Assembly (NCBI RefSeq): GCF_001955715.1
Contig: NZ_CP019239.1
Span: 2,914,001-2,978,000 of the forward strand
Direction of reading: 5' to 3'
DNA from: Rhodoferax saidenbachensis
Lineage (GTDB): Bacteria > Pseudomonadota > Gammaproteobacteria > Burkholderiales > Burkholderiaceae_C
DNA length: 64,000 nt
The translations under genes and the position numbers were made by a program. Numbering within the stretch: the first letter of the stretch is position 1; the number at the start of each line of letters is the position of its first letter. Shown here piece by piece: positions 1 through 64,000 of this stretch. Under the pieces are notes generated by a model. The model made no database searches. It saw only the letters and a list, made by a program, of their open reading frames with translations, and was not told where the DNA came from.

Positions 1-1209
1 GTCGATCGCGTCATTCCCTACCTGGGCCACCTGGCCCGCTGGGCAGAAACACTCAAGCGCCCCAAACGCGCGCTGGTGGTGGACGTACCCATCCAGTTGG
101 ACAACGGCACCGTGGCCCACTTTGAAGGCTACCGCGTACAGCACAACACCTCGCGCGGCCCCGGCAAAGGAGGCGTGCGTTTCCACCAGGACGTGACCAT
201 GTCCGAAGTGATGGCCCTGTCGGCCTGGATGTCCATCAAAAACGCCGCAGTGAATGTGCCCTACGGCGGCGCCAAGGGCGGTATCCGTGTGGACCCCAAG
301 ACCCTGTCCATGGGTGAGCTGGAGCGCATGACACGCCGCTACACCAGCGAGATCGGCATCATTATTGGGCCGACCAAGGACATCCCCGCACCGGACGTGA
401 ACACCAACGAGCAGATCATGGCCTGGATGATGGACACCTACTCCATGAACGAAGGCGCCACCGCCACTGGCGTGGTCACCGGCAAGCCAGTCGATCTGGG
501 TGGCTCACTGGGCCGCCGCGAGGCCACAGGCCGCGGCGTTTACACGGTAGGTGTAGAAGCGGCGCAGCACATCGGCCTGGACATTGCCACGGCACGCGTG
601 GCCGTACAGGGCTTCGGCAATGTGGGCGGCATCGCTGGCAAGTTGTTTGCCCAAGCCGGTGCCAAGGTGGTGGCAGTGCAGGACCACGGCGGCACGATTT
701 ACCGCGAAGCCGGACTCGATGTGCCCAACCTGCTGGCCCACGTGGCAGCGAACGGCACCGTCGCCGGATTTGCCGGCGCCGAGGTCATTGCCAACGACGC
801 TTTCTGGGACGTGGACTGCGACATCCTGATTCCCGCGGCCCTCGAAGGCCAGATCACCGCCGCCAACGCGGGGCGCATCAAAGCCCGCCTGGTCATCGAA
901 GGCGCCAACGGCCCCACCACACCGGCTGCCGATGACATCCTGCAGGAACGCAACATCCTGGTGCTGCCCGACGTGATTGCCAACGCCGGCGGCGTGACGG
1001 TGAGCTACTTCGAGTGGGTGCAGGATTTCTCCAGCTTCTTCTGGAGCGAAGACGAAATCAACGCACGCCTGGTACGCATCATGAAAGAAGCCTTTGCAGG
1101 CGTCTGGAGTGTGGCGCAGGACAACAAGGTGAGTTTGCGCACGGCGACGTTTATCGTGGCTTGCAAACGCATCCTGCATGCGCGTGAACTTCGCGGTTTG
1201 TATCCCTGA
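1..1209 (+). CDS. gdhA: Glutamate dehydrogenase, 3' part (start lies before the window)
   Basis: This enzyme interconverts glutamate and 2-oxoglutarate plus ammonium with NAD(P). The frame is open from base 1, so the start lies upstream and 402 residues are visible. The GTG at 76 is internal. Family signatures are clear: [10 protein letters not shown] in the dimerisation/substrate domain, the catalytic lysine motif [21 protein letters not shown], and a Rossmann GFGNVGG in the nucleotide domain. The C-terminus (RELRGLYP) looks intact. The usual length is near 430, so about 25-30 residues are missing to the left. It is followed by repeats rather than by an operon partner. Coenzyme preference cannot be read safely. 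Confidence 0.95.
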
Positions 1210-1230
1210 AGTTGTGCGTTCGGAAAGCAT

Positions 1231-1258
1231 CCGTTCGCCCTGAGCCTGTCGAAGGGCT
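1231..1258 (+). repeat. Dispersed repeat family B, half copy
   Basis: A single arm of the CCGTTCGCCCTGAGCCTGTC-type repeat lies 22 bases after the gdhA stop codon. The other copies in the window (near 45491, 47823, 49418 and 63671) carry two arms in inverted orientation. Confidence 0.8.
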
Positions 1259-1306
1259 GGGGAAACTCCCCTGCTTTGCTTCCGCAGCAGACACGGCGCG
1301 AGTGCC

Positions 1307-1359
1307 TCCGTTCGTGTCCCCCGCCCGAAGGCTTACGCCTTCGGGCTCCTCCTTTACCT
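1307..1359. repeat. Dispersed repeat family C, copy 1
   Basis: The core is CGTGTCCCCC, then a hairpin with arms CCCGAAGGC and GCCTTCGGG around TTAC, then TCCTCCTTTACC. The flanks match copies at 2017, 59453 and 59604, while the hairpin arms differ between copies yet always pair. It may also act as a transcription barrier after gdhA. Confidence 0.8.
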
Positions 1360-1450
1360 CACTGCGACACTCACGCCATGCCTGCTGCTCTGGGTAGGTG
1401 ACGTCTCAATTTCGCAGATTCACCCGAATGGAGTTGGCAAGATACAGTGA

Positions 1451-1609
1451 CCCAGCACATTTGGCACAGACCTCGTCAGTCAAGTATTTGCGCATGCTTT
1501 GCTTGCTACCATTTTTAACGGAGCAAACTATTCAATAGGAACAGTCACAAATGCTTGTTTTCCAGTTGGATCACCAACTTGTTTCACAGCACCTTATGGT
1601 GTACGTTAG
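1451..1609 (+). pseudogene. Possible fragment of an unknown coding sequence
   Basis: The open frame of 52 codons has no usable start codon and ends with TAG at 1607-1609. Its translation ends in a protein-like stretch with two cysteines (TNACFPVGSPTCFTAPYGVR). The composition is more AT-rich than the neighbouring genes. The opposite strand also has short protein-like frames here, so the true coding strand is uncertain. I read it as debris of a transferred gene. The rest of 1210-1625 holds only the two repeats listed. Confidence 0.25.
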
Positions 1610-1965
1610 TTAGGCCGTTTGGTATGTGAAACTCTTCCTTCGCACTTTCGCTGACTGTGAAAGCCAAAATACTGCACAGGCCATATCAGCACGGCTTCTC
1701 TTAGCTTTGTCAAGATTCTCCCCTGAACCAGCAAACTTCCCCGCGCCATACTGGAAACTGCCTGAGCAATTCGAGTTCACATTTGTGCTGTCCCCTGCAA
1801 ACAAATCTTCATTTCAAGCCATTGTCTCGGCATCTTCCGGCGGCTGGTATCACGATGAAGGTGGCCATGAGCTCTCCTCCATATGGATTCGAAAGAACGA
1901 TCATTCTTTTCTAGTCCCAGAGGTAAGCTGGGCCCACATTGAACTTCATGAAACAGCGATCTAAC
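1609..1965 (+). other. Integron-cassette-like unit (candidate)
   Basis: GTTAGGC at 1609-1615 fits the integron core site GTTRRRY, and ATCTAAC at 1959-1965 fits the R'' box RYYYAAC of an attC site. The enclosed gene starts 10 bases after the first box and its stop codon lies inside the second, which is typical of gene cassettes. The bases after the second box (AACGCGTGGC) also resemble attC sites. No closing GTTRRRY box is visible downstream; family C repeat copy 2 lies there instead. No integrase gene is in the window. Confidence 0.3.
1626..1964 (+). CDS. Small protein of unknown function, orphan
   Basis: This is a predicted soluble protein of 112 residues with a GTG start and no clear ribosome binding site. 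I do not recognise a family. The C-terminal half has a plausible folded-protein composition, with aromatic residues and motifs such as SSGGWYHDEGGHEL and IWIRKNDHSFLVPEVSWAHI. Codon use is more AT-rich than in the flanking housekeeping genes. It stands alone between two family C repeats, and its ends match integron core boxes, so it may have been acquired horizontally. It could also be a remnant. Confidence 0.5.
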   Translation: MKLFLRTFADCESQNTAQAISARLLLALSRFSPEPANFPAPYWKLPEQFEFTFVLSPANKSSFQAIVSASSGGWYHDEGGHELSSIWIRKNDHSFLVPEVSWAHIELHETAI

Positions 1966-2016
1966 AACGCGTGGCATGGAGTTTCGCTAGCTATTGCTCA
2001 TCAGCCCGAAGCAGAG

Positions 2017-2100
2017 GCATGGGGTAGGCATTTTGCGTAGGTAAAGGAGGAGCCCGCGTAGCGGGCGGGGGACACGGAGCAAAATGTCTGCCCCATGCCT
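2017..2100. repeat. Dispersed repeat family C, copy 2
   Basis: The copy is inverted relative to copy 1. It has GTAGGCATTTTGCG, then GTAAAGGAGGAG, a hairpin with arms CCCGC and GCGGG around GTA, then CGGGGGACACGGAGCAAAAT. The match to the reverse complement of the copy at 59453 continues into the outer flanks (GGGTAGG...CATTTTGCG). Confidence 0.8.
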
Positions 2101-2140
2101 GATGCGGGTCGAAGAAGAAACGTAGCCGCGAAAGGAAGCC

Positions 2141-2590
2141 CTACTGCAGCGTTTCCTTGAGTGCCTCAGGCAACACAAAGGGCAACACCGCAATGCCCTC
2201 TTCCACCAACTCACGCGCTTGTTCAGGCGTAGTCTTGCCGCGTATGCCACGCTCTTCGGTTTCGCCGTAGTGCATCTTGCGGGCCTCTTCGGCAAAGGCG
2301 TTACCGACATCCGTAGTGTTGGCCACCACCTGACGGGCCATGGCCATCCACGCGGCGGTCAGGGCCTGGTCGTCTTTGGTGGGAGCGACTACCTCTTGTG
2401 TGGATTGCGGCTCTTCACGACGACCAGACAGGTTCAGGCGCGGTGCGCTGAGTTTTTTGACGATGGAGGGATCGCCACACACGGGGCATTGGACCTGTGA
2501 CTGGGCGCATTGCGCGACGAAATCGTCTTCAGACCCAAACCAGCCTTCAAATCCGTGGCCGTGGCTGCATTGCAAATCCAGTACTTTCAT
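2141..2590 (-). CDS. DUF1178 family protein
   Basis: This 149-residue cytoplasmic protein belongs to the DUF1178 family, which has no assigned role. The N-terminal half has a putative metal site: a Cys-Ser-His-Gly-His motif near residue 8 and a CPVC pair near residue 38. The family is common in alpha- and betaproteobacteria. I chose the ATG at 2588-2590 because MKVLDLQC is the conserved N-terminus; the frame is open further upstream, where it overlaps the Nudix gene. It is the last gene of the minus-strand run that begins with nuoA, and follows the Nudix gene after 10 bases. Confidence 0.85.
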   Translation of the reverse strand: MKVLDLQCSHGHGFEGWFGSEDDFVAQCAQSQVQCPVCGDPSIVKKLSAPRLNLSGRREEPQSTQEVVAPTKDDQALTAAWMAMARQVVANTTDVGNAFAEEARKMHYGETEERGIRGKTTPEQARELVEEGIAVLPFVLPEALKETLQ

Positions 2591-2600
2591 GGCGCAATTG

Positions 2601-3203
2601 TCAGGGCTTTGGCGAAGTGGTGCTGCGCTGCCATTCCAGAGACCATGCGCCAGACAGCACATTCTGCAGCCACAAGGCGCCCGTCAGGGTCTTGGCATCG
2701 GTCACCTTGCCCTGACGGCACCAACCCAGCAGTTCGGCGGGTGTGGCGGTGAATACGTCCAGGAACTCACCGGCATCCAGGTCGCGTTCGCCCAAACTGA
2801 GTCCACGCGCAAACCAGATGTCGATGAACTCCGTGGAGTAGGCAATCACCGGGTGCAACACACCGGCGCGGGCCCACTCCTGTGCGGTGTAGCCGGTTTC
2901 TTCGCGCAGTTCGCGCTGGGCACAGGCCAGTACGTCTTCGTTGGAGTCCAGCTTGCCAGCGGGAAACTCCACCATGACCTGCCCCACGGGGTAGCGGAAC
3001 TGCCGCTCCAGCACCACACGCAGGCTGCCGTCCTCGGCTTCGATCAGGGGGATGACCATCACCGCGCCAGGGTGCACCACGTATTCACGCACGGCACTCT
3101 TGCCATCGGGCAGTGCCACGGTATCGCGGAAGGCGTGGAGAAAATGGCCCTTGAGGATTTCCTGGCTGGACTGCCGTACCTCGACCAGATGGCTATCGTT
3201 CAT
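2601..3203 (-). CDS. Nudix hydrolase, ADP-ribose pyrophosphatase type
   Basis: This enzyme is predicted to split nucleoside diphosphate sugars such as ADP-ribose into AMP and a sugar phosphate. The full Nudix box is present near residues 83-105: G, five residues, E, seven residues, then REL-REETGY. Upstream residues (VVLERQFRYPVGQVMVEFPAG) match the NudF-like subgroup. The length of 200 is normal. It lies between DUF2818 and DUF1178, all on the minus strand, probably read through from the nuo operon. Substrate choice within the Nudix family is inferred. Confidence 0.88.
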   Translation of the reverse strand: MNDSHLVEVRQSSQEILKGHFLHAFRDTVALPDGKSAVREYVVHPGAVMVIPLIEAEDGSLRVVLERQFRYPVGQVMVEFPAGKLDSNEDVLACAQRELREETGYTAQEWARAGVLHPVIAYSTEFIDIWFARGLSLGERDLDAGEFLDVFTATPAELLGWCRQGKVTDAKTLTGALWLQNVLSGAWSLEWQRSTTSPKP

Positions 3204-3218
3204 GGGAGGTCGCCGGTA

Positions 3219-3527
3219 TCAGTCGTGGCGCTTGAGCAGGTAGCGGTAGACAAAACCCGGGAAAGCCAGCGTCAGGAACATAAATACCGTGATGGCGTAA
3301 AACTCCCAGGTCTGCGGTGCAATCTGCCCCGCACGTTGCTCCAGCAACAAACCCACGGCCCCGGTCACAAAGTAGAACACCAGCAGCTCGCCCAACCGCA
3401 TGCCGAGTGTCTTTGGCTTGGCCAGTGCTATTACGCCCAGCGCGCGGGCCGTCAAAAAAGGGAAATTGGCGGCGGCCAGAGCTAGCGCCAACACCAACCA
3501 GGCGGATACGGAAGTTGTCACAGTCAA
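3219..3527 (-). CDS. DUF2818 family small membrane protein
   Basis: This protein of 102 residues has about three hydrophobic helices (near residues 8-30, 45-62 and 74-92) and a basic C-terminus (YRYLLKRHD). It belongs to DUF2818, which in Burkholderiales sits directly after nuoN. The conserved position suggests a role linked to complex I, such as assembly or stability, but that is inference from context only. It follows the nuoN stop by 39 bases on the same strand. Confidence 0.85.
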   Translation of the reverse strand: MTVTTSVSAWLVLALALAAANFPFLTARALGVIALAKPKTLGMRLGELLVFYFVTGAVGLLLEQRAGQIAPQTWEFYAITVFMFLTLAFPGFVYRYLLKRHD

Positions 3528-3566
3528 CAGGAATTCAAAAACGAGCGCAGAAGCCGGAGGACCCGA

Positions 3567-5057
3567 TCAGGTCCCCAGCATCTGTTGAATGGCCTTGCCG
3601 CACAGAGCCATCAGACCGCTAGGGAACAAGCCCAGGGCGACCACCAGACCGGCGTTGAGGCACAGAACGATGCGCACATCGGCGGGAGCCACCACGGTGC
3701 TGGCGGTGATGGGTTCGTCAAAGTACATGACCTTGACCAGGCGCAGGTAATAGAAAGCGCCGACCAGCGACATCAACACGGCAAAGACCGTCAGGCCCAA
3801 ATACACCGGTTCACCCGAGGCCACCAGCGCTTGCAAGACGGACAGTTTGGCGTAGAAGCCCACCAGCGGCGGAATGCCGGCCAGCGAGAACATACACACG
3901 GCCATGACGCCGGCATACAACGGGCTGCGCTGGTTCAGGCCGGCGAAATCGGTAAGCTCTTCGCTCTCGAATCCTTCACGCGACAACAGCAGGATGACGC
4001 CGAAAGTGGCCAGCGTGGTCAACACATAGGTGATGACATAAAACATGGACGCGCTGTAGGCGTTGGCAGAAAACGGCAGCGAATTGCCGTGCACCACGCC
4101 GGAGATCAGACCCAACAGCACGAAGCCCATTTGAGAGATCGTGGAGAAGGCCAGCATGCGCTTGACATTGGTCTGCGCGATGGCAGCCAGATTACCGATG
4201 AAGAGCGAACCCACAGCCAGCACCATGAGCATCTGCTGCCAGTCAATGGCCAGTGGCAACAATCCCTCCACCAGCAAACGGATGGTGATCGCAAAAGCTG
4301 CGAGCTTGGGGGCGCCGCCGATCATCAGCGTGATGGCAGTTGGCGCGCCCTGGTAGACATCGGGAATCCACATGTGGAAAGGAACGACACCCAGCTTGAA
4401 CGCTAGACCCGCCACAATGAAGACCAAGCCAAACACCAGCACCTGGTGGCGAATCTGCCCCGAGGCAATGGCCTTGAAGATTTCGTTCACGTCCAGCGAG
4501 CCGGTCGCGCCGTAGAGCATGGACATGCCGTACAGCAGAAAGCCGGACGCCATGGCGCCGAGCACAAAGTACTTCATGGCCGCCTCAGTCGCGGTCGCGT
4601 TGTCACGGCGCAGGGCTACGAGCGCGTAGCTGGACAGGGTAAGCAACTCCAGGCCCATGTAAATCACCAGGAGGTTGTTCCCGGAAATCATCACAAACAT
4701 ACCCAGTAGCGCAAACAGACTCAGTGTGAACAGTTCACCGCCGCGCAACATGTCGCGCTGGGCGGAATAGGGACGTGCATAAACCAACGTCACCATGGTG
4801 GCCAAGGTTGCAAAACACTTGAGCCAGTTGCCCATGGAGTCACTGACCACCATGTTGCCAAAGCCGTAATTCGTGGCGCCACTGAGCGCATAGTTGGCTT
4901 CCAGCACGGCAACCACGGCCAAGGTCAGCAGCGTTACTCCGTAGGTCAGGCTGCGTTGGGGTGTCTTGACACCCAGGTCCATGAGGGCGATCACACACGC
5001 CATCACCATCAAAATGATTTCGGGGTAAACCGTGATCCAACTGATTTTGTCAATCAT
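3567..5057 (-). CDS. nuoN: NADH-quinone oxidoreductase subunit N
   Basis: This is one of the three antiporter-like subunits in the membrane arm of complex I, which couples NADH oxidation to proton pumping. The length of 496 residues and about 14 hydrophobic helices fit NuoN. The Proton_antipo_M core motif is visible around [14 protein letters not shown]. The conserved lysines and glutamate of the proton channel are present in the helices. It is the final nuo gene, 24 bases after nuoM. Identification is secure by sequence and order. Confidence 0.97.
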
Positions 5058-5081
5058 CTTTCGTCTCTCAATTCAGTTTGA

Positions 5082-6557
5082 TCAGTGCAACTTGGAAATG
5101 GCAACATGCTTGAGCAGTTGGGCCACGGAAGCATCCATGACATCGGTGAATGGCTTGGGATGGATACCCATGTACAGCACCGCAATGGCCAGCAGCGCCA
5201 GCATGAGGAACTCGCGGGCGTTAATGTCGATCAGTGCCTTGACATCGTCATTGGCCACCGGGCCAAGGTAGACCCGCTTGAACATCCACAGGGTGTAGGC
5301 GGCGCCAAAGATCAGTGCACTGGCTGCTGCAAAGCCAATCCAGAAGTTGAACTTGATCGCACCCAGAATCACCATCCACTCACCGACAAAACCGGCGGTA
5401 CCTGGCAGGCCGCAATTGGCCATGGCAAAGAACAGTGCAAACGCAGCGAACTTGGGCATGGTGTTGACAACGCCGCCGTAGCTGGCGATTTCACGTGAGT
5501 GCACGCGGTCATACAACACGCCGATGGACAGGAACATGGCACCCGACACAAAACCGTGGGCAATCATCTGCACCAGACCACCGGACACGCCCAGGTCGTT
5601 GAAGATGAAGAAACCCAGTGTGACGAAGCCCATGTGGGCCACCGACGAATAGGCCACCAGTTTTTTCATGTCCTGCTGAACCATGGCCACCAGACCCACA
5701 TACACCACGGCTACCAGCGACAACGCAATCATCAGCCAGGCCCATTCGTGGGCGGCGTCCGGGGCGATGGGCATGGAGAAACGCAGGAAACCATAGGCAC
5801 CGAGCTTCAGCATGATCGCGGCCAGCACGGCAGAGCCACCGGTAGGCGCTTCCACGTGCACGTCGGGCAACCAGGTGTGGACCGGCCACATCGGCACCTT
5901 GACGGCAAAAGCTGCAAAGAAGGCAAAGAACAGCAGCGTTTGCGCCGTGCCATCCAATGGTAGGGCATGCCACACCGACAGGTCAAAACTGCCACCCGAT
6001 TTGGAGTACAGGTAAATCAGCGCCACCAGCATCAGCAGGGAGCCGAGCAAGGTGTAGAGGAAGAATTTGAACGCCGCGTAAATCTTGTTCGGCCCACCCC
6101 AGATACCAATGATCAGGTACATGGGAATCAGCGTGGCTTCAAAGAACACGTAGAACAGCAGACCGTCCAACGCAGAAAACACGCCAATCATCAGACCGCT
6201 CAGAATGAGGAAGGCCCCCATGTACTGGTTGACACGGGTGGTGATGGACTCCCAGCTGGCGATCACCACCACAACGGTGATGAAAGCCGTGAGCAGCACG
6301 AACCAGAAGGAAATGCCGTCCAGCCCCAGGTGGTAGTTCACATTGAAGCGTTCAATCCACGGTGCCTTTTCGACAAACTGCATTGCGGCAGAGGCCGTAT
6401 CAAACTGGCCATACAAAGGCAAGGTCACCAGGAAACTGACCAAGGCGCCCACCAGGGCAATCCAGCGCACGGCCTTGGCCTGCTCATCACGCCCCAAGGC
6501 CAACAGTACCAAACCGAACGCAATAGGCGTCCAGATCGCAAGGCTCAACAATCCCAT
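5082..6557 (-). CDS. nuoM: NADH-quinone oxidoreductase subunit M
   Basis: This antiporter-like membrane subunit of complex I has 491 residues and about 14 transmembrane helices. It begins MGLLSLAIW and carries the signature VHTWLPDVHVEAPT. The glutamate of the proton pathway is seen in the stretch YVFFEATLIPMYLIIG. The gene starts 12 bases after nuoL ends. The long open frames on the opposite strand are shadows of GC-rich codon use. Confidence 0.97.
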   Translation of the reverse strand: MGLLSLAIWTPIAFGLVLLALGRDEQAKAVRWIALVGALVSFLVTLPLYGQFDTASAAMQFVEKAPWIERFNVNYHLGLDGISFWFVLLTAFITVVVVIASWESITTRVNQYMGAFLILSGLMIGVFSALDGLLFYVFFEATLIPMYLIIGIWGGPNKIYAAFKFFLYTLLGSLLMLVALIYLYSKSGGSFDLSVWHALPLDGTAQTLLFFAFFAAFAVKVPMWPVHTWLPDVHVEAPTGGSAVLAAIMLKLGAYGFLRFSMPIAPDAAHEWAWLMIALSLVAVVYVGLVAMVQQDMKKLVAYSSVAHMGFVTLGFFIFNDLGVSGGLVQMIAHGFVSGAMFLSIGVLYDRVHSREIASYGGVVNTMPKFAAFALFFAMANCGLPGTAGFVGEWMVILGAIKFNFWIGFAAASALIFGAAYTLWMFKRVYLGPVANDDVKALIDINAREFLMLALLAIAVLYMGIHPKPFTDVMDASVAQLLKHVAISKLH

Positions 6558-6569
6558 ATTCTTTTTCTC

Positions 6570-8612
6570 CTACTTGAGCCAGACAAAGTACGTCATGAGC
6601 ACAAAAATGCCCAGAATCATGGCCAGCGCATAGTGGTAGAGGTAACCCGTCTGCAACTTGCGCGCGCCACTGGAAATCCAGCCCACCAGCTTCCAGGATC
6701 CATTCACCAGCGTGCCGTCAATCAGGGCCTGATCCCCGCCCTTCCACAAACCCGTGCCCAGTGCACGCGCACCACGGGCCAAGATGTTTTCATTGATCCA
6801 GTCCAGGTAGTACTTGTTCTCCAGCAAGGTGAAGATGGGCATGAAGGTGCGTTTGATCGCAGCTGGTACGGCCGGGTTAACCATGTACATGTAGTAGGAG
6901 GTCGCCACACCCGCAATGGCCAGCCACAGCGGCAAGGTGGTCAGCGAATGCAGGGCCATTTGCAGCGGACCGTGGAAAGCCTGTTTGAGCTCTTCCATAG
7001 CAGCATGTTTTTCAAGGTTAATAAAAATCGCGTCCTTGAAGAAATCACCGTAGAGCATGGCATCAATCGTCAGGTAACCAATCACCACCGAAGGAATCGC
7101 CAGCAGTACGAGCGGCACAGTCACGACCCACGGAGATTCGTGCGGTACGTGGTGGTCATCATGGTGATGGTGCGGATCGGGCTCTTCCGATTCGTCATGG
7201 TGCGCGCCATGGTGGGCATCGGGATTCTGGTCAAACCGCTCTTTTCCATGGAACACCAGGAAGTACATGCGGAAGGAATAGAAGGCCGTGACAAACACGC
7301 CAGCCAGCACTGCGAAGTTGGCGAAGCCGGCACCCCACAGGTGGGACTCGTGCACCGCTTCGATGATGCTGTCCTTGGAGTAGAAGCCTGCGAACAATGG
7401 TGTACCAATCAGCGCGAGTGAACCCAGCAAGGAGGTGATCCAGGTGATGGGCATGTACTTGCGCAGGCCACCCATCCAGCGGATGTCCTGATTGTGGTGC
7501 ACACCCATGATGACCGAACCCGCAGCCAGGAACAGCAAGGCCTTGAAGAAGGCATGGGTCATCAGGTGGAACACAGCGACTGAGTAGGCCGAAGCACCCA
7601 ACGCCACCGTCATGTAACCTAACTGCGATAACGTGGAGTACGCCACCACACGTTTGATGTCGTTCTGGATGATGCCCAGGAAACCCATGAACAAAGCCGT
7701 GATGGAACCGATCACCATGATGAAGCTCAAGGCCGTATCGCTCAGTTCAAAGAGCGGCGACATACGTGCCACCATGAAAATACCGGCCGTCACCATGGTC
7801 GCTGCGTGGATCAACGCAGAGATGGGTGTCGGGCCTTCCATGGAGTCTGGCAGCCAGACATGCAATGGGAACTGGGCCGACTTGCCCATGGCACCAATAA
7901 ACAGGCAGATGCAGATCACGGTGACCAGCATCCAGTCAGTTCCCGGGAAGCTGAGCTTTGCCAATTCGTCCGCCTTGGCAAAGGCTTCGGTGTAGTTCAG
8001 CGTACCAGCGAAGGCGACGATCAGGCCAATGCCCAGGATGAAGCCGAAGTCACCCACGCGGTTGACCAGAAAAGCCTTCATGTTGGCAAAGATGGCCGTC
8101 GGTTTGTTGTACCAGAAGCCGATCAGCAGGTAGGACACCAGCCCCACTGCTTCCCAACCGAAAAACAGCTGCAGCATGTTGTTGCTCATGACCAGCATCA
8201 ACATGGAGAAGGTGAACAGGGAGATATAGGCGAAGAAGCGGTTGTAGCCCTCGTCTTCTTCCATGTAGCCAATGGTGTACAGGTGCACCATGAGCGATAC
8301 AAAGGTCACCACACACATCATCATGGCGGTGAGCCCATCGACCAGGAAGCCGACTTCCATCTTGAGTCCACCCACCACCATCCAGGTGTAGATCGTCTCG
8401 TTGAAACGTGCGCCGTCCATAGCCACGGACTTGAGTGTCATGGCCGAAATAATGAACGCCACCAGCACGCCAAGAATAGTGACCGAATGGGAGAGGCGGC
8501 GGCCGATGACATTGCCACCGAATTTCGTGCCCAGCACACCCGCCAGCACGGCGCCCACCAAGGGCGCCAACGGAACGGCCAGCAGCGTAGAAGCGGAAAG
8601 GGTTGAAGACAT
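6570..8612 (-). CDS. nuoL: NADH-quinone oxidoreductase subunit L
   Basis: The largest antiporter-like subunit of complex I has 680 residues. It provides a proton channel and the long lateral helix that ties the membrane arm together. The motif [20 protein letters not shown] is diagnostic. I chose the ATG at 8610-8612 (MSSTLSAS); the frame is open to 8678, but that extension is translated from repeat D. A very histidine-rich loop, with a HHHHDDHH cluster, lies near codons for residues 460-495 between two helices. The C-terminal part carries the lateral-helix region. Confidence 0.97.
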
Positions 8613-8628
8613 CTTAGACCGTCCGTAG

Positions 8629-8697
8629 GGCCGCCCCAAGGGCGGGATGCGCCCCCTCGGGGGGCAGCGAATACACAAAGTGATGAGCGTGGGGGTT
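8629..8697. repeat. Dispersed repeat family D, copy 1
   Basis: The element GCCGCCCCAAGGGCG...GCCCCCTCGGGGGGCAGCGA...GAGCGTGGGGG fills the gap between the nuoK stop and the nuoL start. It resembles copies at 54402 (inverted), 61798 and 62553. Confidence 0.8.
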
Positions 8698-8701
8698 CAT
8701 A

Positions 8702-9010
8702 TCAACCCTTGAGCGTGTTGAGTTCGTCCACGCTGATGCTGGACTTGTTGCGGAACAGCAGCACCAGGATGGCAAGGCCAATGGCCGACTCGGCAGCCGC
8801 AACGGTCAGGATGAAGAACACAAAAATCTGTCCCTGCATGTCATGCAGGAAATAGGAGAAAGCCACGAAGTTGGTGTTTACCGCCAACAGCATGAGCTCA
8901 ATCGCCATCAGCAGAACGATCAGGTTACGGCGGTTCAAAAAGATACCCACCACGGAGAGCGCAAACAGCATGGCGCCGAGCGAAAGAAAATGTCCAAGGG
9001 TCAAGGTCAT
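8702..9010 (-). CDS. nuoK: NADH-quinone oxidoreductase subunit K
   Basis: This small membrane subunit of complex I has 102 residues and three helices. The two conserved membrane glutamates of the proton path are visible: one in [13 protein letters not shown] and one in [12 protein letters not shown]. It begins [12 protein letters not shown]. Its start overlaps the nuoJ stop by 4 bases, indicating translational coupling. It is homologous to ND4L and MrpC. Confidence 0.97.
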
Positions 9011-9648
9011 GCTTTGGTCTCCGCCTGTGGGGCTGCAGGCTCAGCGGCCGTCTGGGTGGCTGCCATCTTGACGACGGTCATGCGGTCACGGGATTTCACC
9101 CGCACCTGGTCGCCAGGGCTCACGTATTTGCTGTCTTTGCGGGCGCGCAGGGTCAGTGCGATGGCCGCAATCATGGCGACCAGCAGAATGGCAGCGGCCA
9201 CTTCCAGCGGGTACAAATATTGGGTGAACAACAAGGTGCCCAGTTCTTTGGTGTTGGAAACCTGGGCGGCGCCGGCTACAACTGCAGCAGGCTCATCCAC
9301 CACACGGAATCCACCCATCAGCACGGCGGCCATTTCCAGCGCAATCACAACACCCACAAGGGCCGCAAAAGGAAAGTGCTTCCAGAAACCAATACGCAGG
9401 TTTTCGACATTGATGTCCATCATCATCACGACGAACAGGAACAACACCATCACCGCCCCCACGTACACCAGCACCAGGGTGATGGACAGGAATTCGGCTT
9501 TCAGCAACATCCAGATCATGGCGGCCTGAAAAAAGGTCAACACCAGAAACAAGGCCGCATGCACAGGGTTGCGCGCCGTGATGACGCGAAACGCGGCGAT
9601 CAGCAGCACCGCCGAAAACACATAAAACAGACCGGTCGTGACACTCAT
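9007..9648 (-). CDS. nuoJ: NADH-quinone oxidoreductase subunit J
   Basis: This membrane subunit of complex I has 213 residues with five hydrophobic helices in the N-terminal 170 and a polar alanine-rich tail. The family signature [19 protein letters not shown], which contains the helix-3 pi-bulge region, is visible. It is followed by nuoK with a 4-base overlap and preceded by nuoI with a 26-base gap. It is homologous to ND6. Confidence 0.97.
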
Positions 9649-9674
9649 GATTCGATTTCTTTCTGGCGGGCCGA

Positions 9675-10199
9675 TCAGCGGTACTTGGCGTCAGCCTGTT
9701 TGGCTGTCGCAATCTCGCCTTCGTAGCGATCACCAACTGCCAACAACATCTCTTTGGTGAAGTACAGGTCACCACGCTTTTCACCGTGGTATTCAAGGAT
9801 GTGGGTTTCCACAATCGAATCCACGGGGCAGCTCTCTTCACAGAAGCCGCAGAAAATGCACTTGGTCAGATCAATGTCATACCGCGTGGTACGGCGCGAG
9901 CCATCGGCACGCACATCGGACTCGATGGTGATGGCCATGGCTGGACACACCGCTTCACACAGCTTGCAGGCAATGCAGCGCTCTTCGCCATTTTCATAAC
10001 GGCGCAAGGCATGCAGACCGCGGAAACGCGGGCTCAGGGGTGTCTTCTCTTCAGGAAACTGGACAGTCACCTTGCGGCGAAACAGATAACGCCCTGTCAG
10101 TGCCATCCCTTTGAACAACTCGATCAGCAGGAAACTGGACAGGAAGTCCCACAGCGAAAAAGCGGGAGAAGGCGCACGGGTGTAGGTAGACGAAGTCAT
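9675..10199 (-). CDS. nuoI: NADH-quinone oxidoreductase subunit I
   Basis: This ferredoxin-like subunit carries two [4Fe-4S] clusters (N6a and N6b) between the peripheral and membrane arms of complex I. Both motifs are complete: [12 protein letters not shown] and [12 protein letters not shown]. The chosen start (MTSSTY, ATG at 10197-10199) gives 174 residues, and the N-terminal amphipathic/hydrophobic segment matches homologues. An upstream in-frame start at 10265 would overlap nuoH and is unlikely. Confidence 0.97.
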
Positions 10200-10210
10200 A
10201 AGAGATTCCT

Positions 10211-11287
10211 TCACAGCCAGATGTTGAAGGACGTTTGCATCCAGGCGCCCACCACCAACAGCCACACCAAGGTGACGGGGATGAACACTTTCCAGCCCAG
10301 ACGCATGATTTGGTCATAACGGAAGCGGGGGAAGGTGGCGCGAACCCAGATAAACAGGCTGACCACGGCACAGGTCTTGATACCGAGCCAGATCCAGCCA
10401 GGGATGAAGTCCAGCGCAGCGACCGGCGACAACCAGCCGCCCAGGAACATGATGGATGCGAGGATGGAGATCAGCCACATGTTGGCGTATTCGGCCAGAT
10501 AGAACATCGCATAGGACATGCCGGAGTACTCGACCATGTGACCCGCCACGATTTCAGCCTCCCCTTCAACCACGTCAAAAGGATGGCGGTTGGTTTCTGC
10601 CAGACCGGAAATCACGTACACCACAAAAATGGGCAGCAATGGCAACCAGTTCCAGGAGAGGAAAGCCAGCCCCATGGCGGCCATCTCCCCCTTGCTCTGG
10701 CCCACCACGATGTCCGTCATGTTCATGCTGCCCGTGACCATCAGCACGATGACCAGGCAAAAGCCCATGGAAATTTCGTAGCTCACCATTTGCGCAGAGG
10801 CGCGCAACGCGCCCAGGAAAGCGTATTTGGAGTTGGACGCCCAGCCCGCGATCACCACGCCATAAACTTCCATGGAGGTGATGGCCATGATGAACAACAA
10901 GCCCGCATTCACATTGGCCAGCGCCACGTCGGGACCAAACGGCACTACAGCCCAAGCAGCCAGGGCGGGCATGATGGTCAGAATAGGACCAATGAAGAAC
11001 AAACCCTTGTTGGCCTGTGCCGGCACCAGGATTTCCTTGGTCAGCAGTTTCAGTGCATCGGCAATCGGTTGCAAAAGCCCCAAAGGCCCCACGCGGTTGG
11101 GACCTACCCGCACCTGCATCCAACCCAGGAACTTGCGCTCCCACAAAGTCAGGTAAGCCACCGCGCCCATGAGCGGGAGAAGCACCACCACAATCTTGAT
11201 CAAAGTCCAGATGATGGGCCACAGCAGACCTGCCCACCAAGGTGCAGCCAGCAAACCCAGGCCAGCGTTGTAGATCGTGTCAATCAT
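10211..11287 (-). CDS. nuoH: NADH-quinone oxidoreductase subunit H
   Basis: This membrane subunit, 358 residues, forms much of the quinone-binding chamber. About eight to nine hydrophobic helices are visible. Motifs include [20 protein letters not shown] near the N-terminus and the acidic loop [15 protein letters not shown], both characteristic of NuoH/ND1. Its start overlaps the nuoG stop by 4 bases. Identification is secure. Confidence 0.97.
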
Positions 11288-13422
11288 GCCAGTGCCTCCT
11301 GGGCAACAGGTGCTGCGGCAGTAGCGCGCGCATCCGCCGTCAGTTGCAGCGATGTGGCGCGGCGCACCAGACCATCGAGCTGGTAAATGCTAGCCACCAC
11401 AGGCTCTGTCGCGCCACCCGTCAACACCGGCACAGCGTGGCTGGTATTGCCCAGGCGGTCGGCTCGTACGTGTGTGGGAGTCGCATCGTCACCGATGTGC
11501 AAATCAGCCAACACCTCTTGCGAGGACTCAAAAGCAAAACCGGGCAGGTTCAGCATATTGGCCAGCACACGCAGAACTTTCCAGGCCGGACGGGTTTCGC
11601 CCAATGGCTTGACCACGGCGTGGAAGCTTTGCACACGCCCTTCGGCGTTGACAAAGGTGCCAGACGTTTCGGTGAATGGTGCAATAGGCAGCAGCACATC
11701 GCTGAATTCCATGTTGGCCTTGAAGGGACTCAAGGAGACAACCATCTCGGACTTCACCAATTGGTGGGCCGCGCCTGCAGCAGAGTCGAATACCGGTTCG
11801 GTATTGAGCAGGAAAACCGCTTTGAGGCCACCGGCCAGCATCTGGGCGGCGTTCAGGCCGCCCGCGCCCGGTACAGCACCAGCTACCTGAGCGCCAACGG
11901 TATTGGCCGCTTCGGTGAGGTAACCCACGCTGGCGCCGGTCTGCTCCGCAATCCAGTTGGCCAGCGACAGCAGACTGGTAGCTTGCGCATGGTGCGCAGC
12001 GCCATTGCCCAGCAAAACCGCTTTGCGTTCGCCGCCCAATAAGCTCTTGGCAATGGCCTGGGCCGACACCGTGGCGCTGCCAGCAGCAGGTGCAGAAACA
12101 CCGGTCTCTGCCGCAATGGCGGTTGCGATGTCAGCCAGCGCCTGCACCCATTGGCCCGCGGGAACGTGCACCGCATTGGCAACGGGAATGGCCCAGTCAG
12201 TTGCTACTGTATTAATAGCGCTTACCGCACATCCCATGCGGGCCGCCTGCCGAATTCGTTGTGCAAACAGGGGGTGATCCTTGCGCAGGTTGGAGCCTAC
12301 GACCAGCACGCGCTGCAGTTGCGACAGGGAAGCAATCGAGGTGCCGAGCCAGCGCACGCTACTGGAACTTTCAAACTCGGCATTGCGCAGACGGTAGTCG
12401 ATATTCTCGCTGCCCAGGCCGCGCACCAGTGCGCCTGCCAGATGCAGCTCTTCGAGCGTGCTGTGCGGGCTCACCAGGGTACCGATGGAGTTCGCGCCGT
12501 GGTTGGCCTTGATCTGCTTGAGACCGTTGGCCACGTATTCCAGGGCCGTTTGCCAGTCCACGCTGGCCCACTTGCCACCCTGCTTGATCATGGGCGTGGT
12601 CAGGCGTTCGTCGCTGTTCAGCGCTTCGTAGGAGAAACGGTCGCGGTCGGCAATCCAGCATTCGTTGACCGCTTCGTTTTCGAGCGGCACCACACGCATG
12701 ACCTGGTTGTTCTTGACCTGCACCACCAGGTTGGCACCGGTAGAGTCGTGCGGGCTGACCGACTTGCGGCGCGACAGTTCCCAAGTACGGGCGCTGTAGC
12801 GGAAAGGCTTGCTGGTCAGCGCGCCCACGGGGCAGATGTCGATCATGTTGCCCGACAGCTCGGAATCCACCGACTCTCCAATAAAGGTTTCGATCTCGGC
12901 ATGTTCACCGCGGTGCGACATGCCCAGCTCCATCACGCCGGCCACTTCCTGGCCAAAACGCACACAGCGGGTGCAGTGGATGCAGCGGCTCATTTCCTGC
13001 ATGGAAATCAGCGGACCGACGTCCTTGACAGGTACCACGCGTTTTTCTTCTTCGTAACGCGACGACGAACCACCGTAGCCGACCGCCAAATCCTGCAACT
13101 GACACTCACCGCCCTGGTCGCAGATCGGGCAATCCAGCGGGTGGTTGATCAGCAAAAACTCCATGACGGATTTCTGCGCCTTGATCGCCTTGTCGCTCTT
13201 GGTGCGCACGATCATGCCCTGCGTCACCGGCGTAGCGCAGGCGGGCATGGGCTTGGGCATCTTCTCCACGTCGACCAGACACATGCGGCAATTGGCCGCA
13301 ATGCTGAGCTTCTTGTGATAGCAGAAATGCGGGATGTAGGTACCGGCCTTGTCGGCGGCATGCATGATCATGCTGCCTTCAACAATGTCTACCTTCTTGC
13401 CGTCGAGTTCGATTTCAATCAT
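11284..13422 (-). CDS. nuoG: NADH-quinone oxidoreductase subunit G
   Basis: This is the large iron-sulfur subunit of the peripheral arm, 712 residues. The N-terminal [2Fe-2S] ferredoxin domain shows the cysteines in [21 protein letters not shown] His/Cys-liganded cluster region ([18 protein letters not shown]) and a further ferredoxin-like set ([16 protein letters not shown]) follow. The C-terminal half is a molybdopterin-oxidoreductase-like domain that carries no molybdenum in this family. Around codons at 12195-12226 the sequence resembles repeat family A, so a short surface stretch may be repeat-derived. Confidence 0.97.
12195..12226. repeat. Possible degenerate family A repeat inside nuoG
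   Basis: The bases AGTTGCTACTGTATTAATAG followed by CGCTTACCGCA resemble the reverse complement of the family A arm, with several mismatches. The copy is translated within nuoG without breaking the frame. The degeneracy makes this call uncertain. Confidence 0.35.
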
Positions 13423-13424
13423 TG

Positions 13425-14804
13425 TTAGCTTTCCACCGCCGCATGGACCATGCTGGACTTGTGCTCGATCAGGTGCGCAAACTCATGCCGATAGTGTTTG
13501 ATCATGGCGCGCACGGGCATGGCTGCCGCGTCGCCCAGCGCGCAAATGGTGCGGCCCATGATGTTCTCGGACACGTTGTCCAGCAGATCCAGATCAGTGG
13601 GGCGTCCCTTGCCATCCACGATGCGATCCACCATCCGCGACAACCAACCCGTGCCTTCACGGCAAGGTGTGCACTGGCCGCAGGATTCGTGCATGTAGAA
13701 GTAGGACAGACGCTGCAGCGCCTTGACCATGCAACGCGTTTCGTCCATGACGATCACGGCGCCGGAACCCAGCATGGAACCCGCCTTGGCGATGGAGTCG
13801 TAGTCCATCGTGCATTCCATCATGATGGAAGCAGGCAACACAGGCGAAGACGAACCGCCGGGAATCACAGCCTTCAGGGCTTTGCCGCCCTTGACGCCAC
13901 CGGCCAGCTCCAACAGCTTGGCGAATGGGGTGCCCATGGGGATTTCGTAATTACCGGGCCGCTCGACGTCACCGCTGACCGAATAGATCTTGGTGCCGCC
14001 GTTGTTGGGCTTGCCGCATTCCAGATACGCCTGGCCGCCATTGCGAATGATCCAGGGGACCGCCGCAAAGGTTTCGGTGTTATTGATCGTGGTGGGCTTG
14101 CCGTACAGACCAAAGCTGGCCGGGAACGGTGGCTTGAAACGGGGTTGGCCCTTCTTGCCTTCCAGCGATTCCAGCAGAGCGGTTTCTTCACCGCAGATGT
14201 AAGCACCAAAGCCGTGGGCCGCGTGCAACTGGAAGCTGAAGTTGCTGCCCATGATGTTATTGCCCAAAAGGCCTGCAGCACGCGCTTCTTCCAATGCCGC
14301 TTCGAAGCGGTCATAAGCGGAAAAGATTTCGCCGTGGATGTAGTTGTAACCCACGCTGATACCCATCGCATACGCGGCGATGGCCATGCCTTCGATCACG
14401 ATATGCGGGTTGAACTCCAGAATGTCACGGTCCTTGCAGGTACCGGGTTCGCCTTCGTCGGAGTTGCAGACCAGGTATTTTTGTCCCGGGAACTGGCGGG
14501 GCATGAAGCTCCACTTCAGGCCGGTGGGGAAGCCCGCACCGCCGCGGCCGCGCAGTGCGGATTCTTTGACAGTAGCAATGACCTGGTCTTGCGTCATGCC
14601 CACGACGCCTGCTTCGTTCGGTGCCGCGCCATCCTTGCCCAGAATCTTGCGCAGCGCTTGGTAACCACCGCGCGCTTCGTAGTCTTTCAGGCTCCAGTTG
14701 GAACCGTTCAGGCCCGCATAAATCTGAGGATTGATGTGGCGGTCATGGAAACAGGTTTGAACGCCTGTGGCTTTGAACTGATCAAGGATCTTGTCGACGC
14801 TCAT
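13425..14804 (-). CDS. nuoF: NADH-quinone oxidoreductase subunit F
   Basis: This subunit binds NADH and FMN and takes up electrons into complex I. The glycine-rich FMN/NADH motif [16 protein letters not shown] lies near residue 63, and the [4Fe-4S] N3 cluster motif [12 protein letters not shown] lies near residue 350. The length of 459 fits. The start overlaps the nuoE stop by 4 bases, and the stop is 2 bases before the nuoG start. It forms the NADH dehydrogenase module with NuoE and NuoG. Confidence 0.98.
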
Positions 14805-15310
14805 GCCTTGGCTCCCTCACGACTGGACTCTTCGCGCAGGCTGTCAACCAGTTGGTCCAGCTTGTCGTCGCTCATGAAACTGCACATATGGCGGTCATTC
14901 ACCAGCATGACAGGCGAATCAGCGCAGGCACCGAGGCATTCGCTTTGCTGCAGCGTAAACAGGCCGTCAGCCGTCGTCTCACCCATATGGATGCCCAACT
15001 TGTGCTCCAGATGGTGCAAGGCTTTCTGGCCATCACGCAACTGGCATGGCAGATTGGTGCAGACGTTCAGCTTGTACTTGCCAACGGGACGCTGGTTGTA
15101 CATGTTATAGAACGTGGTGACTTCGTGCACGGCAATAGGCGCCATGCCCAAATATTCAGCAACGACTTTTTCACTGTCAGTACTGACGAAGCCCAACTCC
15201 TGCTGCACGATAGCCAGGCAGGCCATGACGGCAGACTGGCGGCCCGCGTCGTTGTCAGGGTACTTGGCGACTTCCTTGGCGAAGCGCGCTTTGGTGGCGT
15301 CAGAGATCAT
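14801..15310 (-). CDS. nuoE: NADH-quinone oxidoreductase subunit E
   Basis: This thioredoxin-like subunit holds the [2Fe-2S] cluster N1a. The four cysteines are arranged as CTNLPC and, about 35 residues on, CLGAC. The length is 169. Overlaps of 4 bases with both nuoD and nuoF show tight coupling in the operon. Confidence 0.97.
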
Positions 15311-16560
15311 CGGTCAATCTCTCCAAAAACAATATCCATGGTGCCAATGATCGAGACTGCATCGGCAATCATGTGACCGGTGGCCATTTCATTCAAACCG
15401 GCCAGATGGGCAAAGCCCGGTGGACGGATTTTCAGACGATAAGGCTTGTTGGCACCATCGCTCAAGATGTAGATACCAAACTCGCCCTTGGGATGCTCGA
15501 CGGCTGCGTAGGCTTCGCCTTCGGGCACATGAAAACCTTCGGTGAAGAGCTTGAAGTGGTGAATCAACTCTTCCATGTTGGTCTTCATGGATTCGCGCGA
15601 CGGTGCTGCGACCTTGTGGTTGTCGGTGATCACCGGACCGGGGTTGGCCTTGAGCCAGTCAACGCACTGCTTGATGATGCGGTTGGACTGCTTCATCTCC
15701 TCCATGCGCACCAGGTAACGGTCGTACACATCGCCGGTCTTGCCCACGGGAATATCAAAGTCCAGTTGGTCGTAGACGTCGTAGGGCTGCTTCTTGCGCA
15801 GGTCCCAGGCAATGCCGGAGCCACGCAACATGGGGCCGGTAAAGCCCAGATTGAGCGCACGCTCAGGCGTCACGATGCCGATGTTGACGGTACGCTGCTT
15901 CCAGATGCGGTTCTCGGTGAGAAGCGTGTGGTACTCATCCAGACAGGCCGGGAAGCGCTGCGTGAAGTCTTCAATGAAGTCCAGCAACGAACCCTGGCGG
16001 TTCTTGTTGAGCTCTGCCACACCCTTGGCATTGCGCACCTTGCTGGCCTTGAACTGGGGCATGGTGTCGGGCAGGTCGCGGTACACGCCACCGGGACGGA
16101 AATACGCTGCATGCATGCGCGCGCCGCTGGCGGCTTCGTACATGTCAAACAGGTCTTCACGTTCGCGGAAGGTGTAGATCAGGATGGTGGAGCTGCCGCA
16201 ATCATTGCCGTGTGAGCCCAGCCACATCAGGTGGTTCAGCAGACGGGTGATTTCGGAGAACATCACGCGGATGTACTGCGCACGGACCGGCACGTCGATA
16301 CCCAGCAGCTTTTCAATCGCCAGGCAGTAAGCGTGCTCGTTGCACATCATGGACACGTAGTCCAGACGGTCCATGTACGGCAAGGCCTGCATATAGGTCT
16401 TGCTCTCGGCCAGCTTCTCGGTGGCGCGGTGCAGCAATCCAATGTGCGGATCGGCACGCTGGATGACTTCACCGTCCAGCTCCAGCACCAAGCGCAATAC
16501 GCCGTGGGCTGCCGGGTGCTGAGGACCGAAGTTGAGGGTGTAGTTTTTGATTTCGGCCAT
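15307..16560 (-). CDS. nuoD: NADH-quinone oxidoreductase subunit D
   Basis: This 49-kDa-type subunit, 417 residues, helps form the quinone site and is homologous to NiFe hydrogenase large subunits. The conserved N-terminus [15 protein letters not shown], the motif [12 protein letters not shown] and the C-terminal DIVFGEIDR are present. It is separate from nuoC, unlike the fused NuoCD of Escherichia coli. It follows nuoC after 2 bases. Confidence 0.98.
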
Positions 16561-16562
16561 GA

Positions 16563-17171
16563 TTACTGCAGCCCGCCGTAGTTGTCTTCACGGATGATGC
16601 GCGGCGTGATTTCGCGCGTCTCGATCGTGACGGGCTGGTACACCACCCGTTTTTGCTCGGCGTCGTAGCGCATTTCCACATGGCCCGTGGTGGGAAAGTC
16701 CTTGCGGAAAGGGTGACCAATGAAGCCGTAGTCGGTAAGAATGCGGCGCAAGTCGGTGTGGCCATCAAACACAATGCCAAACAGATCGAAGGCCTCGCGC
16801 TCAAACCAGTTGGCGGAATTCCAGATATCGTTCACGGACGCCACCATAGGCATGCCGTCATCGGGCGCGAACACCTTGAGGCGCACGCGCTGATTCAGAC
16901 TCACCGACAGCAACTGACTCACCACGCAGTAGCGCGGGCCTTCGTAAGCACCCGCCTTGTAGTCGGAGTAATCCACGCCACACAGGTCGATGAGTTGCTC
17001 GAACTGGCAACCCGGCGCATCACGCAGCGCCAGCGCGGCAGCATGGTAATCCTGCGTGGACACCAGCACCTTAAGTTCACCGAGATCGATGGAAATGCGC
17101 TTGATCTTGTCACCCAGCGCCGCCTCGACAGCCGCCTGGGTGGTTTCGGGACGCACGGAAAATTCGGTCAT
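16563..17171 (-). CDS. nuoC: NADH-quinone oxidoreductase subunit C
   Basis: This 30-kDa-type peripheral subunit has 202 residues. The signature [20 protein letters not shown] followed by RRILTDYGF and GHPFRKDFP is diagnostic for the NuoC family. It sits 9 bases after nuoB and 2 bases before nuoD. It binds no cofactor and scaffolds NuoB, NuoD and NuoI. Confidence 0.98.
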
Positions 17172-17180
17172 GGTGTCCCT

Positions 17181-17660
17181 TCAGGCGCGTGCGATGGTTT
17201 CAGTGCGGCGGATCTTTTGCTGCAATTGCAAAATGCCGTACAACAGCGCTTCTGCGGTGGGCGGACAGCCCGGCACATAGACATCCACCGGGACAATGCG
17301 ATCACAGCCACGCACCACCGAATAGCTGTAGTGGTAATAACCACCACCATTGGCACACGAACCCATGCTGATCACCCAGCGCGGCTCGGACATCTGGTCA
17401 TACACCTTGCGCAGTGCGGGTGCCATCTTGTTGCACAGCGTACCTGCCACAATCATCAGATCGGATTGGCGCGGGCTGGCACGGAACACTTCGGAGCCGA
17501 AGCGGCTGATGTCATAACGCGCAGCCGCCGCATGCATCATTTCCACAGCACAACAGGCCAGACCAAACGTCATGGGCCAAATGGACCCCGTCTTGGCCCA
17601 GTTCATCACCGAGTCATAACTCGTAGTGACGAAGCCTTCTTTGAGTACACCTTCAATCAT
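17181..17660 (-). CDS. nuoB: NADH-quinone oxidoreductase subunit B
   Basis: This subunit carries cluster N2, the last iron-sulfur centre before quinone. The adjacent cysteine pair in [18 protein letters not shown] and VPGCPPTAE supply the [4Fe-4S] ligands. I chose the ATG at 17658-17660 ([10 protein letters not shown]), giving 159 residues. An upstream ATG at 17705 would overlap nuoA and has no family support. The gap to the nuoA stop is 4 bases. Confidence 0.98.
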
Positions 17661-17664
17661 TGCA

Positions 17665-18024
17665 TTACTCCCAGTCCAGAGCGCCTTTTTTCCACATGTA
17701 CACAAAGCCGATCGTCAGCACGATCACGAACTCTGCACCCACCAGAAAACCAAGGAAACCGATTTCCTTGAGCGACACCGCCCAGGGAAACAAAAAGGCT
17801 GTTTCCAGATCAAACAGAATAAACAGGATGGCGACCAGGTAATACCGGACGTCAAACTTCATGCGGGCGTCTTCAAACGCTTCGAAGCCGCATTCATAAG
17901 GGGAGTTTTTTGCCGCGTCAGGCCGGTTGGGCCCGAGGATGTAGCCCAGCACTTGCGGCACTACGCCGACGCCAATGCCGACCAAGATGAACAAGAGGAC
18001 GGGAAGGTATTGATCAAGGTTCAT
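17665..18024 (-). CDS. nuoA: NADH-quinone oxidoreductase subunit A
   Basis: This small membrane subunit of complex I has 119 residues and three helices. The diagnostic [20 protein letters not shown] loop is present, with its conserved cysteine. The chosen start is MNLDQYLP (ATG at 18022-18024); the frame extends to 18066 without support. It opens the 14-gene nuo operon, about 60 bases after the tRNA-Leu gene on the same strand, so tRNA and nuo transcripts may be joined. Confidence 0.97.
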
Positions 18025-18085
18025 CTTGGGATTCTGATCAGCGTTATGTGTTTCCCGAGTATGCACCCGGGGAAACTGTTTTGTC

Positions 18086-18170
18086 TGGTGCCTTCGGCGA
18101 GACTCGAACTCGCACAGCTTTCGCCACTACCACCTCAAGATAGCGTGTCTACCAATTTCACCACGAAGGC
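18086..18170 (-). tRNA. tRNA-Leu (anticodon GAG)
   Basis: The minus strand folds as an 85-base class II tRNA ending in encoded CCA (18086-18088). The acceptor stem GCCTTCG pairs with CGAAGGC. The anticodon stem CTATC/GGTAG encloses the loop TTGAGGT with anticodon GAG. A long variable arm and a T-arm with GTTCGAGTC are present, as expected for leucine tRNA. It lies between secG and nuoA, a common place for this tRNA in betaproteobacteria. Confidence 0.96.
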
Positions 18171-18288
18171 GGCTCTCAGTTGTCTGAATGGCGTGAGGTG
18201 CCTTGCGGCTTTTTGCTCTTCAGACAAGCTTAGAGTTTACCCTGAATTTACCTCGTCACCCGAAGGGACAAGGCAATTGCAGAGGCAA

Positions 18289-18645
18289 TTATTTCGAGGG
18301 AATCTGCGCAGCACCCGATGCGGGCACCACAGGTGCAGGCGCTGCATCGGCAGCCACAGGCGCCACGACTGCAGCACCTTCCAGAACGCTACCGGTACTG
18401 GCAGGACGCAGGTTGCCGAAATAGGCCAGCGCCAGGGTGCACACAAAGAAGATGGTTGCCAGGATGGCGGTTGTGCGCGACAGGAAGTTGGCACTGCCGC
18501 TGGCGCCAAACAGGCTGCCCGAACCACCACTGCCAAATGCAGCGCCCATGTCAGCGCCTTTACCGTGTTGCACCAGGATCAGGCCAATCATGGCCAGGGC
18601 GGACAGCATTTGCACCGTCAGAATAACCGTTACCAAAACATTCAT
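18289..18645 (-). CDS. secG: Preprotein translocase subunit SecG
   Basis: SecG is the small accessory subunit of the SecYEG export channel in the inner membrane. The protein has 118 residues with two hydrophobic helices (near 3-25 and 55-76). Between them lies the typical loop LVQHGKGADMGAAFGSGGSG. An alanine- and proline-rich tail extends the C-terminus beyond the E. coli length. It follows tpiA, as in many betaproteobacteria. Confidence 0.95.
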   Translation of the reverse strand: MNVLVTVILTVQMLSALAMIGLILVQHGKGADMGAAFGSGGSGSLFGASGSANFLSRTTAILATIFFVCTLALAYFGNLRPASTGSVLEGAAVVAPVAADAAPAPVVPASGAAQIPSK

Positions 18646-18658
18646 GCTTTACTCCTAA

Positions 18659-18680
18659 ATTGATAGCTACTTGCGCAGTC
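18659..18680. repeat. Dispersed repeat family A, short copy between secG and tpiA
   Basis: ATTGATAGCTACTTGCGCAG is one arm of repeat A. It sits directly before the tpiA stop codon and 13 bases upstream of the secG start. Confidence 0.65.
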
Positions 18681-18682
18681 CC

Positions 18683-19426
18683 TTAGCGGGCTGCAGCAAT
18701 AATTGATAAAAAATCCGGGGCCTTGAGGGCTGCACCGCCCACCAAGCCACCGTCAATGTCCGCCTGTGCCAGCAAAGTGGCCGCATTGGCTGCATTCATG
18801 CTGCCGCCATACAAAATTTGCACCCGGTCTGCCTGTGCACTTGCGGCACGCAATTGCGCCCGCAACACGGCATGCACCTGCTGCGCCTGCTCTGGCGTTG
18901 CGGTCTTGCCAGTGCCAATCGCCCACACCGGCTCGTAGGCCACCACAATCTCGCTGATGCAATGGCCATTGGTATGGATAACTGCAGCCAGTTGGCGTTT
19001 GACCACTTCTTCGGTCTGCCCGGCTTCGCGTTCTGCGAGCGTTTCACCAACACAGACGATAGGCGTAATGCCATGCGCCAGCGCCGCTTTGGCTTTGTCG
19101 GCCACCAGCGCATCGCTTTCAACATGGTATTGGCGGCGCTCCGAATGACCGACGATGGCGTAACGCACCGCGAAGTCTTTCAGCATGGTCGCCGACATTT
19201 CACCGGTATAGGCGCCTGCTTCGTGGGCCGACACATCTTGCGTACCCAGGTCCAGTTGGCTTCCCGCCACCAGCGCTTGCACCTGCGCCAGATACGGCGC
19301 GGGCACACACACGGCGACCTGGCAAGCCCATTCGGCAGATGCTGCCAACAACGCCTTGACCAAGGCCTCGTTGGAGGCGGCATTGCCATTCATCTTCCAG
19401 TTGCCTGCAATCAGTTTTCGCTTCAT
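18683..19426 (-). CDS. tpiA: Triosephosphate isomerase
   Basis: This enzyme interconverts dihydroxyacetone phosphate and glyceraldehyde 3-phosphate in glycolysis and gluconeogenesis. Catalytic residues are all visible: the Asn and Lys of GNWKMNG (residues 8-14), the histidine of GHSERR, and the glutamate of [10 protein letters not shown], the last at the base of the flexible loop. The phosphate-binding YGGSMNAAN is present. The length of 247 is normal. It overlaps the upstream oxidoreductase gene by 4 bases. Confidence 0.98.
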
Positions 19427-20418
19427 GCATCACCCCATGTCAAAACAATCTTGCCCACATGCTGGCTGGACTCCATCAGCGCATGCGCCTTGGCAGCCTC
19501 AGCCGCAGGCAAGACGCTGTGCAGCACCGGCTGGATGCGCCCTGCCGCCAGCAACGGCCATACCGTTTTCTGCAAGGCCTGCGCAATCGCACCCTTGAAA
19601 GCCACCGGACGTGCACGCAGCGTGGAGCCGGTGACCGTGAGGCGGCGACGCAGCACCAGTCCCGCATTGATCTCGCTCTTCACACCGCCCTGCACTGCAA
19701 TGATGACCAAGCGGCCATCTTCTGCCAGGCATTCCACTTCCTTGGCCACGTAGGCACCAGCCACCATGTCCAGAATCACATCCACACCGCGGTCTGCGGT
19801 CAGGCGCATTACTTCCGCCTGGAAATCCTGCGTCTTGTAGTTGATCGCGTGGTCTGCACCCAGGGCCAGGCAGGCTGCGCATTTTTCATCGCTGCCCGCG
19901 GTTACCAGAACCGTCGCGCCCAGGGCCTTGGTCATCTGAATGGCCGTGACGCCAATGCCGCTGGAGCCCCCCTGGATCAACAGGGTTTCACTGCTTTGCA
20001 ACCGCGCGCGGTCAAACACATTGCTCCACACCGTGAAGAAGGTTTCCGGCAGCGAGGCTGCCTGCACATCAGTGAGACCTGCTGGCACCGGCAGACACTG
20101 CGCCACGGGCGCAACACAGTACTCGGCATAACCACCACCCGCCACCAGCGCACACACCCGGTCACCCGGTTGGAGCCCAGCGGCCTGCATGGCAGCAGCA
20201 TCGCCTTCAACAACAACGCCCGCCACTTCCAGACCCGGAATATCCGAGGCACCGGGAGGTGCGGGGTAGAAACCTGCGCGCTGCAATACGTCAGGGCGAT
20301 TGATCCCGCTGGCGCTCACGCGAATGAGCAACTCCCCTGGGCCCGGTACAGGCACGGGGCGCTCTCCCAGACGCAGAACGTCAGGGCCACCAAAGGATGC
20401 AATCTCGATAACTTTCAT
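19423..20418 (-). CDS. NAD(P)H quinone oxidoreductase, PIG3-type medium-chain reductase
   Basis: This is a zinc-independent medium-chain dehydrogenase/reductase of 331 residues, predicted to reduce quinones or enones with NADPH. The GroES-like N-terminal domain ([18 protein letters not shown]) is followed by a Rossmann domain with [13 protein letters not shown]. No structural-zinc cysteine cluster is visible, which fits the quinone oxidoreductase branch. It sits between pnp and tpiA on the minus strand, overlapping tpiA by 4 bases. The physiological substrate is not known from sequence. Confidence 0.9.
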
Positions 20419-20482
20419 GGCTTTTAGACCGATAGCCCCCGCGCATATTGCGCGAGCAGCTATCGATTTGCTAGCAATTGCA
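20419..20482. repeat. Dispersed repeat family A, copy between the oxidoreductase gene and pnp
   Basis: The copy has GCTTTTAGACCGATAGCCCC, then GCGCGAGCAGCTATCGATTT and GCTAGCAATTGC, matching the left part and both arms of the family. It fills the whole intergenic space downstream of pnp and could act as a processing or termination hairpin. Confidence 0.75.
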
Positions 20483-20493
20483 GTGCGTCAGGC

Positions 20494-22605
20494 TTACTCG
20501 TTGGACTGTGCGGGACGGTCCAGCAAAGCCTTCATGGACAACTTGATGCGGCCCTTTTCGTCGGTTTCCATGACCTTGACCTTGACGATCTGGCCTTCGG
20601 ACAGGTAGTCGGATACCTTCTCGACGCGCTCGTGGGCGATCTGGCTGATGTGCAGCAGACCGTCCTTGCCAGGCAGCAGGTTAACCAGAGCACCGAAGTC
20701 AAGAATCTTGGTGATCGGGCCTTCGTAAACCTTGCCAATTTCGACTTCCGCGGTGATCTGCTCGATGCGGCGCTTGGCTTCTTCAGCCTTGGCTGGATCA
20801 GCGGATGCGATGGTGATGGTGCCGTCTTCTTCGATGTTGATCTGGGTACCAGTTTCTTCGGTCAGCGCGCGGATGACAGCGCCGCCCTTGCCGATCACGT
20901 CACGGATCTTCTCGGGGTTGATCTTCATCGTGAACAGGCGCGGTGCGAAGTTGGACACTTCGGTCTTGGCTTCGGCCATCGCTTCTTGCATCTTGCCCAG
21001 AATGTGCATGCGTGCTTCCTTGGCCTGGGCCAAAGCGACTTGCATGATTTCCTTGGTAATGCCCTGGATCTTGATGTCCATCTGCAGCGCGGTAATACCG
21101 TTGGTGGTGCCGGCAACCTTGAAGTCCATATCGCCCAGGTGATCTTCGTCACCCAGAATGTCGGTCAACACGGCGAAGCGGTTGTCTTCCTTGATCAGAC
21201 CCATGGCGATACCCGCCACATGGGCTTTCATAGGCACGCCAGCGTCCATCAGCGACAGGCAGCCGCCGCAAACGGAGGCCATCGACGAGGAGCCGTTGGA
21301 TTCGGTGATTTCGGACACGACACGCATGGTGTACGGGAAGTCCTCCTTGGAAGGCAACACCGCGACCAGAGCGCGCTTGGCCAGACGGCCGTGGCCGATT
21401 TCGCGGCGCTTGGGCGTGCCCACGCGACCGGTTTCGCCAGTGGCAAACGGAGGCATGTTGTAGTGCAGCATGAAGCGGTCTTCGTATTCACCGGAGAGTG
21501 CGTCGATGCGTTGTGCGTCACGCTCAGTGCCCAGCGTGGTCACCACCAGCGCTTGCGTTTCACCACGGGTGAACAGTGCGGAACCGTGGGTACGGGGCAA
21601 CACGCCGTTGCGGATTTCGATGGCGCGCACAGTGCGTGTATCGCGGCCGTCGATGCGGGGCTCGCCTGCCAGAATTTGGCCGCGAACGATCTTGGCTTCG
21701 ATGTCAAACAGCATGCCGTCCACAGCCACGCTGTCGAACTCGACACCCTCAGCCTTCAGACCCATCTTGGTCCAGGTCGTCACTTCGCGCGTGGCCTTGG
21801 TACGCGCTTGCTTGTTGCGAATCTGGTAAGCCGCAGCGAGCTTTTCCTGGGCCAGGGCAACCACCTTGGCGATCAGGACTTCGTCCTTGGCAGGGGCTTT
21901 CCAGTCCCAGACCGGTTTGCCCGCGTCACGCACCAGTTCGTGGATCGCGTTGATAGCGATTGCACTTTGTTCGTGGCCATAAACCACGCCACCGAGCATG
22001 ATTTCTTCGGACAGTTGTTGTGCTTCGGACTCGACCATCAGCACAGCGGCTTCAGTACCAGCAACGACCAGATCCATGATGGAGTCTTTGCGCTGGGTCT
22101 GGCCAGGATTCAGAACGTATTCGCCGTTGACGTAACCGACGCGGGCTGCGCCGATGGGGCCGTTGAATGGTACGCCAGAGATGGACAGAGCGGCGCTCAC
22201 TGCGATCATCGCAGCGATGTCAGCGTCGACTTCGGGGTTCAACGACACGGTGTGGATCACCACGTGCACTTCGTTGAAGAAGCCTTCTGGGAACAGAGGG
22301 CGGATTGGGCGGTCGATCAGGCGGGACGTCAGCGTTTCAAATTCGCTGGGGCGGCCTTCGCGCTTGAAGAAGCTGCCGGGGATCTTGCCTGCAGCGTAGG
22401 TCTTTTCGAGGTAGTCAACGGTCAGGGGGAAGAAGTCCTGGCCGGGCTTGCCTTCGGTCTTGGCAACCACAGTGGCCAGCACAACGGTGCCGTCCATGTC
22501 CAGCAGCACAGCGCCGGTGGACTGGCGTGCGATTTCGCCGGTTTCCATGGTGACCGTGTGTTGGCCCCATTGGAAAGTCTTGGTAACTTTGTTGAACATT
22601 GTCAT
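20494..22605 (-). CDS. pnp: Polyribonucleotide nucleotidyltransferase (PNPase)
   Basis: PNPase is a phosphate-dependent 3'-5' exoribonuclease and a degradosome-type RNA decay enzyme. It has two RNase PH domains, the second with the catalytic aspartates in [22 protein letters not shown] domain ([16 protein letters not shown]) follows near residue 560, then an S1 domain near residue 620. I chose the ATG at 22603-22605 because GGAG lies 8 bases before it; a second in-frame ATG is two codons on. The length is 703. It follows rpsO, the classic order. Confidence 0.98.
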
Positions 22606-22681
22606 TTTCTTTTCTCCAGTTATTGTGGGAAGTGCAGGCCACCTCACCCAAGCCCGGAGCCAACATCACAGTCCACGATGC

Positions 22682-22725
22682 CATTCCAGAAAAACTCGGA
22701 AAAATCCCCGAATCGCTTTGGAATG
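22682..22725 (-). promoter_or_regulatory. Stem-loop in the pnp leader
   Basis: Arms CATTCCA (22682-22688) and TGGAATG (22719-22725) pair around an inner TCGG/CCGA hairpin. It lies between the rpsO terminator and the pnp start. In Escherichia coli a pnp leader hairpin is cut by RNase III for autoregulation; the same role here is inference. Confidence 0.45.
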
Positions 22726-22760
22726 ACACAGCTTCGTACTGTTTTTGCCGTCTCCGAAGT

Positions 22761-22796
22761 AAAAAACGCCTGAGCTAGTGACCTAACTCAGGCGTT
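22761..22796 (-). terminator. Rho-independent terminator after rpsO
   Basis: On the minus strand the arms AACGCCTGAG and CTCAGGCGTT, extended by TTAG/CTAG, form a strong stem followed by a run of T. It lies 18 bases after the rpsO stop codon and would limit read-through into pnp. Confidence 0.85.
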
Positions 22797-22814
22797 CATC
22801 ATTCGATCAGTCGC

Positions 22815-23081
22815 TTACTTGCGCAGACCCAGCTTCGCGATCAGGGCCACATAACGGTCGTGGTCCTTGGAATTCAGGTAGTCCAGCAGCTTGCGGCGAC
22901 GGCTCACCATGCGCAGCAGACCGCGGCGACCGTGGTGGTCCTTGGCGTGGGTCTTGAAGTGGGGGGTCAGCTCGTTGATACGGGCTGTCAGCAGAGCCAC
23001 TTGGACTTCTGGGCTACCGGTATCGCCGGCTTGGCGGGCGTTGTCTTTGACAACTGCAGCTTTGATGCTGGATGCGATCAT
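22815..23081 (-). CDS. rpsO: 30S ribosomal protein S15
   Basis: This protein binds the central domain of 16S rRNA and nucleates assembly of the small-subunit platform. The 88-residue sequence has the conserved [15 protein letters not shown], the [18 protein letters not shown] stretch and the terminal [10 protein letters not shown]. It is followed by a clear terminator and then pnp, the conserved rpsO-pnp pair. Confidence 0.98.
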
Positions 23082-23219
23082 TTTTTCATTTCCTGTAGAT
23101 GGGCTCGCACAGCGTCAATACGGTGTGTTTGCCCCAGTTTTCAAACTTGCGCCAGCGGCTGGAACTGCTACTGGCGTGCGCCTTGCCGAATGCAAAGCCT
23201 GTCAATTATATACCGATGC

Positions 23220-23255
23220 GGGTCAGACCACTCGCGCAGTGATGTGCTCTGACCC
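23220..23255. terminator. Inverted repeat between the 23275 gene and rpsO
   Basis: Arms GGGTCAGA and TCTGACCC are perfect over 8 bases with a 20-base loop. It lies just beyond the stop of the 23275 gene and may end that transcript. No T-run follows. On the minus strand, TATAAT at 23210-23205 could be a -10 box for rpsO, but no good -35 box is seen. Confidence 0.3.
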
Positions 23256-23274
23256 CAACTGGCTAGAACTCTGT

Positions 23275-23652
23275 TTAGTAACCGGTCGCCCGCCCGGCGA
23301 TCACAGGCAAGGCCTCGTCGCTGATCAGGGCCCAGATGACCCGGACAATGGACTCGGAGGCGATCACGGTCTGCTTGTTTTGGCTGTTGACCAGCTTTTC
23401 ACGCAGTTCGCGCCGTACCTCGGGCAAGCCGGTCAGCTCAAAAATCACATGTATGCCGTCGCCCAGGGCCACCACATCGTCCAATGTGCAGACTTTGATA
23501 CCTGTCTGCTGGGCCAGTTGGCGCCCCGGGGTGTCCATCGCCTCGGCCACACATACCAGGTCCAGGCCGTGGCTGCGCTTGGCGAGCATCTGGCGCAGAA
23601 AGGCCGATCCGATGCGTCCCAAGCCAATGATGGCGATGCGTTGCTTGTCCAT
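23275..23652 (-). CDS. Small single-domain Rossmann-fold protein, oxidoreductase-like
   Basis: This protein of 125 residues begins MDKQRIAIIGLGRIGSAFLR, a textbook dinucleotide-binding motif. It then carries a dehydrogenase-like first half (VCVAEAMDTPG near residue 34, FELTGLPEVRRELRE near residue 70). It resembles the N-terminal NAD-binding domain of Gfo/Idh/MocA or homoserine dehydrogenases but stops before any catalytic domain. The C-terminus (VIAGRATGY) looks like a genuine end. It may be a free-standing nucleotide sensor or a truncated enzyme. It is 11 bases downstream of the acylase gene, probably in one operon. Confidence 0.7.
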   Translation of the reverse strand: MDKQRIAIIGLGRIGSAFLRQMLAKRSHGLDLVCVAEAMDTPGRQLAQQTGIKVCTLDDVVALGDGIHVIFELTGLPEVRRELREKLVNSQNKQTVIASESIVRVIWALISDEALPVIAGRATGY

Positions 23653-23663
23653 GGCGTGTTTCC

Positions 23664-25820
23664 TCAGGGGATAAGTGAATGGGTTGACCCGGCCAATGTT
23701 CGCTGGCCCGGCACGTAGTCTTCCCGCATCTTGCCACGGCGCTGGGCCTCGGTAAAAAGCACCGGTTTGGTTTGCATGGCAACAAACAGGGGTGTCTGGT
23801 CCGCAAAGTGCGGGGATTGGGCGTCCAGCGTGGCTGAACCGAACTGGTGCACGCTCTCGGAACTGAGTTGGCCTTGTTTGTCCCAGGTCACAAACATGAT
23901 GAAGGTGTCCCCGGCCACGGCATTCAGGCGCCCGTCTGTGCCCAAATTACCCCAGACCGAGCGGTAGGTGTCGCGCCCGCCATCAATCCCCAGGTCCACC
24001 GCGCCCCGGCGTATGCGGTTGACCTCGCCCCAGGTGGGGTCCAGCCGGCCAAAGTGGGTTTGCAGTGTGTCCATGGCTTTGCGCAGACCCGCCAGCGGCG
24101 CCACCACCGCTTCACCGTTCAGCGAAATCACGTTCTGCGCCGTCAGCAGCACCAGCGCCGCGCTGCGGTTGGCCTGGTCGGCACGCTGGTTCCAGCCTTT
24201 GAGCAGCACTTGCGCCTGTTGCAAGGCGCTGTCGCCCTGCGGATCCAGCGCCACCAGCTTGCGCACCAGCGCCACTGTTTCCGACCGGTCGCTGTACTGG
24301 ACGTCGTATTTGTAGCGCCGAAAGGCCTCGGCCGTGATGGCGCGGTCGGCACCAAAGGTCTCTTCCACGCGATAGGCGCGGTTGTTCATGCGCGTCTCTA
24401 TGCCCATGGTGGGCGAAAAATTGGCGGGTTGGAGCGCGTCCTCCGCTCCGGTGGCGTGGAATGGCGTGTTGTTGGAGTTGAAGACGAAGCCCGACTTGGG
24501 ATCCCAGATTTGCGGTGTTTTGGCAAACGGCAGGTAGTCTTTCCAGATCAGGTCGGAACGGTCCCCGGGCAGGTCGGCTTTCCAGTCGACGCCTTCCTTG
24601 CGGTTCGGGTAACGGCCGTTGTAGATGTAGCCAATGTGGCCCTTCGCGTCCGCATACACGTAGTTGATGCTGGGCAGCGTGTGCAGGGCCAGTGCAGCGC
24701 GCCACTCGTCAAAGTTGCGCGCCTTGTTTTGCCGGAAATACTGCAAAGGCTGTGCAATCTCCCCCATGCCGGCAAAGCGGATGGCGAACACGCCGTTGTC
24801 GGTGCGCAGCACCGGGCCATGGGCCGAGCGCAGCAAGGGCCGGTGAAAGGTCCAGGCCAGCGGGCCCAGCAGCTTGACACGCAGGGCAGCATCGCTGATC
24901 TCGAAGTCCTTCCACACGCCATCCAGTTGGTACTGGTTGTCATTGGCTGGATTGATGGTGAGCTTGTAGATATCAATCAGATCGGGCTGGTTGACCGTAG
25001 CAGCCCAGCCCAGATGCTCGTTGTGCCCGTGCAGCAGGAACGGGGCGCCGGGAAAAAACCCACCCGCCACGTGCCAGCCTTCGCCACTGTCCAAGACCGC
25101 CTCGTACCAGGCGACCGGCCCGGTGTAGGGCTGGTGCGAGTTGACCAGCAGGCGCGTGGCGCCGTCGGCGGAGCGGCTGGGCGCGACCGCAATGGCGTTA
25201 GAACCTATGGGGGGTTTCTCGTCGTCGGCTGCGGCCGTCTTGGCAGGCGCCGTAGGCGCGGTCAGGCGTTTGAGTTCCTTGTCCAGCCCGTAGAAAAACG
25301 GCGCCTTGAACGCAAAGCCCGCCGCAATGTCCCGCCCGGTGATGGGCAACGCGCCACGCACCGGCGCATAGGGGTGGATTGCCGCGTAGTAGTTGAGGCC
25401 GTCGGCATAGGCCTGCAGCACGTCGCGCACGTCCTGCGGCAAATCGCGCTCGTAGCCCGCGGCGATGGCGGGCCAGATGCCCATCAGGCGCACCAGGTAG
25501 TCGGTCGTGGCCGCAGCAGGCCCTTTACTCGCAGCCAACGTGCCGCGGGTGGCCAGCAGCACTTCCTGGATGGTGGCGAAATCGTCTTCGGCGTGCGCAT
25601 AAGCCAAGCCAAATGCCACGTCCACATCCTTGGGGCCGGTGATGTGGGGCACGCCCAACGCGCTGCGCTGGATGCGGGCGTGGTACTGGGCAGCCTTGTC
25701 GACAAAGACCTTGGGATCTGGTTGCGCGGGCTGGTCCCAGCGGTCTGCCACCACCACACCCGTGGCGGCCAGCAGCAAAATCAGTACGCCATATCCCAAC
25801 CACCGTCCGACTCGCCGCAT
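23664..25820 (-). CDS. Penicillin-acylase family N-terminal nucleophile hydrolase
   Basis: This is an exported amide hydrolase of the penicillin amidase family, made as one chain and self-cleaved into two subunits. An N-terminal hydrophobic segment (residues 10-27) should act as signal or anchor. The nucleophile serine is predicted at residue 207 in PPIGSNAIAV, after a short linker that would be cut out. Beta-subunit motifs NSHQPYTGP and HGHNEHLGWAATVN follow. Such enzymes deacylate penicillins, lipopeptides or acyl-homoserine lactones; the substrate cannot be read. The start at 25818-25820 (MRRVGRWLGY) gives 718 residues. The first ATG, at 25847, adds nine residues without a signal-like charge pattern. 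Confidence 0.88.
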   Translation of the reverse strand: MRRVGRWLGYGVLILLLAATGVVVADRWDQPAQPDPKVFVDKAAQYHARIQRSALGVPHITGPKDVDVAFGLAYAHAEDDFATIQEVLLATRGTLAASKGPAAATTDYLVRLMGIWPAIAAGYERDLPQDVRDVLQAYADGLNYYAAIHPYAPVRGALPITGRDIAAGFAFKAPFFYGLDKELKRLTAPTAPAKTAAADDEKPPIGSNAIAVAPSRSADGATRLLVNSHQPYTGPVAWYEAVLDSGEGWHVAGGFFPGAPFLLHGHNEHLGWAATVNQPDLIDIYKLTINPANDNQYQLDGVWKDFEISDAALRVKLLGPLAWTFHRPLLRSAHGPVLRTDNGVFAIRFAGMGEIAQPLQYFRQNKARNFDEWRAALALHTLPSINYVYADAKGHIGYIYNGRYPNRKEGVDWKADLPGDRSDLIWKDYLPFAKTPQIWDPKSGFVFNSNNTPFHATGAEDALQPANFSPTMGIETRMNNRAYRVEETFGADRAITAEAFRRYKYDVQYSDRSETVALVRKLVALDPQGDSALQQAQVLLKGWNQRADQANRSAALVLLTAQNVISLNGEAVVAPLAGLRKAMDTLQTHFGRLDPTWGEVNRIRRGAVDLGIDGGRDTYRSVWGNLGTDGRLNAVAGDTFIMFVTWDKQGQLSSESVHQFGSATLDAQSPHFADQTPLFVAMQTKPVLFTEAQRRGKMREDYVPGQRTLAGSTHSLIP

Positions 25821-25929
25821 CGCGCTACCTTTTGAAGTCCGGCACATGCCGTGCGCGCATTCTGCAGGCTAAGGCGCACAGGCAGCCCCGGGGGAATCCC
25901 TTCCCCGCAGTCGCGCAGGTGTCTCAGAT

Positions 25930-27201
25930 TCAGGGACGCTGCATCTTGCAGGTCGTGGGTAGTTCGGCCGCAGCCGCAGCGATGGTCTTGACCACTTTGA
26001 AGCCATAGCCCGATCCCTCCACGTCAAACTTCACGCCGGGGCTGCCCTGGCGCTCCATCACACCCACCACCAGCGTTTGCTGGAACTGGTGGTCACTGGT
26101 ACGCATGCTGCCGGTTTGACCGCCTAAAGTGACCTTGGCCCTCTCCAGCTGTGCGCCAACAGCTACCAAATCGATAGCATTTTCGTTGCCCGATTGCTTC
26201 ACGGTGGCGTCAATTGCCTGCGCCAGGGCTTCCACCATCAAATGCATACGCATGTGCACATAGTCGTCCGCCGGTTGCGGGTACCGTGCACGGAACGCTT
26301 TGTAAAAAGCCTCGCTGCCTGCGGTGGGTACGTTTGGCAACCAGTCGGCAACGGCCACCACCTTGCCCAGTCCCGAATCACCGATGGCGGCCGGTGCGCC
26401 CAGCGCATTGCCATAGAAGGTGTAGAACTTGCCCTCGAAGCCGACATCCTTGGCCGCCTTGATCAGCAGGCTCAGATCCGTCGTGAAGTTGCCGGTAATC
26501 ACCGCCTGCGCACCGCTAGCCTTGATCTTGGTGGCGTAGGGAATGAAGTCCTTGACCTTGCCCAAAGGGTGCAGTTCGTCACCCACAATTTGCACATCTG
26601 GGCGCACCAGATTCAGCTGCCGCCGGGCTTCACGTGCCACGGCCTGACCGAAGCTGTAGTCCTGCCCAATGATGTAGACGCTCTTGAGCGCCCGGTCTTC
26701 CTTGATACTCTCCATGAGTGCCGCCATGCGCATGTCGGCATGGGCATCAAAACGAAAATGCCAGAAACTGCATTTTTCATTGGTGAGCTCTGGCAACACC
26801 GCCGAATAGTTGAGGAAAAGCACCCTGCGCGTGGGCTCTCTCTCATTGTGTTTGTTGATGGCATCGATGAGCGATGCGGCCACGCCGGAGGAGTTGCCCT
26901 GCAGGATCACGCGCGCGCCGCCGTCAATGGCGGAGCGCAATGCCGAGAGTGCCTCTTCCGTCTGCCCTTTGCTGTCATACCGTTCCAGGGCCAGCTTCAC
27001 ACCGTCACGCGCATTGACCCGCTCCACGGCCCACACCAGGTTGCGAAAAACCGCCTCGCCGCCGGCCGCATTGGCGCCACTGAAACCTTCAATCACCGCC
27101 AGCTTGAACGGGGCCGCGGCATAGGCCATGTGACTGAAAAAAGCGATAGCAGATAGCGCCCCAACCAGCGATTTCAAGACCGGTGCCAAAAATTTAAACA
27201 T
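25930..27201 (-). CDS. Branched-chain amino-acid-type ABC transporter binding protein
   Basis: This periplasmic solute-binding protein belongs to the LivJ-like receptor family. A signal peptide spans about residues 1-28 (KSLVGALSAIAFFSHMAYA). The mature part has two Venus-flytrap lobes, with GFSGANAAGGEAV near the ligand cleft and SVYIIGQDYSFGQA in the hinge region. The start is MFKFLAPV (ATG at 27199-27201), giving 423 residues; an open extension to 27585 overlaps the heat-shock gene on the other strand and is not credible. No permease or ATPase genes are nearby, so it is an orphan receptor. The codons near 26155-26190 resemble repeat family A. Confidence 0.88.
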   Translation of the reverse strand: MFKFLAPVLKSLVGALSAIAFFSHMAYAAAPFKLAVIEGFSGANAAGGEAVFRNLVWAVERVNARDGVKLALERYDSKGQTEEALSALRSAIDGGARVILQGNSSGVAASLIDAINKHNEREPTRRVLFLNYSAVLPELTNEKCSFWHFRFDAHADMRMAALMESIKEDRALKSVYIIGQDYSFGQAVAREARRQLNLVRPDVQIVGDELHPLGKVKDFIPYATKIKASGAQAVITGNFTTDLSLLIKAAKDVGFEGKFYTFYGNALGAPAAIGDSGLGKVVAVADWLPNVPTAGSEAFYKAFRARYPQPADDYVHMRMHLMVEALAQAIDATVKQSGNENAIDLVAVGAQLERAKVTLGGQTGSMRTSDHQFQQTLVVGVMERQGSPGVKFDVEGSGYGFKVVKTIAAAAAELPTTCKMQRP

Positions 27202-27249
27202 GGGAAATTTCTCTTGAATTTGGGAGGAAGGAGCGCACTTCAGAAACAT

Positions 27250-27293
27250 GCGGCGCTCACGGTGAGAGCCGCGCAGTGTACTAGGAGTACCAC
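27250..27293 (+). promoter_or_regulatory. Hairpins hiding the hsp20 ribosome binding site (candidate RNA thermometer)
   Basis: A first hairpin pairs GCGGC (27250-27254) with GCCGC (27268-27272), extended inside by CTC/GAG. A second, 27276-27293, pairs GTACT with AGTAC, extended by GTG/CAC around a bulge. The AGGAG ribosome binding site (27283-27287) lies in its loop and 3' arm. This would be opened by heat. Small heat-shock genes are often controlled by such thermometers (ROSE and fourU types), but the exact class here is not one I recognise. Confidence 0.5.
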
Positions 27294-27294
27294 C

Positions 27295-27675
27295 ATGTTT
27301 TTCGCTACCTCTCCCGTTGCTTATTCTTCCGCCCTGCGCCGCCCCGCATACGCCCATGCCGGGCGCACCGTAGAGCGTTTTCTGGACGATGTACTGACCG
27401 GTTCCCGCCCCCAGTACGCACAGGACGACACCACGTTCACGCTGACACTGGACGTGCCGGGCATCGCCAAAGACCAGCTCAGCATTGCCATTGAAGATGC
27501 AGTGGTGCGCATCAGCAGCAAGGAAGGCGCACCCCGCCGTTACCGCGCCGCTTACGAACTGCCACAGGACATCGACGCAGCCCAATCCGAAGCCAAACTG
27601 GAAAACGGCGTGCTGACGCTCAAGCTGACCAAGAAAGTGCCGGTGAACAACGCCAGCGAACTGACCATCCAGTAA
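27295..27675 (+). CDS. Small heat-shock protein, Hsp20/alpha-crystallin family
   Basis: This ATP-independent chaperone holds unfolding proteins. The protein has 126 residues from the ATG at 27295, preceded by AGGAG. The alpha-crystallin domain covers about residues 45-120, with LTLDVPGIAKDQLSIAIED and the family motif LENGVLTLKLTKK. The N-terminal arm is short and the tail ends ELTIQ. It is divergent from the binding-protein gene on the other strand. The leader suggests thermal control of translation. Confidence 0.93.
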   Translation: MFFATSPVAYSSALRRPAYAHAGRTVERFLDDVLTGSRPQYAQDDTTFTLTLDVPGIAKDQLSIAIEDAVVRISSKEGAPRRYRAAYELPQDIDAAQSEAKLENGVLTLKLTKKVPVNNASELTIQ

Positions 27676-27683
27676 CCCGAAAC

Positions 27684-27745
27684 GCGCAAGTAGCTATCAA
27701 TTCAATAGCTGCTTGCGCATATCCCCAAAGGGCTACAGGCTCTTT
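27684..27745. repeat. Dispersed repeat family A, full copy
   Basis: Arms GCGCAAGTAGCTAT and ATAGCTGCTTGCGC form a 14-base stem with one wobble. They are followed by the family's outer part (CCAAAGGGCTACAGGCTC). It fills the gap between the converging hsp20 and tsaD genes and could stop transcription from both sides. Confidence 0.85.
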
Positions 27746-28801
27746 TTATAGTGAATGCAGGGGCCAGCGCGGTTTGACGTCAAAGGCGTAGGACTGCGTT
27801 GCCTGCTGCAGTCCGCTTTGCAGTCGCATGGCAGCGGCCATGGCAATCATGGCGCCGTTGTCGGTGCACAAATGCATTTCCGGGTAGTGCACCCGCACCT
27901 TGCGCTTGGCGCATTCGGCATTGAGTTGCGCGCGCAGTTCGCGGTTGGCGCCCACACCACCGGCCACCACCAAACGTGACAGGCCACTGTTCTTCAGCGC
28001 GGTCAAAGACTTCTTTACCAGCACATCCACAATCGCCGCCTGCGTGGACGCGGCCAGGTCCCAGCGTGCCTGTTCGGGCAACGCTTCAAACGTGGGCACA
28101 CCGGCTGCGGCCACCATTTTTTGCGACTGCACCAGCACCGCCGTTTTCAGCCCGGCAAACGAGAAATCCAGATTGCCACTGTGCAGCAGCGGGCGCGGCA
28201 AGGCGTAGGCCTTGGGGTTGCCCTTTTCCGCCATGCGCGCCAAGAGCGGGCCACCGGGATACGCCAGCCCCATGAGCTTGGCCGACTTGTCGAAGGCTTC
28301 GCCTGCAGCGTCATCAATCGTCTCGCCCAGTAGTTCGTAACGCCCCACGCCGTCCACACGCATCAACTGCGTGTGTCCGCCCGATACCAGCAGCGCCACA
28401 AAAGGAAACTCGGGCGGATCCGCGCTCAAAAATGGCGAGAGCAAATGCCCTTCCAAATGGTGCACGCCCAGCACCGGCTTGCCCAGCGCCGCTGCCATGG
28501 CGCAAGCCACACCGGCACCGACCAGCAAGGCGCCGGCCAGACCAGGGCCGCGCGTGAACGCCACCACATCCACCTCTTGCAAGGACTTGCCGGCACCGGC
28601 CAGCACTTCCTGCGTCAGCGGCAACACACGGCGAATATGGTCGCGGCTGGCGAGTTCAGGCACCACGCCACCAAAAGCCTGGTGCATTTCAATCTGGCTG
28701 TACAGGGCGTGCGACAACAACACCGGCACACCCGTGCCTTGTGTTTCCACCATCGCAACCCCTGTTTCGTCACACGACGACTCGAACCCCAAAACCAGCA
28801 T
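27746..28801 (-). CDS. tsaD: tRNA N6-adenosine threonylcarbamoyltransferase TsaD
   Basis: TsaD transfers threonylcarbamoyl to A37 of tRNAs that read ANN codons, an essential modification made with TsaB, TsaC and TsaE. The ASKHA-type fold is visible. The metal-binding histidines are in HHLEGHL near residue 111, with [10 protein letters not shown] at the N-terminus and [18 protein letters not shown] and ANRELRA later. The length of 351 is normal. The stop codon abuts a family A repeat. Confidence 0.98.
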
Positions 28802-28855
28802 TGTTTCTCCCAGTAAGGACCGAGTTTAGGGGATGCCTTGAAACGGCTTGGCACA

Positions 28856-29629
28856 ATGCTCACCATGCCCTTACACCTGTCCCCTGCCCTGTCAGACGCC
28901 GATGTCGAAAGCCTGGAGCGCGCCACGCTGGATGCCGTAGCCCCACCCGTGGTGGAAGCGGTAGACGGATGGCTGATTCCGATCGAGCAATCCACCGTGG
29001 GCCGCGCCAAAAGCGCCGTGCCGCTGCGCCACCATGGTCTGGACACCACGTTGTTAAAAGAGATTGAAGCGCGTTACACCGCCCACGGTCTGCCCGCCGC
29101 ATTTCGCGTGGCCGATCTGGCGGGACTAGCGCCGGTGCACCAGGCCTTGTTTGCGATGGGTTATGAGGCACGCCAACCCACGCTAGTGCAAACCGGCTCA
29201 GTCCACCGCCTGCGCGAAGTGTTTGCCGACTTGCCCACTGAGGTAGACACGCAGCCCAGCGCCGCCTGGGCAGCCGCTTGTATCGCCCCTGGGTTCGATC
29301 CGGTCGACGCCGCACACCGCGTGCAGGCGCTGCGCCGCAGCCGCGATGCGGCCTACGCCTGGGTCGAGGAAGACGGCCAGCCCCTTGCCGCGGGCACGGC
29401 CGCGTTCAGCCAGGGCTGGGCGAGCCTGCATGGCATACGCACCGCGCAGCAGGCGCGTGGGCGCGGACTGGCGGGCCGCATCCTGGCTGGCCTAGCACAG
29501 GCCGCGCTGGACCGCGGGTTGGAACGTGTGTTTTTGCAGGTGGAGGAAGGCAACACCAAGGCCCTGGCCTTGTACCAGCGCTGCGGCTTCACCACGGCCT
29601 GGCGCTACCACTACTGGCGCAAGCCCTGA
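28856..29629 (+). CDS. GNAT family N-acetyltransferase
   Basis: This protein of 257 residues has a C-terminal GNAT domain. The acetyl-CoA-binding motif ARGRGLAGRILAGL lies near residue 205, followed by the typical EEGNTKALALYQRCGF. The N-terminal 140 residues are less conserved and may form a second, degenerate GNAT domain, as in several two-domain members. The acceptor substrate is unknown. The start is uncertain: ATGs at 28856 and 28865 and a TTG at 28838 are all in frame, and none has a clear ribosome binding site. It is divergent from tsaD. Confidence 0.82.
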   Translation: MLTMPLHLSPALSDADVESLERATLDAVAPPVVEAVDGWLIPIEQSTVGRAKSAVPLRHHGLDTTLLKEIEARYTAHGLPAAFRVADLAGLAPVHQALFAMGYEARQPTLVQTGSVHRLREVFADLPTEVDTQPSAAWAAACIAPGFDPVDAAHRVQALRRSRDAAYAWVEEDGQPLAAGTAAFSQGWASLHGIRTAQQARGRGLAGRILAGLAQAALDRGLERVFLQVEEGNTKALALYQRCGFTTAWRYHYWRKP

Positions 29630-29641
29630 AGAACTGCTCAG

Positions 29642-29656
29642 GCCGGTGTGACCGGC
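29642..29656. terminator. Short hairpin between converging genes
   Basis: GCCGGT and ACCGGC pair around GTG, between the acetyltransferase stop and the repressor stop. No T-run is present, so it may terminate weakly or only block 3' decay. Confidence 0.4.
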
Positions 29657-30279
29657 TACGGCTGAAGCACTCCCAATCCGGCCAGGTAGGCATCCAGCGT
29701 GGCCATACCCACCTGCTCCAGATCGAAGGCCTGGGGGTCCAACAGCCAGTTGAATTTGAGCCCGCCAATCAGGGCAAACAGGCCCAGCGTCGCGTGGCGA
29801 ATGTCCATCTCGCGGCGCAGCTGCCCCTTGTCGCGTGCCAACTGCATCAGGCGGTGCATGTCGTCAATACACTCGTTGCGCCCGGCAATGTGGCGCTCTC
29901 GCATGCTTTGCAGCTCGTCCACGTACTCCACCTTCTGGGTGGCGATCTCAAACACGCGACGCACTTGATCGTCGTGCGCAATCTGGTGCAAGGCCGAGGC
30001 CGTGTTGCGCCGAATCTTGTCCAGGGGCTGCTCTTCATCGGCTGGCCCCATTTCGGTCATGCGCGCCATCATGGGCAGGGTGACGCGCTCCATCATGGCG
30101 TGGAACAACTCGCCCTTGTTTTCAAAGTGCCAGTAGATCGCGCCGCGCGTCAGGCCGGCAGCCTTGGCAATCTCCTGAAGCGACGTGCGCGACACCCCGC
30201 GCTGGTGAAACACACGTTCAGCAGCGTCCAGTATCAATTCGCGGGTGGCTAAGGCGTCTTCTTTGGTTTTACGGGCCAT
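29656..30279 (-). CDS. TetR/AcrR-family repressor of the adjacent efflux operon
   Basis: This is a DNA-binding repressor of 207 residues. The N-terminal helix-turn-helix is clear (TSLQEIAKAAGLTRGAIYWHF, residues about 32-52) after the typical RELILDAAERVFHQRG. The AcrR/TtgR-like C-terminal domain should bind efflux substrates. It is transcribed away from the RND operon, and a 24-base palindrome lies between them, so it very likely represses both. Escherichia coli AcrR has the same arrangement. Confidence 0.93.
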   Translation of the reverse strand: MARKTKEDALATRELILDAAERVFHQRGVSRTSLQEIAKAAGLTRGAIYWHFENKGELFHAMMERVTLPMMARMTEMGPADEEQPLDKIRRNTASALHQIAHDDQVRRVFEIATQKVEYVDELQSMRERHIAGRNECIDDMHRLMQLARDKGQLRREMDIRHATLGLFALIGGLKFNWLLDPQAFDLEQVGMATLDAYLAGLGVLQP

Positions 30280-30322
30280 GGTTTGACCTCATGGAAATGT
30301 GTGGGAATTGTATTTTTTTTCA

Positions 30323-30346
30323 TACATACATTCGTGCATGTATGTA
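30323..30346. promoter_or_regulatory. AcrR-type operator palindrome
   Basis: Half-sites TACATACATT and its mirror ATGTATGTA flank a short centre over 24 bases. From memory, this differs from the Escherichia coli acrAB operator at only two central positions. A candidate -10 box TATACT (30345-30350) overlaps its end, so binding would block the efflux promoter. Confidence 0.8.
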
Positions 30347-30467
30347 TACTAAACCCCATTGCTGCGGTATGGTTATGTTTTTATCGAGGGTTTGCCCTAG
30401 ATCAAACCGCTGGCAAGCCCCTCCCCCGATTGCCTCCCCAACCACCTTTGTTACAAGGGAAATCTGT

Positions 30468-31730
30468 ATGTCGCTGTTCCGTCAGACCCAGGGCCGTTCG
30501 CCCTCTACCTCTACCGGCCGCGTGGCCCTGCTGGCCATTCCGTTGGCCGTTGTCCTGGTCGCTTGCGGTGCCAAAGACGGCGCCCCCGGTGCCGGCGGTG
30601 CGGGTGGCGGCATGCCCCCTGCCGAGGTCGGTGTGGTCACCGTGGCCTCGCAGTCCGTCGCTCTGCAGTCTGAGCTGCCCGGCCGCGTCAGCGCCCTGCG
30701 CGTGGCCCAGGTGCGCGCCCGTGTCAGCGGTGTGGTGCTGCAACGCGCCTTCCGTGAAGGCAGCGAAGTCAAAGCCGGCCAGGTGCTGTACCAACTGGAC
30801 TCTGCCCCCTACCGCGCCGCGTTTGAAAGCGCCCAGGCCACCGTGGTGAAAGCCCAGGCGACCCTGGCGCAAGCCACTGCACAAGTGGAACGCAACAAGG
30901 CTTTGGTGGAAGCCAACGCCATCAGCAAGCAGGAATTCACCACCCTGCAAACCACCCAGCGCCAGGCGGAAGCCGATCTGGGCGTGGCCAAGGCTGCCGT
31001 CGAAACCGCGCGCATCAACCTGGCCTACGCCACCGTCACCGCGCCGATTTCCGGCCGCATCGGCCAGTCCTCGGTGACCGAAGGTGCCCTGGTGGGTGCT
31101 GCTGACGCGACTGCGCTGGCCACCATCCAACAAACCGGCTCGGTGTATGTGAACTTCACCCAGTCCAGCACCGAAGTGCTGCGCCTGCGCAAAGCGATTG
31201 CCTCCAAGCAATTGCGCGCTTCGGGCGATGGCTCGGTTCCCGTGCGCATCGTGCTGGAAGACGGCAGCGAGCTGGCCAAGCCCGGCAAGCTGCTGTTCAG
31301 TGACCTGACGGTGGACGCCACCAGTGGCCAGATCACCCTGCGCGCCGAAGTGCCCAACGCCGACGGCCTGCTGTTGCCCGGCCAGTACGTGCGCGTGCGC
31401 TTGTCGCAAGCGGAATTGCCTTCCGGCATCATGATTCCCCAGCAAGCGGTCACCCGCACCAACCAGGGCGACTCCGTGCTGGTGGTAGGCGAAGGCGGCA
31501 AGCCCGGCCCGCGCCCTGTGAAGCTGGGTGGCAGCGCCATCAACAACCAGTGGGTGATCCTGGACGGCCTGAAAGAAGGCGACCAAGTCATTGTGGATGG
31601 CTTCCAGAAAATGATGGTGCCCGGCGCCCCCGTGAAAGCGGTGCCATGGAGCCCCAACGCAGCGCCCGCCGGTGCCGCACCGGCAGCAGCTTCCGCCCCC
31701 GCCGCCGCAGCGTCTGCGGCCGCCAAGTAA
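30468..31730 (+). CDS. RND efflux periplasmic adaptor (AcrA/MexA type)
   Basis: This membrane-fusion protein links the inner-membrane pump to the outer-membrane channel. The start is the ATG at 30468 with AAGGGA before it; the open frame further left covers the operator. The N-terminus is a lipoprotein signal with cysteine 33 in LVAC. The barrel-sandwich (lipoyl) halves, the coiled-coil hairpin (near residues 95-165) and the beta-barrel follow. An alanine/proline-rich tail ends the 420-residue chain. It is the first gene of the three-gene pump operon. Confidence 0.95.
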   Translation: MSLFRQTQGRSPSTSTGRVALLAIPLAVVLVACGAKDGAPGAGGAGGGMPPAEVGVVTVASQSVALQSELPGRVSALRVAQVRARVSGVVLQRAFREGSEVKAGQVLYQLDSAPYRAAFESAQATVVKAQATLAQATAQVERNKALVEANAISKQEFTTLQTTQRQAEADLGVAKAAVETARINLAYATVTAPISGRIGQSSVTEGALVGAADATALATIQQTGSVYVNFTQSSTEVLRLRKAIASKQLRASGDGSVPVRIVLEDGSELAKPGKLLFSDLTVDATSGQITLRAEVPNADGLLLPGQYVRVRLSQAELPSGIMIPQQAVTRTNQGDSVLVVGEGGKPGPRPVKLGGSAINNQWVILDGLKEGDQVIVDGFQKMMVPGAPVKAVPWSPNAAPAGAAPAAASAPAAAASAAAK

Positions 31731-31748
31731 TCGCTAGAGGCATTTCCC

Positions 31749-34700
31749 ATGGCCCAGTTTTTTATTGACCGCCCCATTTTTGCGTGGGTGATATCGCTGT
31801 TCATCCTGGTGATGGGCGGCGTTGCTATCACGCAGCTCCCTATTTCGCAGTACCCGCCGGTGGCACCTCCGTCCATCGTGGTAAACACCGCGTACCCCGG
31901 TGCTTCCGCACAGACGCTGGAGGACAGCGTGCTGTCCGTCATCGAACGCGAGATGAACGGCTCCCCCGGCCTCATCTATATGGAATCCGTGGCGCAAGCC
32001 GACGGTTCCGGCAGTATCACGCTGACTTTCGAGACTGGCACCAATGCCGACCTCGCCCAGGTGGATGTGCAAAACCGCCTCTCGCGCGCCACCCCGCGCC
32101 TGCCTGCTGCGGTAACGCAGCAAGGCGTGCGCGTGGACAAATCGCGCTCCAACTTCTTGATGTTCACCATGCTGTCCTCCGACAACCCGGAGACCAGCAC
32201 GATTGAACTCGGGGACTACGCCTCGCGCAACATCGTGCCCGAACTGCAACGCCTGCCCGGTATCGGTCAGGCCCAGTTGTTCGGCACTGAACGTGCCATG
32301 CGCATCTGGCTGGACCCCGCCAAACTGGCGTCGTTCAACCTGTCCACGGCAGAGGTGAACAGTGCCATCAGCGCCCAAAACGCGCAGGTGTCTGCTGGCG
32401 CCATTGGCGACCTGCCCAACATCACCGGCCAAAGCATTGCGGCGACCGTGGTGGTCAAAGGCCAACTCGCCAACGTGGCGCAGTTCGGCAATATCGCACT
32501 GCGCAGCAACGCCGATGGATCGGCAGTGCGCTTGAAAGACGTGGCCCGCATTGAACTCGGTGCCCAAGCCTATGCAACGTCCGCCCGCCTGAACGGCAAG
32601 CCCGCCATCGGCGTCGGCATTCAGCTGGCTCCCAGCGGCAATGCCATGGCAGCGGCCAAAGCCGTGCGCGCCCGCATGACAGAGCTCCAAGGCTACTTTC
32701 CCAAGGGCATGACCTGGAGCATTCCGTACGACAGCTCACGCTTTGTGGACATCTCGATCAAGCAAGTGGCCGAAACCCTGGTGGAAGCTGTGGTGCTGGT
32801 GTTCCTGGTGATGTTCCTGTTCCTGCAAAACTGGCGCTACACCATCATCCCGACCATCGTGGTGCCGGTGGCGCTGCTGGGCACCTTTGCCACGCTGCTG
32901 GCGCTGGGCATGTCCATCAACGTACTGACCATGTTCGGCATGGTGCTGGTGATCGGTATCGTGGTGGATGACGCTATCGTGGTGGTGGAAAACGTCGAAC
33001 GTATCATGAGCGAGGAAGGTCTGCCGCCGCTGCAGGCCACCAAGAAAGCCATGGGCCAGATCTCGGGCGCCATCGTTGGTGTAACCGTGGTGCTGATTGC
33101 GGTGTTCGTACCGTTGGCCTTCTTTGCCGGTTCGGTGGGCAATATTTACCGCCAGTTCTCGGCGGTGATGGTCAGCTCGATTGCGTTCTCCGCCTTCCTG
33201 GCGCTGTCGCTCACCCCTGCGCTGTGCGCCACGCTGCTCAAGCCCGTGGAGGTCGGCCATGCGCATGCCAAGACCGGTTTCTTCGGCTGGTTCAACCGCC
33301 GCTTCGACTCCACCGCCAAGGGCTATGAAAGCGTGGTGGCACGCCTGCTCAAAAAGGCAGGGCGCTACCTGATCATTTACGCCGCCATCATTGGTGCAGT
33401 GGCCGTGGTGTACCTGCGGCTGCCGACCTCGTTCTTGCCGGGTGAAGACCAGGGCAACATCATCGTGAACGTGCAACTGCCCCCCGGAGCAACCCAGCAG
33501 CGCACTTTGGCGGTGATGGAGCAAGTCGAAGGCTTCATCCTCAAACAGCCTGAAGTAGAGGGCATGGTCGCTGTGTTGGGCTTCAGCTTCTCGGGCCAAG
33601 GCCAAAACGCGGCACTCGCCTTTGTGACATTGAAGGACTGGTCTGAGCGCCATGGCGCCGAACACTCGGCTCAAGCACTCGCGGGCCGCGCCTTCGGTGC
33701 ATTGATGGGAATCCGTGACGCGTTCATCTTCCCGCTGGCACCACCTCCCATTCCTGAGTTGGGTAATGCCACAGGCTTTACCTTCCGCCTGCAAGACCGT
33801 GGAGGCAAGGGCCATACCGCCCTGATCGCTGCGCGCAACCAATTGCTGGGCATGGCATCTCAAAGCAAGGTGATTACGCAAGTACGCCCTGACGGCCTGG
33901 AAGATGCGCCGCAGCTGCAAATCGACATTGACCGCGACAAAGCCAGCGCCTTGGGCGTGAGCTTTAGTGCGATCAACAGCACGATTTCGACCGCGCTGGG
34001 CTCGAGCTATATCAATGACTTCCCCAACCAAGGCCGCCTGCAACGGGTCGTGGTGCAAGCGGAGGGCACCGCCCGTATGCAACCGGACGACATCCTGAAG
34101 TTCAACGCCATCAACACCAGCGGCAAGGCAGTTCCCTTGTCGGCCTTTGCAACCACGCAATGGGTGACCGGCGCCATGCAAACCGTGCGCTACAACGGCT
34201 ACTCTGCCGTGCGTATCAGCGGTGCAGCGGCACCAGGCTTCAGCACCGGCGAGGCCATGGCCGAGATGGAACAACTGGCCGCCAAGCTGCCTGAAGGTTT
34301 TGGCTTTGAATGGACCGGCCAATCCCGCGAGGAAAAGAAAGCAGGCTCACAAGCCACCGTGCTCTACGCCTTTGCCATCCTGGCCGTGTTCTTGTGCCTG
34401 GCCGCGTTGTACGAGAGCTGGTCCATCCCGCTGTCCGTGATTCTGGTGGTGCCGCTGGGTGTGTTCGGCGTGGTGCTGGCCACCTTGTTCCGCGGCTATG
34501 CCAACGACGTGTACTTCCAGGTCGGTCTGATCACCATCATCGGCTTGTCTGCCAAAAACGCGATTCTGATCATCGAGTTTGCCAAGGACCTGCAGGCCCA
34601 GGGCAAGAGCGTGATCGAGTCGGCCCTGGCAGCCGCCCACTTGCGCTTCCGCCCCATCGTGATGACCTCCATGGCCTTCATGCTGGGCGTGCTGCCCCTG

Positions 34701-34904
34701 GCCATTGCCAGCGGTGCAGGCTCGGCCAGCCAGCGCGCCATCGGCACCGGCGTGATCGGTGGCATGGTGGCGGGCACCTTCCTCGCGGTGTTCTTCGTGC
34801 CCATCTTCTTTGTGGTGGTGCGCAGCATCTTCAAGGGCAGCGAACGCCAGCGCCAATTTGACGCACAACACGGACACCAGATCGGAGCCGAAACCCATGA
34901 GTAA
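31749..34904 (+). CDS. RND multidrug efflux permease (AcrB/MexB type)
   Basis: This inner-membrane proton-driven pump of 1051 residues has 12 helices and two large periplasmic loops. The proton-relay aspartate pair is in IVVDDAIVVVENVERI (near residue 408), and the partner lysine is in LSAKNAILIIEFAKDL (near residue 937). It is HAE1-type and should export hydrophobic or amphiphilic compounds. The gene starts 18 bases after the adaptor stop and its end overlaps the outer-membrane gene. Long opposite-strand frames are shadows. Confidence 0.97.
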   Translation: MAQFFIDRPIFAWVISLFILVMGGVAITQLPISQYPPVAPPSIVVNTAYPGASAQTLEDSVLSVIEREMNGSPGLIYMESVAQADGSGSITLTFETGTNADLAQVDVQNRLSRATPRLPAAVTQQGVRVDKSRSNFLMFTMLSSDNPETSTIELGDYASRNIVPELQRLPGIGQAQLFGTERAMRIWLDPAKLASFNLSTAEVNSAISAQNAQVSAGAIGDLPNITGQSIAATVVVKGQLANVAQFGNIALRSNADGSAVRLKDVARIELGAQAYATSARLNGKPAIGVGIQLAPSGNAMAAAKAVRARMTELQGYFPKGMTWSIPYDSSRFVDISIKQVAETLVEAVVLVFLVMFLFLQNWRYTIIPTIVVPVALLGTFATLLALGMSINVLTMFGMVLVIGIVVDDAIVVVENVERIMSEEGLPPLQATKKAMGQISGAIVGVTVVLIAVFVPLAFFAGSVGNIYRQFSAVMVSSIAFSAFLALSLTPALCATLLKPVEVGHAHAKTGFFGWFNRRFDSTAKGYESVVARLLKKAGRYLIIYAAIIGAVAVVYLRLPTSFLPGEDQGNIIVNVQLPPGATQQRTLAVMEQVEGFILKQPEVEGMVAVLGFSFSGQGQNAALAFVTLKDWSERHGAEHSAQALAGRAFGALMGIRDAFIFPLAPPPIPELGNATGFTFRLQDRGGKGHTALIAARNQLLGMASQSKVITQVRPDGLEDAPQLQIDIDRDKASALGVSFSAINSTISTALGSSYINDFPNQGRLQRVVVQAEGTARMQPDDILKFNAINTSGKAVPLSAFATTQWVTGAMQTVRYNGYSAVRISGAAAPGFSTGEAMAEMEQLAAKLPEGFGFEWTGQSREEKKAGSQATVLYAFAILAVFLCLAALYESWSIPLSVILVVPLGVFGVVLATLFRGYANDVYFQVGLITIIGLSAKNAILIIEFAKDLQAQGKSVIESALAAAHLRFRPIVMTSMAFMLGVLPLAIASGAGSASQRAIGTGVIGGMVAGTFLAVFFVPIFFVVVRSIFKGSERQRQFDAQHGHQIGAETHE

Positions 34905-36327
34905 GCATTTCTCCCCCAGCCGCCCGGTGGCACGCCTGGCCACCCTGTCCGCTGCCTTGTGGCTAGCCGGTTGCAGCTTCATCCCCACCTTCAGCCGCCC
35001 TGCGGCGCCGGTGGCGGAGAGCTTCCCCACGGTATCTGCCGAGGCCACAGGCAACGCGACCCGCAGTGCCGCTGACATTGAATGGCAGACCTTTTTTCAA
35101 GATGCGCGCCTCAAGCGCTTGATTGAACTGGCCCTGCAAAACAACCGCGACATGCGCGTGGCAGTTCTCAACATTGAGAAAAACCGTGCCAGCCTGCAAG
35201 TGGCACGCGCTGACCAGTTGCCTACCTTGAACGCCGGCTTCAACGGCAGCCGCGGCCCGGCTGCCAGCGGTGCGATCACCAGCAGCTACAGCGCAGGCTT
35301 CAGCGTCACCGCCTACGAGCTGGACTTCTTTGGCCGCGTGCGCGCCCTGAGCCAGGCGGCCCAGGCCCAGCTGCTGGCGACTGAAGAAGCCCGCAAGACG
35401 GTGCAGATCAGCCTGGTGGCCTCGGTGGCCAACACCTACCTCACGTTGCTGGCGGATGACGAGCTGCTGCGGGTGACCCGCGAAACGCTGAAGACACGCC
35501 AGGACTCCATGCGCCTGATGCAGCTGAAGTACGACAACGAAGCCGCCTCCAAGCTGGACCTGAGCACCGCCCAGTCGCTGCTGGAAGCCGCCAAAGTGTC
35601 GCTGGCCCAGCAAACCCGACAGCGTGCCCAGGACGAAAGCTCTCTGGTCCTGCTATTGGGCCAGCCCATGCCGGCGGACCTGCCAGCCGGACTGAGCCTG
35701 TCGGAACAAGGCTTCCTGAGCGACCTGCCCGCTGGTGTGCCCTCAGAGCTGCTGGTGCGCCGCCCCGATGTGCGCCAGGCAGAGCAAAACCTGTTGGCGC
35801 TCAATGCCAACATTGGTGCGGCGCGAGCGGCCTTCTTCCCACGCATTACGCTCACCGCCAGTGCCGGCGTAGCCAGCAGTGATTTGGACACCTTGTTCAA
35901 CGCCGGTACGCCGACTGCTTGGACCTTTGTACCCCAGATCCTGATGCCCATCTTTGATGCAGGCCGCAACAAAGCAAATCTGGAAACAGCCAAGGTCAAT
36001 AAAGAGATTGCCATCGCCCAATACGAAAAAGCCATTCAAACCGGCTTCAAGGAAGTGGCCGATGCCTTGGCCGGACGCGCTACCCTGACCGATCAGTTGC
36101 AGGCCCAGGCCGCCCAACTGGCAGCCACCCAGACCACCATGCAATTGACCGACCTGCGCTTCAAAGCCGGTGCCGCCAGTTCGTTTGATGTGCTGGAGGC
36201 CCAGCGCTCCCTGTTCACTGCCCAACAGGCGGTGGTGCAAGTGCAGGCGCTGCAACTGCAAAACCTGGTCACCCTGTACAAGGTGATGGGCGGCGGCTGG
36301 ACAGAGGCACGCACTGCGGAGAAATAG
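34897..36327 (+). CDS. Outer-membrane efflux lipoprotein (OprM/TtgC type)
   Basis: This is the TolC-like channel of the RND pump, 476 residues from the ATG at 34897, which overlaps the permease gene by 8 bases. A lipobox LAGC places the lipidated cysteine at residue 26. Two outer-membrane efflux repeats are visible, with the NodT-family motifs FFGRVRALSQAAQAQLLATEE, VRRPDVRQAEQNL-like text (LLVRRPDVRQAEQNLLA) and IFDAGRNKANLE. It completes a full tripartite pump. Confidence 0.95.
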   Translation: MSKHFSPSRPVARLATLSAALWLAGCSFIPTFSRPAAPVAESFPTVSAEATGNATRSAADIEWQTFFQDARLKRLIELALQNNRDMRVAVLNIEKNRASLQVARADQLPTLNAGFNGSRGPAASGAITSSYSAGFSVTAYELDFFGRVRALSQAAQAQLLATEEARKTVQISLVASVANTYLTLLADDELLRVTRETLKTRQDSMRLMQLKYDNEAASKLDLSTAQSLLEAAKVSLAQQTRQRAQDESSLVLLLGQPMPADLPAGLSLSEQGFLSDLPAGVPSELLVRRPDVRQAEQNLLALNANIGAARAAFFPRITLTASAGVASSDLDTLFNAGTPTAWTFVPQILMPIFDAGRNKANLETAKVNKEIAIAQYEKAIQTGFKEVADALAGRATLTDQLQAQAAQLAATQTTMQLTDLRFKAGAASSFDVLEAQRSLFTAQQAVVQVQALQLQNLVTLYKVMGGGWTEARTAEK

Positions 36328-36330
36328 CCG

Positions 36331-36354
36331 GCGAGCGGGCAAACGCCCGCTCGC
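36331..36354 (+). terminator. Perfect hairpin after the efflux operon
   Basis: GCGAGCGGGC and GCCCGCTCGC form a 10-base stem around AAAC, 3 bases after the stop codon. No T-run follows, so it may stabilise the mRNA end rather than terminate alone. Confidence 0.55.
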
Positions 36355-36420
36355 ACCGCGCTGCAGGCCCTAAACTCTGTGGTTTCAGCTGATTGGCGCG
36401 CTTCTTGCGCCAGTGCTTCC

Positions 36421-37068
36421 ATGTCTGACGCCCTGCGCATTGTTGTCATTACTGCCGACCTGGATGTTGCCGACCCGGCCGACAGCCATGCGCTGGAGCA
36501 GGCCGAGCGCTCGCGCAGCCTGCGCATTGGCCTGCTGGAAAGCGGCTTCAACCTGGTGGCCTCGCTGCCGGCCGACGTGTTTCTGACCGAACGGCTGGCC
36601 CAGTTGCAGCCCGACCTGATCATTGTGGACGCCGAAAGCGACGCCCGTGACGCGCTGGAACACGTGGTCATGGCCACGCGAGACGCGCGCCGCCCCATTG
36701 TCATGTTCACCAACGACAACGACACCGCCAACGCGCGTGCCGCTGTAGCAGCGGGTGTGTCGGCCTATATCGTGGCCGGACTGCAGTCAGAACGTATCCG
36801 CCCCATCCTGGACGTGGCGCTGGCCCGCTTCCAGCACGAACAGGCCCTGCGCCAGGAGCTGGCCGCCACCCGCAGCGAGCTGCAAGAACTCAGCACCGAA
36901 CTCAAGGACCGCAAGGTCATCGACCGCGCCAAAACCCTGCTCATGGAGCGCCAGAATCTCAGTGAAGAAGCGGCCTACGCCAAGCTGCGCAAGACCGCGA
37001 TGGACAAGAACCTCAAAATCGTGGACGTGGCCCAGCGCATGCTGGATGTGGCTGACCTACTGAGCTAG
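36421..37068 (+). CDS. nasT: ANTAR-domain RNA-binding regulator, NasT type
   Basis: NasT-type proteins bind paired hexaloop hairpins in leader RNA and prevent termination. The protein has 215 residues from the ATG at 36421. The N-terminal receiver-like domain has the acceptor-like aspartate in LQPDLIIVDAES, but the usual lysine region reads AYIVAGL, so phosphorylation is doubtful. A coiled coil (near 140-160) leads to the ANTAR domain (RKVIDRAKTLLMERQNLSEE...KTAMDKNLKIVDVAQRML). In other species NasT is held by the nitrate sensor NasS; no nasS lies next to it here. A TGGCGC/GCGCCA hairpin at 36394-36412 sits just before the start. Its likely target is the leader at 41599. Confidence 0.9.
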   Translation: MSDALRIVVITADLDVADPADSHALEQAERSRSLRIGLLESGFNLVASLPADVFLTERLAQLQPDLIIVDAESDARDALEHVVMATRDARRPIVMFTNDNDTANARAAVAAGVSAYIVAGLQSERIRPILDVALARFQHEQALRQELAATRSELQELSTELKDRKVIDRAKTLLMERQNLSEEAAYAKLRKTAMDKNLKIVDVAQRMLDVADLLS

Positions 37069-37163
37069 GCGCCGGCTCACGGTCTCCAGAGCCCTGGACA
37101 TAAAAAGACATCTGTTTACACCTGCTTCACACAGACGCAACAGGCCCGCACTACGCTCAACCC

Positions 37164-37604
37164 ATGCAAACCGCTCCCATACCCATCGAACAACTGGCGG
37201 CCGAGGTATACGACTCTGCACCGCCCCCGGTCCAGGACCGCATGGTGTCGCTGTTGGTAGGCAAGATCTACGAGAGTGCGCCCGTGGCCGAGCGCAGCAA
37301 CTTGGTCACGTCCCTGATGAAGCCGCTGGGCGTGCTGTCGCTGGTGGCGGTGGCCAACGGCATCTTTGCGAATATCCGCTTTCGCAACGACTGGCCTGAC
37401 GTGCAGGTTCGCCCCGACGATGTGCAGAACATCCGGGCCCAGGATGTGGTCGACCTTGCGAACTACGCCCAGCAGGTCAGCACGCAGGTGCTTGACGGGC
37501 TGGCCCGCATCGTGACCGGCTCGCCGGTACTGGCCACCTCGGCCGCCGCAGCCCTGCTCATTCACATGCTGGTACAACGCCAACAGACCCGCCGCAGCAC
37601 ATGA
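37164..37604 (+). CDS. Protein of unknown function with a C-terminal hydrophobic segment
   Basis: I do not recognise this 146-residue protein. Residues 1-50 are polar and helical (IEQLAAEVYDSAPPPVQDRM), a hydrophobic stretch lies near 53-68 (LGVLSLVAVANGIFANI), and a second near 118-136 (SPVLATSAAAALLIHMLV). This suggests a small membrane-associated protein. The gene overlaps the next one by 4 bases (ATGA), so the two are coupled. Codon use matches the surroundings, so it is probably real. Confidence 0.65.
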   Translation: MQTAPIPIEQLAAEVYDSAPPPVQDRMVSLLVGKIYESAPVAERSNLVTSLMKPLGVLSLVAVANGIFANIRFRNDWPDVQVRPDDVQNIRAQDVVDLANYAQQVSTQVLDGLARIVTGSPVLATSAAAALLIHMLVQRQQTRRST

Positions 37605-38101
37605 TGCGTGGGGTGCTACTGGCGGCACTGCTCGCCGCGTCCGGGGCCAGCATGGCCCAATCGGCCGTGGGCGGGTATTTGTTGGGCCTCACCGATACCG
37701 AGTTGCAAGCCGCAGTGCCAGACGTGCAACGCCTGCGCAAGACCCTGCCGGGCCCACGCGGCCTGCGCGGAAACTGGGAGGCCAGCACCACCCGGCTGCA
37801 CGGCCTGCCTTTTCCCACCACCTTTTATGTCCGCGACCAGCGCGTGCAGCGTATTGAACAGCTGTGGCGCTCCAACACCGGGTTGTGCACCGGCGAACCG
37901 GTTTTTGCCGCCATCTCCACCGATATGGACACCCTCTACGGTGCAGGCATGACCTCTGGCGAAGTTGATGATGTGCAGCAATCCAGCGTGTGGCAGGCGG
38001 GCGCGTTTGATGTGATTGGGTATTTCACCCGCAGCCCGGGGCCGTGCACCATCCGGCTGGTTTACCAGTGGCATGTAGTCAAGGATGCGTCTGCGCTGTA
38101 A
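37601..38101 (+). CDS. Secreted or periplasmic protein of unknown function
   Basis: This protein of 166 residues has a clear N-terminal signal peptide (VLLAALLAASGASMAQS, cut near residue 20). The mature part has two cysteines (LCTGEPVF and PCTIRLVYQW) that could form a disulfide. I do not recognise a family. It is coupled to the preceding gene by a 4-base overlap. A second ATG at 37604 is directly adjacent to the first. Confidence 0.7.
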   Translation: MMRGVLLAALLAASGASMAQSAVGGYLLGLTDTELQAAVPDVQRLRKTLPGPRGLRGNWEASTTRLHGLPFPTTFYVRDQRVQRIEQLWRSNTGLCTGEPVFAAISTDMDTLYGAGMTSGEVDDVQQSSVWQAGAFDVIGYFTRSPGPCTIRLVYQWHVVKDASAL

Positions 38102-38156
38102 GTGCCTGTTATTGTTTGGACGGGTTGATAGGCGCTACTATTTCTCAAACGTCGAC

Positions 38157-38705
38157 TCAGTCATTGGGCTCATGCTTCTTGCGGGCACCCATTTCCCGTG
38201 AAACGACCGGACTACTGGTAAACGGACTGCGCAGGTGGCTGTTGCGCTTGGGACGTATGGGACGTTCCCTGCAGACCAGGACTGGCACCGTCGCCGCTGA
38301 AATCAAGCCGGGAACAATGCTTCCACTCAATAGACGGACCACCGCATTCTGCTCTTCGGTGCCGACAACGATCAGGTCGCAGTGCCGTTTGACTGCAGCC
38401 TCTGCCACGCAGTGGGCGCCGTCTGCGCCGGCCCCCATGGCTCTGTGGTTGTGCACTCCGCAACGCTCCGCCCAGGCACTGGCGGCAGACAACATCCGGG
38501 ACGCCTCTTCACTCGCTTGCGCCCTGAAATCATCCGCAGACATATCCGCCACCGGCAGCATGTCCACGGCGGGATACACGTAGTTGGGCAACACACTGAA
38601 GAAGAAAATATCTGCGCGGTGGACCTGCGCCAGACCGATGGCTTGGTCAATGGCGGATTGGGTTACTTGTCGGTTGTCCACGAGGACCAGAATCTTGCGG
38701 TACAT
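38157..38705 (-). CDS. Universal stress protein (UspA family)
   Basis: This is a single-domain UspA protein of 182 residues. It starts MYRKILVLVDN, with a conserved helix after it (SAIDQAIGLAQVHRAD) and the late motif DLIVVGTEEQ...LLSGSIVPGLISAATVPVLVCR. The glycine-rich ATP loop is only partly conserved (GTEEQNAVVRLLSGS instead of the usual GxxGxxxxxxGS spacing), so nucleotide binding is uncertain. A 40-residue basic tail is unusual. It lies 8 bases downstream of the CLC channel gene and is probably co-transcribed with it. Confidence 0.88.
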   Translation of the reverse strand: MYRKILVLVDNRQVTQSAIDQAIGLAQVHRADIFFFSVLPNYVYPAVDMLPVADMSADDFRAQASEEASRMLSAASAWAERCGVHNHRAMGAGADGAHCVAEAAVKRHCDLIVVGTEEQNAVVRLLSGSIVPGLISAATVPVLVCRERPIRPKRNSHLRSPFTSSPVVSREMGARKKHEPND

Positions 38706-38713
38706 GGGATACC

Positions 38714-40030
38714 TCAGGCTTTGGGCAGGCGAGTGAGTTGCAGCTCCGCAAGGGATGCATAGAGGGGCGTGCTGATCAGCCGGGACAAGGCACTGGCAAA
38801 CAGGGCACTGGCCATCAGGCTGAGCACCAGGCCATGACCGTCCACCATTTCCATCACGATGATGAATGCGGTGAGAGGGGCCTGTGTCACCGCCGCCAAA
38901 AAAGCTGCCATGCCCAAGGCGATCAACGTGGGTGGATTCGCATACGACGTCCATTGGGCAACATCCCCTCCCACAGCACCGCCAATGGCAAGCGATGGGG
39001 CGAAAATCCCCCCCGGCACGCCAGACCACGCAGTGAGCCAGGTGGTCACAAATTTGAGCAGCACATAGACAGAACTCGTATCGTCAGTGTTTGCCAGAGA
39101 GGCTTTGGTATGGGCATAACCGCTGCCAAAGGTGTCACCAGCACTGACGACGCCAATGATGGCAATGGCGAGGCCGCAGCCTGCCGCAAATGCCACAGGT
39201 CGGATTTTTCTTTGTGCACTGAACCAGTCCAGCGAATTGCCCGCCAGGGAAACGGCCAGCAGGCGGGAAAACAATCCGCCGAGCAATCCACAGGCCAGTG
39301 ACACCAGAAGGCCGGGCAGCAACGCATTCCAGCCAAAGCCCTCCACCCGGATCACACCAAAGTAGCTCCCGTTGCCATACGCCGAGACGCCTATCAAACC
39401 GGCAAGGACGATGGCGGCGATGGTCAGCCCATGGTTGCGATGCTCGGGCTTGCGGGTCAGCTCCTCAATCGCAAACATGACACCACCCAGTGGCGTATTG
39501 AATGCAGCAGCGATGCCCGCTGCACCACCAGCAACCAGCAGGCTGTGCTCGCTGATCTGGGAGCGCTTGGGCAACCATTTGCGCGCGCTGTGCATCACGC
39601 CCGCCGCTATCTGAACGGAAGGCCCCTCCCGCCCCAGAGACAACCCACCCAACAAGCCCCAGGCGGTGAGCGCCATTTTGGCCAGGGTCAGACGCATTGA
39701 CACAAAAAGGCCGCGCGTTGATTCCGTAACAGCGGCGTCTTGCGCGGCCATGACCTGCGGGATGCCGGACCCAGCAGCACCGGGGAAGTAACGTCGCGTG
39801 ACCCACACAATGGCCGCCGCTGTCAGCGGGGTCCAGAGCAGCGGCATCCACCAGTGGCCGGCCTGGACGCGGAAGAACAGGGCCAGAGCGTGTTCGGTCA
39901 ACCAGGTGAAAGCAACAACCGTCAGGCCCGCCAGTGCGGCAAAGGCAATGAACAGGGCACGCCCCCGCCAGAGGTGTGCGTCATACAACTCATTTTTAAA
40001 GGCCGAGTAAATGTGGGGGTGCTGTCGCAT
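38714..40030 (-). CDS. CLC-family chloride channel or chloride/proton antiporter
   Basis: This membrane protein of 438 residues has about 16 to 18 helical segments. All CLC selectivity motifs are present: GSGIPQ, GREGPSV with the gating glutamate, and the pore segment with GIFAPSLAIGG. The internal proton-path glutamate is visible in NTPLGGVMFAIEEL, and the pore tyrosine in STPLYASL, so it should be an antiporter rather than a channel. There is no cytoplasmic CBS domain. I chose MRQHPHIY (ATG at 40028-40030); upstream starts would run through the operator region. Confidence 0.92.
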   Translation of the reverse strand: MRQHPHIYSAFKNELYDAHLWRGRALFIAFAALAGLTVVAFTWLTEHALALFFRVQAGHWWMPLLWTPLTAAAIVWVTRRYFPGAAGSGIPQVMAAQDAAVTESTRGLFVSMRLTLAKMALTAWGLLGGLSLGREGPSVQIAAGVMHSARKWLPKRSQISEHSLLVAGGAAGIAAAFNTPLGGVMFAIEELTRKPEHRNHGLTIAAIVLAGLIGVSAYGNGSYFGVIRVEGFGWNALLPGLLVSLACGLLGGLFSRLLAVSLAGNSLDWFSAQRKIRPVAFAAGCGLAIAIIGVVSAGDTFGSGYAHTKASLANTDDTSSVYVLLKFVTTWLTAWSGVPGGIFAPSLAIGGAVGGDVAQWTSYANPPTLIALGMAAFLAAVTQAPLTAFIIVMEMVDGHGLVLSLMASALFASALSRLISTPLYASLAELQLTRLPKA

Positions 40031-40065
40031 GGTGTTGCAGCCAAAAGAATCGCTTGCCCAAATCA

Positions 40066-40114
40066 TACATTGGTACAAATGTACTTTGTTATATTCGCAC
40101 AAATGTATTTGCGC
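40066..40114. promoter_or_regulatory. Paired palindromes between divergent genes (candidate operator)
   Basis: Two 18-base palindromes lie side by side: one with arms TACATT and AATGTA (40066-40083), one GCACAAAT/ATTTGCGC (40097-40114). Both contain ACAAATGTA, with starts 24 bases apart. They sit between the CLC gene and the DapB-like gene. The MarR-type regulator encoded nearby is the obvious candidate binder. Confidence 0.5.
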
Positions 40115-40146
40115 ATGCGCGCGGTACGCGTAACCAGGAGGCAAGC

Positions 40147-40908
40147 ATGAAAATAGGACTGATCGGGTATGGCAAGGCAGGCACAGCAGTAGCCCATGTT
40201 CTCAATGAAGACCCCAGGTACACGCTGCAGTGGATCGCGACCCGTACCGGCGCGCCCGGGCCCGTGGCTGTGGGGGACACCGCCATCCCTGTGGTGGCAC
40301 TGTCTGAAGCCACTTTGGGGCCGTGGCTAGACCAGCACCCGGTGGACGCACTGGTGGATTTTTCGGGCGCGGAATCCGTGCAGGTCTATGGTGAGGAGGT
40401 CAGACGGCGGGCCCTGACCCTGGTCACGGCCATTTCTGCGTACGACGATGCCCAGTTGGCCTACGTGCGCACGCTGGGCGATGCGGCCAAGGTGCTGTGC
40501 TCGCCCAACATGACCGTTGGCATCAATTTCCTGATCATGGCAGCCCGACTGCTCCGGGAGATTGCACCCTTTGCCGACGTCGAAATTCTGGAACAGCACT
40601 TTCGGGACAAACCCGAGGTGTCCGGCACCGCCAAGAAAATCGCCGAAAGCCTGGACATCAGCGGTGACAAGATCACCTCGATGCGTTTGGGCGGTATCGT
40701 TGGCCACCACGAGGTGATCTTCGGGTTTCCGTACCAGACCGTGCGCCTCATCCACAACTCCATCAAACGGGAGGCGTTTGGCACAGGCGCTGCCTTTGCA
40801 CTGAATGAGCTGCAAAACTGCCCCCACGGGTTCTACACCTTCGATGATCTTCTGATGCAGAGACTGCGCAAGCAGATCCTGGCGGGGAGCGGGGAATCAC
40901 TCCACTGA
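40147..40908 (+). CDS. Divergent dihydrodipicolinate reductase-like protein
   Basis: This is a 253-residue protein of the DapB fold. The N-terminal Rossmann motif reads GLIGYGKAGTAV rather than the usual GxxGRMG. The active-site block EILEQHFRDKPEVSGTAKKI keeps one histidine and the lysine of the standard motif, but the DAPSGTA part is altered to EVSGTA. It is therefore probably a paralogue with another substrate, not the housekeeping lysine enzyme. The start (ATG at 40147, AGGAG 8 bases upstream) is clear. It is followed by a MarR gene, and faces the CLC gene. Confidence 0.8.
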   Translation: MKIGLIGYGKAGTAVAHVLNEDPRYTLQWIATRTGAPGPVAVGDTAIPVVALSEATLGPWLDQHPVDALVDFSGAESVQVYGEEVRRRALTLVTAISAYDDAQLAYVRTLGDAAKVLCSPNMTVGINFLIMAARLLREIAPFADVEILEQHFRDKPEVSGTAKKIAESLDISGDKITSMRLGGIVGHHEVIFGFPYQTVRLIHNSIKREAFGTGAAFALNELQNCPHGFYTFDDLLMQRLRKQILAGSGESLH

Positions 40909-40958
40909 AGAAGCCGGTCGCCGTATGATCCGTACCCACCGACCTACCCCGTTCGCCC

Positions 40959-41447
40959 ATGAAAACCGCCAAGCCCTCTGCGAGCCAAACCGACAATGCA
41001 GCGCTGGCCCTCAGGCGATTCCGGGTCGTGTTCAATGCGGTGCGCACCCACTTTCGACACGTCGAAAAAGAAACCGGTTTGGGTGGCGCGCAGGTATGGG
41101 CGCTGAGCCTGATTCAGCAGAACCCGGGCATGGGTGTTGGTGAAGTCTCCGCCAAAATGGACATCCACCAGTCGACGGCCAGCAACCTGATCAAGATACT
41201 CGTCAAAAAGGACCTGCTCACCCTGTCCAAGTCGGATGGAGACAAACGCGCCGTTGAGCTGCGTGTGACAGCAGAGGGAAAGAAGGCGATCAAGAAGATA
41301 CCGGGGCCGTTTGAAGGCGTACTGCCTGAGGCGCTCAGGCAACTGGACGATGCAACCCTCGCCAGCCTGAACCGCGATCTGGAAAAGCTGATGCATGTGT
41401 TGGAAGCGGACGAGGACGCCGGGAGCATCCCTTTGGCCCATCTATAG
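40959..41447 (+). CDS. MarR-family transcriptional regulator
   Basis: This winged-helix dimeric regulator has 162 residues. The recognition region VGEVSAKMDIHQSTASNLIKI (near residues 61-81) and the wing LLTLSKSDGDKRAVELRVTAEG are typical for MarR. It lies 50 bases after the DapB-like gene and may control that gene and the divergent CLC-Usp pair through the palindromes at 40066-40114. The ligand is unknown. Confidence 0.88.
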   Translation: MKTAKPSASQTDNAALALRRFRVVFNAVRTHFRHVEKETGLGGAQVWALSLIQQNPGMGVGEVSAKMDIHQSTASNLIKILVKKDLLTLSKSDGDKRAVELRVTAEGKKAIKKIPGPFEGVLPEALRQLDDATLASLNRDLEKLMHVLEADEDAGSIPLAHL

Positions 41448-41464
41448 CGCCGCATTGGTGCACC

Positions 41465-41479
41465 GCACAACGCCGGTGC
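41465..41479 (+). promoter_or_regulatory. NtrC-like enhancer site
   Basis: GCAC, seven bases, GTGC matches the core spacing of NtrC (GlnG) sites. It lies about 130 bases before the predicted start of transcription, a normal enhancer distance for sigma-54 promoters. Confidence 0.6.
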
Positions 41480-41489
41480 TCGCTCTAGT

Positions 41490-41557
41490 TTTTGCATCAA
41501 ATAGGCCTCTAGCCCTTGCACAGATTGCGCAAGCAGCTACTTTTTTCATAGCAAAAA
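41490..41557. repeat. Dispersed repeat family A, copy between enhancer and promoter
   Basis: The copy reads TTTGCATCAAATAGGCCTCT, AGCCCTTGCACAG, then ATTGCGCAAGCAGCTAC and a degenerate right arm ending CATAGC. It occupies the space between the NtrC-like site and the sigma-54 promoter and changes their distance and possibly DNA bending. Confidence 0.8.
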
Positions 41558-41572
41558 TACGCCGGAATCATC

Positions 41573-41588
41573 TGGCACAAACATTGCA
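41573..41588 (+). promoter_or_regulatory. Sigma-54 promoter of the nitrate-assimilation operon
   Basis: TGGCAC, AAACA, TTGCA matches the -24/-12 consensus TGGCAC-N5-TTGCW exactly. The predicted start of transcription is near 41599. Together with the upstream NtrC-like site it implies induction under nitrogen limitation. Confidence 0.88.
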
Positions 41589-41598
41589 TAAGTCCTGC

Positions 41599-41729
41599 TG
41601 AGACCCAGTAGGGTCGTACGTAAAGAGGGTCCAACGGCGGGCTCTCACCGCGTACACAGGACAAAGGCGTCCCCACAGGTTCATCGCGCACAGCGCTGTG
41701 AACCTTGTGTGGACGCCTTTTTTGTTTTT
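41599..41729 (+). promoter_or_regulatory. ANTAR-responsive antitermination leader
   Basis: Two hairpins carry hexaloops with A at position 1 and G at position 4, the known ANTAR target pattern. Hairpin P1 (41625-41646) has eight base pairs (two wobbles) and loop AACGGC. Hairpin P2 (41659-41672) has stem GGAC/GTCC and loop AAAGGC. P2 uses the same bases as the 5' arm of the terminator that follows, so both cannot form together. A NasT-type protein encoded at 36421 is the probable binder. This matches the design of the Klebsiella nas leader and other ANTAR RNAs. Confidence 0.85.
41664..41729 (+). terminator. Intrinsic terminator in the nrtA leader (attenuator)
   Basis: The 5' arm starts AAGGCGTCCCCACAGGTTCA and the 3' arm (TGAACCTTGTGTGGACGCCTT) pairs with one mismatch and one bulge, followed by TTTTTTGTTTTTG. 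It ends about 35 bases before the nrtA start and would stop transcription unless P2 forms. Confidence 0.92.
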
Positions 41730-41763
41730 GTTTTTACCTTTCGCAACTTCTGGAGCGTGTGCC

Positions 41764-43008
41764 ATGACTGATCTTCTGAAAGCCAAACTCAGCCGCCGTG
41801 CGGTTTTGCAGACCGCCGCCGTGGGTGCCATCGGCATCGACCCCGCGCTGCGCGCTGCGGTGTATGCCGCCGGCTCCGACGCGCCGGAAAAGACCGAGGT
41901 CAAGATCGGCTTCATCCCGCTGACCGACTGCGCCAGCGTGGTCATGGCCTCGGTACTGGGCATCGACAAGAAATACGGCGTCACCATCATCCCGTCCAAA
42001 GAAGCCAGTTGGGCCGGTGTGCGCGACAAGCTGGTCAATGGCGAGCTGGACTTTGCCCACGTGTTGTACGGCCTGGTCTACGGCGTGCACTTAGGCATTG
42101 GTGGCCCCAAGAAAGACATGGCGGTACTGGCCACCCTCAACAACAACGGCCAAGCCATCACGTTGTCCAAAAAGCTGGCGGACAAAGGCGCTGTAGACGG
42201 CGCGGGCCTGGCCAAACTGATGGCCAGCGAGAAACGCGAATACACCTTTGCACAGACCTTCCCCACCGGCACCCACGCCATGTGGCTGTACTACTGGCTG
42301 GCGGCCAACGGCATCAACCCGATGAAGGACTCCAAGGTCATCACCGTACCGCCGCCCCAGATGGTGGCCAACATGCGCGTCGGCAATATGGACGGCTTCT
42401 GCGTGGGCGAGCCCTGGAACCACCGCGCCATCATTGACGGCATTGGCGTGACGGCAACCACCACCCAGGACATCTGGAAAGACCACCCCGAAAAAGTGCT
42501 GGGCACCACGGGCGACTTCGTCAAGAAATACCCCAACACCGCACGCGCTGTGACGGCCGCGATTCTGGAAGCCGGCCGCTGGATTGACGCCAGCCTGTCC
42601 AACAAAAACAAGATGGCCGAAACCATCGCCGACAAGAGCTACGTGAACACCAGCGTGGACGCCATCAACCAGCGCATTCTGGGCCGTTACCAAAACGGCA
42701 TGGGCAAGACCTGGGACGACCCGAACTACATGAAGTTCTACAACGACGGAGCGGTGAACTTCCCCTACCTGTCGGACGGCATGTGGTTCCTGACCCAACA
42801 CAAACGCTGGGGCTTGCTCAAAGACCACCCCGACTACCTGGCCGTGGCCAAACAGATCAACCAGATCGACATCTACAAACAGGCCGCTACCGCCAGCAAA
42901 ACACCGGTGCCCAAGAGCGATATGCGCAGCAGCAAGCTCATGGACGGTGTGGTCTGGGACGGCAAAGATCCCAAGAAGTACGCCGACAGTTTCAAGGTCA
43001 AGGCTTAA
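41764..43008 (+). CDS. nrtA: Nitrate ABC transporter substrate-binding protein
   Basis: This periplasmic nitrate (or nitrite) receptor of the NrtA/CmpA/NasF family has 414 residues. The N-terminus has a twin-arginine motif SRRAVLQ followed by a hydrophobic stretch, so Tat export is likely. Family signatures include FIPLTDCASVVMA, PSKEASWAGVRDKL and NMDGFCVGEPWN. I chose the ATG at 41764 with GGAG about 10 bases upstream; an in-frame start at 41698 lies inside the terminator. It is the first gene of the operon, controlled by the sigma-54 promoter and the leader. Confidence 0.95.
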   Translation: MTDLLKAKLSRRAVLQTAAVGAIGIDPALRAAVYAAGSDAPEKTEVKIGFIPLTDCASVVMASVLGIDKKYGVTIIPSKEASWAGVRDKLVNGELDFAHVLYGLVYGVHLGIGGPKKDMAVLATLNNNGQAITLSKKLADKGAVDGAGLAKLMASEKREYTFAQTFPTGTHAMWLYYWLAANGINPMKDSKVITVPPPQMVANMRVGNMDGFCVGEPWNHRAIIDGIGVTATTTQDIWKDHPEKVLGTTGDFVKKYPNTARAVTAAILEAGRWIDASLSNKNKMAETIADKSYVNTSVDAINQRILGRYQNGMGKTWDDPNYMKFYNDGAVNFPYLSDGMWFLTQHKRWGLLKDHPDYLAVAKQINQIDIYKQAATASKTPVPKSDMRSSKLMDGVVWDGKDPKKYADSFKVKA

Positions 43009-43032
43009 GCCACTTCCAACCGGGAGATCACC

Positions 43033-43977
43033 ATGGTCAGCGCTGTTTTCCACTCCCCCTGGGCCCCGGTGGCCGAGGGAAACGCTATCAAAAAAGAAGC
43101 TGCTCACGCAGATTCCACAAGGGCTACAGCCCTAAAAGGCACTGAAATGCAAGCAACGACAGCAACCCCTGCCCCCGCAACCAAGCCCGGTTACGACTGG
43201 CGCGGCCTGTTCCTGGTGGTGGTGCCGCCGCTGCTGGGCCTGGCCCTGCTGGTGGGCATCTGGGCGCTGGTGAGTGTCGGTACGGCTGCCAGCATCCCTG
43301 GCCCGCTGGAGACCTGGAAACAAGCCGTCGTGTTGTTCAGCGATCCGTTCTACCGCAAGGGTCCCAATGACCAAGGCGTGGGCTGGAACGTGTTGTTCTC
43401 GCTGGAGCGTGTGGCGCTGGGCTTTGGCCTGGCCGCCGCGGTGGGCATCCCTGCGGGTTTCATGATCGGCCGCTTTGAGTTTTTGAGCCGCATGTTCAAC
43501 CCGCTTATCAGTCTGCTGCGCCCCGTCTCTCCCTTGGCTTGGCTGCCGATTGGTTTGCTGGTGTTCAAGGGTGCCAACCCGGCCGCCATCTGGACCATCT
43601 TCATCTGCTCCATCTGGCCCATGATCATCAACACCGCCGTCGGTGTGCAGCGCGTGCCGCAGGATTACATGAACGTCGCGCGTGTGCTGAACCTCTCCGA
43701 GTGGAAGATCGTCACCAAGATCCTCTTCCCCTCGGTGCTGCCCTACATGCTGACTGGCGTGCGCCTGGCAGTCGGTACGGCCTGGCTCGTGATCGTGGCG
43801 GCAGAGATGCTGACCGGTGGCGTGGGCATTGGCTTCTGGGTGTGGGACGAGTGGAACAACCTGAACGTCAAGAACATCATCATCGCCATCTTCGTGATCG
43901 GCATCGTCGGACTGGTTCTGGAATACGCGCTAATCAAGATCGCCAGCGCATTCACATTTGAAGAGGTGAAGTCATGA
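43033..43977 (+). CDS. nrtB: Nitrate ABC transporter permease
   Basis: This inner-membrane permease of the NrtB/SsuC family has 314 residues and about six helices. The cytoplasmic coupling (EAA) loop is visible as [20 protein letters not shown]. The ATG at 43033 has GGGAG before it and is my choice. Between it and the next in-frame ATG at 43147 the sequence is mainly a family A repeat, so residues about 18-36 of the N-terminus are repeat-derived. It overlaps the ATPase gene by 4 bases. Confidence 0.93.
43085..43140. repeat. Dispersed repeat family A, copy inside the nrtB 5' end
   Basis: GCTATCAAAAAAGAAGCTGC, TCACGCAGATTCCAC and AAGGGCTACAGCCCT match the reverse orientation of the family, with some decay. 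It is in frame with nrtB if translation begins at 43033. Confidence 0.7.
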
Positions 43978-44819
43978 GCATCCCTGCCACCACCGTCAGC
44001 TCCAACCCCAAGTACATCGAGATCCAGGGCGTTGAGCAAACCTTCAAGACCAAGAAGGGCCTGTTCCCCGCGCTGCGCGACATCAACCTCACGGTTGCCA
44101 AGGGCGAGTTCGTCGCACTGATCGGCCACTCAGGTTGCGGCAAGTCCACCTTGCTGAACCTGATAGCCGGGCTGACCACGCCCACCGCAGGTTCGCTGAT
44201 CTGCGCCAACCGCGAGATCGCTGGCCCCGGCCCCGAGCGCGCGGTGGTGTTCCAGAACCATTCGCTCTTGCCTTGGCTCACCTGTTTTGAAAACGTCTAC
44301 CTCGGCGTGGAGCGTGTTTTTGGTGCGCGCAACCCTGGTGCCGCTGCAGAAAACAAAGCCCAGCTCAAGGACCGCACCGATGCCGCGCTGGCGCTAGTGG
44401 GCCTGACCGCTGCCACACAAAAACGCCCTGGCGAAATCAGCGGTGGCATGAAACAACGCGTCGGCATTGCCCGCGCGCTGGCCATGGAACCCAAAGTGCT
44501 GCTGATGGACGAACCCTTTGGTGCACTGGACGCGCTGACCCGCGCCAAGCTGCAGGACGAGCTGCTGGAGATCGTGGCCCGCACCCACAGCACCGTGGTG
44601 ATGGTGACGCACGATGTGGACGAAGCCGTGCTGCTGTCCGACAAGATCGTGATGATGACCAACGGCCCGGCCGCCACGATTGGCGAAGTGCTCAGCGTGG
44701 ACCTGCCCCGCCCACGCAACCGCGTGGCACTGGCCGACAGCCCCGAGTACCTGCACTACCGCAAGGCCGTGATTGATTTCCTCTACACGCGCCAGGCGCA
44801 TGTAGAAAAAGCCGCCTAA
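43974..44819 (+). CDS. nrtD: Nitrate ABC transporter ATP-binding protein
   Basis: This is the ATPase that powers nitrate uptake, 281 residues. Walker A (GHSGCGKST near residue 50), Q-loop ([10 protein letters not shown]), signature (SGGMKQR), Walker B ([12 protein letters not shown]) and switch histidine ([10 protein letters not shown]) are all present. It has only the ATPase domain, like NrtD and Klebsiella NasD, and lacks the extra receptor-like domain of NrtC. It is 4 bases overlapping nrtB and 10 bases before nirB. Confidence 0.95.
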
Positions 44820-44829
44820 GGAGCACGAC

Positions 44830-47328
44830 ATGGACATGCGCCCTCCCCCAAAACTCAAACTGGTCATGGTCGGCAACGGCATGGCCGGTGTACGCACCAT
44901 TGAAGAGCTGCTCAAGGTCGCTCCCGACCTGTACGACATCACCGTCTTTGGTGCTGAGCCGCACCCCAACTACAACCGCATCCTGTTGTCGCCCGTGCTC
45001 GCCGGTGAGCAGACACTGGACGAGATCGTGTTGAACTCCTGGGACTGGTACAAGGACAACAACATCACGCTGCACGCGGGCAAGAAAGTCACCGAAGTCG
45101 ACCGCGTCAAACGCATCGTGCGTGCCGAAGACGGCACCGAAGCCGAATACGACCGCCTGCTGCTGTGCACCGGCTCCAACCCCTTCATCCTGCCCCTGCC
45201 CGGCAAGGACCTGGAAGGCGTGATCGCCTACCGCGACATTGCCGACACCAACGCGATGATCGACGCTGCGGTCAAGTACAAACACGCGGTCGTCATCGGC
45301 GGTGGCCTGCTGGGCCTGGAAGCCGCCAACGGCCTGATGCTGCGCGGCATGACGGTCAGCGTGGTGCACGTGATGCCCACGCTGATGGAGCGCCAGCTCG
45401 ACAGCGTGGCCGGCAAGCTGCTGCAGAAGTCGCTGGAAGACCGCGGCCTGCAGTTCCTCATGGGTGCGCAGACGCAGGAGCTACTCCCTGCCGTTCGCCC
45501 TGAGCCTGTCGAAGGGCCTGCGGGGCTTCGACAAGCTCAGCCCGAACGGGTTGGTTCGGTCAAGTTCAAGGACGGCACCGAAGTCGCCGCCGACCTGGTT
45601 GTGATGGCCGTGGGCATTCGCCCCAACACTCAGCTTGCCGAAAGCATGCGCCTGCATTGCAGCAAGGGCATTGTGGTCAACGACACCATGCAGACCGTGA
45701 CCGACGCGCGCATCTACAGCGTGGGTGAATGCGCGGCGCACCGTGGCATTGCCTATGGCCTGGTGGCACCTTTGTTTGAGCAGGCCAAAGTGGCAGCGAA
45801 CCATCTGGCACAGATGGGCATTGGTCGCTACCAGGGCTCGCTCACCTCCACCAAGCTCAAAGTCACCGGTATCGACCTGTTCAGCGCCGGTGAATTCATG
45901 GGCGGAGAAGGCACCGAAGAAATCGTGATGAGCGACCCGTTTGGCGGCGTCTATAAAAAGCTGGTGCTCAAGGACGACAAGCTGGTCGGTGCCTGCCTGT
46001 ATGGCGACACGGTGGACGGCAGTTGGTACTTCAAGCTCTTGCGCGACGGCCGCAGCATTGCCGACATCCGCGACAAGCTGATGTTCGGCGAAAGCAATAT
46101 CGGTGACGTGGGCCACGCCGGCCACAACAAGGCCGCGAGCATGGCCGACAGCGACGAGGTCTGCGGCTGCAATGGCGTCAACAAAGGCACCATCTGCAAA
46201 GCCATCAAGGAAAAGGGCCTGTTCACGCTGGACGAGGTCAAGAAACACACCAAGGCCAGCGCGTCGTGCGGTTCATGCACCGGTTTGGTCGAACAAATTT
46301 TGATGTTCACCGCCGGTGGCGACTACTCCGCCACGCCCAAGAAGAAGGCCATGTGCAGTTGCACCGAGCACAGCCACCAGGAAGTGCGCGATGCCATCTT
46401 CAAGGAAAAATTCCTCACCATCGCCCAAGTGCAACAGGGCATGGACTGGAAAACGCCCAACGGCTGCTCCAGCTGCCGCCCTGCATTGAACTATTACCTG
46501 ATCTCCAGCTGGCCCAAAGAAGCCAAGGACGATCCGCAAAGCCGCTTCATCAACGAACGCAGCCACGCCAACATCCAGAAGGACGGCACCTACTCGGTCA
46601 TCCCGCGCATGTGGGGCGGCGAGACCACGGCCAACGAGCTGCGCAAGATTGCCGACGCAGTGGACAAGTACAAGATCCCTACCGTCAAGGTGACCGGCGG
46701 CCAGCGTATCGACCTGCTGGGCGTGAAGAAAGAAGACCTCCAAGCCGTGTGGAAGGACATCGGCATGCCCAGCGGCCACGCCTACGCCAAGGCCCTGCGC
46801 ACGGTGAAGACCTGCGTGGGCTCCGAGTGGTGCCGCATGGGCACCCAGGACAGCACCCAGATGGGCAAGGACCTGGAACGCGCCCACTGGCGCATGTATG
46901 CACCACACAAGGTCAAGTACGCCGTCTCCGGCTGCCCGCGCAATTGCGCCGAGGCTGGCATCAAGGACGTGGGCATCATCGGCGTGGACAGCGGCTGGGA
47001 GATGTACATCGCCGGCAACGGCGGCATCAAGACCGAGGTGGCGCATTTCTTCGTCAAGCTCAAAACGACTGAAGAAGTGCTGGAGTACACCGGTGCCTTC
47101 ATGCAGCTCTACCGCAAGGAAGGCTGGTACCTGGAACGCACCGTGCACTTTGTGAGCCGCGTGGGTCTGGACTATGTGAAGAAGCGCATTCTGGAAGACG
47201 CCGAAGGCCGCAAAGCCCTGAACGAGGAACTGCTGTTCGCACTGGACGGTGAGCCCGATCCCTGGTTTGACTTCCAGGACGCGCAGGTCGACACCCGCCA
47301 GTTCGACAAGCTGAGCGTCCCCGCCTAA
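44830..47328 (+). CDS. nirB: NADH nitrite reductase large subunit
   Basis: This enzyme reduces nitrite to ammonium in the cytoplasm with NADH, FAD, a BFD-type [2Fe-2S] region, a [4Fe-4S] cluster and siroheme. The FAD and NADH Rossmann motifs (VGNGMAGVRT and VIGGGLLGLEAANG) come first. Cysteines in DEVCGCNGVNKGTIC and CGSCTG follow, then the siroheme/4Fe-4S motif CVGSEWC...CPRNC. The length is 832. Residues about 221-240 (AVRPEPVEG...LRQAQPERVG) are translated from a family B repeat, inserted in a loop of the NADH domain region. The NirD partner follows. Confidence 0.97.
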   Translation: MDMRPPPKLKLVMVGNGMAGVRTIEELLKVAPDLYDITVFGAEPHPNYNRILLSPVLAGEQTLDEIVLNSWDWYKDNNITLHAGKKVTEVDRVKRIVRAEDGTEAEYDRLLLCTGSNPFILPLPGKDLEGVIAYRDIADTNAMIDAAVKYKHAVVIGGGLLGLEAANGLMLRGMTVSVVHVMPTLMERQLDSVAGKLLQKSLEDRGLQFLMGAQTQELLPAVRPEPVEGPAGLRQAQPERVGSVKFKDGTEVAADLVVMAVGIRPNTQLAESMRLHCSKGIVVNDTMQTVTDARIYSVGECAAHRGIAYGLVAPLFEQAKVAANHLAQMGIGRYQGSLTSTKLKVTGIDLFSAGEFMGGEGTEEIVMSDPFGGVYKKLVLKDDKLVGACLYGDTVDGSWYFKLLRDGRSIADIRDKLMFGESNIGDVGHAGHNKAASMADSDEVCGCNGVNKGTICKAIKEKGLFTLDEVKKHTKASASCGSCTGLVEQILMFTAGGDYSATPKKKAMCSCTEHSHQEVRDAIFKEKFLTIAQVQQGMDWKTPNGCSSCRPALNYYLISSWPKEAKDDPQSRFINERSHANIQKDGTYSVIPRMWGGETTANELRKIADAVDKYKIPTVKVTGGQRIDLLGVKKEDLQAVWKDIGMPSGHAYAKALRTVKTCVGSEWCRMGTQDSTQMGKDLERAHWRMYAPHKVKYAVSGCPRNCAEAGIKDVGIIGVDSGWEMYIAGNGGIKTEVAHFFVKLKTTEEVLEYTGAFMQLYRKEGWYLERTVHFVSRVGLDYVKKRILEDAEGRKALNEELLFALDGEPDPWFDFQDAQVDTRQFDKLSVPA
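45491..45549. repeat. Dispersed repeat family B, two-arm copy inside nirB
   Basis: CCGTTCGCCCTGAGCCTGTC and its mirror TTCGACAAGCTCAGCCCGAA flank a short centre. The element keeps the nirB frame open and encodes RPEPVEG and LRQAQPERV. Confidence 0.92.
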
Positions 47329-47339
47329 CCCGCATTTTT

Positions 47340-47409
47340 ATATCAAATAGGCCTGTAGCCCTTATGGAATGTGCGCAAGCAGCTATTAAAACAATAGCTA
47401 TTTGCGCAG
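47340..47409. repeat. Dispersed repeat family A, full copy between nirB and nirD
   Basis: The copy reads ATATCAAATAGGCCTGTAGC, CCTTATGGAATG, then arms TGCGCAAGCAGCTATT and AATAGCTATTTGCGCA. This is the best-preserved full element in the window and could serve as the reference. It interrupts an otherwise tight operon. Confidence 0.9.
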
Positions 47410-47427
47410 TCAGTGGAAGGAATTGAT

Positions 47428-47814
47428 ATGAGCGACTGGAAGAAAATTTGCCTGGTGACCGACATCCCGGTGCTCGGCTCGCGCTGCGTGGCGCGCCCGC
47501 AAGGCATGGACGTGGCCGTGTTTCGCAACGCGCAGGACGAGGTGTTTGCGCTCCTGGACCGCTGCCCGCACAAGGGCGGCCCCTTGAGCCAGGGCATCGT
47601 GTTTGGCACCAGCGTGGCCTGCCCGCTGCACAACTGGACCATTGGCATGGCCGACGGCTGCGCCCAGGCGCCCGATGAAGGCTGCACGCCCAAATTCGCG
47701 GTGAAGGTGGAAGGCGGCGCCGTGCACCTGGACGCCACCGAACTGGCCACCCATGCGCTGGACCTGGCGGCGCCCGTGGCCGGACCACAGCAGAAAGAAA
47801 CCGCAGCGGTATGA
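47428..47814 (+). CDS. nirD: NADH nitrite reductase small subunit, Rieske type
   Basis: This small partner of NirB has 128 residues. It keeps a complete Rieske [2Fe-2S] ligand set: CPHKGG and, about 17 residues later, CPLHNW. Some NirD proteins, including that of Escherichia coli, have lost these residues, so this version is probably redox-active. The start is the ATG at 47428 (MSDWKKICL). It overlaps nasA by 4 bases. Confidence 0.93.
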   Translation: MSDWKKICLVTDIPVLGSRCVARPQGMDVAVFRNAQDEVFALLDRCPHKGGPLSQGIVFGTSVACPLHNWTIGMADGCAQAPDEGCTPKFAVKVEGGAVHLDATELATHALDLAAPVAGPQQKETAAV

Positions 47815-50789
47815 AAGTAATACCCGTTCGGGCTGAGCTGAATTCTTCCGTTCGGGCTGAGCCTGTCGAAGCCCTTCGACAAGCTCAGGGCGAACGGGTG
47901 GGATTGGATCAGAGCGAGCGGGACCTGGTACGTGAAACACGTTCCACTTGCCCGTACTGTGGGGTGGGTTGCGGCGTCATCATTGAATCGAGAGATAACC
48001 AGATCACCGGTGTGCGCGGTGATCCGCACCACCCAGCCAACTTCGGGCGCCTGTGCACCAAGGGCTCGACGCTGCACCTGACGGCCAGCGCGGAGGTGAC
48101 GCTGCAAACCCGGCTGTTGCGCCCCCTGCAGCGGCTGCAACGCGGTGGCGTGTTGTACCCCGTGGGCTGGGACGATGCGCTGGACAACGCCGCCCAACGC
48201 TTTGCCGGCATCGTGCAGAGCGATGGCCCCGACGCGGTGGGCTTTTATGTCAGCGGCCAGTTGCTCACCGAAGACTATTACGTCTTCAACAAGCTGGCCA
48301 AGGGGCTGATAGGCACCAACAACATCGACACCAACTCGCGCCTGTGCATGAGCAGTGCCGTGGCGGGTTACAAAAAGACGCTGGGCGCCGACGCGCCACC
48401 GGCCTGTTACGACGATGTGCGCCATGCAGCGTGCATCTTCATCGTCGGCTCCAACACGGCCTACGCGCACCCCATCTTGTTTCGCCGTATTGAAGACGCC
48501 AAACGCGCCAACCCGGCCCTCAAGATCATCTTCTGCGACCCGCGCAAGACCGACACCGCCGAGATTGCCGACCTGTTCCTACCCATCCAGCCCGGCACCG
48601 ATGTGATGCTGTTCAACGGCATGTTGCACATCATGCTGTGGGAGGGCTGGACGGACGCGGCCTACGTCGCCGCACACACCACCGGTTTTGAAGAGCTGAA
48701 AGCGCTGGTGCGTGACTGCACGCCCGATGTGGTGGCGCAAACCTGCGGCATCTCCAAAGCCGACCTGCTGGAAGCCGCGCGCCTGTTCGCAACCTCGCCC
48801 GCCACGCTGAGCCTGTACTGCCAGGGCCTGAACCAGTCCAGCAGTGGCACGGCCAAAAACACCGCCCTGATCAACCTGCACCTGGCCACCGCCCAGATCG
48901 GCAAGCCCGGCGCCGGCCCGTTCTCATTGACCGGCCAGCCCAATGCGATGGGTGGGCGTGAAGTGGGCGGCCTGGCGAATCTGATGTCCGCGCACCGCGA
49001 CATGGCCAACCCGGAGCACCGCGCCGAAGTCGCCGCGCTGTGGGGCGTTCCCACGGTGCCCGACAAGCCCGGCAAGACCGCCGTGGAGATGTTCCAGGCC
49101 GCGGCTGACGGCGAGATCAAGGCGCTGTGGATTGCCTGCACCAACCCCGCGCAAAGCATGCCCGACCAGGCCACGGTGCGCCGCGCGCTGGAGCGCGCCG
49201 AGTTTGTGGTGGTGCAAGAGGCTTTCTCCACCACCGCCACTTGCCGCTTTGCCGACCTGCTGCTGCCCGCCACCACCTGGGGTGAAAAAGAAGGCACCGT
49301 CACCAACAGCGAACGCCGCATTTCCCGCGTGCGCGCCGCCGTGCCCGCACCCGGAGAAACCCGCCATGACTGGAAAATTGCGGTGGACTTTGCGCAGCGG
49401 CTAGAGAGGCTCATTTCCGTTCGCCCTGAGCCCGTCGAAGGGCATGATGCCAGCACATTCTCTGAGCTTCGACAAGCTCAGCCCGAACGGAAGGGTGGTT
49501 TATTCCCCTACCCCACCCCCGAATCGGTCTGGAACGAACACCGCGAATCCACGCGCGGGCGCGACCTCGACATCACTGGCATGGACTACGCCATGCTTGA
49601 AGCCGCGCCCCAACAGTGGCCCTTGCGTGAAGGTGAAACCCAAGGCGTGGCGCGCCTGTACACCGACGGTGTGTTTCCCACCGCAGACGGCAAAGCGCGC
49701 TTTGTGGCGAGCGCGTACAAAGAAGTCGCCGAACCACGCGAATCGCGTTACCCGTTCTCCCTGACCACCGGGCGCCTGCGCGACCAGTGGCACGGCATGA
49801 GCCGCACCGGCACGCTCGGCCGCCTGTTTGGCCATGTGCGCGAACCGTCCCTGCTCATGCACCCGCAAGACATGGACCGGCGTATCTTGAAAGAAGGCGA
49901 TCTGGTGCACGTCACCAGCAAACGCGGCTCCATCCTGGTGCCGGTGCAGGCCAGTAGCGAGCTGGGCCTGTCGCAGGTCTTCATGGCCATGCACTGGGGC
50001 GAAGAATTTTTAAGCGGCATGGGCAGCACCGGCCAACGCCTGGCGGGTGTCAACGCACTCACCACCTCGGCCTACTGCCCCGACTCCAAACAACCCGAGT
50101 TCAAACACGCTGCCGTCAAAGTGCTCAAGGCCGATCTGCCGTGGTCGCTGTTGGCCATGGCTTGGCTGCCAGACGACCAGGTGCTGGACGCACGCACCTG
50201 GCTGCAGTCGCTGATGGGGCGTTTCCCCTATGCCAGTTGCACCCCGTTTGCCAACCAGACAGCGCTGGGCGCTACAGGCGGGCAGCGCCAGGGCGTGTTG
50301 TTCCGCGCGGCTGCCCACGAAGCGCCCGATCCTGCGCTGATCGCCCAGATCGAATCCATCCTGCAACTCGATGGTGCCGAGGTGGTGCGGTATGCCGACC
50401 CCAAACGGGGCCAGCGCCGCGCGGCGCGTCTGGTCCGGCGCACGCTGGATGCCAATGCCACGCTGGAAGGTGTTTTGCTGGCGGGCGACACCAGCGCGCA
50501 AGGCTGGATCAGCGCCCTGCTGCAGGACGAGCAGCCCGCACAGGCCTACGCCCGCGCCCTGATGGCGCCCGGTGCACAGCCCCCCACCACCGTGGCGTCA
50601 CGCGGCAAAACCGTGTGCACCTGCTTCAACGTCACCGATATGGCCATCGACAGCTACCTGGCCGACTGCCCGGGTGATGCCAAACAACGCCTGGAATCAC
50701 TGCAATCCACCCTGAAATGCGGCACCAATTGCGGCTCGTGTGTGCCGCAACTGCAACGCATGGTCCGAGTGTCATCAATACCGGCATAG
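47811..50789 (+). CDS. nasA: Assimilatory nitrate reductase catalytic subunit
   Basis: This cytoplasmic bis-MGD molybdoenzyme reduces nitrate to nitrite. The N-terminal [4Fe-4S] ligands are C47, C50, C54 and C82 (CPYCGVGC ... GRLCTKG). The molybdopterin domains and the dinucleotide-binding domain follow, and a C-terminal BFD-like [2Fe-2S] domain (VCTCFNV ... CGTNCGSC) ends the 992 residues, so electrons may come directly from a reductase. Two family B repeats are translated in frame: near residues 5-30, just after the start, and near residues 537-560. The ATG overlaps the nirD stop. Whether the first repeat moved the natural start is unclear. Confidence 0.96.
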   Translation: MKVIPVRAELNSSVRAEPVEALRQAQGERVGLDQSERDLVRETRSTCPYCGVGCGVIIESRDNQITGVRGDPHHPANFGRLCTKGSTLHLTASAEVTLQTRLLRPLQRLQRGGVLYPVGWDDALDNAAQRFAGIVQSDGPDAVGFYVSGQLLTEDYYVFNKLAKGLIGTNNIDTNSRLCMSSAVAGYKKTLGADAPPACYDDVRHAACIFIVGSNTAYAHPILFRRIEDAKRANPALKIIFCDPRKTDTAEIADLFLPIQPGTDVMLFNGMLHIMLWEGWTDAAYVAAHTTGFEELKALVRDCTPDVVAQTCGISKADLLEAARLFATSPATLSLYCQGLNQSSSGTAKNTALINLHLATAQIGKPGAGPFSLTGQPNAMGGREVGGLANLMSAHRDMANPEHRAEVAALWGVPTVPDKPGKTAVEMFQAAADGEIKALWIACTNPAQSMPDQATVRRALERAEFVVVQEAFSTTATCRFADLLLPATTWGEKEGTVTNSERRISRVRAAVPAPGETRHDWKIAVDFAQRLERLISVRPEPVEGHDASTFSELRQAQPERKGGLFPYPTPESVWNEHRESTRGRDLDITGMDYAMLEAAPQQWPLREGETQGVARLYTDGVFPTADGKARFVASAYKEVAEPRESRYPFSLTTGRLRDQWHGMSRTGTLGRLFGHVREPSLLMHPQDMDRRILKEGDLVHVTSKRGSILVPVQASSELGLSQVFMAMHWGEEFLSGMGSTGQRLAGVNALTTSAYCPDSKQPEFKHAAVKVLKADLPWSLLAMAWLPDDQVLDARTWLQSLMGRFPYASCTPFANQTALGATGGQRQGVLFRAAAHEAPDPALIAQIESILQLDGAEVVRYADPKRGQRRAARLVRRTLDANATLEGVLLAGDTSAQGWISALLQDEQPAQAYARALMAPGAQPPTTVASRGKTVCTCFNVTDMAIDSYLADCPGDAKQRLESLQSTLKCGTNCGSCVPQLQRMVRVSSIPA
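47823..47898. repeat. Dispersed repeat family B, compound copy at the nasA 5' end
   Basis: Three arms are present: two forward arms (CCGTTCGGGCTGAG twice) and one reverse arm (TTCGACAAGCTCAGGGCGAA). They begin 12 bases after the nasA start codon. Confidence 0.9.
49418..49490. repeat. Dispersed repeat family B, two-arm copy inside nasA
   Basis: CCGTTCGCCCTGAGCCCGTC and the mirror TTCGACAAGCTCAGCCCGAA surround a 26-base centre. It encodes SVRPEPVEG and LRQAQPERKG without breaking the reading frame. Confidence 0.92.
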
Positions 50790-50856
50790 GATTTGCAATA
50801 CTCTAGGGGTTTTTACCTATTCGACAAGCCCGCACCGGGGCTTCCAGAGACCTTTT

Positions 50857-53472
50857 ATGCCACGCCACGCCCTAGGTTCACGCAACCCTTTGCACCCCGA
50901 CCAACTGCAGCGCTACATGCCCCAGGTGCAGCAGCAACGCCAGGAACTGCGCCTGGTGGAGGCTGCGTGGGACAACCTGGCGTTGTTGTCTTCGCTGTCG
51001 AGTTTGTCGTCCAAAGCTTCTGCCAACAACGACCTGGCACGCGCCCGGCATGACTTTGCGGCCCTGTCCGCCGAAATGATGCAGGGCCTGGCCAGCGAGG
51101 CCCTGAAGAATGTGCAGGAAGACTTGGGCAGCAAGGCCCAGATGTGTATCGACATCGTGGTGCGCAACCTGTTTGAGCGCAGCGCCGACATCGGTTTTTT
51201 TGCCACCGACGCCGTGCTGTCGCAGTACCTGGGCCAGCCCGAGGATGCTGACCGCACCGCCATGGAGCAGCACCTGCAGGCGTACGCCAGCAAATACACG
51301 GTGTACCGCAACATCGTGCTGTTTGACACCCAGGCGCAATGCCAGGCACGCCTGCGCTACGGTGACCCCACCCCGGACCAGGCCAGCACCGCAGACCTGG
51401 CCTTTCTCAACCGCGTTGTCACCAACGCGGGCACCTATGTGCAGGATTACGCGGTGCATGGTTTCTGCGACCCTGCGCAGCCCACGCTGGTGTACGCGCA
51501 AAGCGTTTCTGCGCCCCAGGGCGCCTGCGGTGTGCTGTGCCTGGAATTTGATTTGCACGACGAAGCGCAGTCTTTGTTCACCTCCATCCTGGACGACGGG
51601 CAGCACGGCGACAGTGCCCAGGCACTGCTGGCGTTGGTGGACCCCGACGGCCGGGTGATCGCCTCCAGCGACGCACTGCAGTTGCCCATGGGCTGGCACC
51701 TGCCCGGTGCCAGTGCGGCGGGCAGCTTTGGCTTGCAGCACATGGGGCGGCGGTACATGGCCGTGGCCTGCGACACCACCGGTTTTCAGGGCTACACCGG
51801 CCTGGGCTGGCGTGGCCTGGCGCTGATGCCGCTGGACCTGGCCTTTGATGACGAAGTGCAAGAGGAAGCGTCCGCACTGATGCAGGAAGCCGCAGGCAAT
51901 GCTGATTTGCTGCCCGCCGCGCTGCGCCAGATTCCCCTGCGCTCGGCCGCCATCCAGTCGGCGCTGGAGCGCTCGGTCTGGAACGGCCTGCTGGAGCTGA
52001 ACCACGTGCCATCGGATGGTTCGGGCGCGCAAGTCCGCGATGTGATGTTTGCCAAAACCCTGCTCTCGGAGATTGGCGTCACGGCGCAAAAGACCGCCCA
52101 GGCCTTTTCCATGGCGCTGCACGATTTGCACCGCGTGGTGATGGCCTCCACCCTGCGCGATACCCAAAGCCGCACAGCATTGGCCATGCAGATTCTGGAC
52201 CGCAACCTGTACGAACGCGCCAACGACTGCCGCTGGTGGGCGCTGACCGCGCAGTTTGCCGAGACGCTGCAGGCCGGTACGCCAAACTGCGCGCTGTCCA
52301 CCCAAACGCTCAAGACCATCAATGCGCTGTACACGGTGTACAGCTGCCTGGTGCTGTTTGACCGCCAGGGCCGCGTGGTCGCTGTGTCCAATGACGAATA
52401 CGCCGATCAGGTGGGCCAGGTACTGGACGAAGCCTGGGTTGGCGCCACGCTGCGCCTGGGCAGCAGCCAGGACTATGCGGTCAGCGCCCTGGAACCCAGC
52501 CGCTTCTACCCCGACGCGCCCACCTACATCTACAGCGCAGCGGTGCGCGCGTCGGCGTCTGACGCGGCGCCGGTGCTGGGCGGCATTGCCATCGTGTGGG
52601 ATGCCACGGCGCAAATGCAGTCCATCCTGGCGGACTGCGCCACAAGTCTGGGCCCAGAGGACACCCTGCTGTTTGTCGACGCCCAGGGCGCCGTGGTGCA
52701 CAGCCACGGTCCGCGCCCGGCAGATCTGACTGTGCTGCGCACAGCGCAAGAAACCGCCGAACCGATCGTCGACCTGCAGGGTGATCTGTATGGGTTTGGC
52801 GATGCCAATGGCCCGGGTTACCGCGAATTTGGTGGCCAGAACAGCTACCAGCATGACCTGCAATGCTTGGCACTGCGCCGCCTGTGCGAGCGCCAAGCCA
52901 AAGTGCCCGAAGTGGGCAGTGTGCAAACCACACACCACGGCACGGGCAACACGGCCACACCCTCGCTGCAGTTGGCGACGTTCAGCCAAGGCAGCTACTG
53001 GCTGGGCCTGGACGCCACACTGATCCACATGGCCGCCCCCGATGGCAAGGTGCTGGCCGCTTCCAGCGTGCAGGCGCCATTCAGCGGCATGGTCCAGGTG
53101 CAGAACAAGGTTTACCCCGTGCTGGATTTGCGCAATGTGGTGAATGACCAGTCCGCCATGTCGCCCGCGGCCGATGCCGCGCGCCAGCTCATCGTGGTGC
53201 AGGTACCGCTGGAAAATGGCTCGCGGGTCGAGTTTGCGTTGCGGGTGGACCGGCTGGGTGCCATGCTGGATCTGGACCGCCGACAATTGCAGGCCATCAA
53301 CATGCCGCACAATGCAGCTCCCTCCATGGTGGACGCGGTGGTGCGCTTTGATGCCGCTGCCGGAGAAACACCGGGCGTGTTGTGCCAGCTCTCCAAGACC
53401 TGGCTGCAGTACTGCGTTGGCACGCTGCGAGGGGATTATTCCGCCCAGGACCTGGCGCAGTTTCAGGCCTGA
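50857..53472 (+). CDS. Soluble fusion of two Cache-like sensor modules and a CheW-like domain
   Basis: I recognise no named family for the whole 871-residue protein. Two related modules are visible, about residues 70-345 and 395-680. They share matching elements: RNLFERSADIGFFATD against RNLYERANDCRWWALT, KYTVYRNIVLFD against LYTVYSCLVLFD, and ALLALVDPDGRVIASS against TLLFVDAQGAVVHS. These resemble Cache-type ligand sensors. Residues 700-850 look like a CheW coupling domain (FSGMVQVQNKVYPVLDLRNV, then QLIVVQVPLENG and FALRVDRLGAML). No membrane helix or signal peptide is seen. I chose the ATG at 50857; an earlier one (50740) overlaps nasA. Lying in a nitrate operon, it may sense nitrate, nitrite or redox state and address a chemosensory kinase. 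The function is inferred. Confidence 0.8.
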   Translation: MPRHALGSRNPLHPDQLQRYMPQVQQQRQELRLVEAAWDNLALLSSLSSLSSKASANNDLARARHDFAALSAEMMQGLASEALKNVQEDLGSKAQMCIDIVVRNLFERSADIGFFATDAVLSQYLGQPEDADRTAMEQHLQAYASKYTVYRNIVLFDTQAQCQARLRYGDPTPDQASTADLAFLNRVVTNAGTYVQDYAVHGFCDPAQPTLVYAQSVSAPQGACGVLCLEFDLHDEAQSLFTSILDDGQHGDSAQALLALVDPDGRVIASSDALQLPMGWHLPGASAAGSFGLQHMGRRYMAVACDTTGFQGYTGLGWRGLALMPLDLAFDDEVQEEASALMQEAAGNADLLPAALRQIPLRSAAIQSALERSVWNGLLELNHVPSDGSGAQVRDVMFAKTLLSEIGVTAQKTAQAFSMALHDLHRVVMASTLRDTQSRTALAMQILDRNLYERANDCRWWALTAQFAETLQAGTPNCALSTQTLKTINALYTVYSCLVLFDRQGRVVAVSNDEYADQVGQVLDEAWVGATLRLGSSQDYAVSALEPSRFYPDAPTYIYSAAVRASASDAAPVLGGIAIVWDATAQMQSILADCATSLGPEDTLLFVDAQGAVVHSHGPRPADLTVLRTAQETAEPIVDLQGDLYGFGDANGPGYREFGGQNSYQHDLQCLALRRLCERQAKVPEVGSVQTTHHGTGNTATPSLQLATFSQGSYWLGLDATLIHMAAPDGKVLAASSVQAPFSGMVQVQNKVYPVLDLRNVVNDQSAMSPAADAARQLIVVQVPLENGSRVEFALRVDRLGAMLDLDRRQLQAINMPHNAAPSMVDAVVRFDAAAGETPGVLCQLSKTWLQYCVGTLRGDYSAQDLAQFQA

Positions 53473-53495
53473 CCCAGAACAGAGACAAGCCCCCT

Positions 53496-54479
53496 ATGGC
53501 CATTGGCAAGTACATCAAGGAAATCGGACGCGGCAAGGACGGTGCCCGCGCGCTGAACCGCGAGCAGGCGACGGACCTGTTCGGTCAGGTGCTGGACGGC
53601 ACAGTGACCGATCTGGAGATTGGCGCCTTTTGCCTGGCCATGCGCATCAAGGGCGAAACCGCTGAAGAAATGGCCGGTTTTCTGGACGCCACGGCTGCGC
53701 GCCTGCAGCACCTGCCCGCCAGCGACCGGCCCACGGTGGTCATCCCCAGCTACAACGGCGCGCGCAAGCTGCCGCTGCTGACACCGCTGCTGGCGTTGCT
53801 GCTGGCCCGTGAGGGCTTGCCGGTGCTGATCCACGGCACGGCCACCGAGTCCACCCGGGTTTTTACGTCAGAAGTGCTCGCAGCCCTTGGTATACCTGCG
53901 CAAGCAGCTATTCAAAAGATAGCAAATGGTGAGGTGGCGTTTGCCCCCACCGCCCTGCTGTGCCCCGGGCTGCAGCGCCTGCTGGAGGTACGCCGCGTGG
54001 TGAACCTGCGCAACCCGGCGCACAGCCTGGTCAAGCTCATGAACCCGTGCGTGGGCAAAAGCCTGATCGTCAGCAGCTACACCCACCCCGAATACGCGAT
54101 CTCCATGGCCGCCACCTTTGCACTCACCCAGGCCAACGCCCTGCTGCTGCGCGGCACCGAGGGCGAGGCCGTGGCCGACCCGCGCCGCACGCCCACGATG
54201 CAGGCCTTTGTGAACGGCCAGACCTTTACCTTGCAGGAGCACCAGGCCGGCCCACTGACCAGCCTGCCCAACCTGCCCACGCAACTGGACGCAGCCACCA
54301 CGGCCGCCTATATTCAAAGCGTGATGTCCGGCGCGCAACCCGTGCCTGCCCCCATCGCGCAACAGGTGGCCCACATCTTGCAATTGGTCAAAACACTTGA
54401 GCCCCCAAGCTCACATTCGTTCGCGGCTCCCCAAGGGGGCGCTGCCTCCCTTGAGGCGGCTCGGCAGGAGGCACTATGA
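53496..54479 (+). CDS. ybiB: YbiB-family protein (TrpD2-like, anthranilate phosphoribosyltransferase fold)
   Basis: This protein of 327 residues is related to anthranilate phosphoribosyltransferase but belongs to the YbiB/TrpD2 branch, members of which bind nucleic acid rather than catalyse tryptophan synthesis. The N-terminus MAIGKYIKEIGRGKDGARAL and the motif VIPSYNGARKLPLLTPLLALLL are typical. Two repeats are translated in frame: a family A copy near residues 129-144 and a family D copy forming the C-terminal tail (SHSFAAPQGGAASLEAARQ). It overlaps cobA by 4 bases, so it belongs to the nitrate operon. Its role there is unknown. Confidence 0.88.
   Translation: MAIGKYIKEIGRGKDGARALNREQATDLFGQVLDGTVTDLEIGAFCLAMRIKGETAEEMAGFLDATAARLQHLPASDRPTVVIPSYNGARKLPLLTPLLALLLAREGLPVLIHGTATESTRVFTSEVLAALGIPAQAAIQKIANGEVAFAPTALLCPGLQRLLEVRRVVNLRNPAHSLVKLMNPCVGKSLIVSSYTHPEYAISMAATFALTQANALLLRGTEGEAVADPRRTPTMQAFVNGQTFTLQEHQAGPLTSLPNLPTQLDAATTAAYIQSVMSGAQPVPAPIAQQVAHILQLVKTLEPPSSHSFAAPQGGAASLEAARQEAL
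53880..53925. repeat. Dispersed repeat family A copy inside ybiB
   Basis: GCAGCCCTTGGTATACCTGC and GCAAGCAGCTATTCAAAAG with ATAGCA match the left and first arm of the family. It is read in frame as part of ybiB. Confidence 0.75.
54402..54464. repeat. Dispersed repeat family D copy at the ybiB 3' end
   Basis: The inverted element CCCCCAAGCTCACATTCG, CTCCCCAAGGGGGCGCTGCC, CTTGAGGCGGCTCGG is translated as the last residues of YbiB and carries the region just before the cobA ribosome binding site. Confidence 0.8.
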
Positions 54480-55282
54480 AACACGATCTCTCCGGCAGCA
54501 ACGCCACAGGCCAGGTCACCCTGGTCGGCGCCGGCCCGGGCGACCCGGAACTGCTGACCCTCAAAGCCTTGAAGGCGATCCAATCCGCGACCGTGCTGCT
54601 GGTAGACGATCTGGTCAACGAAGCCATCGTGGCCTACGCCTCTGCCGATGCGCGCATCGTGCACGTCGGCAAACGCGGTGGCTGCAAGTCCACACCGCAA
54701 TCGTTCATCGAAAAACTCATGGTGACCGCCGCACTCGAAGGCGAAAACGTGGTGCGCCTCAAGGGCGGCGACCCCTTCATCTTTGGCCGTGGTGGTGAAG
54801 AGGTAGAAAGCCTGCAAGCCGCAGGCATCCGCGTCAGCGTGATCAACGGCATCACCTCCGGCCTGGCCGCAGTCACCTCACTGAATGTGCCACTGACCCA
54901 CCGCGAACACGCGCACGGCGTGGTGTTTGTGACCGGCCACGCCAAACCTGGCGATGCAGGAACCGACTGGCGCGCACTGGCCCACACGGCCTACCAGGCC
55001 AAGCTGACTTTGGTGATTTACATGGGGGTGAGCGGTGTCGCCCACATCCAGGACGAGCTGCTGTACGGCCTGCCCGACAGCACGCCCGTGGCCGTGGTGC
55101 ACAACGCCAGTCTGCCCACGCAGCGCCATGCGGTGTGCACACTGGGTGAGCTGCAAACCACCATCGCCCGCGAAGGGCTGGCCAGCCCCAGCGTCATCGT
55201 TGTGGGTGATGTGATGCAAGGCCTGCTGGCCGCAGCCCAAGTCCCCGAACGGGAGTCACTGGGTCAGACGCGCACCGCCTGA
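54476..55282 (+). CDS. cobA: Uroporphyrinogen-III C-methyltransferase
   Basis: This enzyme makes precorrin-2 from uroporphyrinogen III with two S-adenosylmethionine, the first step to siroheme, the cofactor of NirB. The 268-residue sequence has VTLVGAGPGDPELLTLKAL at the N-terminus, the substrate motif VRLKGGDPFIFGRGGEE and later SGLAAVTSLNVPLTHR. It has no dehydrogenase/ferrochelatase domain like CysG, so another enzyme must finish siroheme. It is the last gene of the nitrate operon and overlaps ybiB by 4 bases. Confidence 0.95.
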   Translation: MKHDLSGSNATGQVTLVGAGPGDPELLTLKALKAIQSATVLLVDDLVNEAIVAYASADARIVHVGKRGGCKSTPQSFIEKLMVTAALEGENVVRLKGGDPFIFGRGGEEVESLQAAGIRVSVINGITSGLAAVTSLNVPLTHREHAHGVVFVTGHAKPGDAGTDWRALAHTAYQAKLTLVIYMGVSGVAHIQDELLYGLPDSTPVAVVHNASLPTQRHAVCTLGELQTTIAREGLASPSVIVVGDVMQGLLAAAQVPERESLGQTRTA

Positions 55283-55286
55283 GCGT

Positions 55287-55877
55287 TCAGGCGGCGGCGA
55301 GTTGCTGCGGTTGCTGCGCGCGCGTGGCACCCACCGCCAGCAGCGCCAAAGCCAACGCCAGGGTGTAGTGCATCAACTGCACGGTGTTGAACAAGCCCAG
55401 GTAGTTGCTGTCGGCCTTGCCCGTAGCGGCCACCACAAAACTGCCCAGCAGGGCCAGCGTACCGGCCAGTCCCCAGGCATTGCGCTGCTGCACCATGGTC
55501 CAGGCAATCACCAGCGCAGACACCGCTGGCACCACATCCCGCCACGGCGCCACGCCGGCCAGCGTGAGCGCAATGCCCACCCCACCGACCACCAGAATGA
55601 AACGCCCCACCGCCGTACCACGTGTGGCCAGCGGCGCATCGGGCCAGCGCAGGCCGGATGCGAGCAACGGAAACGCCGCACAGGCGGCCAGCAGACTGGT
55701 AAAGCGGTGCGGGCCCAGCATCTCGGTCCAGCCCGAGTAACGAAACACGCCCAGGCAGGCGGCCAGGCCAATCAGCCCCGCCGCGACAGCCAGCGCGGGC
55801 CGCTGTCGCAGGTGAAACCACAGCACGGCCGCGCACACCAGCAACAACACCAGATCCGACAACGCATCCAGATTCAT
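55287..55877 (-). CDS. Small polytopic membrane protein of unknown function
   Basis: This protein of 196 residues has about six predicted helices and no charged active-site motif that I recognise. The start MNLDALSD (ATG at 55875-55877) overlaps the stop of the upstream hydroxylase gene by 4 bases, so the two are translated together. It ends 4 bases from the cobA stop on the other strand. A structural or accessory role for the hydroxylase is a guess from coupling only. Confidence 0.75.
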   Translation of the reverse strand: MNLDALSDLVLLLVCAAVLWFHLRQRPALAVAAGLIGLAACLGVFRYSGWTEMLGPHRFTSLLAACAAFPLLASGLRWPDAPLATRGTAVGRFILVVGGVGIALTLAGVAPWRDVVPAVSALVIAWTMVQQRNAWGLAGTLALLGSFVVAATGKADSNYLGLFNTVQLMHYTLALALALLAVGATRAQQPQQLAAA

Positions 55878-57103
55878 GCTGCCACTCCCACCGTATTGGC
55901 CGGTGCCACGGCCTGGCGGTTCAACCAGACCACACTGCCCACACACAACACCAGCAACGCGCCCTTGAGCAGCAGCGGCGCCTCAAATCCAAACCACTGC
56001 GGCACGGCAGCGAACGACAGGCCCAGCACCAGCAGGCGCGCCTGTTCCAGCCACTTGCCCCAGACCAAACGCTCCAGCAACGCACCCAGCGCCACCGCCG
56101 TTACCAAAATGCCAAGCGCATAGACCGCGGCTGTGCCTCTGTCCAAACCTTTGGCCACACCGATGAAATGCGAAACAAACGGCACCAGCACCGCGTACTG
56201 CAGCGCCACGTACCAGCGCAGCGGCACAGGGGTCTGCACATCAAAACGCGTGAAGGTGCGAGGCTCGAAATGCTCGATGGGCTCGTCGGTCCAGCCGCCG
56301 GGTGGCGCCACCCAGACGCCCAGCTTGGCGCGCCAGCCCTGCGCCGCGCGGGACATTTCCCACAGGTCGGCGTAGTAGTGCAGGTTGCCCTTGATCGGGC
56401 TGAAGCTGTGCAGCGGGTTGCGGATGCCGTAACAAATCTTCTCGCCATCGCGCTCTTCGGCAAAGGTGCCGAACAGGCGGTCCCACAGGACCAGGATACC
56501 GCCGTAGTTCTTGTCGATGCAGTAGTCGTTCTGACCGTGGTGCACACGGTGGTTGCTCGGCGTCACGAGGATGCGGTCCAGCACGCCCATGCGACCGATC
56601 AGCTCGGTGTGCACCCAGTACTGGTACAGCAGGTCAATGAGACCCACGATGACCAGCATTTGCCAAGGGATGCCCAGAACCGCCAGAGGCAGGTAAAACA
56701 CCCAGCCGAACAGCGCACCGGTGGAGGTCTGCCGCAGTGCGGTGGACAGGTTGTAGTACTCCGACGAGTGGTGCACCACGTGCGAGGCCCACATCACATT
56801 GACCTCATGGCCCATGCGGTGCGCCCAGTAGTAACACAGGTCGTACAGCACCAGCGCCAGAATCCAAAGCGGAATGCTGCTCATGGACCATTCAGTAAAG
56901 CGGTAGGCCTCGTACACCGCGATGTAGATGCCCAGCGTGGCGATCTTGGTGAAGGCGTTGGTCACCTGGCTCAGCACGCCGTGGTGCAGGCTGGTGATGG
57001 CGTCGGGAATGTCGTAAACCGCCACACCGCGCCGCCGGGCCACCCAGGCCTCCAACAGAATGGTGAGCATGAACACGGGGATGGCATACACAATGGGATT
57101 CAT
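55874..57103 (-). CDS. Fatty acid hydroxylase / sterol desaturase superfamily membrane enzyme
   Basis: This di-iron membrane oxygenase has 409 residues. The histidine clusters are visible: HRMGHEVN, HVVHHSSEYYN, and NHRVHHGQND with a further WVHTEL. The layout, with a long C-terminal part after the third cluster, resembles the alkylglycerol monooxygenase group. Members hydroxylate lipids, ether lipids or carotenoids; the substrate is not known here. It has several helices before and after the catalytic core. It is coupled to a small membrane protein. Confidence 0.9.
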   Translation of the reverse strand: MNPIVYAIPVFMLTILLEAWVARRRGVAVYDIPDAITSLHHGVLSQVTNAFTKIATLGIYIAVYEAYRFTEWSMSSIPLWILALVLYDLCYYWAHRMGHEVNVMWASHVVHHSSEYYNLSTALRQTSTGALFGWVFYLPLAVLGIPWQMLVIVGLIDLLYQYWVHTELIGRMGVLDRILVTPSNHRVHHGQNDYCIDKNYGGILVLWDRLFGTFAEERDGEKICYGIRNPLHSFSPIKGNLHYYADLWEMSRAAQGWRAKLGVWVAPPGGWTDEPIEHFEPRTFTRFDVQTPVPLRWYVALQYAVLVPFVSHFIGVAKGLDRGTAAVYALGILVTAVALGALLERLVWGKWLEQARLLVLGLSFAAVPQWFGFEAPLLLKGALLVLCVGSVVWLNRQAVAPANTVGVAA

Positions 57104-57176
57104 GGCTTGTCTCGCTCTTGTTATGCGGTGCCTCTGTATCGGGCACCGTCATCCTTGAAAGTCTACACTGCAGCCC

Positions 57177-58421
57177 ATGCAAAGTTTTGATGTTGTGATC
57201 GTGGGCGCCGGTGCAGCCGGCCTGTTTTGTGCCGGGGTCGCCGGACAGTTGGGGCTCAAGGTGCTGGTGCTGGACCACAGCGAAAAAGTGGCCGAAAAAA
57301 TCCGCATTTCGGGCGGTGGACGCGCCAACTTCACCAACATGGACGTCACGGCGGCCAACTTCCTGAGCGAGAACCCGCGTTTTGCCAAGTCCGCCCTGTC
57401 GCGCTTCACCCCGGCCGATTTCGTGTCACTGGTCAAGAAACACGGCATCGCCTTCCACGAAAAACACAAAGGCCAGCTGTTTTGCGACCGCTCGGCCGAA
57501 GACCTGATCGCAATGCTGCTGGCCGAGTGCGCGGCCGGTGGCGTGGAGCGCTGGCAGCCCTGCGGCGTCAAAAACCTAAGGTTTTTGGCCTCCAGCCCTT
57601 ATGGATCAAGCGCAAGCAGCTATGAAATTGATAGTGATCGCGGCACCATCCACTGCGGCGCCGTGGTCATCGCCAGCGGCGGCCTGTCCATCCCCAAGAT
57701 CGGCGCGACCGATTTTGGCTACCGCGTGGCCAAACAGTTCGACCTGCCCCTGGTCACGCCGCGTCCGGCACTGGTGCCGCTGACCTTTGACGAAGCCGCC
57801 TGGGCGCCGTTTGCCCAGCTCTCGGGCCTGTCGCTGCCCGTCAGCATCGAAACAGGTGGCAAGAAGGACAAAACCGCTTTCCTCGAAGACCTGTTGTTCA
57901 CCCACCGCGGCCTGTCTGGCCCGGGCGTGCTGCAAATATCGAGCTACTGGCAGGAAGGCACGCCCATCCGTCTGAACCTGGCGCCCGGCACGGATATCAC
58001 CGCCCACCTGAACCAGGCCAAAGCCACCTCCCGCAAGCTGATCGCCAACGAGCTGGCCGCCCTGGTGCCCTCCCGCCTGGCCGACACCTGGGTCGCCCAG
58101 GGCACGGCACTGGGCCACAACTGGCAGCGCCCGGTCAACGAAGCCTCCGACAAGGCACTCACGGCACTGGCCGAGCGCCTGGCACGCTGGGAACTCACCC
58201 CCACCGGTACCGAGGGCTACCGCAAGGCCGAAGTCACCGCCGGTGGCGTGGACACCAAGGCCTTGTCCAGCCAGACCCTGGAATCCCGCCAGCCGGGCCT
58301 GTATTTCATTGGCGAGGTGGTCGATGTGACCGGCTGGCTGGGCGGCTACAACTTCCAGTGGGCCTGGGCCAGCGCCTTTGCCTGCGCAAAGGCGCTGGCC
58401 CAAGCCCTGCGGGCGGCATAG
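57177..58421 (+). CDS. HI0933/YhiN-family FAD-dependent oxidoreductase
   Basis: This is a flavoprotein of 414 residues. The FAD Rossmann motif is at the start (VVIVGAGAAGLFCAGVAGQLG), followed by the family mark ISGGGRANFTNMDV and, near the end, GEVVDVTGWLGGYNFQWAWAS. The family (also called YhiN or BaiN-like) has no settled substrate. Residues about 135-153 (LRFLASSPYGSSASSYEID) are translated from a family A repeat. It stands alone, divergent from the hydroxylase pair. Confidence 0.92.
   Translation: MQSFDVVIVGAGAAGLFCAGVAGQLGLKVLVLDHSEKVAEKIRISGGGRANFTNMDVTAANFLSENPRFAKSALSRFTPADFVSLVKKHGIAFHEKHKGQLFCDRSAEDLIAMLLAECAAGGVERWQPCGVKNLRFLASSPYGSSASSYEIDSDRGTIHCGAVVIASGGLSIPKIGATDFGYRVAKQFDLPLVTPRPALVPLTFDEAAWAPFAQLSGLSLPVSIETGGKKDKTAFLEDLLFTHRGLSGPGVLQISSYWQEGTPIRLNLAPGTDITAHLNQAKATSRKLIANELAALVPSRLADTWVAQGTALGHNWQRPVNEASDKALTALAERLARWELTPTGTEGYRKAEVTAGGVDTKALSSQTLESRQPGLYFIGEVVDVTGWLGGYNFQWAWASAFACAKALAQALRAA
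57580..57636. repeat. Dispersed repeat family A copy inside the flavoprotein gene
   Basis: GGTTTTTGGCCTCCAGCCCT, TATGGATCAAGCGCAAGC and AGCTATGAAATTGATAG match the full family in order. The reading frame is kept. Confidence 0.85.
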
Positions 58422-58469
58422 GGTTCCGCCCCCGACGCCCTCACTGCCCTATTGATGTGTATGGGCGTC

Positions 58470-58516
58470 TGCCCCCCCCCCCCCGGGGGCTGGCTCGCCT
58501 TGGGGCGAGTTGCCGT
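58470..58516. repeat. C13 tract and degenerate family D-like element upstream of rpsU
   Basis: Thirteen consecutive C (58472-58484) are followed by five G, then TGGCTCGCCTTGGGGCGAG, which resembles the inner and outer parts of family D. The homopolymer lies 25 bases before the -35 box of rpsU and may vary in length. Confidence 0.55.
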
Positions 58517-58537
58517 CCGCAGAGTTCGGGATATAAT
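58510..58537 (+). promoter_or_regulatory. Promoter of rpsU
   Basis: A -35 box TTGCCG (58510-58515) and a perfect -10 box TATAAT (58532-58537) are spaced by 16 bases. The predicted start near 58544 gives a leader of about 120 bases. Confidence 0.75.
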
Positions 58538-58604
58538 CCAAGGCTATTCTGGCAGTCCCCCGTCGGCCAATACTAGTTAAGACGGGGAATACCGCTGAAC
58601 GTGG

Positions 58605-58630
58605 CATGTGGGGCTCGATCTCCCCACATG
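58605..58630 (+). promoter_or_regulatory. Perfect hairpin in the rpsU leader
   Basis: CATGTGGGG and CCCCACATG form a perfect 9-base stem with an 8-base loop, 34 bases before the start codon. No T-run follows, so it is not a terminator. It may bind a ribosomal protein or affect mRNA stability. Confidence 0.5.
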
Positions 58631-58664
58631 ACTGGCGACAGCACATTTTGGACAACATTACGTA

Positions 58665-58877
58665 ATGACAACCATCCGTGTAAAAGAAAACGAGCCGTTT
58701 GACGTCGCTCTGCGTCGCTTCAAGCGCACTATCGAAAAACTGGGTTTGCTGACCGACTTGCGCGCACGCGAGTTCTATGAAAAGCCCACTGCAGAGCGCA
58801 AGCGCAAGAAGGCAGCCGCCGTCAAGCGCAACTACAAGCGCATCCGCAGCATGCAATTGCCCAAGAAGATGTTCTAA
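58665..58877 (+). CDS. rpsU: 30S ribosomal protein S21
   Basis: This small basic ribosomal protein of 70 residues helps mRNA selection during initiation. The sequence is typical: [19 protein letters not shown] at the start, [20 protein letters not shown] in the middle and a basic tail. No good Shine-Dalgarno sequence is seen before the ATG; that is common for rpsU in some groups. It has its own promoter, leader hairpin and terminator. Confidence 0.97.
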
Positions 58878-58896
58878 AGAACAGCCTTCCAAGGCC

Positions 58897-58937
58897 CAAA
58901 AAAGCTCGCTTGGGGACGCTCCAGCGGGCTTTTTTTA
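58897..58937 (+). terminator. Rho-independent terminator after rpsU
   Basis: AAAAAAGCTCGCT pairs with AGCGGGCTTTTTTT around a 12-base loop, giving an A-run, stem and T-run. It lies 20 bases after the rpsU stop codon. Confidence 0.9.
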
Positions 58938-58979
58938 TGTCACCGCATCCCTTTTCGCTCCCCTTTCAGGAATACCGCT

Positions 58980-59426
58980 ATGTCACTCAAAGACCAGATC
59001 ACCGAAGACATGAAGACCGCCATGCGCGCCAAGGACAGCGAGCGCCTGGGCACTATCCGCCTGCTGCTGGCGGCCCTCAAGCAAAAGGAAGTGGACGAGC
59101 GTGTGGTGCTGGACGACGCCATGGTCGTGGCCATCGTGGACAAGCTGATCAAGCAGCGCAAGGACTCCATCGAAGCCTTCGTCAAGGCCGAACGCCAGGA
59201 ACTGGCCGACAAGGAAGCGTCCGAAATGAAAGTGCTGCAGGCCTACCTGCCACAACGCATGTCTGCCGATGAAGTGCTCGTGGAAGTGAAAGCCATCGTC
59301 GCAGAACTGGGCGCGTCGGGCCCCGGCGATATGGGCAAGGTCATGGGCGTGGTGAAAACGCGTCTGGCCGGCAAGGCAGAGATGTCGGCCGTTTCTGCTG
59401 CGGTCAAGACTGCACTTTCTTCCTGA
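58980..59426 (+). CDS. GatB/YqeY domain protein
   Basis: This 148-residue cytoplasmic protein is a free-standing YqeY domain, related to the tRNA-binding tail of the GatB amidotransferase subunit. The N-terminus LKDQITEDMKTAMRAKDSER and the motif LQAYLPQRMSADEV are typical. It often lies next to rpsU, dnaG and rpoD in proteobacteria; here dnaG and rpoD are not in this position. Its exact role (possibly tRNA-linked) is not established. Confidence 0.93.
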   Translation: MSLKDQITEDMKTAMRAKDSERLGTIRLLLAALKQKEVDERVVLDDAMVVAIVDKLIKQRKDSIEAFVKAERQELADKEASEMKVLQAYLPQRMSADEVLVEVKAIVAELGASGPGDMGKVMGVVKTRLAGKAEMSAVSAAVKTALSS

Positions 59427-59452
59427 TTTTTTCTCGCCCCGCTGCCGACAGA

Positions 59453-59530
59453 GGGCATACCTTTTGCTCCGTGTCCCCCGGGGCCTGAGGCCCCTCCTCC
59501 TTTACCTGCGCAAAACGCATGCCCCCTACC
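59453..59530. repeat. Dispersed repeat family C, copy 3
   Basis: TTTTGCTCCGTGTCCCCC, a hairpin with arms GGGGCC and GGCCCC around TGA, then TCCTCCTTTACCTGCGCAAAA. It is the first of a pair facing copy 4 across about 75 bases. Confidence 0.85.
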
Positions 59531-59603
59531 GGCAACTGGAGGGGTAGGCGCGGCAGCGGAATTCGAACGGCAGCGCCCCGACACGCACAGGAGCAGTCTG
59601 GTT

Positions 59604-59660
59604 ATGCGTTTTGCGCAGGTCAAGGAGGAGCGCCCAAAGGGCGCGGGGGACGCGTAGCCC
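59604..59660. repeat. Dispersed repeat family C, copy 4
   Basis: TGCGTTTTGCGCAGGTCAAG, GAGGAG, a hairpin with arms GCGCCC and GGGCGC around AAA, then GGGGGACGCG. It is inverted relative to copy 3. The gap 59427-59700 holds nothing else that I can recognise. Confidence 0.85.
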
Positions 59661-59700
59661 GGCTGCTCCGGACCAAGCGCAAACCCACATCGGAAAAAAG

Positions 59701-61101
59701 TTAGGAGCCGGCGACCTTCATCCGGTTCACCAGAATAGAACCCACGGTTTTTGCACCGTAGTTGTAGGTATCCGCACCCACGGCCTCAATGCCTTTGAGC
59801 ATGGCCTTCATGTTGCCCGCGATGGTGATCTCGTGCACCGGGTAGGCAATGCGCCCCTTCTCCACCCAGAAACCACTGGCGCCGCGCGAATAGTCGCCGG
59901 TCACGTAGTTCACGCCCTGCCCCATCAGTTCAGTCACCAGCAGGCCGGTGCCGAGTTTTTGCAGCATGGCATCCAGATCGTCGCCCGCCTTGGTCAGGCG
60001 TGAGGTGAAAGTCAAGTTGTGCGAACCACCCGAATTGCCGGTGGTCTGCATACCCAGCTTGCGGGCCGAATAGCTGCTCAAAAAATAACCCTGCACACGC
60101 CCGGCATCCACCACCTGGCGGGCCTGCACGCGCACGCCTTCGTCGTCAAAGGGAGAGCTGCCCTTGCCGCGCAGCACAAACGGGTCTTCTTGGATGTCGA
60201 TATGTCTGGGCAGCACCTGCTTGCCCAACGAGTCCAGCAAAAAGCTGCTCTTGCGGTACAAGGCACCGCCGCTCACGGCCTGCACAAAGGCGCCCAGCAG
60301 GCCTGCAGCCAAAGGCGACTCAAACAGCACGGGGCACTCCACTGTCTTGATCTTGCGTGCCTTCAGGCGGCTCAGGGCGCGCTCTGCGGCGTAGCGGCCA
60401 ATGGCCTGGGGTGAGGCCAACTCGTCCGAAGAGCGCATGGAGCTGTACCAGGCGTCGCGCTGCATGTCGTCACCCTTGCCGGCAATCGGCGAGACCGACA
60501 TGGAGTGGCGCGACGAGGCATAACCGCCGCGAAACCCATTGGTGTGGGCGCTGAAAAAGTGCGACTGTTGGGCCGACACGGCGGCGCCTTCGCTGTTGGT
60601 GATGCGCTTGTCCACCGAGAGGGCCGCGGCCTCGCATTCGAGCGCCAGGCGGGCAGCCTCTTCGCTGTTGATGGCCCAGGGGTGGAACAGGTCCAGGTTG
60701 CGGCTGCGTTGTTCTGGCGGCGCGATGTCTTTCGCATCGGGCAAACCGGCAAAGGTGTCTTCCGCGGTGAAGCGGGCAATGTCGAAGGCGGCGCGCACGG
60801 TCTGCGCAATCGCCGCCTGCGAGAAATCGGAAGTGCTGGCATTGCCACGGCGGTGGCCCACATACACCGTCACGCCCAGTGACTTGTCGCGGTTTCGCTC
60901 CACGTTTTCCAGCTCGCCATTGCGCACCGAAACGCTCAGTCCGCAGCCCTCGGACACCTCGGCACCGGCGTCGGTGGCACCCAGCTTTTTGGCCTCGGCC
61001 AGCGCCGTATCGGTCAGGGATTCAAAAAATGCGGGGCTGAAAGCAAAGCCGCTGTCGGCAGGTTTATTGGGGCGGGACTGGGGGGGAAAGGGTTTCTTCA
61101 T
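59701..61101 (-). CDS. pmbA: PmbA/TldE family metalloprotease subunit
   Basis: PmbA (TldE) works with TldD in a heterodimeric zinc protease that trims peptides such as microcins and may act on unfolded proteins. The 466-residue protein has the family motifs NRDKSLGVTVYVGHRRGNAS in the N-terminal half and GNSGGSHNLTF and GQGVNYVTGDYSRGASGFWVEKG near the C-terminus. As in other TldE proteins no HExxH zinc site is visible; TldD supplies it. TldD is not in the window. The start (MKKPFPPQ) faces darP with 23 bases between. Confidence 0.94.
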   Translation of the reverse strand: MKKPFPPQSRPNKPADSGFAFSPAFFESLTDTALAEAKKLGATDAGAEVSEGCGLSVSVRNGELENVERNRDKSLGVTVYVGHRRGNASTSDFSQAAIAQTVRAAFDIARFTAEDTFAGLPDAKDIAPPEQRSRNLDLFHPWAINSEEAARLALECEAAALSVDKRITNSEGAAVSAQQSHFFSAHTNGFRGGYASSRHSMSVSPIAGKGDDMQRDAWYSSMRSSDELASPQAIGRYAAERALSRLKARKIKTVECPVLFESPLAAGLLGAFVQAVSGGALYRKSSFLLDSLGKQVLPRHIDIQEDPFVLRGKGSSPFDDEGVRVQARQVVDAGRVQGYFLSSYSARKLGMQTTGNSGGSHNLTFTSRLTKAGDDLDAMLQKLGTGLLVTELMGQGVNYVTGDYSRGASGFWVEKGRIAYPVHEITIAGNMKAMLKGIEAVGADTYNYGAKTVGSILVNRMKVAGS

Positions 61102-61124
61102 GGCGACGGCTATGATACTTGGCT

Positions 61125-61781
61125 ATGTCACGCAAACTAAAAAAAGGCTATTTCGTCAAGGGCCAGTTCGTCGCCGAGGGCAGCGCGCTGGACCTCGAGT
61201 ACAAGCGCGAACTCAAAGGTACCGACGAGCCCACCCGCACCGACCTCAAGCGTGAAAGCACCGAACAGCAAAAACTCGGCGAAGACCTGCTCACCCTGCG
61301 CACTGAACTGTTGATCAAGCTGGATCTGCCCACCCGATTGGTCGAAGGTGTGGCCGAGGCCAAACGCATCACCAATTTCGAAGGCAAACGCCGCCAGATG
61401 CAGTTCATCGGCAAACAAATGCGTTTGCTGACGCCCGAGAAACACGAAGAAATCCGTGCCGCGCTGGCCGAACAGCACATGCCGTCTGCCAAAGAGACTT
61501 TGGTGCTGCATCAGGCCGAACAATGGCGCGACCGCCTGGTTGCCGAGGACGATGCGGTAGGCCAGTGGCTCACGCTGAGCCCCGGCACCGACAGCCAGCA
61601 ACTGCGCTCGCTGGTGCGCCAGGCCCGCAAGGACGCCAAGCCCGAAAAACCCGGCGAGGCCCTGCGCCATGGCCGCGCGTACCGCGATATTTTTCAGTTG
61701 GTGCGTGAAGCCCTGCTGGCGAACCAGGAAGCCGCGCACGCCGAGCCCGATGACGAGGAAGACGAGGGAGCGGAAGATTGA
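61125..61781 (+). CDS. darP: Ribosome-associated protein DarP (YjgA, DUF615)
   Basis: This small alpha-helical factor binds late 50S ribosome precursors. The 218-residue protein has the family text KRESTEQQKLGEDLLTL and NFEGKRRQMQFIGKQMRLL, with a strongly acidic tail (PDDEEDEGAED). I chose the ATG at 61125 (MSRKLKKGYF); a TTG two codons earlier is possible. It is coupled to mogA by a 4-base overlap and opposite to pmbA, a common arrangement in proteobacteria. Confidence 0.93.
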   Translation: MSRKLKKGYFVKGQFVAEGSALDLEYKRELKGTDEPTRTDLKRESTEQQKLGEDLLTLRTELLIKLDLPTRLVEGVAEAKRITNFEGKRRQMQFIGKQMRLLTPEKHEEIRAALAEQHMPSAKETLVLHQAEQWRDRLVAEDDAVGQWLTLSPGTDSQQLRSLVRQARKDAKPEKPGEALRHGRAYRDIFQLVREALLANQEAAHAEPDDEEDEGAED

Positions 61782-62458
61782 ACACGGCTTTGAACACCGC
61801 CGCCCCCCCCCAAGGCGTGAAGGCCCCCTCGGCGGGCAGCGCAGTACACGCAGTGACAAGCGTGGGGGCCACACCCGATGCGGTGAAGATCGGCATCGTT
61901 TCCATCAGCGACCGCGCCTCCAGCGGCGTGTATGAAGACAAGGGCTTGCCCGCGCTGCAAGCGTGGCTCGGCAAAGCCCTGCACAACCCCATCACGTTTG
62001 ACGCGCGCCTGATCCCTGACGAGCAGGCCACCATCAGCGCCACCCTGATTGCGCTGGTGGATGCCGGCTGCGCATTGGTGCTGACCACCGGCGGCACCGG
62101 CCCCGCCATCCGCGATGTGACACCTGAGGCCACACTGGCCGTGGCACACAAGGAAATGCCGGGTTTTGGTGAGCAGATGCGCGCCATCAGCCTGCACTTT
62201 GTGCCCACCGCGATCCTCTCGCGCCAAGTAGCGGTGATTCGCGACCAGTCGTTGATCATCAACCTGCCGGGTCAGCCCAAGGCGATTGCCGAAACGCTGG
62301 AAGGGCTGAAGGATGCCGACGGCAAACAACTGGTCAACGGCATCTTTGCCGCCGTGCCCTATTGCATTGATTTGATTGGCGGGCCGTATCTGGAAACGGT
62401 AGACGCCGTGTGCAAGGCCTTCCGGCCAAAAAGCGCCGTACGCCCGAGTCGCGCCTAG
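61778..62458 (+). CDS. mogA: Molybdopterin adenylyltransferase
   Basis: MogA adenylates molybdopterin before molybdenum insertion and is needed by molybdoenzymes such as the nitrate reductase encoded earlier. The conserved core starts near residue 35 (VKIGIVSISDRASSGVYEDKG), with the motif TTGGTGPAIRDVTPEA. The frame opens with TTG at 61778, overlapping the darP stop, and residues about 8-33 are translated from a family D repeat. No later start codon is well placed, since GTG at 61884 begins the core itself (VKIGIV). So the start is uncertain: 226 residues from TTG, about 191 from the GTG. Confidence 0.92.
   Translation: MNTALNTAAPPQGVKAPSAGSAVHAVTSVGATPDAVKIGIVSISDRASSGVYEDKGLPALQAWLGKALHNPITFDARLIPDEQATISATLIALVDAGCALVLTTGGTGPAIRDVTPEATLAVAHKEMPGFGEQMRAISLHFVPTAILSRQVAVIRDQSLIINLPGQPKAIAETLEGLKDADGKQLVNGIFAAVPYCIDLIGGPYLETVDAVCKAFRPKSAVRPSRA
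61798..61870. repeat. Dispersed repeat family D copy inside the mogA 5' end
   Basis: GCCGCCCCCCCCCAAGGCG, GGCCCCCTCGGCGGGCAGCG and ACACGCAGTGACAAGCGTGG follow the family order. It is read in frame if mogA starts at the TTG. Confidence 0.85.
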
Positions 62459-62465
62459 AAAAATA

Positions 62466-62527
62466 TGTCAAATCGGGCTCTAGCCCGCATTTGGATTGCG
62501 CAAGCAGCTATCATAGTGATAGCAATC
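62466..62527. repeat. Dispersed repeat family A copy after mogA
   Basis: GTCAAATCGGGCTCTAGCCC, GCATTTGGATTGCGCAAGC and AGCTATCATAGTGATAGCAA form a full copy, directly downstream of mogA and facing cysE. Confidence 0.88.
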
Positions 62528-62552
62528 CGAGCAACAAAACCAATTTTCCGCC

Positions 62553-62620
62553 GGGCCGCCCCAAGGAAAATTAGCCCCCTTTGGGGGGCAGCGACCCGCG
62601 CAGCGGCGGAGCGTGGGGGC
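62553..62620. repeat. Dispersed repeat family D copy next to cysE
   Basis: GGGCCGCCCCAAGGAAAATT, AGCCCCCTTTGGGGGGCAGC and GCGGAGCGTGGGGGC lie directly before the cysE stop codon. Copies A and D are adjacent here and fill the whole mogA-cysE gap. Confidence 0.88.
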
Positions 62621-62621
62621 G

Positions 62622-63395
62622 CTATTTCCCTACCAACTCGTTGAGCTTGGCGGCTTCGAAACACTCCTTGCGCGCCGCGTCCTGCGGCACACAGTCGTCC
62701 TGGGCACGGCTGGCGGACAAGGATTCAATCGCCTTCCACAGCAGCGCAATCTGGTGGTCCTGGCCCGAAGCTGAATCGATCAGCCCGCGCAGGGCCTGGC
62801 TGACAGGGTCGTCTTCCTGGGTAATGCCATAAGCGCTGAATTTGGGGGCCTGGCTGGTGACGTCCGCGCTCTCGCCCGCCTTGCTGGGAATGATGCGCGC
62901 GGGGATGCCCACCGCCGTGGCACCTGCGGGCACGGGCTTGATGACCACGGCGTTGCTGCCGATCTTGGCGCCGTCACCCACCTCAAAACCACCCAGAATT
63001 TTGGCCCCGGCGCTGACCACCACATCGCGGCCCAGCGTGGGGTGGCGTTTGGCGCCTTTGTACAGGCTGGTACCGCCCAGCGTGACACCCTGGTAGATCG
63101 TGCAACCGTCGCCAATTTCCGCCGTCTCGCCCACCACCACGCCCATGGCGTGGTCAAAAAAGACGCGCTGGCCGATCTTGGCGCCGGGGTGGATTTCAAT
63201 GCCGGTGAAAAAGCGCGACACATGCGAGATAAAGCGCCCCAGCCACTTGAAACCATGTTCCCAGCACCAGTGCGCGCGCCGGTGCAGCCACAGAGCGTGC
63301 AGACCCGGGTAGCAGGTCAACACCTCCCAGGTGGTTCGCGCCGCAGGATCGCGGTCGAGAATGCATTGGATGTCGGAGCGCAGGCGTGAAAACAT
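62622..63395 (-). CDS. cysE: Serine O-acetyltransferase
   Basis: This enzyme makes O-acetylserine for cysteine synthesis. The protein has 257 residues. The left-handed beta-helix repeats are visible ([31 protein letters not shown] in parts), with the catalytic histidine in FFDHAMG and a second in KRHPTLG. The N-terminal region is short, as in the EpsC/Srp-type enzymes, and a C-terminal 75-residue tail is longer than usual and polar. Feedback by cysteine is a family trait not visible here. Confidence 0.95.
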
Positions 63396-63405
63396 GGTTC
63401 GCAGT

Positions 63406-64000
63406 CTAGCCGGTCAAACCGGGTTTGCCGTCTATAGCCACCAATCCCACACCCGCAGTCGGTGCTTGGCCACGGCGCTGCAGGATGGCTTTGGCAATGC
63501 CGCGCAGGATGTGGATTTCTTCCTGCGTGACTTGGGCGCGATTGAACAAGGCGTTCAGGCGTGGCATCAGCTTCTTGGGTGCGGCCGGGTCCAGAAACTC
63601 CAGCGCGACGAGTGACTGCTCCAGGTGGGCCAGCATGCCGGCCACCTGGGCCGCGTCAGCAAGACCCGCCCCCGTTCGGGTTGGGCCCGTCGAAGCCTGC
63701 AACCCTTCGACAGGCTCAGGGAGAACGGAATCGGAAAAACCACCCAGCGCCAGCCGCCATTCATACGCAATCACCTGCAGCGCCGCACCGATATTGAGCG
63801 AACCAAACTGCGGGTTGCTGGGAATGCTCAGGGCCACATGGCAGCGGTACACATCTTCGTTGCGCATGCCGAAACGCTCGGAACCAAACAGAAACGCAAT
63901 GCCGGTTTGTTCCAACACACCGGAATTCGGTGCCAAATCGCCCTCCAGCCCCGATGGAACCTGCGCAAGCAGCTCCCCTTTTGATAGCAATTCGAAGTGT
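63406..64000 (-). CDS. trmJ: tRNA/rRNA methyltransferase of the TrmJ type, 3' part (start lies beyond the window)
   Basis: This SPOUT-fold enzyme 2'-O-methylates residue 32 of tRNAs. The frame is open to the right edge, so the start is outside. Visible motifs include [19 protein letters not shown] and [23 protein letters not shown], which form the SAM knot, and a C-terminal helical domain ([16 protein letters not shown]). Two repeats are translated in frame: family B near 63671-63728 (LPEPVEG) and a family A arm near 63959-63992 ([12 protein letters not shown]). Confidence 0.93.
63671..63728. repeat. Dispersed repeat family B copy inside trmJ
   Basis: CCCGTTCGGGTTGGGCCCGT and the mirror CCCTTCGACAGGCTCAGGGA show decayed left and good right arms. 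The reading frame of trmJ is kept. Confidence 0.8.
63959..63992. repeat. Dispersed repeat family A arm inside trmJ
   Basis: ACCTGCGCAAGCAGCTCCCC and TTTTGATAGCAATT resemble the two central arms with mismatches. It reaches almost to the window edge. Confidence 0.6.

Follow-up and report, generated by a model that had tools for sequence, protein, structure and literature searches.

A conserved leader of predicted NasT-type antitermination ahead of the nitrate assimilation operon of Rhodoferax saidenbachensis, in a genome where no NasS was found

The closest described counterparts of the locus analyzed here are the NasS–NasT systems of Paracoccus, Bradyrhizobium, Pseudomonas and Azotobacter, with which it has in common a NasT orthologue, an ANTAR leader and nitrate assimilation genes (PMC3795266, PMC4724949). 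NasS of Paracoccus and Bradyrhizobium holds NasT until nitrate frees it, and in nasS mutants the genes are expressed even when nitrate is absent, with no clear growth defect (PMC3795266, PMC4724949). Unlike these systems, which pair a receiver-like plus ANTAR protein, NasT, with a separate NasS that has no export signal, the locus of Rhodoferax saidenbachensis has the former and no separate NasS that we could find; the member of the NasS clade is the nitrate-binding protein of the operon itself, NrtA, which carries an export signal. A second point of comparison is the nasF leader of Klebsiella, read by NasR, for which PMC3369931 likewise describes an A1/G4 hexaloop hairpin 5′ of a terminator and ahead of nitrate assimilation genes. 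Whereas the reader of nasF has the NIT–ANTAR architecture (a nitrate-sensing domain plus ANTAR), a search of the R. saidenbachensis genome found a single ANTAR protein, NasT, which is without a nitrate-sensing domain. Klebsiella nasF is also Ntr-controlled.

We examined a window of 64,000 nucleotides (GCF_001955715.1, contig NZ_CP019239.1, positions 2,914,001 to 2,978,000, forward strand) from a genome that consists of a single contig of 4.26 Mb and is rated 100% complete; its nearest named relatives by NrtA, among the matches listed, are Curvibacter and Rhodoferax (family Comamonadaceae). The operon has the order nrtA-nrtB-nrtC-nirB-nirD-nasA (41764–50789), with the switch elements located upstream (Table 1). 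The nasT gene that the earlier note had placed in the window is present; its true start may be an in-frame ATG at 36421, and the receiver part of its product scores 21.8 bits, below the Pfam cut-off of 30.2. In the clade of this NasT, an N-terminal extension comprising the first 40 or so residues (36379–36540 in the window) is mostly unaligned with other NasT proteins. A DapB-like protein and a MarR-type regulator (40147–40908 and 40959–41447) separate nasT from the operon, unlike the arrangement in most of 40 mapped family loci, in which nasT adjoins nrtA.

Table 1. Features of the nitrate assimilation locus, in window coordinates
Feature	Position	Strand	Description or basis
nasT	36379..37068	+	receiver-like plus ANTAR protein; upstream of operon
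NtrC-type enhancer site	41465..41479	+	GCAC-N7-GTGC; sequence, conservation, phasing
Sigma-54 (-24/-12) promoter	41573..41588	+	TGGCAC-N5-TTGCA; sequence, kept in 78/78 relatives
P0, 5′-terminal hairpin	41602..41615	+	GACCC-AGTA-GGGTC; folding, alignment, covariation
P1 element	41616..41655	+	outer 6-bp stem 41616–41621/41650–41655; folding, covariation
P1 inner stem and loop	41625..41646	+	8-bp stem 41625–41632/41639–41646, hexaloop AACGGC 41633–41638
P2 antiterminator hairpin	41659..41672	+	GGAC-AAAGGC-GTCC; sequence, folding, alignment
Intrinsic terminator	41664..41729	+	stem 41664–41719, T tract 41718–41729
nrtA	41764..43008	+	nitrate-binding protein, Tat-type signal (SRRAVL); one clade with Pseudomonas-type NasS
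nrtB	43033..43977	+	ABC transporter permease, PF00528
nrtC	43974..44819	+	ABC transporter ATPase, PF00005
nirB	44830..47328	+	nitrite reductase large subunit
nirD	47413..47814	+	nitrite reductase small subunit, Rieske-like
nasA	47811..50789	+	assimilatory nitrate reductase, molybdopterin oxidoreductase

From the sequence comparisons below, we are highly confident in predicting that the operon leader works by NasT-type antitermination under NtrC/sigma-54 control and belongs to a known class, a reading that follows from comparative conservation, covariation and mutually exclusive P2 and terminator folds. The earlier note had proposed this dual control and had named an NtrC site, a sigma-54 promoter, two A1/G4 hexaloop hairpins and an overlapping terminator, each of which lies where it had been placed. 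Conservation, covariation and exclusive folding bear out the architecture. The activation of NasT is the part less well accounted for: in the systems studied, nitrate control by NasT requires NasS (PMC3795266, PMC4724949), and none was found here. Nor is having all parts in one place peculiar to this genome: a promoter and an NtrC site are the rule in the family, and some leaders adjoin NasR rather than NasT.

Within the 64 kb, both DNA motifs occur at chance frequency (one promoter match against 1.1 expected from shuffling, and four NtrC matches against 4.8), so neither is evidence by itself, and it is their conservation in relatives that is decisive for a real promoter and NtrC site. The relatives are the best 80 loci among the matches listed, all of them fetched, and with the exception of two without upstream sequence (L053 and L089), all 78 carry TGGCAY-N5-YTGC at 140–248 nt 5′ of nrtA. 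In a zone 30–180 nt 5′ of the promoter, counted over 77 loci with 1 kb of upstream sequence, the window included, the exact GCAC-N7-GTGC motif occurs in 63, against 0/77 and 0/77 in two control stretches; at one mismatch or fewer the count is 69/77, against 12 and 4. The distances between NtrC site and promoter group at about 87, 108, 119, 130, 141 and 151 nt, and a period of 10.8 bp fits their 39 distinct values best, with none of 2000 uniform draws equally strong in a comparison that leaves kinship among the loci uncontrolled. Helical phasing is expected if NtrC must occupy one face of the helix. The −24/−12 element is thus conserved in place, and the upstream enhancer is both conserved and helically phased. 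In Acidovorax citrulli, according to PMC10052978, an ntrC mutant is unable to use nitrate, and expression of the gene called nasS there goes down and that of nasT up.

The interval separating the NtrC site from the promoter contains a dispersed repeat of 48–71 nt that occurs at eight places in the window (41482–41552, 47328–47398, 53853–53923, 62453–62523, 63918–63988 and others); genome-wide it has at least 40 matches (40 of 328 candidates were scored), and of 77 relatives searched, eight have a stretch resembling it 5′ of their promoter. Inverted dispersed repeats also lie within the nirB and nasA frames (45483–45559, 47824–47907 and 49409–49500), where they insert protein runs such as RPEPVEG...LRQAQPER.

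Transcription from this promoter would start near 41599, and the predicted RNA from there to 41729 folds with a minimum free energy of −71.4 kcal/mol (z −9.25, 0/200 shuffles as good). The 5′ arm of the terminator starts inside the P2 loop and takes in the 3′ arm of P2. RNA ending at 41676 is predicted to form three hairpins, namely the 5′ one, P1 within its outer stem, and P2; when the RNA is extended to 41729, the terminator (−38.6 kcal/mol alone) displaces P2 (−5.0) in the predicted fold, so that folding the two as alternatives, as the earlier note had suggested, finds them exclusive. A simple terminator scan found none; the interruptions and length of the stem are outside the model of the scan. 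In an alignment of 54 leaders, chosen on P2 presence and distance and not on P1, A1 and G4 of the P1 loop are invariant in 54/54, whereas any of the four bases can occupy position 3. Two-sided changes support seven of the eight inner P1 pairs; counted over the structure as a whole, they fill 124 cells, compared with 47.4 for shuffles and no more than 45 for slid controls. In all 73 rows (of 79, window included) for which a picker that requires A1 and G4 selected a GGAC/GAAC-type P2, 10–13 of 13 positions of the P2 loop and 3′ arm pair with a T-flanked stretch further 3′. The picker took another hairpin in L052, L054, L056, L060 and L079; the P2 loop of four of these (L052, L054, L060 and L079) reads GAAGGC, with G at loop position 1, and P2 is not recognisable in L056 and L090. 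The leader has four features of the ANTAR class, namely two A1/G4 hexaloop hairpins, a P2 that excludes the terminator, an ANTAR protein in the genome and a conserved structure.

The P0 hairpin, which the earlier note did not include, is conserved (GACC...GGTC at the 5′ end) and covarying. We considered it as a third NasT site and rejected this, given that its closing position covaries around an RNRA-like or UUCG tetraloop (AU 11, CG 10, GC 8, UG 3, UA 2, not paired 19) and that the window copy is without A1/G4; of the 49 P0 hexamers in the alignment, 21 conform to A1/G4. P0 is probably a structural 5′ cap, a reading that gives no account of the P0 loops that read AACGAA. In Limnohabitans-like loci (L059, L065 and L073), P0 lies directly 5′ of P2 and P1 is absent. 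Some relatives have a second ANTAR leader match inside the nas region, an arrangement suggestive of an operon divided in two, each part under its own control (L117, 13483–13569; L213, 7049–7117; L221, 4197–4265; L212, 8099–8165).

Based on this arrangement, we posit that, under nitrogen limitation, phosphorylated NtrC located about 108 bp upstream would activate the sigma-54 promoter of nrtABC-nirBD-nasA, and that the transcript would fold the 5′ hairpin, then P1 and then P2. With no protein bound, the loop and 3′ arm of P2 would be drawn into the stronger terminator, ending transcription near 41729; a free NasT dimer on the A1/G4 hexaloops of P1 and P2 would instead hold P2 and block the terminator, allowing polymerase to proceed into nrtA. 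The binding of NtrC and NasT, the start site and the response to nitrogen and nitrate are what we infer from these elements, and the mechanism gives no account of how nitrate reaches NasT because no NasS was found.

That the leader is conserved is not enough to identify NasT as its reader, because the regulator beside the leader is NasR in some relatives. In the fetched stretches of the 80 relatives, we see NasT in 50, NasR in 18, both in one and neither in 11. In a draw of 100 family genomes, NasT matches of at least 91 bits occur in 49; 17 of the other 51 have an NrtA orthologue of at least 69% identity, and a NasR-kind ANTAR frame is found in the fetched stretch at 14 of these 17 NrtA loci (two cut by a contig end), with an ANTAR frame of 454–585 residues elsewhere in the remaining three genomes. 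A near exclusion of NasR and NasST has already been reported for Halomonas (PMC8014003).

The search of the complete host genome for NasS found none, a point that goes beyond the earlier note, and NrtA is its sole close relative there. The same pattern recurs in the family: 47 of the 49 NasT genomes have an NrtA with at least 61% identity to that of the window, the two without being a genome that is 65% complete (G008) and one in which nasT is cut at a contig end (G019). In the 46 of these 47 that were examined (G083 was not fetched), NrtA has a twin-arginine signal in 43 and is without a signal in three, and no separate NasS was seen in the 43 genomes with a Tat-type NrtA. Further NrtA-like proteins of 31–38% identity, with the NrtA2 type excluded, are encoded at 16 loci (L180–L195), none of which adjoins nasT; nrtB and nrtC are present at 14 of the 16 and in neither L185 (contig end) nor L195, both of which encode members of the same exported group. 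The NrtA-like paralogues of L180–L195, L259–L261 and L266, mostly accompanied by their own nrtB and nrtC, have an N-terminal cysteine-rich stretch, for example DPYDADRPLM-RCxCG, and in those read to the end a twin-arginine signal comes next.

The reading that we tentatively place first, at somewhat less than an even chance, is that NasT works without a nitrate sensor in these bacteria, such that antitermination would be always on or set by the level of NasT and nitrogen limitation alone would control the operon. It accords with the lack of a NasS in a complete genome and with the behavior of nasS mutants elsewhere, whose expression of the genes is nitrate-independent at no clear cost to growth (PMC3795266, PMC4724949). 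It also accords with the existence of NasT genomes that are without any NasS-clade protein: NasT stands beside or near another kind of NrtA in G477 and G368, which have one PF13379 protein each at E 1e-20, and beside or near a different NrtA in G337 and G294, and it occurs with NrtA2 only in G376, the last three having further PF13379 proteins of other kinds. However, 73 of 79 rows retain a terminator that overlaps P2, a retention difficult to reconcile with constant override, and some relatives have NasR, with its nitrate-sensing domain, at the same place. We give slightly more weight to this reading than to one in which NrtA is the sensor.

That second reading, which we consider possible but doubtful, is that NrtA also serves as NasS. 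Being a Tat substrate, NrtA is expected to fold in the cytoplasm before export, and the folded precursor without nitrate would hold NasT and release it when nitrate is bound, making one gene product a transporter subunit, a sensor and its own feedback regulator. No other candidate for NasS presents itself in the genome, where NrtA scores 346.9 bits against PF13379 and the runner-up 60.9. A tree of 91 binding proteins places the window NrtA and its orthologues from the family in a single clade with the five signal-less proteins and with Pseudomonas-type NasS from four loci, L176 included (SH-aLRT 99), separate from the remaining NasS and NrtA groups, and the support for this clade in a more careful tree of 51 proteins is 100/99. 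Four loci labelled NasT-associated in the larger tree (L046, L069, L085 and L088) in fact carry NasR, and the clade result is unaffected. The window protein has the export signal and adjacent nrtB and nrtC of an NrtA, its export being predicted from the signal, and it aligns over residues 34–413 with Synechocystis NrtA (2g29; E 2e-82), likewise a nitrate transport protein; unlike that entry, its clade also includes signal-less proteins beside NasT. The twin-arginine signal is present in 50/50 NasT-associated, 18/18 NasR-associated and 11/12 other NrtA proteins of the best 80 relatives (L089 is cut short), in 42/42 from further NasT loci and in 17/17 from genomes without a NasT match. It is absent in all five signal-less orthologues and in the four Pseudomonas-type NasS proteins (one judged by script, three by eye), so that the window NrtA shares the clade of the latter and not their lack of a signal peptide. 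Pseudomonas-type NasS retains the sequence AWVAGSDAPEK, resembling the end of the NrtA signal, AVYAAGSDAPEK, and a sigma-54-like site lies 5′ of its gene in 4/4 loci, as it does for nrtA.

Additional support comes from the signal-less orthologues (L124, L129, L160, L231 and L234), all of which are encoded in operons with an NrtA2-type transporter whose binding protein carries an export signal (partly judged by eye). Their genomes encode NasT in four cases and a NasT-sized ANTAR protein in the fifth (G628); the nasT frame of G040 has one in-frame TGA. We identified an NrtA2-type transporter in ten genomes, seven with NasT (counting the NasT-sized protein of G628) and three with an adjoining NasR (L228, L229 and L230), and the signal-less orthologue is present in 5/7 of the former and 0/3 of the latter. 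Of the other two NasT genomes, G251 (L232) has another NasS, and G376 (L233, 94% complete) yielded none in our search. Counting any signal-less NasS-like protein weakens the comparison to 6/7 against 1/3, the exception being G336 (L230; 85% complete, 6% contaminated), where a short contig of 3.7 kb that has no nasT encodes one from a different group. This case overturns the generalization that NasR genomes with NrtA2 never have such a protein, and it shifts the balance slightly from NrtA as the sensor toward NasT without one. In G047, the second PF13379 protein belongs to the exported group. As judged from sequence, the NrtA2 comparison leans toward NasT needing a signal-less partner, with small numbers and partly related lineages.

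Several results count against NrtA as the sensor. NasT occurs without a NasS-clade protein in the five genomes named above (G477, G368, G337, G294 and G376), and constraint on NrtA does not differ clearly between NasT and NasR genomes: a comparison of 93 NasT-associated with 32 NasR-associated sequences, the latter slightly more diverse, gave five positions against one, and we did not find it usable as a NasT-binding footprint. The direction of signal change is not settled by AU tests, which reject neither a single Tat clade (p 0.315) nor a single signal-less clade (p 0.282), and an NrtB tree, in which rows L059, L228 and L168 are fragments, makes no decision between gain and loss of the signal. 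There is also no conserved internal start for a cytoplasmic form; we rejected this route given that GTG encodes the valine preceding the mature end at 34 of 75 loci, compared with 1575 of 2543 valines overall, and that a Shine–Dalgarno-like stretch is present in none of the loci. The literature that we searched, which excluded most subscription journals, contains no report of NrtA acting as NasS. Extended to the family as a whole, the proposal would be that Tat-exported NrtA is the NasS orthologue and, while still a folded cytoplasmic precursor, a nitrate-responsive inhibitor of NasT, and that this gene occurs without its signal, as a cytoplasmic NasS, where another transporter takes over uptake; we judge this generalization, too, to be conceivable though unlikely. 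The variant is worth testing because no NasS is recognisable and NrtA is placed in the NasS clade.

A diverged NasS that went unrecognised elsewhere in the genome is improbable: five weaker PF13379 proteins do score above the cut-off (36–61 bits), but PF13379 matches over the cut-off also occur in 12 of 14 control genomes, and the NasS of G251, divergent as it is, reaches 223.5 bits.

A model built on the leader has one clear match in the host genome (64.4 bits, E 5e-13; next E 0.09), and at Rfam gathering cut-offs the 64-kb window contains tRNA only. In the comparison with Rfam that the earlier note had proposed, the two nearest families match the leader below their cut-offs: RF00625 (P11) matches 41573–41717 at 31.2 bits (E 3.5e-5; cut-off 70), and RF03032 (narK RNA) reaches 24.0 bits (cut-off 43.2). 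In nine fetched loci there are seven above-cut-off matches to these families, all in Pseudomonas-type loci, and six of the seven coincide with matches of the leader model (P11 in L164 and L166; narK RNA once in L163, twice in L164 and once in L166); the narK RNA match 5′ of nasS in L163 has no leader-model match at E 0.05. P11 stands 5′ of nirB in L166, and narK RNA stands 5′ of nasS in L163 and L164. P11 and narK RNA have in common with the window leader sequence features of the P1 loop and P2, and neither Rfam name mentions antitermination; the coinciding matches suggest that the two differently named families are ANTAR leaders. Antitermination in the nirBD leader of P. aeruginosa was reportedly described in a 2012 paper. 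The labelling of P11 as an sRNA and these matches could also be read as pointing to a terminated leader that acts in trans as a small RNA, for example by soaking up NasT, but we find this very improbable, given that attenuation alone explains the structure, the overlap with the terminator and the position 5′ of the operon.

The leader of R. saidenbachensis, read as one of NasT-type antitermination, adds a well-supported case to the known class of ANTAR leaders. In many genomes of the family, NasT occurs beside NrtA with no NasS found, though NasT is described as controlled by NasS; either a transporter subunit would moonlight as a sensor before its export, or NasT would work without a nitrate sensor, and both readings bear on how cytoplasmic sensors and the binding proteins of transporters interconvert.
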